DNA of 24,457 bases, taken from IMG/VR virus record IMGVR_UViG_3300048927_000642, positions 1 through 24,457 of that record; one strand, given 5' to 3'. This DNA comes from a virus. The translations under genes and the position numbers were made by a program. The notes beneath the pieces were generated by a model that searched no databases, was not told where the DNA came from, and was given only the letters and a program-made list of their open reading frames with translations. How positions within the stretch are numbered: the first letter of the stretch is position 1; each line of letters starts with the position of its first letter. This document shows, one piece after another, positions 1 through 24,457 of the stretch.

Positions 1-51
1 CGACTGAGTAGCCGACTCCGGCCGTGCTCCACTACACTGTGACGCTGCGCA

Positions 52-127
<76 letters not shown>

Positions 128-131
128 CATT

Positions 132-161
132 GACGTCCAGCGAAGTCCGGGGATGTCCAAG
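132..161 (+). repeat. Three tandem 10-bp repeats, likely integrase arm sites
   Basis: Seen directly: GACGTCCAGC, GAAGTCCGGG and GATGTCCAAG follow each other without gaps, so GTCC falls at 135, 145 and 155, exactly one helical turn apart. They lie just inside the attachment core and before the integrase gene. That position suggests arm-type binding sites for the integrase or its directionality factor (inference). Confidence 0.5.
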
Positions 162-204
162 AGTGCAGTCGGTATAGGGTTTTTACGGCGATTTACCGTC
201 CATC

Positions 205-232
205 GGCATCCGTTGGCATCCACTTGCATCCA
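205..232 (+). repeat. Three 10-bp-phased GCATCC repeats, likely arm sites
   Basis: GCATCC occurs at 206, 216 and 226, exactly 10 bp apart (GGCATCCGTT, GGCATCCACT, TGCATCCACA). CATCCA also occurs near the opposite end of the element at 24059-24064, with an inverted partner at 24076-24081. This is what arm-type recombinase sites on both sides of an attachment core would look like. The function is inferred. Confidence 0.45.
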
Positions 233-240
233 CAGAAAAA

Positions 241-305
241 GTGAGTCAGGCTGTGTGTCAGCGGGCTAGACGCCCCCTGGACGACTCACAGGCGCTCGAC
301 TCACA
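241..305. promoter_or_regulatory. GTGAGTC / GACTCAC repeat cluster upstream of the integrase start
   Basis: GTGAGTC at 241-247 faces two inverted copies, GACTCAC at 283-289 and 298-304; the last touches the integrase start codon. The two inverted copies sit in CGACTCACA repeats 15 bp apart. The same heptamer recurs at 24029-24035 near the right junction. An operator controlling integrase expression, or arm-type recombination sites, would both fit. Confidence 0.4.
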
Positions 306-1519
306 TGCTGACCGACACCAAGTTGCGCTCGCTCAAGCCGAAGGCCAGTCCCTTCCGTGTGGCTGATGCCAACGGCTTGTGCATCGAAGTGCGCCCATCG
401 GGAGCCAAGGTCTGGCGTTACCGCTATCGCTACTTGGGCAAGGCCAGCATCGTCACGCTTGATGAGTACCCCTCAATGTCGCTGCAGGCTGCTCGCGTCG
501 AGCGCGACCGTCTTCGCTCATTGCTGCGCGGTGGGGCCAATCCTGCCCAAGTGGCTCGGGTGGAGAAGGCCGCACATGGCGAGCGGTCCGCCAACACCTT
601 CAGTGCCATCGGCCTTGAGCTGCTGGCAAAGCGCACCAAGGAGGGGCTGTCTCCCGGGTCGGTAGCGCGGGAGCGCCGACTGATCGAGAAGGATCTGGCT
701 GGGCTGGCGGATCTGCCTATCGGAGATATCACTGCTCCGGTGCTGCTGGCTGCCCTCAGGAAGCTGGAGCAGCGAGGCGTAGTCGAGACCGCCCATCGGG
801 CCAGGGCCCATGCCGGTCGAATCTTCCGCTATGCCATCGCCACCGGTCGTGCTGATAGGAATCCGGCCCAGGATCTGACCGGGGCGCTCGAGCAGCCGCA
901 GAAGAAGCACTTTGCGAGCGTGACCGACCCCGCTGTCATCGGCGATCTCTTGCGCGCGCTGTGGGGCTATCAGGGAGCCTTGGTCACCCAGGCGGCGTTG
1001 AAGCTGGCCCCCATGCTGTTCGTGCGTCCGGGCGAGCTGCGGCAGGCGAAGTGGGCCGATATCAATCTGGATGCTGCCGAGTGGCGTTACGTCACCAGCA
1101 AGACTAAAACCCCGCACATCGTCCCTTTGTCCGACCAGGCCGTTGAAGTCCTGCGGGAGCTTTACCCGTATACAAAGCGGAGCGAATTCGTCTTCCCTGG
1201 CGTCCGCAGTGCGCTCAAGCCGATGAGCGAGAACACGATGAACGCGGCGCTCCGAAATCTTGGCTTCGACTCAGACACGATGGTTGGCCACGGCTTCCGA
1301 GCAATGGCGAGAACGGTCCTGGATGAAGTGCTTGGCTATCGCCCGGACTACATCGAGCATCAGTTGGCGCATGCCGTGAAGGATCCGCTTGGGCGGGCCT
1401 ACAACCGGGCAACTCACCTGCCGGAACGCCGGAAGATGATGCAGGCCTGGTCTGACTATCTCGACCAGCTGCGCGTTGCAGAACCGAACGTGCTGGCCTT
1501 CAAAGCCAAGCGCGCCTAA
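305..1519 (+). CDS. int: P4-type tyrosine recombinase (site-specific integrase)
   Basis: A 404-residue integrase that catalyses integration and excision of the element at the neighbouring tRNA. Residues 1-90 match the N-terminal arm-binding domain of P4/CP4-57 integrases (LTDTKLRSLKP, then DANGLCIEVRPSGAKVWRYRY). Residues about 100-200 form the SAM-like core-binding domain. The catalytic domain has Arg241 (VRPGEL), Lys266 or Lys268 (SKTKT), His329 and Arg332 (HGFR), His356 (HQLAH) and the nucleophile candidate Tyr366 (RAYNR). The set is complete and the length is normal for the family. The gene starts 178 bp inside the tRNA end and points away from it. The ATG at 305 overlaps the second CGACTCACA repeat, so the start is tightly linked to a possible operator. 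Confidence 0.95.
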   Translation: MLTDTKLRSLKPKASPFRVADANGLCIEVRPSGAKVWRYRYRYLGKASIVTLDEYPSMSLQAARVERDRLRSLLRGGANPAQVARVEKAAHGERSANTFSAIGLELLAKRTKEGLSPGSVARERRLIEKDLAGLADLPIGDITAPVLLAALRKLEQRGVVETAHRARAHAGRIFRYAIATGRADRNPAQDLTGALEQPQKKHFASVTDPAVIGDLLRALWGYQGALVTQAALKLAPMLFVRPGELRQAKWADINLDAAEWRYVTSKTKTPHIVPLSDQAVEVLRELYPYTKRSEFVFPGVRSALKPMSENTMNAALRNLGFDSDTMVGHGFRAMARTVLDEVLGYRPDYIEHQLAHAVKDPLGRAYNRATHLPERRKMMQAWSDYLDQLRVAEPNVLAFKAKRA

Positions 1520-1580
1520 CCACTAGGAAACAGGCCTTTAAGGAGGGCCGGAAAAAGAATCACAGCCGCATAAACAAAGC

Positions 1581-1614
1581 GGCCGAGGAAGGGGCGGCAA
1601 CCCCTAGCTCGGCC
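1581..1614 (+). promoter_or_regulatory. Long stem-loop between integrase and accessory operon
   Basis: GGCCGAG (1581-1587) pairs with CTCGGCC (1608-1614), and inside it AGGGG pairs with CCCCT around a CGGCAA loop, separated by one internal GA/AG mismatch. No T-run follows, so it is not a classic terminator. It lies 30 bp before the first start of the next operon and could be an RNA leader, a processing signal or an attenuator-like structure. The role is unknown. Confidence 0.45.
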
Positions 1615-1643
1615 TACCACAACCGACTATTGGAGAGTCGATC

Positions 1644-1886
1644 ATGGATTGCAACATTGTACCTGTTGCGCCTGAACGGGCGCGTTCGGCCGAAAAACGG
1701 CCGTCGTTCACCACCGGGGTTACTCGCCCCAACACGTACGTCCGAGCCCACCGCTGGCTCGCCCTCAACGACGACGCAAATACCTACAAGCTCTGCATGG
1801 CGCTGTTTGTCACCGCTCTGGCGTTGGCCGCTCCTTCTCATACGTCAGTCACTGCGTGCCTGGGGGTGATCCATGTCTGCTTCTGA
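1644..1886 (+). CDS. Small hypothetical protein with hydrophobic C-terminus
   Basis: An 80-residue protein. ATG 1644 is preceded by GGAGAG at good spacing. The upstream in-frame and alternative-frame starts lack such a site. The N-terminal half is basic; residues about 46-78 (from YKLCMALFV) are largely hydrophobic. The segment NTYKLCM resembles PTYKICA in the next gene, which overlaps its end by 14 nt. The two could be diverged relatives or one could be a fragment of the other. The family is not recognised. Position right after the integrase, on the same strand, suggests an early accessory role. Confidence 0.5.
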   Translation: MDCNIVPVAPERARSAEKRPSFTTGVTRPNTYVRAHRWLALNDDANTYKLCMALFVTALALAAPSHTSVTACLGVIHVCF

Positions 1887-2130
1887 ACTCACCATTGAAG
1901 CTACGTATGGCGCGATTCCGGTGCAGGACAACGCGCCCACCTACAAGATCTGCGCCGGCATCGACACTCTGCACGCACTTGGCGACGCCAGCCTGTTCGT
2001 CAGTTTTGTTCGTTCCTTCTTCAAGACTTGCATGGAGAACGACTCGGTTCCCTCGTTCGATGATCTTGCCGTTCTAGATCATCTCTTGGAGCAATCCCAA
2101 GCACTCCGCCGTGCATCGAGGGTCGACTAA
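1873..2130 (+). CDS. Small hypothetical protein, DUF3077-like
   Basis: An 85-residue protein whose pattern (YKICAGIDTLHALGDASLFVSFVRSF) faintly recalls DUF3077 proteins found beside integrases in pseudomonad and xanthomonad elements. This is similarity by eye only. It overlaps the preceding gene by 14 nt and shares its last base with the next start (TAATG). This indicates translational coupling in one operon. It has no membrane segment and no enzyme motif. Confidence 0.55.
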   Translation: MSASELTIEATYGAIPVQDNAPTYKICAGIDTLHALGDASLFVSFVRSFFKTCMENDSVPSFDDLAVLDHLLEQSQALRRASRVD

Positions 2131-2345
2131 TGGAAGCGACAGCGATGAAAGAGCGTCTCACTGAGCTGCGCCATGCGCTCAACGATGCAGCGCAGGCTGT
2201 ATGGGATATCCAAGGCGTAACCGACCTGCTCCTCAACTCCGGCGAGATGGGAGAGTCGGCGATCCCTCCTGCGGTTCGGGCTGTGGTCAATTTGGTCAAC
2301 GAAAGGGCCACCGCTGTTGCCAAGAAGATCGAGGAGGTCCTGTGA
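2130..2345 (+). CDS. Small helical hypothetical protein
   Basis: A 71-residue, largely helical protein (MKERLTELRHALNDAAQAVW, then VRAVVNLVNERATAVAKKIEEVL). ATG 2130 overlaps the preceding stop (TAATG) and has GAGGG upstream at 7 nt. ATG 2145 is an alternative start. The 3' end carries GAGGAGG, which serves as the ribosome site of the next gene, whose GTG overlaps this stop. It is probably a small regulatory or structural partner; no family is recognised. Confidence 0.6.
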   Translation: MEATAMKERLTELRHALNDAAQAVWDIQGVTDLLLNSGEMGESAIPPAVRAVVNLVNERATAVAKKIEEVL

Positions 2346-2743
2346 GCCGGGCAATCAGCCAAGCTATAACAAGCTCTAACGGAGGAGGGCTCGTCAGTCA
2401 GTCGACGGCCATGGAGGCGGTCTCTGTGGGTGACTGCTCGGCCGGCGAGCGCACTGGGGCAAGTGTCGCCTACGTGTCCGTCAAGGATGATCTGAACGCA
2501 CCAGCCTTGGAGGCTGGCGACGTACTGTTGGTCGATCTCGGTGTTACCCGATGGGGATATGACGGCGTCTACGTCGTAGATGTCAACGGAGAGCCTGTTG
2601 TTCGCTTCGTACAGGACCGAGGCGGTGGAGGACTTTACGTGTACTGCCTGTCGCTCATCGACCAGGGACAATCGGTGCCGCGCGAGTCGGTGCCCATTCT
2701 GGCTGCGGTAATTGCCGTTACGAAGACCAGGAGGATCGCGTGA
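2342..2743 (+). CDS. S24/LexA-like repressor C-terminal domain protein lacking catalytic residues
   Basis: A 133-residue protein starting at GTG 2342, with GGAGG upstream and overlap with the preceding stop. Residues 57-90 (LEAGDVLLVD ... YDGVYVVDVNGEPVVRFVQ) follow the S24/LexA/CI C-terminal pattern (GD.vlvD ... dG.Yvv..nGe..vKr). In active S24 domains a Ser-Met motif precedes this and a Lys acts as general base. Here the upstream segment is NAPALEAGD, and the Lys position is Arg88. It also has no recognisable HTH domain. It may be a non-cleaving dimerisation or anti-repressor-like partner (inference). It overlaps the next gene by 4 nt (GTGA). Confidence 0.6.
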   Translation: MSRAISQAITSSNGGGLVSQSTAMEAVSVGDCSAGERTGASVAYVSVKDDLNAPALEAGDVLLVDLGVTRWGYDGVYVVDVNGEPVVRFVQDRGGGGLYVYCLSLIDQGQSVPRESVPILAAVIAVTKTRRIA

Positions 2744-3312
2744 ATCGATCAATCACACCCCGGCATAGACGACCAGTCCGATTCAATCGGACCCGTGCAA
2801 ACCCCATCCAGCGCTTGCCGTTCTACCGCCAGAGCCACGCCAAGCTCGGGGACTACTGGCGCATGCCGGAGGTCCATGGCCACCTGATGGGCCGTGAGGT
2901 GGGAAGGGTGTGTTCCCTTGCATTTGTGCAGGCCTTCTGTGCAGCTCTGACTAGCCACGAATTCTTGCGGGAAGCTCACCTGGCGAACTTGGTTCTTTCA
3001 GCCATTGAGGCCCACGGCGCCGCTGTCACCGAGGAACAGAGGGGAATTCTCAACGGATTCTTTGGAGCTGGTTCACCTTTGGTGGAATTGCTGAGGCTCG
3101 GAGCCGGCGCCAGAGGTAATGGGAAGGACTATGAGGAATCTCAACTGGAAGAGGCACTTAGCCAGCTATCAACCCTGACAGCGGACAGCTACGGCCTGCT
3201 TCGAGATTCCACTGTGGCCAGTCTTATTCCAGAATCGAGAAGCAAGCCCCGATTGGTGCTGGAGAGTCCTCACGCATCTCCGCCAGTGAGTAAGGCCCGC
3301 AAGCCAGACTAG
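2740..3312 (+). CDS. Hypothetical protein
   Basis: A 190-residue protein. GTG 2740 overlaps the previous stop by 4 nt, with AGGAGG-like sequence upstream, so coupling decides the start. The first 40 residues are rich in Arg and Pro (PRHRRPVRFNRTRANPIQR). Residues about 60-140 look helical, and the C-terminus is Pro/Ser-rich and probably disordered. No membrane segment or catalytic motif was seen. The basic N-terminus could contact nucleic acid, but no family is recognised. Confidence 0.6.
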   Translation: MNRSITPRHRRPVRFNRTRANPIQRLPFYRQSHAKLGDYWRMPEVHGHLMGREVGRVCSLAFVQAFCAALTSHEFLREAHLANLVLSAIEAHGAAVTEEQRGILNGFFGAGSPLVELLRLGAGARGNGKDYEESQLEEALSQLSTLTADSYGLLRDSTVASLIPESRSKPRLVLESPHASPPVSKARKPD

Positions 3313-3332
3313 TCCCGTGGAGGATAGTAGTA

Positions 3333-4157
3333 GTGAATCGTGAGCCTTTTGACTTCTTTAAAGACAACCCAGTTGCGTTTTTCGATGAAGGATCTTGGGA
3401 ACCAGGCGACCTCCTCACTCGTGAGTACGATGATGGGTTGGCGTTCGGGGTGCTTAAAGAGATGGTGGAAGATGCGAGGTCGGCGCTAGAAGGCGTCCGC
3501 GCCGATGGCGTTCGAGCGATTCTTCAACTTGCTGATGCAATGCTGCACGCCGGTGCTTTTGCGGGTTTGCTCAGGGATGAGCATGGCGAACCCGTGGCAT
3601 GGACGTCGGAGACAGCGTTGAGGGTGAGCCATCTAGCATTGCTGCCGTTTGTTCTGGAGTCTCTTAGCAGGGATTCGTTCCTACTCGGAGACGCAGAGCT
3701 TGGCATCGAGGCCTTTGAGGTGACGCCAGCTAGGTTCTGTGCGGCATATCTGCTGAGAGCGACCTTCTCAGCTCTCGATTTTGGCTATGACCGCGGTATC
3801 GATGATCTCCCGATCTGCTATCTGATGCAGGCCTCGGCGGTCTATGGATACCTATCTGTCCTGAGAAATGGGGAGGCAGACTCCGTACGCCAGATCGTGA
3901 TTCAAGGAGCGAAGAGCGAAAGCGCCAGAACATCGGCGTCTCTTCGGTGGTCCAAGGATCCGGGCCGCGACATGTGGTCTGCGGTGTTTACCGAATGGTC
4001 AAAGTGGCGAGATGATCGTAGCTCTATGCCCAAGCCGGCAGACTTCCGGAGGGCAATGCAGCTTCGTTTCCCCGATCTCGTCGACGGCACTCTCAAGAAT
4101 AAGATGTCTCTGTGGGAGCGCCAGTTCCGTAACGATGCAGGCAGAGTGTCACGCTAG
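3333..4157 (+). CDS. Hypothetical protein, possible DNA-binding C-terminus
   Basis: A 274-residue protein starting at GTG 3333; GGAGG lies about 11 nt upstream. Residues 1-200 are acidic and helical with no recognised motif (MNREPFDFFKDNPVAFFDEG). The C-terminal 70 residues change character: SLRWSKDPGRDMWSAVFTEW, then basic segments ending in LKNKMSLWERQFR. This region resembles a helix-turn-helix-like regulatory segment, but no family assignment is safe. It is part of the same plus-strand operon. Confidence 0.65.
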   Translation: MNREPFDFFKDNPVAFFDEGSWEPGDLLTREYDDGLAFGVLKEMVEDARSALEGVRADGVRAILQLADAMLHAGAFAGLLRDEHGEPVAWTSETALRVSHLALLPFVLESLSRDSFLLGDAELGIEAFEVTPARFCAAYLLRATFSALDFGYDRGIDDLPICYLMQASAVYGYLSVLRNGEADSVRQIVIQGAKSESARTSASLRWSKDPGRDMWSAVFTEWSKWRDDRSSMPKPADFRRAMQLRFPDLVDGTLKNKMSLWERQFRNDAGRVSR

Positions 4158-4225
4158 TAGCAGCGTGACCAACGCCAGACGGAACTGCTCATTAATAGCT
4201 GCACCCGCCGCACAGCGGCCACACG

Positions 4226-4438
4226 GTGCAGTCAGTGGATACATATGGACAACGGGACTTCCGGCCCTTCATTCCGGAATGCGCAAAGGTCGGCATTGGT
4301 CGCTCCAAGGCCTACGAACTGGCGAATGCAGGTCTTCTTGAGACGGTCAGCATTGGCCGTCGCCGTTTCGTATATCTGGATAGCCTGTACACGCTTCCCG
4401 CACGCCTGGCGCGGGAAGTCCGGGAGGCCGTTCAATGA
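4226..4438 (+). CDS. Small HTH (excisionase-like) DNA-binding protein
   Basis: A 70-residue protein with the HTH_17/MerR-like pattern: FIPECAKVGIGRSKAYELANAGLLETVSIGRRRFVYLDSL. This is helix-turn-helix, then a basic wing, then the Tyr-x-Asp-Ser-Leu turn. Such proteins act as recombination directionality factors or small repressors. The start is GTG 4226 or GTG 4235; neither has a strong ribosome site. It ends in ATGA, overlapping the next gene by 4 nt. Confidence 0.7.
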   Translation: MQSVDTYGQRDFRPFIPECAKVGIGRSKAYELANAGLLETVSIGRRRFVYLDSLYTLPARLAREVREAVQ

Positions 4439-4689
4439 GCGGATTCGACTTCTCCGACCTGAGCGTCGACCAGCGGCGTCTGCTGGACTTCGGTGGCTGG
4501 ACCGCCGATCACCCTCACGCCGAGACCAAGCCAGCCCGCAAGGAGGCTGTGGGTCTGATTGAGCGCGGGCTCCTGCTCGCCGTCAACGTCCGCAGGCGTG
4601 ACACGTACGGTTCCTACACCCTGACCGAGTACCGGGTGCCTGATACCGCTCGCCGGGCATGGGCACTGCACAAGGAGGTCACCCCATGA
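4435..4689 (+). CDS. Small hypothetical protein
   Basis: An 84-residue protein with ATG 4435 overlapping the upstream stop (ATGA). It carries a possible winged-helix-like stretch (ARKEAVGLIERGLLLAVNVRRRDTYGSYTLTEYRV), where a helix is followed by a basic beta hairpin. It is flanked on both sides by HTH regulators in a coupled operon. No family is recognised. AAGGAGG near its 3' end is the ribosome site of the next gene. Confidence 0.6.
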   Translation: MSGFDFSDLSVDQRRLLDFGGWTADHPHAETKPARKEAVGLIERGLLLAVNVRRRDTYGSYTLTEYRVPDTARRAWALHKEVTP

Positions 4690-4916
4690 CTTCCGATGCT
4701 ATCCGAGCCGGCCGAGTGGCAGCCAGGGGGCGGACCTTGATGCGCCTACCCGAGGTAGTCGCGGCCTGCGGTATTTCGCGCTCCCTCATCTACAAGATGG
4801 CGAAGGAAGGCCAGTTCCCCGCGCCCATCCGCGTAGCTGCCCGTCTGTCCGCCTGGGACTCGGAAGCTGTGCAGAGCTGGATCGACTCCCGCTGCGAAGA
4901 AGGGAGGGCGACCTAA
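4686..4916 (+). CDS. AlpA-family transcriptional regulator
   Basis: A 76-residue regulator. Residues 19-70 match the AlpA pattern: LMRLPEVVAACGISRSLIYKMA, then EGQFPAPIRVAARLSAWDSEAVQSWIDSR. This is an HTH followed by the FP.P...... R.. W...E...W segment. In CP4-57 AlpA promotes excision by raising integrase expression. ATG 4686 follows AAGGAGG at about 7 nt and overlaps the preceding stop. Its own stop overlaps the antirepressor start (TAATG). It could serve as an excision switch for the left integrase. Confidence 0.85.
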   Translation: MTSDAIRAGRVAARGRTLMRLPEVVAACGISRSLIYKMAKEGQFPAPIRVAARLSAWDSEAVQSWIDSRCEEGRAT

Positions 4917-5611
4917 TGGCTACTGGAATCGTCCACGTAGAGTTCCACGGGGCCGAACTGATCGGCCGACTCCATCAGGGACAGCCCTTTGTGGCGATGC
5001 GACCCATAGTGGAGGCCATGGGCTTGGACTGGTCCAAGCAGCTGGACAAGCTGAAGTCCCACCCGGTGCTGGCCCGCCAACTGTCTACCTTAAGGGGGAT
5101 GGTTGCTGGCGATGGCAAGGGCCGCCAGATGCAGGCGCTGCCCTTGTCCAGGCTTCCGTTTTGGCTGGCCACGGTCAATCCCAACAAGGTGAAGGCCGCG
5201 ATCAGGGAGCGAGTGATCCTGTTCCAGGAGCAGGCGGCGGATGCCCTTGCAGCTGCATTCCTCTCGAATGGAGCGAGGCAGGATGCGGCAATGGCCAAGC
5301 GCGTCGCAGGGACCGTCATGTGCCGGATCTTGCACGACACGCTTGTGGGCCTTGGCAAGGACCCCAAGGGCTATGACTACGCGACGGAGCATCGCCTGGT
5401 GAACCACTGCATCACTGGTGTGTTCCAAGGCGTGTCCGAGGACTCCCTCTCCACTGACCAACTGAAGCTCCAGCAGGAGCTACGGATGCAGAACGCCGTC
5501 TGGATCGGGCAGGGCATGGCCTACCGGGATCGCAAGCCTCTCCTCGAACAGCACGCGGCAACCTGGTGCCGCACTCAGCACATTGGCTTGGAGGCTTCCA
5601 ATGGCCACTAG
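4916..5611 (+). CDS. Phage antirepressor, P22 Ant N-terminal domain type
   Basis: A 231-residue protein. Residues about 5-115 match the P22 antirepressor N-terminal family: FHGAELIGRLHQGQPFVAMRP, then IVEAMGLDWSKQLDKLK, then LPLSRLPFWLATVNPNKVK and RERVILFQEQAADAL. Known members bind prophage repressors and trigger induction. The C-terminal half (TVMCRILHDTLVGLGKDPKG onward) is of unknown role. In this element it could derepress the element itself or act on a co-resident prophage. It overlaps AlpA by 1 nt and the HNH gene by 11 nt. Confidence 0.85.
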   Translation: MATGIVHVEFHGAELIGRLHQGQPFVAMRPIVEAMGLDWSKQLDKLKSHPVLARQLSTLRGMVAGDGKGRQMQALPLSRLPFWLATVNPNKVKAAIRERVILFQEQAADALAAAFLSNGARQDAAMAKRVAGTVMCRILHDTLVGLGKDPKGYDYATEHRLVNHCITGVFQGVSEDSLSTDQLKLQQELRMQNAVWIGQGMAYRDRKPLLEQHAATWCRTQHIGLEASNGH

Positions 5612-6134
5612 CGCGACTCAAAGGTTGCTGCACGGGCCGAGCGGCCTCTTGGTTTCACCCGCGACAGGAGAGCTCTGGAGCGCCTGCGGTCGTGTGATGG
5701 GCCGCAAGAGCCGAGATGGATACATCCGGGTCATTGTCCGCCTGGCGGGTGGTTCCTGCGCGACTTGGTACGCCCACAGGCTCGTCTGGGAGGTCGTGCA
5801 CGGCTCTGTCCCAAAGTCTATGCAGGTCGATCACCTCGATGGCAATCCGTCGAACAATCGGCTGGGAAACCTTCAGCTAGTGACTGGTTCGGAGAATCGG
5901 CGCCTGCAGCGTGCGCGAAGCATGGCTAAGTACGGCAGCCCTTCTTCCACCTGCAAGCTGAGCATTGCAGAGGTACGAGCAGTGCTACGTACCGTTGGGA
6001 CGGTCCCCACCAGGGTTTGGTCACGTCGATACGGTGTCGATGCTACAACCATCAGGCGCATCCGCCAACGCAAGACCTGGCAGCACGTCGAGGCAGGGAA
6101 GAGCCGTAGGGCTAAACGTTCCAAGCGTGGCTGA
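5601..6134 (+). CDS. HNH endonuclease (phage/homing type) with C-terminal HTH
   Basis: A 177-residue protein from ATG 5601, chosen for GGAGG 7 nt upstream; it overlaps the antirepressor stop by 11 nt. The central motif, residues about 75-102, is VDHLDGNPSNNRLGNLQLVT followed by GSENRR. It supplies the His-Asn-Asn pattern of HNH_3 homing-type nucleases. Residues about 120-165 (CKLSIAEVRAVLRTVGT ... YGVDATTIRRIRQRKTWQHV) look like a DNA-binding HTH. It probably nicks or cuts DNA as a free-standing mobile nuclease. Basic C-terminus RRAKRSKRG. Confidence 0.85.
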   Translation: MATSATQRLLHGPSGLLVSPATGELWSACGRVMGRKSRDGYIRVIVRLAGGSCATWYAHRLVWEVVHGSVPKSMQVDHLDGNPSNNRLGNLQLVTGSENRRLQRARSMAKYGSPSSTCKLSIAEVRAVLRTVGTVPTRVWSRRYGVDATTIRRIRQRKTWQHVEAGKSRRAKRSKRG

Positions 6135-6162
6135 GGCTGCGTCTACCGCCCTTGGGGGGCAC

Positions 6163-6639
6163 ATGCACAGTACAGGCCAAGACCGCGTCCAGCGGTCTGC
6201 AGAGGGCGCTGCCGGCTACACGCCGGCACAGCCCAAGAAGAACATCGACAGGCGGCGACAGAAGCTCCAAGGGCGCTCTAAGGGGCCGCCCTTCCTCATG
6301 ATCGAGCACAGAATCTCCGACTCGCCCGAGTTCGGCAGGCTGTCCGGAAATGCGGTGAAGCTGCTGCTAGAGCTGGCTCGGCAATACCGCCCGGGCAAAA
6401 ACGGCGATCTGAGCATCCCTTGGTCGATGCTGTCCTCGCGTGGATGGAAGAGCAAGGCGACGGTCCACAGCTCCAAGCTGGAGCTCCTGGCCGCAGGTTG
6501 GATCATCGAGACGCGAAAGGGCGGCAAGAACATGTGCAGCCTGTACGCGCTGACGTACTACGCGATTGATGAATCAGCGAAGCACCTAGAACCGTCGACT
6601 GTCACTCCGCCGAACCTGTGGAGGGGACGCCATGGCTAG
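6163..6639 (+). CDS. Winged-helix phage replication-type protein
   Basis: A 158-residue protein. After a basic linker (KKNIDRRRQKLQGRSKG) comes PPFLMIEHRISDSPEFGRLSG, then a winged-helix region (SGNAVKLLLELARQYRPGKNGDLSIPWSMLSSRGW ... LLAAGWIIETRKGG). This arrangement is common in phage proteins annotated as replication or HTH proteins and usually lies at the phage origin. ATG 6163 follows a GGGGGG run; GTG 6127, overlapping the HNH stop, is an alternative. The candidate origin repeats begin exactly at its stop codon, which supports an initiator-like role (inference). Confidence 0.7.
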   Translation: MHSTGQDRVQRSAEGAAGYTPAQPKKNIDRRRQKLQGRSKGPPFLMIEHRISDSPEFGRLSGNAVKLLLELARQYRPGKNGDLSIPWSMLSSRGWKSKATVHSSKLELLAAGWIIETRKGGKNMCSLYALTYYAIDESAKHLEPSTVTPPNLWRGRHG

Positions 6640-6961
6640 TCGCTATGTGGGCCAATGTGGTCGCTATGCAGGCCAATCCCCTAATCAGTTGGCCCGCATA
6701 CAGACCTACGAGGTCGCAATGCAGGCCAGTCACAGGCTTATCCACAGTGGCTCGAGGTCGCTATGTGTACACCCTTCTAGATATATACCAAGCGGAGCGC
6801 GCTTCTACTGCTTCAAGACACTGCCTTTAGGGCTTAGAGCATGGGCGGTCGTTTCGCTCGGAATACGGTGCATCGCAGTGACCGGTTCGCGTGGCGGACT
6901 GGTTCGCCAGACGGACGGCCAGCTCAACGGGGAGGGCGTCTATGGCAGCCCGAGACCATGA
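6632..6961 (+). CDS. ORF running through the origin-like repeats
   Basis: A 109-codon ORF with a good ribosome site (GGAGGGG before ATG 6632) and 8-nt overlap with the upstream stop. The first part encodes the repeat array (SRYVGQ, GRYAGQ), so open frames here may be a by-product of the repeats. A GTG start at 6618 in another frame is also open through the array, to 6830. Similar short ORFs encoded by origin repeats occur in other phages. Translation is uncertain; the DNA function is the stronger explanation. Confidence 0.35.
   Translation: MASRYVGQCGRYAGQSPNQLARIQTYEVAMQASHRLIHSGSRSLCVHPSRYIPSGARFYCFKTLPLGLRAWAVVSLGIRCIAVTGSRGGLVRQTDGQLNGEGVYGSPRP
6639..6768 (+). repeat. Origin-like iteron array with DnaA box
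   Basis: GTCGCTATGTGGGCCAAT (6639-6656) is repeated as GTCGCTATGCAGGCCAAT (6660-6677) and GTCGCAATGCAGGCCAGT (6713-6730), with a half copy GTCGCTATGTG (6757-6767). An inverted copy lies at 6689-6700 (TTGGCCCGCATA). The first two copies start 21 bp apart, two helical turns. A perfect TTATCCACA DnaA box lies at 6738-6746 within the array, and AT-rich TCTAGATATATACC follows at about 6777. Iterons, a DnaA box and an AT-rich stretch next to a replication-type gene suggest a replication origin. Confidence 0.55.
6738..6746 (+). promoter_or_regulatory. Consensus DnaA box
   Basis: TTATCCACA, an exact match to the standard DnaA-binding consensus, placed between the third iteron and the half iteron. 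A single 9-mer can arise by chance, but its location inside the repeat array makes a role in replication initiation more likely. Confidence 0.5.
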
Positions 6962-7685
6962 GCGCTACGTTGAGATGGTGCTGCTGGCGGACGAGGCAGT
7001 CGACTTGGTTGTGAGGGGCATCGCTGGTGCCTTCGGGCTCGGGTCGACTGCCCGGCTCGCCATCCGGCAGGAGCCAAGGCGTCGCCCCGGCGAGGAAGTC
7101 AATTCAGACGACGGGGCGGGCCTTCCGGTCTACCGAGTGCATTCGATTGAGCAGGCCGCGTCCGCGTACCTGCCGACGCGCCCTGGGCCCCGGCAGCAAG
7201 CTCTGGAGTGGTTCAACCCGAAGGACCGTCAGGACGTGATGGAATTCGACCAGAGTGCGCCGATGCGCTCGCGGGCTGCGGCTGATCGTACTCGCCAGTT
7301 GCGGAGTTGGAAGATGCAAGGCTCGCTAACGGTTGTCCCTTCCAGGGGGCCGAGCAGGCTGGTGCTGCATGCAATGGCAGATGCGCAATTGGATGGTCCG
7401 CTTGGCGCCTGGCTGATGCTGTACGCCATCGGTGACGAGAGAGGCTGGCCGTCGGTCTGTCGGCACATGACCGCATGCGGCCATCCGGAGTGGGCCTCTC
7501 TGGAAGCGGTGCGGAGATTGTTGGTTGGCCGTCCCCAGCTGTCCTATCGAGAATCGGCCAAGAACCACGCCCGCCAGGAGCAACGGTTTCGCGCCGAGGT
7601 GCAGTCGGCTGAGAGGCGTTTGCTTGAATGGCTGAGTCGTGCCAGCCGGAGAGTCGCCGCTGCAATGGGCTCTGCCTGCGACTAG
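6942..7685 (+). CDS. Hypothetical protein before the central terminator
   Basis: A 247-residue protein from ATG 6942, chosen because GGGGAGG lies a few bases upstream; it overlaps the preceding ORF by 20 nt. The N-terminal 45 residues form a helix (ERYVEMVLLADEAVDLVVRG). The middle contains ALEWFNPKDRQDVMEFDQ. The C-terminus is basic and helical (ARQEQRFRAEVQSAERRLLEWLSRASRRV). No family is recognised. It lies between the origin and a strong terminator ahead of the virion-type genes. A late-gene regulator such as an antiterminator occupies this place in many lambdoid phages, but no sequence feature confirms that. Confidence 0.65.
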   Translation: MAARDHERYVEMVLLADEAVDLVVRGIAGAFGLGSTARLAIRQEPRRRPGEEVNSDDGAGLPVYRVHSIEQAASAYLPTRPGPRQQALEWFNPKDRQDVMEFDQSAPMRSRAAADRTRQLRSWKMQGSLTVVPSRGPSRLVLHAMADAQLDGPLGAWLMLYAIGDERGWPSVCRHMTACGHPEWASLEAVRRLLVGRPQLSYRESAKNHARQEQRFRAEVQSAERRLLEWLSRASRRVAAAMGSACD

Positions 7686-7777
7686 TAGATCCACATGGAC
7701 GCCAGTGGACGCGGGAGTCAGAAACACCCAAATCCCGACCTATCTAGTAGGGCCCCACATCCCCCAAGGGCGGGCCC

Positions 7778-7815
7778 GGGCGGCAGCCCCCGAAGAGCTG
7801 CCGCCCTCTTTTTTT
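7778..7815 (+). terminator. Strong rho-independent terminator
   Basis: GGGCGGCAGC (7778-7787) pairs perfectly with GCTGCCGCCC (7797-7806) around a 9-nt loop, followed by TCTTTTTTT. It separates the early/replication operon from the ejection-protein genes. The latter therefore need readthrough, antitermination or a promoter between 7816 and 7889. Confidence 0.9.
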
Positions 7816-7889
7816 GTCCTGAGAGGTGCGCGAGACATGCCCTCTTGGTGCAGCCGATCGGGCAACTACCAACGGAGCAACTGAATCCA

Positions 7890-9365
7890 ATGGCCACCTT
7901 CTACGAATCCTTCGAGCAGGGCATGCGGAACGGCATGGCGAGGCGGGAAGCGACAGAAAACCGCAACCGACTGGCGGAGCTTCAGTCTTTGGCGCCGCAG
8001 GTCATTGCAGGTGATCTGACCGCGACAGATCGCGCGTATGCGTTGGACCCTCGCAGCGCCCAAGCCTACCAGGCTGAGGGAAGTCGACAGCAAGAAAAGC
8101 TGGTCGGTTTGGCAAAGAGCTTGAAGAAGTACGACGGCAATCCGCAGCTCCAGGCGGCCGTTTACAACTCAGCTATCCCATACCTGTCCCGTAGCTTTGG
8201 AGAGGGAAATATCCCAAAGGTCTGGGACTCTACGGTAGTGATGCCGATTGTCGATCAAGTGCTGGCGGCCGCCGCAGGCCAGCCTACTGCTCAGGGTGAT
8301 CAGTTCACGCTGTCCCCAGGTTCGAAGCGCTTTGACGCTACTGGCAACGTCGTTGCTGAAGTGCCGTTCGCACCGGCCAGCGCCAACGTGATCGATGTCC
8401 CTGATGGGCGCAATGGGTCTATGAAGATGGTGTGGGATCCGGTAATGCGCCAGCTTGCGCCGTTGCCTGGAGCGATGGCAGGTACGGCAGGGACACCCAC
8501 ATCGATGGCAACTTCCGGGGCGGCCGCAGCGACAACAGTATTCCGGGCTCCCAACGGCGAGATCATAGACATGTCTAAGGTCACCGAGCCTGGGCTGCGC
8601 GAGTCGATCTTGCAGAATCCGGAAGAATGGGGGCTGGTGCCGGACGGTGGTAGTGCACAGCTTCCGGATCGGAATATCTCTCCGCCTGGCGGACTCGGTT
8701 ACACGCCTCCCAAGCAACGAGAGGCGCCCAGCGGCTACACGTACCAAGGGCACAGCCTGACGCCGATCCCAGGTGGTCCTGCGGATAACTCATCTCCACA
8801 AGCAGTGGCGAGTGGTGAGCAGAGCTTGCGGAAGGAGGTGACGCAGAACCTCAAGGACGATCAGGGCGTTCTCTCCATGTATCGCAATGTGCAGGCCGCC
8901 GCCAGCCAGCCAAGTGCGGCGGGCGACCTCAGCATGATCTTCGCGTTTATGAAGATGCTCGATCCCGGCTCGGTGGTACGCGAACAGGAGTTCGCAACTG
9001 CTCAAAACGCGGCAGGGGTTCCGGACCAGGTGCGCAATGCCTACAACAAAGCAATCAGCGGCCAGCGACTAAATCCTGCTCAGCGGCAGGACTTCATGAA
9101 TCAAGCGGCCCAGCTCGCGGCGAATGCAGAGGGGCGGATTACCGGGACGACCCGTAAGTATCAGGACATTGCGCGCCAGTACGGATACCACCCCGTACGC
9201 GGCACGGGCATGGCCGACTTCTCCGGAGTTACAAGCAGCGTAAGTGGTGGTCCGCAGGCAGCCGCTGGTCCTGCTCGGCCTCAGACCGAGGCGGACTTCA
9301 ATGCGCTCCCCAGCGGCTCTCTCTACATCGACCCGGACGATGGTCGAACCTACCGAAAGAGGTAA
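7890..9365 (+). CDS. Phage internal virion / DNA ejection-type protein
   Basis: A 491-residue protein. ATG 7890 is chosen because the frame upstream runs through the terminator; GGAG lies about 12 nt before. The N-terminal 70 residues are helical and charged (FYESFEQGMRNGMARREATENRNRLAELQ). The middle is Gly/Ala/Pro-rich. Residues about 335-430 hold the conserved virion segment: DLSMIFAFMKMLDPGSVVRE, then EFATAQNAAGVPDQVRNAYN, then LNPAQRQDFMNQAAQLAANA. This is seen in many podovirus and siphovirus proteins that travel in the virion and help DNA entry. The C-terminus ends LPSGSLYIDPDDGRTYRKR, a common virion-protein tail motif. The next gene starts 3 nt after its stop. Confidence 0.75.
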   Translation: MATFYESFEQGMRNGMARREATENRNRLAELQSLAPQVIAGDLTATDRAYALDPRSAQAYQAEGSRQQEKLVGLAKSLKKYDGNPQLQAAVYNSAIPYLSRSFGEGNIPKVWDSTVVMPIVDQVLAAAAGQPTAQGDQFTLSPGSKRFDATGNVVAEVPFAPASANVIDVPDGRNGSMKMVWDPVMRQLAPLPGAMAGTAGTPTSMATSGAAAATTVFRAPNGEIIDMSKVTEPGLRESILQNPEEWGLVPDGGSAQLPDRNISPPGGLGYTPPKQREAPSGYTYQGHSLTPIPGGPADNSSPQAVASGEQSLRKEVTQNLKDDQGVLSMYRNVQAAASQPSAAGDLSMIFAFMKMLDPGSVVREQEFATAQNAAGVPDQVRNAYNKAISGQRLNPAQRQDFMNQAAQLAANAEGRITGTTRKYQDIARQYGYHPVRGTGMADFSGVTSSVSGGPQAAAGPARPQTEADFNALPSGSLYIDPDDGRTYRKR

Positions 9366-9368
9366 GCA

Positions 9369-11723
9369 ATGGCGCGTTTCGACGGAATCCCGGTGGATCA
9401 GCCGGTCAAGAGCAAGCCGCGATTCTCCGGGGAGCTCGTGCAACCAAGCGCACCCAATGCGACTGCCGCTTCTCCAGGCCCGCGCAGCCAAGTTGCCCCT
9501 GATGGGTGGCAGTACGGGGCCGCGCGAGATGCGGCCTTCGGCGCTCGCTCGGTCTTACAGAGCGCTGGCGGTCTTCTAGGTGCCATTGGCGGCGACGCAT
9601 TCAACAACTACGTCGTCAACCCTGTCGCGCGCGCTGTAGGTATGCAGGAGGCTCGACCTTACAGGGAGGAGGCCGCAGCCTTGGCCGACCGGCTCAACCT
9701 GCCCAAGGCGCAGACTGCGGAGGATCGCGTTCTCGGAGATGTAGGCGAGGCCTTGGCCGGGACAGGCTTTACCCTTGGCACGGGCGGCGGTCTCAATGCT
9801 TTGGCCGCGACGGCGCCGCGCGCTGCCCAAGCTGGGGTTGCTCCTGCCCTGCGTAGTGCGGCACCTGTGGCGCAGAATCGCTTGGCCAACTTCTTGACCG
9901 CCCAGCCTGGGCTGCAGACTGCATCAGCCGCCGCAGGTAGTGCGGCGGCGTCCGGGACTAAAGAGTCGGGTGGATCCCAGGGGATGCAGCTTTTGGCAGG
10001 CCTCGGTGGCGGTTTTGCACCGGGCACCTTGAGCGGACTCGCCAGTCTCGCCACAGCGGGTCGGGTGAGCGCCGCAGGCGCAGTGCCAACGGCTGCGGCA
10101 GGTGTCGCGCGCCGGGCGGCGAGAGGAACTGACGTCTCGGGTGTTCAGGGGATGGTCGATGACTTTGCCGCTGCGGGCACCTCACCTAGTGTCGGCCAAG
10201 CTACCGGTGGTCGTACCGCTAGCGCCCTTGAAACCTACCTCGGCAATACCCCAGGTGGCTCGGGCCATATTGCTCAGCGCGCTGCTGATCAGGCCGCCGC
10301 CGCGCGTAACGCTACCGATAACCTGTCCAACAGGATATCGGCCGGTGGAGCGGATCTCACTCCGACTCAGGTCGGGACGAACGTGCAACAAGGCATCTAT
10401 GGGCCTGGTGGCTTTGTGGATCGAACCCAGTCGGTTTCGGACCGCTTGTATAGCGAGCTGGATCGCCATCTCCCCTCGGGTGAAATGGTTCCGGTCTCCA
10501 ACGCCCGCGGCGCGCTTCGGGAAATCAACGCTGCGATCAGTGGCGCACCAGAGCTCTCGCATCTATTCGATCAAGCGGCCCTCAAGCAGATCGAGGGGGC
10601 TCTAGTGAGCGACACCACTGGGGGAGCGTCGGTCCTCAGTCGTCCTGGGATGCGTGAGAATGCAGCCGCCTACAGGCAGTACTTGGAACGGCAAGCTCAG
10701 GAAGCGGCGGAGAGGAATGCCCGCAGACAGTCGCTGGGAATGACCGTGATGGAACCCGTGCCGAGTCGAGCCGACATCGAGAAGAACCTGAGCAGTACCT
10801 TGGCAAACATGGCGGATGGAACGCTGCCTTATCAGGCGCTCAAGGAGCTGCGTTCAAAGGTCGGTAAGCAGGTGGGCGCCACGTTCCTTACCCGGGATGC
10901 CGCCCATGCTGAGTGGAAGAAGCTGTACTCGGCCTTGTCTCGCGATATGGAGGCTGCTGCTACAACCCCGGAGGCCAAGAAGGCGTTTGCCCGAGCGAAC
11001 AACTACTACCGGCTCCGAGAGCAACGTTTGGACAGCATCGCCAAGATTGTCCAAAAGGAAGGAGGCCCGGAGGCCGCCTACCAAGCCATGTTCACTGGAG
11101 CTCGCAATGGCGCGACTCCTCTAAGGCGCGTAATGGACTCGCTTCCTGCCCAGGTACGTGCTGACGTAAGCGCATCCTTCCTGCAGCGGATGGGGCGCGC
11201 TAGCAAGGCCAATCAGAACGCTGCTGGCGATGCCTTCTCGATGGAGACGTTCTTGAGCAACTGGGCGGATATCAGCCCCGAGGCTAAGAAGCAGCTGTTC
11301 AGCAATGCGCGCTTCGGGACGGACTACGTCCAGAACGTGAACAAGCTGGCGAGGATGGCTGATTCCATCCGCAGCGGCAGCAAGGTGTTCGGCAACCCGC
11401 CAGGCACAGCCAAGCAGACTGCCCTCGGGGTAACCCTGGGTGGCACCGGACTTATCGCCGGGCAGAGCGCGATGCAGGGAAATCTCAAAGACGCAGCGAT
11501 CGCTGTTGCGTCAACCATGGCGCTGGCTGGCGCCAACAATCTGCTGGCCAGAATGATGACCAACCCCAAGGCGGTTCGCTGGCTTGCCCGGAACACCGAG
11601 CGGGATAGCGGCGACATTGCAGGCCAGATCAACACACTGCTGCAGATCGGTAGGGAAGAGGACGACGACGAGCTGGTTGAGCTGGCTCAGCGCCTTAAGG
11701 CTGAGATGGCCGGAGGCCGTTAG
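9369..11723 (+). CDS. Large phage internal virion / DNA ejection-type protein
   Basis: A 784-residue protein beginning MARFDGIPVDQPVKSKPRFSG, an N-terminal motif shared by large podoviral virion proteins. The sequence is Ala/Gly-rich with long helices. Residues about 100-250 include small-residue, membrane-active-like stretches (GTGFTLGTGGGLNALAATAP; SAAAGSAAASG). The C-terminal third has the pattern WKKLYSALSRDMEAAATTPE, RANNYYRLREQRLD and FSMETFLSNWADISPEAKKQ, typical of phage ejection proteins. Near the end is a hydrophobic patch (AIAVASTMALAGANNLLARM). No transglycosylase motif was seen. It is likely packaged and ejected with DNA, forming a channel with its upstream partner. It overlaps the following minus-strand gene tail to tail by 4 nt. 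Confidence 0.75.
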   Translation: MARFDGIPVDQPVKSKPRFSGELVQPSAPNATAASPGPRSQVAPDGWQYGAARDAAFGARSVLQSAGGLLGAIGGDAFNNYVVNPVARAVGMQEARPYREEAAALADRLNLPKAQTAEDRVLGDVGEALAGTGFTLGTGGGLNALAATAPRAAQAGVAPALRSAAPVAQNRLANFLTAQPGLQTASAAAGSAAASGTKESGGSQGMQLLAGLGGGFAPGTLSGLASLATAGRVSAAGAVPTAAAGVARRAARGTDVSGVQGMVDDFAAAGTSPSVGQATGGRTASALETYLGNTPGGSGHIAQRAADQAAAARNATDNLSNRISAGGADLTPTQVGTNVQQGIYGPGGFVDRTQSVSDRLYSELDRHLPSGEMVPVSNARGALREINAAISGAPELSHLFDQAALKQIEGALVSDTTGGASVLSRPGMRENAAAYRQYLERQAQEAAERNARRQSLGMTVMEPVPSRADIEKNLSSTLANMADGTLPYQALKELRSKVGKQVGATFLTRDAAHAEWKKLYSALSRDMEAAATTPEAKKAFARANNYYRLREQRLDSIAKIVQKEGGPEAAYQAMFTGARNGATPLRRVMDSLPAQVRADVSASFLQRMGRASKANQNAAGDAFSMETFLSNWADISPEAKKQLFSNARFGTDYVQNVNKLARMADSIRSGSKVFGNPPGTAKQTALGVTLGGTGLIAGQSAMQGNLKDAAIAVASTMALAGANNLLARMMTNPKAVRWLARNTERDSGDIAGQINTLLQIGREEDDDELVELAQRLKAEMAGGR

Positions 11724-11911
11724 CTGCCGAAGAAGGCCAGAACCGAGTACACCAGCCCAGCGACTGCGGCGAGGCCTAGGGGGACGGCAACGATGGCCAA
11801 GGCGATGGATCTACCGCCAGCCTTCCCCTCCGGGTAGCGCTGGTTGAAGGCCTCGCTCTTCATGGCGTCCCAGCTCTTCTGGGGAGCGTAGTTGTTGGTC
11901 TTCCAGTCCAT
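11720..11911 (-). CDS. Small single-span membrane protein
   Basis: A 63-residue protein, from the ATG with its first base at 11911, with AAGG about 8 nt upstream. A GTG 15 codons upstream is less likely. The N-terminal 35 residues are soluble and polar (MDWKTNNYAPQKSWDAMKSE). Residues about 37-61 form one hydrophobic span (SIALAIVAVPLGLAAVAGLV). It is the only minus-strand gene inside the central block. This is the arrangement of a moron gene expressed in the integrated state, for example for membrane-level exclusion. The function is unknown. Confidence 0.6.
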   Translation of the reverse strand: MDWKTNNYAPQKSWDAMKSEAFNQRYPEGKAGGRSIALAIVAVPLGLAAVAGLVYSVLAFFGS

Positions 11912-11992
11912 GGCACTGCCTTGATCGGTGTAAGCCGACTGAATCGTAGCACCCACTGAGGGTGGGAGCCCTGCGTAGAGGAATTGATCCCC

Positions 11993-12673
11993 ATGAGGAA
12001 AGAAAGCCCATCAGCAGGCGGCGCCAACCAGCGTGCGGCGCAGCTGGATGTGCCTCTGGAGACCGGCCAGACCCTAGAGGAGAAGTCGGCCAGGCTGATT
12101 GCTGAGGGCATTGCTAGCAATGCCTTCGTCAGCCTGCTGTTTGCACAGCACTCTGGGGTAGCCGGCGGGACCGAGCTAAACGAGCTCGTGAAGTCGACCC
12201 GAGCGGCGGTAGGGCGGGCCGCCAAGGGCGAGACCGACCAGGCCGATGGGCTGCTGACCAGCCAAGCCATTGCCCTGAATGCGGTTTTCTTGGAGATGAG
12301 CCGTCGAGCGGCACTAAACATGGGACAGCACATGGGCGCCATGGAGACCTACATGCGGCTGGCCCTGAAGGCGCAGTCCCAGTGCCGGACCACCCTAGAG
12401 ACCCTGGCCGAGATCAAGAACCCGAGAGCCGTGGCGTTCGTGAAGCAGGCCAACATTGCCGGCGGCCACCAGCAGGTGAACAACCATGCCCCGGTTGAGG
12501 CCGGGCGCGCGGAAAGCAAAAGACGGCCGAACGAACTATTGGAGGAGATCTCAGATGCGCAATGGCTGGACCCCAGAGCGGCGCCGGCGGCAGGCGCAGG
12601 CAATCCAGAACTGGCGACCGTGGGAGCACGCCACCGGCCCGCGCAGCGTCGAAGGAAAGGCCAAGGCGGCTAG
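11993..12673 (+). CDS. Phage-associated protein of the QANIAGGHQQVNN family
   Basis: A 226-residue protein from ATG 11993, with GAGGA about 10 nt upstream; TTG 11984 is less likely. The middle is a helical, conserved region: LTSQAIALNAVFLEMSRRAA, then METYMRLALKAQSQCRTTLETLA, then KQANIAGGHQQVNN. Proteins of this kind are frequent in proteobacterial prophages and islands, usually next to a small basic protein and the small terminase. The biochemical role is unknown. The C-terminus is Arg-rich. Its last 119 nt overlap the next gene in another frame. Confidence 0.7.
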   Translation: MRKESPSAGGANQRAAQLDVPLETGQTLEEKSARLIAEGIASNAFVSLLFAQHSGVAGGTELNELVKSTRAAVGRAAKGETDQADGLLTSQAIALNAVFLEMSRRAALNMGQHMGAMETYMRLALKAQSQCRTTLETLAEIKNPRAVAFVKQANIAGGHQQVNNHAPVEAGRAESKRRPNELLEEISDAQWLDPRAAPAAGAGNPELATVGARHRPAQRRRKGQGG

Positions 12674-12746
12674 AAACGCCTGGAAGGGCGGGGAGCGGAA
12701 GGCGCTCCGTCAGCTGGCCGCTGTCCTTCGGGAAGTCAGGGGCTAA
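12555..12746 (+). CDS. Small basic phage-associated protein (HATGPRS...GK motif)
   Basis: A 63-residue protein, MRNGWTPERRRRQAQAIQNW, then RPWEHATGPRSVEGKAKAAR, then NAWKGGERKALRQLAAVLRE. The W.P..HATGPRT.EGKA..ARNA pattern is familiar from short basic proteins immediately upstream of phage terminase genes. ATG 12555 has GGAGGAG upstream. It overlaps the upstream gene by 119 nt in a different frame. It may bind DNA during packaging, but that is inference from neighbours. The next sequence is a degenerate small-terminase-like stretch. Confidence 0.7.
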   Translation: MRNGWTPERRRRQAQAIQNWRPWEHATGPRSVEGKAKAARNAWKGGERKALRQLAAVLREVRG

Positions 12747-12747
12747 G

Positions 12748-12955
12748 GCAGTGGCTAGCTGGTTACGGCGCGGGGGTTTCCGGACGCCTCTACGCGCGCG
12801 AGCCTGCCGGCCGGCAACCCGGAGTTTTGCGACAAGTACGCGCACGCGCGCGAGGCCGGCCGGATCTTCGGAGTTTTCCGACGCCTTTACGCGGGCGCGC
12901 GATGCGAGCGGAACGGCCTACGTCCGCCCAACGCCCAGTTTTTGGAGTCTCCAAA
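12748..12955 (+). pseudogene. Degenerate small-terminase-like (TerS) remnant
   Basis: No intact ORF covers this stretch. Fragments in shifting frames resemble the small-terminase HTH family pattern WL...peFrdkYaraREa: VASWLRRGGF (from 12751), NPEFCDKYAHAREAGR (12816-12863) and SEFSDAFTRARDASG (about 12868-12912, different frame). At least one frameshift separates them. Its position directly after the HATGPRS protein is where a small terminase is expected. The stretch also coincides with three tandem repeats, so it may now act as DNA rather than as a gene. Confidence 0.45.
12776..12920 (+). repeat. Three tandem imperfect ~48-bp GC-rich repeats
   Basis: Units start at 12776, 12824 and 12873, each opening with GTTT(T/C) and followed by a GAC..., TACGCG, GCGCG core. 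Units 1 and 3 share GACGCCT.TACGCG.GCG. Units 1 and 2 share GCGCGCGAG and GCCGGCCGG. Unit 2 is one base longer, which shifts the reading frame. A tandem array beside terminase-neighbourhood genes could be a packaging or protein-binding site (inference). Confidence 0.55.
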
Positions 12956-12969
12956 AAAGGAGCCGTTCC

Positions 12970-13221
12970 ATGTTGCTTTGCGATGCCCCCCAAGTTCTTT
13001 CGGCAGAGGGGGAGGTGGACTACGTGGACCTGATCACCCGCGCCGGCCTGGCGAAGGACCTGATCGGGAAGATCAACTGGCACTACCTCCTGCATGAGGA
13101 CGGATGCCCTGGGGAGGTCGGTGAGGCGTGTGCCTGTGGCCTGGTCGTGGCCTTCGTAGGCCGGTCCGCTATGGTCATGGTGGATAGCCACTACCGGCAC
13201 AGGGCTGATCCGATCAACTAG
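12970..13221 (+). CDS. Small Cys-containing hypothetical protein
   Basis: An 83-residue protein from ATG 12970, chosen for AAGGAG 8 nt upstream; the frame is open far upstream through the repeats, but no better start exists. The segment WHYLLHEDGCPGEVGEACAC holds two His and three Cys, and a further Cys lies near the N-terminus (LLCDAP). A metal site is possible but not demonstrated. No known family. Confidence 0.6.
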   Translation: MLLCDAPQVLSAEGEVDYVDLITRAGLAKDLIGKINWHYLLHEDGCPGEVGEACACGLVVAFVGRSAMVMVDSHYRHRADPIN

Positions 13222-13316
13222 TCCACTGCGTGGGGTTCTGAAGCCCTAGATCCGTGGTCCACCCTGATAGGATGCAGGCAGGCCCTGGATTGGCCGGGGC
13301 TACCAAGGAGATGGTG

Positions 13317-13799
13317 ATGAGTTATCCCGCCGACGTACTGATTCCTGCCGACGTGGAAGAGCTTGCAGAGGGCACGTTGCTCTATGCAGAGGAAGCTTGG
13401 TGGCTGCGATGCAGCCTCACTGGCTCATTGGGTGTTGTATCGAAAGTTCTGGCTCTTACCGGCCCCCGGGCCGGCCAGATGACCATGTTCTCTAACTCCG
13501 AAGTGCTCGCTCTCAACTCGGACTATGGCTGGGCGATCCGGGTTGAGCATCCGTTGCACTTTGATCTTGCGTCCAGTCCTCTGGCAGCCGTTAGCGTTGG
13601 CCATGCCGGCTCCGTCGGCATCTGGGGCCACATCTACGGCGACGAATCCGCCGTGTACTGCATCTCTCCGTCTGGCGCGGCAGTTGATCCCGCACTGATC
13701 CCCTGGGAAGCGAAGGTTCGCCATCCGTCGTTCGATGTCTGGGTCACGGACAAGAAAACCAAGCTGGCGATTGGGGAGTTGCCCTTGTTCAGCAAGTGA
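13317..13799 (+). CDS. Hypothetical protein
   Basis: A 160-residue protein. ATG 13317 is preferred over ATG 13311, since AAGGAG ends right before 13311. The sequence is beta-rich and acidic (ADVEELAEGTLLYAEEAWWL, then GWAIRVEHPLHFDLASSPLA), with no signal peptide, membrane span or catalytic motif. It is followed by a hairpin and then a 200-bp leader of the next gene, so it probably closes a transcription unit. No family is recognised. Confidence 0.6.
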   Translation: MSYPADVLIPADVEELAEGTLLYAEEAWWLRCSLTGSLGVVSKVLALTGPRAGQMTMFSNSEVLALNSDYGWAIRVEHPLHFDLASSPLAAVSVGHAGSVGIWGHIYGDESAVYCISPSGAAVDPALIPWEAKVRHPSFDVWVTDKKTKLAIGELPLFSK

Positions 13800-13831
13800 A
13801 GCCAGTGGGACTATCGAACTGGCTATGAAGG

Positions 13832-13852
13832 GGGGCAGCTGCAAGCTGCCCC
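13832..13852 (+). terminator. Hairpin, weak terminator candidate
   Basis: GGGGCAGCT (13832-13840) pairs with AGCTGCCCC (13844-13852) around a 3-nt loop. Only scattered T residues follow (TGCTTCGT), so efficient intrinsic termination is uncertain. It lies just after the stop at 13799. Confidence 0.5.
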
Positions 13853-13859
13853 TGCTTCG

Positions 13860-14001
13860 TCACTTGCGGTGACAACGGGTATACATCTCCCGCGGCTGCG
13901 ATAAATAGTTTTGTCAGGCCCTAAAAAAAGTCATCGCGGGCGGCTGTCCCCGGCCGCAACTTCAATAGAATCGAACCCGTAGGGGCGAGGGATCATTCAA
14001 G
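13860..14001 (+). promoter_or_regulatory. Leader region with probable promoter for 14002 gene
   Basis: This 140-bp non-coding stretch has AT-rich parts unusual for the region (TATACAT at about 13880, GATAAATAGTTTTGTCA and CTAAAAAAAG around 13900-13930), then GCGGC...GCCGC inverted repeats near 13940-13965. A promoter here would serve the following gene. No textbook -35/-10 pair at proper spacing was found, so exact elements are not assigned. Confidence 0.3.
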
Positions 14002-15090
14002 ATGTCCGGATACTTCAAGGTGTCGATGGGTGCGGCAAAGGCCATCGCAAATGCAAGTGAAGGGCCGGATCTGCTCGCCGGCTATATGACGCTGGCGTCA
14101 TACGCCTATGGTCCGAAGCGCGAGCATACAGCTGCGGGCGCGAAAGCGATTCGCCTGACAACTGGATGCTCCGACTTCCGTTCAAAGAAGGTTCTGAAGC
14201 GCCTTCTTTCATTCGGGGCGGACCACGGGTTGCCTCAAGGTCTGATAAGCGCGACCGGGCGTAAGAAGGCCAACGCTGACGAATACAGGATCGAGCATTG
14301 GGGGGATGAATTTGCCTATCTGCCATCCCTGCTCACCGATCGGCATCCTGAATTCGGGTCGCATCTTGCTCGGCTCCTGCTGATGGATGAGCCAGAGTCG
14401 GCCATCAGAGATGCCTTGACTGTGCTCCTACACGTGTATGCGTCCACTGACTACGCTGAGTGGTTTGGTTGCCCGCCTGACACCATGCCCTACAGAGATT
14501 GGCAACAGTCCGGGACTGCTGGCCAGGACTTTGAGCTTGGGTATCAGGGTGACGTCGGCGCGCTTCAGCTGTGGCTTGTTTCTGAGAGAGAGGAGGAAGC
14601 TTGGCGAGTTCCGCGCCAAGTAGTTACTAGCCTATTTGGGTCTGACTCCGAGGACAGCATTGCCCGCTTCTGGAGAGCCTGGGACTGTCTGATCGAAGCG
14701 GGGTCCCTCGTCACCGTGGTGTCGGTGCAATCCGGAGGGCGGGCCTACCCCCTGTGGGTGTACTCCAAGGGCTATCGGCAATCCCTAATGGAGCACCATG
14801 GAATCGTTGCCGATCTTGGGAGGGAGGCGCAGCTCGCAGCCTGTGCAAGCGGGCTTGATCCAGACAATCTGGTGATCCGATACGCAGTCGACGATCTGGA
14901 GGGAGCCGGATCGGGGCTCTTCTACTGTTTCGGCAAGTCGCCGAAAGTGCGAACCATCGTAGCCCCCCGCCTGCACGCGCCGACTCCTCTGAACCTTGAT
15001 GGTCTCAAGGAGGCCGCTGCGGTGACCAAGAACATCTCTAGGGAGATCCGGGCAGCCCGCCGCGCGGACCGTGAAACATACGCTGGGTAA
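14002..15090 (+). CDS. Putative winged-helix DNA-binding, possibly replication-initiator-type protein
   Basis: A 362-residue protein; ATG 14002 has GAGGG about 10 nt upstream. The N-terminus (YFKVSMGAAKAI ... LLAGYMTLASYAYGPKREHT, then AIRLTTGCSDFRSKKVLKRLLSFGA) follows the winged-helix pattern of plasmid and phage Rep-like or regulatory proteins: a helix, then a T.AG...I...TG.S..R.K..L..L..FG segment. The remainder shows a second similar segment (WRVPRQVVTSLFGSDSEDSIARFWRAWDCLIEAGSL). It has its own long leader and is followed within 6 bp by phased short repeats that could be its binding sites. The family is not identified with certainty. Confidence 0.6.
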   Translation: MSGYFKVSMGAAKAIANASEGPDLLAGYMTLASYAYGPKREHTAAGAKAIRLTTGCSDFRSKKVLKRLLSFGADHGLPQGLISATGRKKANADEYRIEHWGDEFAYLPSLLTDRHPEFGSHLARLLLMDEPESAIRDALTVLLHVYASTDYAEWFGCPPDTMPYRDWQQSGTAGQDFELGYQGDVGALQLWLVSEREEEAWRVPRQVVTSLFGSDSEDSIARFWRAWDCLIEAGSLVTVVSVQSGGRAYPLWVYSKGYRQSLMEHHGIVADLGREAQLAACASGLDPDNLVIRYAVDDLEGAGSGLFYCFGKSPKVRTIVAPRLHAPTPLNLDGLKEAAAVTKNISREIRAARRADRETYAG

Positions 15091-15095
15091 ACCGC

Positions 15096-15138
15096 TACTT
15101 CCATGGTACTTCCATGACCTTCCATGTGATTTCCAAGA
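15096..15138 (+). repeat. Four helically phased TTCCATG repeats
   Basis: CTTCCATG occurs at 15098, 15109 and 15119, with a fourth variant TTTCCAAG at 15130, giving spacings of 11, 10 and 11 bp. All copies therefore face the same side of the helix. The array starts 6 bp after the stop of the winged-helix gene. Iteron-like autoregulatory or origin sites are possible (inference). Confidence 0.5.
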
Positions 15139-15335
15139 CCACAGGCGCAAAGCAGAGCGTGGCAGCCTCAGGAGCCAAGGCCGCCAGTGGCATTTGCCAA
15201 ACACTGGCAGACGACTACTTCACTGAGCTGGAGCGGTGGCAGGCCAGACGTGAAAAGGCACGTAGATCGAACGCACGCTCTGGGAACGTGATCGACCTCT
15301 GCGCTGTGCGGCTTGGCCGAAAGGCCGTGCGCTGA
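15114..15335 (+). CDS. Small basic hypothetical protein
   Basis: A 73-residue ORF (MTFHVISKTTGAKQSVAASG, then helical and basic ELERWQARREKARRSNARSG). The ATG at 15114 lies inside the TTCCATG repeats and has no clear ribosome site; GTG 15126 is equally weak. A C-terminal basic helix is the only notable feature. It may be co-expressed with the upstream gene. Confidence 0.4.
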   Translation: MTFHVISKTTGAKQSVAASGAKAASGICQTLADDYFTELERWQARREKARRSNARSGNVIDLCAVRLGRKAVR

Positions 15336-15345
15336 GTCAGGGGGG

Positions 15346-15364
15346 GCTACCGGAGAGCGGTAGC
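15346..15364. terminator. Hairpin between convergent genes
   Basis: GCTACCG (15346-15352) pairs with CGGTAGC (15358-15364) around a 5-nt loop. It lies between the ends of a plus-strand and a minus-strand gene. No T-run, so a bidirectional terminator role is tentative. Confidence 0.4.
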
Positions 15365-15375
15365 TATCTCCAGCG

Positions 15376-15594
15376 CTACTTAGCCGGAAGAGTTCGGCCA
15401 TCCCGCATGCACTGTGCGAGCCTCTGCTCGTACTCGTAAGACCCTTCTTGCAGTTGGGACAACCCGGTGCAGGCACGCGCTTCGAAGACCGCGAGGTGGG
15501 ATGCCAGAGCGACCCCGCCAGCAGGCAGGGCAAGAGCAAGCATCACCACGGTGCCAATTCCCAACGAGTTCACGTTCCACATCGAGTTGCTCAT
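15376..15594 (-). CDS. Small membrane-anchored hypothetical protein
   Basis: A 72-residue protein. The ATG with first base at 15594 is chosen because GGAG precedes it by about 5 nt; an ATG 7 codons earlier lacks one. Residues about 11-32 are hydrophobic (LGIGTVVMLALALPAGGVAL) and form one span or a signal anchor. The remaining C-terminal 38 residues contain two Cys (ARACTGL, LAQCMRD) and would lie outside the membrane, where they could form a disulfide. The family is unknown. Confidence 0.55.
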   Translation of the reverse strand: MSNSMWNVNSLGIGTVVMLALALPAGGVALASHLAVFEARACTGLSQLQEGSYEYEQRLAQCMRDGRTLPAK

Positions 15595-15675
15595 GTTCGC
15601 TCCATTTGATGGCACGACGTTCGCAGAGGACCCCTGCGTCTTCTAGTCAGGGGGTTCCTGACATGGATCAGTTGG

Positions 15676-16164
15676 CTACGGCTCGGATTGCATTCCCAAT
15701 TGGCCGCGCCAGAAGGCCAGCGCCTGTGTAAGGAGCTCTCGCATGCTCACATGTCGGCCGTCGGGGCTTTCAAAGTAGATTTCCACTGCCTCGGCGAATA
15801 CGCCTTGGCCGAAGGGAGCATTGAATAGGCCAGGCGTCAGTTTCAGATGATCCGCTCCGTAGATCTGACGGACGCGTGACGGAATTGAGGCCAGCTTCCC
15901 GTGCTTGGCGGCATCGGCTGCATCGGTGAGTAGCTGCAGGTCTGGATGGAGAGCTGACAGAGCTTCGCGGCCTTGGCTCACCGCGTCGCCCATCGCCTTT
16001 CTGGATTGGCTTCCCGTGTAGTTGCCCATCACCCAGTAATCGACCATGTGAGAGGTCACGATCAGTGACAAGATCCCTCGGCGGAACTCCCACGGTCGTT
16101 CTAAGTACTCGGAGCAAGTCGGCTCGACTATCAAGGCGAAGTAGTTCTGGGCTTCAACCCTCAT
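15676..16164 (-). CDS. Hypothetical cytoplasmic protein
   Basis: A 162-residue helical protein: MRVEAQNYFALIVEPTCSEY, then FRRGILSLIVTSHMVDYWVM, then LTDAADAAKHGKLASIPSRV. The order N-terminal helices, H..DYW, and a later A..AKHGKL segment is reminiscent of small HEPN-like or defence-associated families. The HEPN R.....H motif is not clearly present, so no assignment is made. The start at 16164 has only a weak ribosome site. It is separated from the previous minus-strand gene by about 80 bp that hold a small hairpin (GTCAGG/CCTGAC, 15646-15662). Confidence 0.55.
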   Translation of the reverse strand: MRVEAQNYFALIVEPTCSEYLERPWEFRRGILSLIVTSHMVDYWVMGNYTGSQSRKAMGDAVSQGREALSALHPDLQLLTDAADAAKHGKLASIPSRVRQIYGADHLKLTPGLFNAPFGQGVFAEAVEIYFESPDGRHVSMRELLTQALAFWRGQLGMQSEP

Positions 16165-16338
16165 TGGAAGATCTCGCTATGGAAGTGGGTGGATTGAGAA
16201 GGCTGGGAGAAGTCTTTATCGCCCCTGCCAACATCAAGACCTGCTCTCTGCGCCGTTCGCAGAAGGTTGGTTCGCGCCTTGGCCTGGGTCAGTGTCGGGC
16301 TACGCCCGCAACGGCGGGGGCGGCCAGGGCCATCCGTC

Positions 16339-16626
16339 CTACATCACAGGATCGACGGGCGAGACCCTAGCTGCCTCGTCGATTTGCGCCCCAATCGTCC
16401 TAAGGCCACGTTGCAGAGCCGCATTGAAGTCAGCGTGGCCAGTCGAGGCGTGACGATCCGAAATCTCGGGCAGCATCTGCGCCCACAAGAGCGACATTGC
16501 TTCTGCGGCGGAATGTGCGGCGATTGCCGCGCGGAGGCCGTACTCAAGAGCCTTGATGTATCCCAGGTGGGCAGCAAGTTCTGCTTCAACGTCGGCATGG
16601 GCGCCGGTAAAGTTGGGGGTGTCCAT
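16339..16626 (-). CDS. Small helical hypothetical protein
   Basis: A 95-residue protein from the ATG with first base at 16626, which has GGAGG 7 nt upstream; two upstream starts lack it. It is helical and Ala-rich (VEAELAAHLGYIKALEYGLR), with a possible coiled coil. It has no Cys, signal peptide or enzyme motif. It is divergent from the following plus-strand gene with only about 40 bp between them, so any promoters there overlap. The 174 bp between this gene and the one ending at 16164 show nothing recognisable. Confidence 0.55.
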   Translation of the reverse strand: MDTPNFTGAHADVEAELAAHLGYIKALEYGLRAAIAAHSAAEAMSLLWAQMLPEISDRHASTGHADFNAALQRGLRTIGAQIDEAARVSPVDPVM

Positions 16627-16665
16627 TTGAACCTCCATCGACACGGGGCCGAATTGCGGCAATAG

Positions 16666-17307
16666 TTGGCGGGCCCCATAAGGACCCAGGTCTTGAGCAT
16701 CCTCAACGTTCTACTGCGTCCTGACCAGCTTCTTGTCGCGGTCGACACGTTGGCCGAGGACGCGCTGACCGGAGCGCCGTCTGCGGGAGCGAAGCTACTA
16801 CTGATCCCCCAGCACAATCTGGTTCTGGCGACTCGCGGGAGCGCGCAGTTCTTCCTGCGTATCTATGAATTGGCGCTACAGGCCAGCTTCCGCGCAGACT
16901 TCACCATGGAACAGCTCGGCAGAGAGCTGGGGCTTGTAATTGACCAGCTTTGGCCGGCCTACGAAAAGGCCGCTCATGAAGCAGGGATATCCCCAGAGGC
17001 GATAGGCACCGAGCTCGTCCTGGGCGGGTGGTCGCGTCAGGCGGGCCGCATGGTGGCCACCGCATATGCCAAGAGCGACAGTTCGCGCAAAACGCTGGTT
17101 CAACCTCTAGATGGGGGCCTGGCCTCGCCCGGAGAGCCGTTGGCTGGCAGGCCCGATAGCTTTGCCGAAGCCGATTTGCTCGCTGCCGGAAAGCTCCAAG
17201 CCGCTTGGCTCAACAATCGGGTGGGGCGAGAGGCGGCTGGCGGCCGCTTGCTGGCTGGGTTCCTGCAGAAGAGCCAAGCCGTCGTGAAGGATCTCGGGGC
17301 GATATGA
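16666..17307 (+). CDS. Hypothetical protein, possibly Ntn-hydrolase-like
   Basis: About 213 residues if the TTG at 16666 is used; TTG 16693, with AAGGA nearby, is an alternative, and the start is uncertain. The order LLVAVDTLAEDALTGA, KLLLIPQHNLVLATRGSAQF, then IGTELVLGGWSRQAGRMVAT faintly recalls Ntn-hydrolase or proteasome-like folds: a Dt.a.d start, K.. ip.. l....G, and a v..gGwS strand. No N-terminal nucleophile can be assigned. The comparison is by eye and weak. The C-terminal 60 residues are of low complexity (LASPGEPLAGRPDSFAEADL). Confidence 0.6.
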   Translation: MAGPIRTQVLSILNVLLRPDQLLVAVDTLAEDALTGAPSAGAKLLLIPQHNLVLATRGSAQFFLRIYELALQASFRADFTMEQLGRELGLVIDQLWPAYEKAAHEAGISPEAIGTELVLGGWSRQAGRMVATAYAKSDSSRKTLVQPLDGGLASPGEPLAGRPDSFAEADLLAAGKLQAAWLNNRVGREAAGGRLLAGFLQKSQAVVKDLGAI

Positions 17308-17331
17308 AATTGGCAGGGGTTATAGGCAAGT

Positions 17332-17351
17332 GTCCCCGCTTGCGCGGGGAC
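17332..17351. terminator. Perfect hairpin between convergent genes
   Basis: GTCCCCGC (17332-17339) pairs perfectly with GCGGGGAC (17344-17351) around TTGC. It lies between the end of the plus-strand gene (17307) and the end of the minus-strand exported-protein gene (17388). There is no T-run. It probably helps end both transcripts. Confidence 0.5.
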
Positions 17352-17387
17352 TGTTGGCTCTGAAACTGTCAGGCGTCCTGCGTCAGT

Positions 17388-17947
17388 CTACTGCTGGCAG
17401 TAGAACTCGGCTGAGACTTCGTTGACCCGGTCATAATAGTCATTGGGCATGTTTCCGTTACCGGAATACACAAGCTCTGCGCGTCGCATGTAGCTGATGG
17501 CATAGGTCCCAGGCACGTTACACGTTGCCGGAATTGCACCCGTGTACGTTTGACCACCAAACGTGTGCGAGTACTCGGTGCAGGAGTACCCTCCGCCAAG
17601 ATGTTCGGGCTCGGGCCGGCAGTAGCCGATGCTTCCGGCGTAATTTGCTGCCCAGCCGGTGTTTGCGTCGGAGGAGCACGAGCCCAGTCCCTCTGGACCC
17701 CAGTCCCCGTAGGTGTAGAAGCCTGAAGGTCCTTCCACTCCGCCTTGGCACGTGTTGGTCACGACACGATGTAAGGCGCTATACCTTCCGAATCTAACAG
17801 TAGCACCCTGCCAGTTTGAACCCACTGGCCCGCGAACGCATTTTGGGCAAGGCCGGCTGACATCAGGCAAAGAGACGCGCCCAGTAGTAAGCGGCGAAGG
17901 GTTGATCTGGCAGTTCTGACGTCATTTCGCTTCGATTTCACTTCCAT
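17388..17947 (-). pseudogene. Frameshifted gene for an exported Cys-rich protein
   Basis: Two minus-strand frames join to one protein. The first (from ATG 17947 or GTG 17941, after GGAG) encodes a basic start and a clear Sec signal peptide (RRLLLGASLCLMSAGLAQNA, then FAGQWVQTG). The second, open to 17388, encodes the mature part (NWQGATVRFGRYSALHRVVT ... GFYTYGDWGPEGLGSCSSDA ... EFYCQQ) with at least six Cys. The frames overlap between 17759 and 17870. Going from one to the other needs a one-base loss (or two-base gain), or a -1 ribosomal shift. No good slippery heptamer is seen, so a mutation or sequencing error is most likely. Confidence 0.65.
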
Positions 17948-18151
17948 CTCTCCATGAGTAGGGTGGTAGTGCTGCACTGCCCGCGCACGGTCGCAACACC
18001 CCGGCATAGGCGCAATCAGAAAACCGACCGGAACGGCGTAGGTAAAGCCCCACGGCGGCGAGGTATGTGACGCCTGTCGAGGTGTGAGTGATTCAGGTCG
18101 GTGGATGGCGCGTTCGCAGGATCTGCGACGCCCGGCCGTATCCTTCCGTCC

Positions 18152-18655
18152 ATGCTCCCGATGCACGGCTACCAAGGCTTCCGCTCAGCACCACCACCCT
18201 CTGGCTGGGTCCAGCTGAGGGACATATGGGTGCTGTGGTGGAGTGGCCGGCAGATCGCCCAGGTTTCGCCGGCAAAGGAGCGCGGGGTGCGTGTGCATCT
18301 CGACGCCCGGAAGATGTGGCAGACCAAGGATGTGTGGGCGGCGAGCGTCGACCAGGGCAAGCGCTACGCCGAGCGCTGGTGCGCGGCTAGGCTATATCCC
18401 GACCTGCCTCTGCGTGGGGCCGTCGCCCGGCTGACCGACAACACCCCGATACAGCTGCCGCCGCCACTGCCCGGCCTGACGCCGACCCGCGAGCAGCAGC
18501 AACAGGCCCGGCGACTCGCCGAGGCGGGGGCGAAGGAGCTAGAGCGGGTCAAGGAAGCGCTGGAGCCACGTCGACCGCCCGTTGAGACTAGGCCAGTAGG
18601 GGCCCGAATCGGACGAAGGTCCTGCTACGAACGTAGGCGTGCTGCGCCAGCCTGA
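18152..18655 (+). CDS. Hypothetical protein of xanthomonad accessory type
   Basis: About 167 residues from ATG 18152; ATG 18161 is equally possible and neither has a clear ribosome site. The compact N-terminal part is beta-rich and Trp-rich (GWVQLRDIWVLWWSGRQIAQ, then RVHLDARKMWQTKDVWAASV), followed by YAERWCAARLYPDLPLR. The C-terminal half is Pro/Arg-rich and probably disordered (IQLPPPLPGLTPTREQQQQA). No enzyme motif. Similar proteins seem to occur singly in xanthomonad islands (memory only). Confidence 0.6.
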   Translation: MLPMHGYQGFRSAPPPSGWVQLRDIWVLWWSGRQIAQVSPAKERGVRVHLDARKMWQTKDVWAASVDQGKRYAERWCAARLYPDLPLRGAVARLTDNTPIQLPPPLPGLTPTREQQQQARRLAEAGAKELERVKEALEPRRPPVETRPVGARIGRRSCYERRRAAPA

Positions 18656-18773
18656 AAAGGCCATGGCAGGAAACGGCTTCCGGTTCCACAAGAGAGGGCG
18701 AGTGGGGGTCTATGGCACATCTCTGCAAGAGCTGTCTAAACTCACTTCTAGAGCGTAATCGGGGTAGGGCAAG

Positions 18774-19097
18774 GTGCTGAAGCGTTGGATCATTTGGCCG
18801 CTGATCGGACTAGCAATCCAGTGCGCCACTATTGCTTTGGTCATCGGGTTGACCCTGATCTTTGGTGACAAGTGCTGGGCGCCCAGAGTCGGCGGATTGT
18901 TTGTTGGATTTGCTGTTTTCGCCCAAGGGTATGTTTTCGCAAATCAGGATCGCTTCCAGAGACGTCTTCGCTCTGGGATAACCGTTGAGCAGCGTGTTAT
19001 GCACGTGGTCTATGTCGCAAGCGTTCTTGGCACTTTTCTCTGGGCACTTGGGGACCTCGTGCCGATGATGTGGGGCGTCGAGGTCTGCAAACCATGA
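18774..19097 (+). CDS. Small integral membrane protein, three predicted spans
   Basis: A 107-residue protein starting at GTG 18774 with AAGG just before and GGGG further upstream. Hydrophobic stretches at about residues 5-30 (WIIWPLIGLAIQCATIALVI), 38-56 (VGGLFVGFAVFAQGYVFA) and 78-98 (VVYVASVLGTFLWALGDLVP) suggest three spans, with a basic loop (RFQRRLRSG) between the last two. The size and topology also fit holins, but there is no lysis gene nearby, so that is not claimed. Confidence 0.65.
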   Translation: MLKRWIIWPLIGLAIQCATIALVIGLTLIFGDKCWAPRVGGLFVGFAVFAQGYVFANQDRFQRRLRSGITVEQRVMHVVYVASVLGTFLWALGDLVPMMWGVEVCKP

Positions 19098-19216
19098 TCT
19101 GAACCTTCTGGAGCTCAATTGGCATGGAGCCAAATGAAGGAGTAGCATCCCGCCGGAATAGCCCCGAATGGGGTTGCAGGATGTCCACTACGGACCACGC
19201 TTGGGGAGTGAGCGCG

Positions 19217-19861
19217 ATGAAGGGATTTCTGTTGCTCTTCATAGGGCTGGCACTGGCCTGGACGAGCTGTGCTGACGCGCGGGGCGTCCGAGTCAGTGGC
19301 TATATGAGGAAGGACGGTACTTATGTTGCGCCTCACTATAGAAGTGCCCCCAATGGGTCGACGCTAGACAACTACTCAACCCGGGGGAATTACAACCCCT
19401 ACACGGGCCAGGCTGGCAAAAAGAATTCCTACGCTCTACCTCCACGGAGTGGAGGATACGGCTCCGGAGACGTGCCGAGTGTCCCGGCATCTACCTATGC
19501 CCAACCGGTCTATCGTAGCCCTCCGGTTCCGACAGAACCGGCTGCATATCGCTTGGCAGCCTCCAGCGGCAGCTGGCCTAGGTTCAACGCGCCGGCCACG
19601 GCGAGCCCCCAGGATGTGAACGATGTGGAACGCTACGGTAGTGCCCGCGCTAACTACCTGGCGTCGTCGGCCGGAAGTCTCTGCAACGAGTTCTTGCTAG
19701 CCGCTGATGAAATGGCCAGGTCGGCGGAGACACTGGCGAAGTGCGCCTCGCGGATGGATCCCAGGCAGACCTGCGCAGTCGAGGCCGACGACGCCATGCA
19801 GTCATCAATTCGATACCAAGTCAGTGCCAGCAAGGCACAAAGCTACTGCCGCACACCGTAG
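19217..19861 (+). CDS. Exported protein with GxYVxPHxRxxPN repeat-type domain
   Basis: A 214-residue protein. ATG 19217 is chosen because GGAG lies about 10 nt upstream and the protein then starts with a signal peptide (MKGFLLLFIGLALAWTSCADA). Next comes VRVSGYMRKDGTYVAPHYRS, then APNGSTLDNYSTRGNYNPYT, GQAG, a motif common in small exported bacterial proteins of unknown role. A Pro/Ser/Tyr-rich linker leads to a helical C-terminal domain with four Cys (SLCNEFL, AKCASRM, TCAVEAD, SYCRTP). It is probably periplasmic or secreted. Confidence 0.75.
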   Translation: MKGFLLLFIGLALAWTSCADARGVRVSGYMRKDGTYVAPHYRSAPNGSTLDNYSTRGNYNPYTGQAGKKNSYALPPRSGGYGSGDVPSVPASTYAQPVYRSPPVPTEPAAYRLAASSGSWPRFNAPATASPQDVNDVERYGSARANYLASSAGSLCNEFLLAADEMARSAETLAKCASRMDPRQTCAVEADDAMQSSIRYQVSASKAQSYCRTP

Positions 19862-19883
19862 TAAGACGAAATAGGAGGTCACC

Positions 19884-20126
19884 ATGTCCAACGAAGGTAG
19901 TGGCGTCCCTTGGGAGCTGCGTGCAATTGGAGCCGCTGACGTTGGAATACTCTTGGGACTGTCCCCGCGTGCTGTTCTTGAAACAGTGGCGTGTCGCCCA
20001 GACTTCCCGATACGCCTGACCATGCGCCCGGCCACTTGGGTAGCCGGGGAGGTATTGAAGTGGCGGGATGAGAACAGATTTGGGCAACGAGGACGAGCTC
20101 GCAGCCGGATTCAACCATCTGGCTAA
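19884..20126 (+). CDS. AlpA-like small DNA-binding regulator
   Basis: An 80-residue protein with an excellent ribosome site (AGGAGG before ATG 19884). Residues 15-62 (IGAADVGILLGLSPRAVLET, then DFPIRLTMRPATWVAGEVLKWR) match the AlpA / phage HTH pattern: HTH, FP.R, W...EV..W. This is the second such regulator in the element. Its position between cargo genes and the second integrase suggests it regulates that recombinase or neighbouring genes (inference). Confidence 0.75.
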   Translation: MSNEGSGVPWELRAIGAADVGILLGLSPRAVLETVACRPDFPIRLTMRPATWVAGEVLKWRDENRFGQRGRARSRIQPSG

Positions 20127-20158
20127 TTCCACTCTATGGCTTTAGGAGCGGTCGCCAG

Positions 20159-20584
20159 ATGAGGCCGATCTTTCTGTTTCCTGTCTTATCGGTAGCTGGA
20201 CTTTTACTTACGGCATGCACAGGTGAGTCCCAGGAGCACGCGAGTTTTTCTAGGGACCCAACTGCGGAGCAATACGAGGATCGCGAAGTCGTGGAGGAAG
20301 GAACTGTAGGGGAGAGCGCAGGACCATCCGAAGCTCCTTCTGAGTATCCTCCTGTCGATGCAGAGTACTGGGATGCCATAGGCAAGCCGTGCACTGAGGA
20401 CTGCGCTGGACATGAGGCCGGCTACCAGTGGGCGGAGGATAAGGGCATTGCTCACCCTGATGACTGTGGCGGCAATTCACAGTCGTTCATTGAGGGCTGC
20501 GAAGCATACGCCGAGGGCGTGCAGCGAGAGAGCATATCGGGCACCGAGTGCGAGGATCTGGACGGCGACGGATTGTGCGACTGA
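20159..20584 (+). CDS. Acidic lipoprotein with Cys-rich repeat-like domain
   Basis: A 141-residue lipoprotein. A type II signal peptide ends in the lipobox LLTAC, with Cys20 as the lipidation site and Thr at +2, so outer-membrane sorting is expected. An acidic Glu/Pro/Ser linker follows. The folded part, CTEDCAGHEAGYQWAEDKGI, then DDCGGNSQSFIEGCEAYAEG, occurs in many small lipoproteins. The end, CEDLDGDGLCD, is a calcium-loop-like Asp pattern with flanking Cys. AGGAG lies about 11 nt upstream. It probably displays on the cell surface or in the periplasm; the role is unknown. Confidence 0.75.
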   Translation: MRPIFLFPVLSVAGLLLTACTGESQEHASFSRDPTAEQYEDREVVEEGTVGESAGPSEAPSEYPPVDAEYWDAIGKPCTEDCAGHEAGYQWAEDKGIAHPDDCGGNSQSFIEGCEAYAEGVQRESISGTECEDLDGDGLCD

Positions 20585-20624
20585 TCGCGCGATACATCCG
20601 TTGTTGCGCCCGTATTGCTCTGAA

Positions 20625-21554
20625 CTACGGGATCTTGCAGATTGCATCCGTCAGGTGTTCCGGCGACAGGTGGGCATAGCGCCGCGTCATCGCCATGGAG
20701 CTGTGCCCAAGCACCTCCGACACCGTGTGTAGGGGCACGCCAGCCTGCACCAACCATGAGGCGCACGTGTGCCTCAGATCGTGCCAGCGGACGTGTTCCA
20801 GGCCGCATGCAGCACGTGCCTTGGCCCAAGAATCCCGCACCTGATCGTCTGTAGCGCCCAAGGGGAGTCGCGCAGCGATCCCTGCCACCCTCGGGTGCAG
20901 CGGGACCAGTTGCAGCGTCCTTGTCTTGCTGCTTCGGTCTAGGTGAAGGAACCCGCCCCGCACCTCATGCGCAGTCAGGCGGAGCAAATGGCCCCGCCGA
21001 ATCCCTGTGTAAGCCGCCAGCCGCACATAGTCACCCGCAGCCGCGTTGGGGCAGGCCCTCGCCAGCGCTTCGACCTGATCGAGCGTCAGGAATGTCTCGC
21101 GGGGCTTCTCAGGCAACAGGCCAATCGCAGCAGGCCGTTCCAGCCAACCCCACTCGCGCCATGCCATCCGGCTGATCTGCCGTAGGATGCGCCCCTTGTG
21201 GTTCACCGTCGCCGGGGCCTTGCCGATCTCCGCAGCCTTCACCTCTGCCCATACCTGGGCGATCTCCCCCAGCTTCCGACCCGCGATGTAGGGCAGAAGC
21301 GCCCGAACGTGAGCCTTCGTCTTGGGGGCCGAACGCAGACGCGGTACGTGGTCCGTCAGCCAGCGCTCGACTGCATCGGCGATCACTCGTTCCGGCTCTC
21401 TACCGGCCGCAATGTCCTTGAGCGCGGAGATGTACCTGCGTTCGTAGTCTTTCGCGTCTTTGTACGACCAGTGTCGAGAAGTCTTGCGATGCGTTCTTCC
21501 GCCGTATCCGACGGTAACTTGATAGTGACCATTGGCGCGCTTGGTGATGGGCAT
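20625..21554 (-). CDS. int2: Second tyrosine recombinase (phage-type integrase)
   Basis: A 309-residue integrase from the ATG at 21554 (MPITKRANGHYQVTVGYGG), a typical phage-integrase start; an in-frame ATG ten codons upstream is possible. The N-terminal arm-binding part comes first, then the core-binding domain (about residues 55-140). The catalytic set is complete: Arg186 (YTGIRRGHL), Lys210 (SSKT), His258 and Arg261 (WHDLRHT), His284 (LGHSS) and Tyr293 (RRYAHL). His replaces the usual Glu after the Arg box. It overlaps the upstream HTH gene by 172 nt in another frame. It is distinct from the left integrase in family, so it may belong to an older or nested element. The direct attachment site is not identified. 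Confidence 0.9.
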   Translation of the reverse strand: MPITKRANGHYQVTVGYGGRTHRKTSRHWSYKDAKDYERRYISALKDIAAGREPERVIADAVERWLTDHVPRLRSAPKTKAHVRALLPYIAGRKLGEIAQVWAEVKAAEIGKAPATVNHKGRILRQISRMAWREWGWLERPAAIGLLPEKPRETFLTLDQVEALARACPNAAAGDYVRLAAYTGIRRGHLLRLTAHEVRGGFLHLDRSSKTRTLQLVPLHPRVAGIAARLPLGATDDQVRDSWAKARAACGLEHVRWHDLRHTCASWLVQAGVPLHTVSEVLGHSSMAMTRRYAHLSPEHLTDAICKIP

Positions 21555-21745
21555 AGCGTCTTGGCCCTGCACTTGCCCAGCCATACGGCCAGGTCTAGGG
21601 GGTGAATCCTGTCTGACTTCGGGCCTTGGCCCAATCGACACGCGGCCAGCTCGCCTATGTCTATGGCGCGGCGAAGGGTTCGTGGGTGGCAGGCACAAAG
21701 CTCCGCCGCCTGAGCGAGTGTCATTAGCTTGTCAGTCGGAACCAT
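21383..21745 (-). CDS. Excisionase-like HTH protein overlapping integrase 2
   Basis: A 120-residue protein starting at 21745, sharing one base with the upstream stop (TGATG), so coupling decides the start. Residues 8-57 (MTLAQAAELCACHPRTLRRA, then IDIGELAACRLGQGPKSDRI, HPLDLAVWL) are an HTH_17/excisionase-type domain. The C-terminal half (TIKLPSDTAEERIARLLDTG, then Thr/Arg-rich) overlaps the 5' end of integrase 2 by 172 nt. It is likely the directionality factor or regulator of that recombinase. Confidence 0.75.
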   Translation of the reverse strand: MVPTDKLMTLAQAAELCACHPRTLRRAIDIGELAACRLGQGPKSDRIHPLDLAVWLGKCRAKTLCPSPSAPMVTIKLPSDTAEERIARLLDTGRTKTRKTTNAGTSPRSRTLRPVESRNE

Positions 21746-22113
21746 CAGCCCTTGCCCCTTCGTTGGTCATAGCGCCTCAGGCGAGCAAGAGCCTCTTCCA
21801 CCTGCGCAGATCTTGGAGCCACAGATGGAGTGCTGGAGCCAACACGCCCACGCGTGGTCCAGTCGCTGGCGTTGTGAATAGCCCGATAGAGTTCACTCTT
21901 CTCATAGAGCTGCTTGCCCATGAAGTTCCTGGGGACAAGGCCGAGATCGGGAGCGTTCTTCCGGAACTGGCCAGACGACACACCGCAATAGTGCGCCGAC
22001 TCGTCAACAGTGAGCCACTCCTTGCCTGAAATATCGAAGCGAAGGACCGCCAACTGCTGGCGGAGAGCCTTGATCTCGTCCTGCAGGGAAATGTCGGGTT
22101 CAGAGGTGTCCAT
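21745..22113 (-). CDS. HTH / coiled-coil regulator upstream of integrase 2
   Basis: A 122-residue protein. The N-terminal helix (LQDEIKALRQQLAVLRFDIS) looks like a coiled coil for dimerisation. It is followed by WLTVDESAHYCGVSSGQFRK and GLVPRNFMGKQLYEKSELYR, an excisionase-like HTH and wing ending in a Y.k.EL.rai helix. The stop is fused to the next start (TGATG). It forms a three-gene minus-strand module with the HTH protein and integrase 2. Confidence 0.65.
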   Translation of the reverse strand: MDTSEPDISLQDEIKALRQQLAVLRFDISGKEWLTVDESAHYCGVSSGQFRKNAPDLGLVPRNFMGKQLYEKSELYRAIHNASDWTTRGRVGSSTPSVAPRSAQVEEALARLRRYDQRRGKG

Positions 22114-22376
22114 CTAGATCTCCGCCTACGTGTCCCCGAGCACCCTGCCACAGCACGAGCTACGCCGGAACCTCGGGGATCAGCCAACACTACTCCATGC
22201 CGTGATGCTTAGCCTGTCCTGCCTACCTTTTGAAAATGGTGCTTTTACCATTCAATGTCCGTTCCGAGAACTTCGTCGCAGCCCTGTACTTAGGGAGTGG
22301 ACGGCGGACATGTTGCCTGATATTCAACTATCCATCGGGGATTGTCGGTTGAAGATCAACTATCGGAGTAGCTGCG
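22114..22376. other. Divergent intergenic region with AT-rich palindrome
   Basis: This 263-bp gap separates the divergent integrase-2 module and the exported-protein pair, so it should hold promoters for both. Its centre is AT-rich for this window. At 22230-22255, TTGAAAATGGT pairs with ACCATTCAA around GCTTTT (two extra A on one arm). It could be an operator or the recombination core of integrase 2. No clear -35/-10 pair was assigned. Confidence 0.45.
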
Positions 22377-23495
22377 ATGCAATGGAAGTTGCATGGATGC
22401 CGTTGGTACGTATGGTCGCTATGCCTTGCGCTTTGGGCATGTCTACTCTTTCCAGGCACTGCCGGTGCCGATGATCTAAAAAAGGATCTTGACTACTTTG
22501 CGTACTGCGTGACAGGGCCCTGCAATATATATGCTGGGGGTGGACCAGGGCCTTACGAATATAAGAGCAAGATGTACCCCGATGAGGCTTCGGCAGCCGC
22601 TCAAGCAGAGGCCGATTACCTCCAAAAGAACGGATGGGACGTCCCGCAGCCAAGCTCCCCATGGCGCACTCGCTGCGGCCCCGCCGATGTGAGTATAGTC
22701 TCGGTGGTCTACTATCCCTATCCGCAGCAGTGGTCCGGCCATCTGAAGTTCGCACATACCTGTCAAAGCTATCGGCCGGACGGACTCTCGCCACCCGGAA
22801 CGCCGCGCCAGTATGTTCGGAGTATTCAACTCAGGGCTGTTTGTAGAGCTGGATTTAAGATGAACTATAACACCGGTCAATGCCTCAGAGTTCCCAATGA
22901 TTGCGCCCGCTATCCTGACAACAGTGGCTATGGATGCGGAAAGAGTGTCGCAGAACTTGAGGCAACTGCTAAGCCTTCGACTGACCCAGCTCGCCTATTC
23001 CACGCACAACAAACTTGCATTGCAAAGAAGTCATGCGAACTGCGTTGTCAGATGGACAATTGCCAGTGGATGGAGCGTGTAATTCCAGCTTTCGTTGACC
23101 CTTACCTTGGAGGAGAGAATCTATGGCCTGTTGTTGAGGCCTCGTGCAATAGCCTTGTCGCGGCAATGGCTGGGCACGGCGTGATAGGTAAATGGATTGC
23201 GGACAGGGAGTGCTTCTCCACTATGGGCTGGTATCACGTCCAGGTCGATCTAAGAGACGCTCTGATCAAGAACGGCTGTGGGTCGCAACGTGATTGGGAT
23301 TTGGTAGGAGAGCAAATTGTGCCTTGTCTCCGGGAGACCCAGCCTGGCCACCCGCAAACCTACTATGAAGTGGGAGGGGTATTCGTGCATTACGCCCGCG
23401 AGAGGGTCAGACAGCAGTGCAGGGCAAGTCGTCCTAATGGCTCGTTGGACATCAACACAGACATCGCGGGGAAAGTATGCGCAGTGCCTCAGTAA
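22377..23495 (+). CDS. Large exported Cys-rich protein of unknown function
   Basis: A 372-residue protein; ATG 22377 has GGAG 8 nt upstream. A Sec signal peptide (WSLCLALWACLLFPGTAGA) precedes a mature chain with many Cys spread along it (AYCVTGPCN, RTRCGPA, HTCQSY, AVCRAGF, QCLRVPNDCAR, YGCGKS). The chain ends KVCAVPQ. Multiple disulfides are expected in the periplasm or outside the cell. No enzyme motif is recognised. It overlaps the next gene by 19 nt, so the two products probably work together. Its position beside the right junction is typical of cargo. Confidence 0.7.
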   Translation: MQWKLHGCRWYVWSLCLALWACLLFPGTAGADDLKKDLDYFAYCVTGPCNIYAGGGPGPYEYKSKMYPDEASAAAQAEADYLQKNGWDVPQPSSPWRTRCGPADVSIVSVVYYPYPQQWSGHLKFAHTCQSYRPDGLSPPGTPRQYVRSIQLRAVCRAGFKMNYNTGQCLRVPNDCARYPDNSGYGCGKSVAELEATAKPSTDPARLFHAQQTCIAKKSCELRCQMDNCQWMERVIPAFVDPYLGGENLWPVVEASCNSLVAAMAGHGVIGKWIADRECFSTMGWYHVQVDLRDALIKNGCGSQRDWDLVGEQIVPCLRETQPGHPQTYYEVGGVFVHYARERVRQQCRASRPNGSLDINTDIAGKVCAVPQ

Positions 23496-23947
23496 CGCTA
23501 GCGGTGCTTGCAATCGCTGCCATGTCATTCTCTGCAGGCGCACAGAGCGACGATAGACCGACATGGAGTCTAAAGACATCAACTCCCAACGCTGATCTGG
23601 TTGGCGAATGGGAGCTATCGACTCTGTCCGGCGCTGCAACCGCCAAGGAGGTGTTCAGCGCGGTGGATGTTGCGCAGGTAGGCGTAGCTAAGGGAACTTC
23701 ATTCCAACTGAGCGTTAAACTCGTAGATCCGGCGGGCAACACAACGGATATCACCGGCTCGCCAAAGCTGATCTATCGGCCGAAAGGCTGCATGTCCATC
23801 GGAACAAACGGAGTCGCGACTGTATTGCAGTCGGCCCCTGCGCCTTGGACGTGCAATACCGGAGACCCAGTTCCGGTTACCGTGATCTACGCCGATCAGG
23901 CGACCGGAGTGGCAGCGGTGAACATGTACCTATTCAAGATTGACTGA
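23477..23947 (+). CDS. Exported beta-rich protein, partner of the upstream gene
   Basis: A 156-residue protein with a Sec signal peptide (SVTLAVLAIAAMSFSAGAQS). The mature part is beta-rich (WSLKTSTPNADLVGEWELST, then FQLSVKLVDPAGNTTDITGS) with two Cys (PKGCMSIG and PWTCNTGD) and could be an immunoglobulin-like or lectin-like fold; that is a guess. ATG 23477 has only a weak GGGGAAAG upstream and lies inside the previous gene, so translation is probably coupled. An effector-plus-partner or two-subunit surface complex fits the layout. Confidence 0.7.
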   Translation: MRSASVTLAVLAIAAMSFSAGAQSDDRPTWSLKTSTPNADLVGEWELSTLSGAATAKEVFSAVDVAQVGVAKGTSFQLSVKLVDPAGNTTDITGSPKLIYRPKGCMSIGTNGVATVLQSAPAPWTCNTGDPVPVTVIYADQATGVAAVNMYLFKID

Positions 23948-24028
23948 GAGCACGCCCTTTTGTCTCAGCATTGTGCGAGATTGGCTGGCAGCGCTGTTCT
24001 GGAGAACCTACGCAAAGCGAGTCATTTT

Positions 24029-24081
24029 GTGAGTCGGATTCCCCTAAATCTTGGGTGACATCCATATAAATCAATTGGATG
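24029..24081. repeat. Right-end candidate arm sites
   Basis: GTGAGTC at 24029-24035 matches the heptamer at 241-247. CATCCA at 24059-24064 and its inverted partner TGGATG at 24076-24081 match the CATCCA units of the left array. Sharing of two motifs between the two ends, both within about 240 bp of the attachment core, supports integrase arm binding. Confidence 0.4.
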
Positions 24082-24099
24082 CATGATCTTTTTGATTGT

Positions 24100-24113
24100 T
24101 GGTGGGCCCACCA
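24100..24113 (+). repeat. Right attachment core (attR)
   Basis: TGGTGGGCCCACCA, an exact direct copy of the tRNA 3' end at 114-127. The bases flanking it differ from the left copy on both sides, so the shared core is 14 bp. It marks the right end of the element. Confidence 0.85.
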
Positions 24114-24137
24114 TTGCATTCAATGGCTTAGGCCATC

Positions 24138-24166
24138 AAAAAGGCACTGCCCTGCGGTGCCTTTTT
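24138..24166 (+). terminator. Rho-independent terminator, probably the original tRNA terminator
   Basis: AAAAAGGCAC (24138-24147) pairs perfectly with GTGCCTTTTT (24157-24166) around a 9-nt loop. It starts 25 bp after the attR core. In an unoccupied chromosome it would lie right behind the tRNA, so it is likely the displaced tRNA terminator. The A/T-symmetric arms make it bidirectional. Confidence 0.85.
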
Positions 24167-24290
24167 CGTTTGGTGCCTACTTGGTGGCTGCATTCCCGGC
24201 AGTGCCCATGCCGCTGTTGGGAGCTGCCATTCTTCGCGCCCCCTGCTGCACTTCGGAGCTGAGCCAGCGCAGCCTTCTCCCGATGGCTCC

Positions 24291-24413
24291 TCATCCTCGA
24301 AATCCACAATCCTGATTCGTTGTGCGCAGCTCGGTCAGCATCTCCTGCTCTTGTCGTTGGAGCGTGGGCTCGCTGATGCCGAAGATGGATCTCCTTCGGT
24401 TCGCACGCTTCAT
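24291..24413 (-). CDS. Possible small remnant ORF in the right flank
   Basis: A 40-codon minus-strand ORF (MKRANRRRSIFGISEPTLQR, then QEQEMLTELRTTNQDCGFRG). After its stop the same frame continues open to about 24180 (RLRWLSSEVQQGARRMAAPN, then SGMGTAGNAATK), which looks protein-like. The two may be parts of one decayed gene with a stop in between. No clear ribosome site is seen. It lies outside the element, in the flanking sequence. Confidence 0.25.
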   Translation of the reverse strand: MKRANRRRSIFGISEPTLQRQEQEMLTELRTTNQDCGFRG

Positions 24414-24457
24414 TCAATGGAATACGTGTCGGCAATCTGCCCGAGGTTGTTAAGAGG

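Follow-up and report, generated by a model that had tools for sequence, protein, structure and literature searches.

P22-type ejection genes as an exchangeable cassette in probable phage satellites of Xanthomonadaceae

Introduction

Known phage satellites steal packaging from other phages and resize or replace capsids. In their general plan, the Gram-negative and capsid-forming phage-inducible chromosomal islands (PICIs) resemble the elements described here, with an integrase, an AlpA regulator, small size, cargo genes and dependence on a helper, the last of which is only inferred for our family. Some of these PICIs carry one or several phage late genes, and genes for capsids or for the redirection of packaging are frequent among them, whereas the family described here has no recognised capsid or terminase gene and carries an ejection module instead. 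P4-like satellites, PLE, PICMI and tycheposons likewise depend on helpers and borrow their virions, but no ejection module is described for them in the literature that we found, although no gene-by-gene comparison was made. Complete phages, such as SEN22, Mx8 and a prophage of Pseudoxanthomonas koreensis, possess homologous gp14, gp7, gp20 and gp16 genes in the same order. There, the ejection (injectosome) genes lie inside a full structural operon, whereas in our family they stand alone behind a terminator.

The closest precedent is EcCIMP1, a 19,963-base PICI of E. coli MP1. It has been shown to excise upon induction of the P22-like phage Kapi1 and to be transferred by this phage at low frequency (PMC11773190). 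The authors proposed a packaging role for the genes of its late module without testing them, and an exchange of the cassette is not discussed in the accessible part of the text (PMC11773190). EcCIMP1 resembles the element described below in its size of about 20 kb, its tRNA site, integrase, AlpA-family regulators and antirepressor and in the absence of capsid and terminase genes. It differs in its E. coli host, in the use of tRNA-Thr and in the presence of a primase, and its backbone is unrelated except for the integrase (36% identity) and AlpA (31%). We found no paper combining phage satellites with ejection proteins, and the function of a satellite-borne ejection cassette is, as far as could be found, previously undescribed.

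Results

Gene arrangement of the window element

The analysed stretch of DNA (in the following called the window) corresponds to an IMG/VR record with a length of 24,457 bases. It is best read as a small mobile element of Xanthomonadaceae, namely an integrated, PICI-like phage satellite, for which helper-dependent excision, replication and packaging are inferred. Its backbone consists of the following features.

52..127, plus strand: tRNA-Met(CAT) gene, the integration target (ARAGORN)
114-127, plus strand: candidate att core, the last 14 bases of the tRNA-Met gene, TGGTGGGCCCACCA
305..1519, plus strand: tyrosine integrase of 404 amino acids (Pfam Arm-DNA-bind_3, Phage_int_M, Phage_integrase)
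2201..2743, plus strand: C-terminal region of a CI-like repressor, weak match (phrog_4, E 8e-7; phrog_6201, E 4e-5)
4659..4916, plus strand: AlpA regulator downstream of the integrase (Phage_AlpA, E 3e-12)
4916..5611, plus strand: Ant antirepressor with P22_AR_N domain (Pfam, E 1e-33; phrog_524, E 1.5e-40)
5583..6134, plus strand: HNH endonuclease (PF13392, E 6e-19)
6216..6639, plus strand: conserved backbone ORF, possibly replication-initiator-like on a very weak match only (phrog_18020, E 0.11)
6942..7685, plus strand: orf264, conserved backbone gene of unknown function, left edge of the cassette slot, present in the other members, no family match
11993..12673, plus strand: orf229, unknown function, conserved backbone gene 3′ of the cassette, no family match
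14002..15090, plus strand: variable cargo slot, occupied by an ORF of 362 amino acids in the window
16693..17307, plus strand: orf204, conserved right-arm gene, 42–83% identical in members read that far
24100..24113, plus strand: candidate attR, identical to the last 14 bases of the tRNA-Met gene

This arrangement meets three criteria for a PICI-like satellite: an integrase with a tRNA attachment site, an AlpA-type regulator 3′ of the integrase and no complete set of virion genes. The criterion for a capsid-forming PICI, own capsid and packaging genes, is not met. Among possible replication genes, the window has a single, very weak O-like match, and no primase was recognised.

The same tRNA-Met gene lies 5′ of the integrase in seven further contigs (L003, L004, L020, L175, L217, L218 and L219) and in 11 Xanthomonadaceae genomes, and a pattern search for tRNA-Met yielded many intact sites. 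The right boundary is uncertain because the flank 3′ of the candidate attR (24100-24170) resembles the region following tRNA-Lys in related genomes. Either a common att core of the two tRNA genes or a rearrangement of the region may account for this.

The earlier note on this DNA had stated that capsid, portal, tail, large terminase and lysis genes are missing. This is borne out: searches of the window with Pfam, with PHROGs and by tblastn, the last with the structural proteins of Mx8, MW202867, SEN22, the P. koreensis prophage and other podoviral contigs as queries, revealed no recognisable gene for a capsid, portal, terminase, tail or lysis protein. The packaging-neighbourhood genes that the note had placed behind the two large genes could not be substantiated, as orf229 and an ORF of 86 amino acids there match no packaging family. 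The only packaging-like match in the window belongs to orf204, but its similarity to a 218-position profile labelled terminase (E 9e-5) is too weak and too short, and we rejected this assignment. Neither a packaging site nor a terminase-redirecting protein was identified in the element.

Two intact homologues of P22 gp20 and gp16

The two large genes, for which features of ejection proteins and intact reading frames had been noted, are located directly next to each other.

7890..9365, plus strand: ejection gene 1 (ej1), P22 gp20-like, 491 amino acids, intact frame
9369..11723, plus strand: ejection gene 2 (ej2), P22 gp16-like, 784 amino acids, intact frame

Both observations hold; the assignment to ejection proteins rests on matches to phage proteins, profile comparisons and operon order. 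The product of ej1 contains the conserved domain phrog_13634 (E 6e-35), the domain that is best conserved among P22 gp20-type proteins, and matches a “virion structural protein” of Mx8 and a “DNA transfer protein” of Salmonella phage SEN22. In a profile comparison with the SEN22 protein in the gp20 position, a probability of 97.6 was obtained (E 3e-12). The product of ej2 matches an “ejection protein” of Pan3 and, by profile comparison, the SEN22 protein in the gp16 position (probability 92.8, E 4e-7). In five reference phages (Mx8, MW202867, SEN22, Pan3 and VSN-002) the homologues adjoin each other near the end of the virion operon, and an iterated profile search found the pair adjacent in podoviral contigs that also have coat, stabilisation or tail-accessory genes. 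Comparison at the sequence level thus confirmed both genes as real, intact homologues of gp20 and gp16. Structural predictions added little: the AlphaFold models are of low confidence (mean pLDDT 60 and 67), fold searches with them returned mostly unnamed proteins of tailed phages, and a search of solved structures by sequence gave nothing meaningful.

A family of capsid-less elements at one site

Searches with the gp20 domain, a gp16 alignment and the integrase, together with 395 Xanthomonadaceae genomes, yielded at least 21 related elements that share one backbone, consisting of the integrase (beside tRNA-Met where the contigs reach that far), the HNH endonuclease and orf264. AlpA, Ant and orf204 are present in many of them. 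Exact peptide patterns of ej2 found no relatives in GTDB genomes; these were reached via the conserved gp20 domain and then through whole genomes of the family. According to the cassette they carry, the members fall into the following types.

Type A: the window, L002, L003, L004
Type A′: L170, L171, L172
Type B: L020, L021, L023, L038, L175, L186 and the genomes G378 and G382
Type C: L178, L179, L200, L217
Type D: L218, L220

All members lack a capsid gene, and all have a cassette in a single slot 3′ of orf264. The three other type A contigs, also from IMG/VR, share the genes of the window and their order; the same tRNA-Met is reached in two of the three. The satellites of the genomes G378 and G382 sit on chromosomal contigs that exceed 4 Mb. 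One further genome, G171, retains the integrase, fragments beside the slot and the right arm, but its cassette is gone. The comparison that the earlier note had suggested, a search for the same gene set at the same tRNA in other genomes, returned relatives at tRNA-Met without a structural module there (0 of the 20 other members).

Conservation of the backbone varies from gene to gene. The integrase is 78–99% identical among members where covered, and the ORF at 6216..6639 is 38–87% identical where found, with no tblastn match in L175. AlpA is kept in types A, A′ and C and was also found in type D, whereas most type B members have no AlpA of the window type at that place (L175 and L186 have 34% matches). 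Likewise, types A, A′, C and D share orf229 at 46–92% identity, and type B has a different ORF at this position.

We also observed a decayed ejection pair in Lysobacter prati (L096:9437-12507), in which the gp20-like gene has an apparent lytic transglycosylase motif and gp16 is in three pieces. In L003, the cargo slot holds a complete Lamassu defence system (LmuA, LmuC and LmuB; L003:14299-17818). A cargo slot with a defence system is typical of satellites.

The ejection genes are swapped as a block and kept by selection

Alignment of the family members delimited the exchanged segment, which is listed here with two features at its borders.

7778..7815, plus strand: strong intrinsic terminator just 5′ of the cassette (10-bp GC stem, nine-base loop and T7; checked by folding)
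7816..11969, plus strand: swapped block (ejection cassette) between constant junctions
11720..11956, minus strand: small convergent ORF at the cassette end, membrane-protein-like by eye, about 97% conserved in type A, no family

At the nucleotide level, the window is 81–90% identical to L178, L179 and L200 up to position 7815 and about 90% identical again from 11969/11970; between these junctions, the gp16 proteins are only about 35–48% identical. Backbone genes remain 75–99% identical while other ejection modules take the place of the cassette. The left junction lies at 7815 in L178, L179, L200, L217 and L220 and at 7782 in L218, and coincides with the T-run of the terminator. Types A, A′, C and D all have this terminator, with stems of differing sequence, but it was not found in type B. 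Late phage genes are often transcribed only when termination is overcome. From the conserved terminator at the left junction we infer that transcription of the cassette may be independent or may require antitermination.

The content of the cassette differs between types. Types A and B have the order gp20, then gp16, and the gp20-like gene of type B possesses a lytic transglycosylase domain and matches an “internal virion protein with endolysin domain”. Type C cassettes comprise gp14-like, gp7-like, gp20-like and gp16-like genes in the order of P22, with matches to “minor coat protein”, “DNA ejection” and “released from the phage upon host infection”. Type D has two genes of the right size and in the right place without a recognised family, which were counted by position and size only.

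For type A pairs with dS up to 1.6, dN/dS was 0.07–0.17 for ej1 and 0.07–0.14 for ej2, compared with 0.02–0.04 for the integrase. In the other types most pairs ranged from 0.03 to 0.2, with higher values for gp20 between L178 and L217 (0.46) and for gene 1 of type D (0.35). Because these ratios are low, we conclude that the ejection genes are maintained by selection; the relaxed selection that would have spoken for decay was not seen in ej1 and ej2.

The same exchange in EcCIMP1-type satellites

Inspection of the EcCIMP1 DNA revealed an ejection module of the same P22 type as in our family, comprising DUF2824/gp14, gp7, gp20 and a gp16 with lytic transglycosylase domain. Identity to Kapi1 is 83% for gp14 and 57% for gp7 but only 26% for gp20 and 24% for gp16, so the latter two differ from those of the helper. 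Nine further queries from the virion and packaging genes of Kapi1 gave no match in EcCIMP1. In its close relative PEC131, the integrase, AlpA, Ant, primase, gp14 and gp7 are 97–100% identical to those of EcCIMP1, whereas gp20 is 48% identical over 188 amino acids and gp16 has no detectable similarity. With the backbone kept and gp20 and gp16 different, the same kind of exchange has occurred in a second, distantly related satellite lineage.

Another EcCIMP1 relative (L303, E. coli NZ_CM151362.1) has annotated P22-gp17 and P22-gp16 family ejection proteins and a gp20 marked as a pseudogene. EcCIMP1-type cassette sequence gave partial matches in 657 of 5,426 complete E. coli genomes and matches with at least 80% coverage in 69; some of the partial matches may be prophages.

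Comparison with complete phages and search for a helper

In a comparison of the element with phages that have related ejection genes (13 sequences, complete or partial), matches were confined to the ejection genes, the integrase (29% identity) and one weak match of 48 residues. Prophage relics other than the ejection genes, which would be expected after decay, were not seen in this comparison.

Genes for P22-type coat proteins occur in 11 of the 395 Xanthomonadaceae genomes, and the P. koreensis prophage has a portal gene along with ejection genes. The two satellite-bearing genomes G378 and G382 lack a P22-type portal and neither was listed in the coat search, so no resident helper was found in them. 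In two isolate contigs, of G403 and G404 (L251-L256), the satellite adjoins a related tailed prophage whose integrase lies near that of the satellite; no P22 portal was found in either.

Interpretation of the ejection cassette

An element without shell genes but with its own, exchanged ejection genes suggests a mobile element that rides in the shell of another virus and controls its own entry. We consider it likely that the window is a satellite that borrows the shell of a podoviral helper and supplies its own ejection proteins, an arrangement that the earlier note had raised as unusual. It is supported by the absence of a structural module from all 20 relatives, the low dN/dS and the EcCIMP1 precedent. 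Packaging and a helper in Xanthomonadaceae are inferred, as is the entry of the proteins into helper particles, and there are no data on particles, excision or transfer. In a cell in which a P22-like podovirus is also growing, the satellite would excise and replicate, and its DNA would be packaged in the helper procapsid. The ejection proteins of the satellite would be built into these particles, replacing those of the helper or mixing with them. On infection, they would leave the particle first and form a conduit by which the DNA crosses the periplasm and the inner membrane. A cassette swap would then adapt the satellite to other helpers or to the envelopes of other recipients.

The earlier note had named a degraded prophage as the plain alternative, that is, a phage whose genes for head, tail, packaging and lysis were lost. 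The two genes do derive from podoviral late operons, and Lysobacter prati has a decayed relative whose ej2 is broken into three pieces. Yet 21 members share the same capsid-less plan, their ejection genes are under purifying selection and were repeatedly exchanged as blocks, and almost no gene other than these is common to the element and the P22-like phages compared, which renders this origin very improbable. A stronger competitor, albeit an unlikely one, accepts the element as a satellite or island but gives the ejection-like proteins an intracellular role against phages, as an exclusion module; they might, for instance, poison the ejection machinery of a superinfecting phage or of the helper. 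The swapping of cassettes as a block, as known for defence modules, would fit, and EcCIMP1 contributes to the superinfection immunity of Kapi1 lysogens without a known defence gene; however, it restricts neither Kapi1 induction nor the infection of non-lysogens (PMC11773190). In addition, type C and EcCIMP1 also keep gp14 and gp7 in virion order, which goes beyond the need of an inhibitor, and lytic transglycosylase domains fit a passage through the periplasm. Use in particles is favoured because the four virion genes are kept in order.

The helper might also be a phage of a different type, such as the siphovirus-like prophage beside the satellite in G403 and G404, which lacks a P22 portal and has a long gene that resembles a tape-measure gene; the ejection genes would then serve another reason or an unknown particle. 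We regard this as improbable, since gp14, gp7, gp20 and gp16 are particle genes of short-tailed phages, this neighbour was seen in only two members and may merely share an integration hotspot, and the only tested satellite with the module, EcCIMP1, uses a P22-like helper.

If the satellite does borrow a podoviral shell, satellite-supplied DNA-delivery proteins would be a control point different from packaging and capsid size, and would explain why relatives among satellites differ mainly in one late-gene cassette. Whether these elements from Xanthomonadaceae and E. coli represent a broad, unrecognised class of satellites of short-tailed phages that hijack both packaging and entry, with the exchangeable ejection cassette deciding on DNA delivery and hence on the recipients, is a question on which the evidence leaves us evenly divided. 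The cassettes constitute a natural set of interchangeable ejection modules. Because they are interchangeable, gene removal could be used to test which features of the recipient the P22-type ejection proteins recognise, and the pair of EcCIMP1 and Kapi1 offers a working laboratory system for this question.

Additional modules in the right-hand regions

At the right end of the window, a second integrase and two excisionase-like ORFs are encoded on the minus strand (20625-22113). This region is 92% identical in G171 and 73% identical in L186, and represents a tandem element or a second recombination module. In L002 (18916-20563) and in G378, the right-hand regions of the two islands have in common an AlpA gene together with a replication gene of the YagK/YfjJ type.
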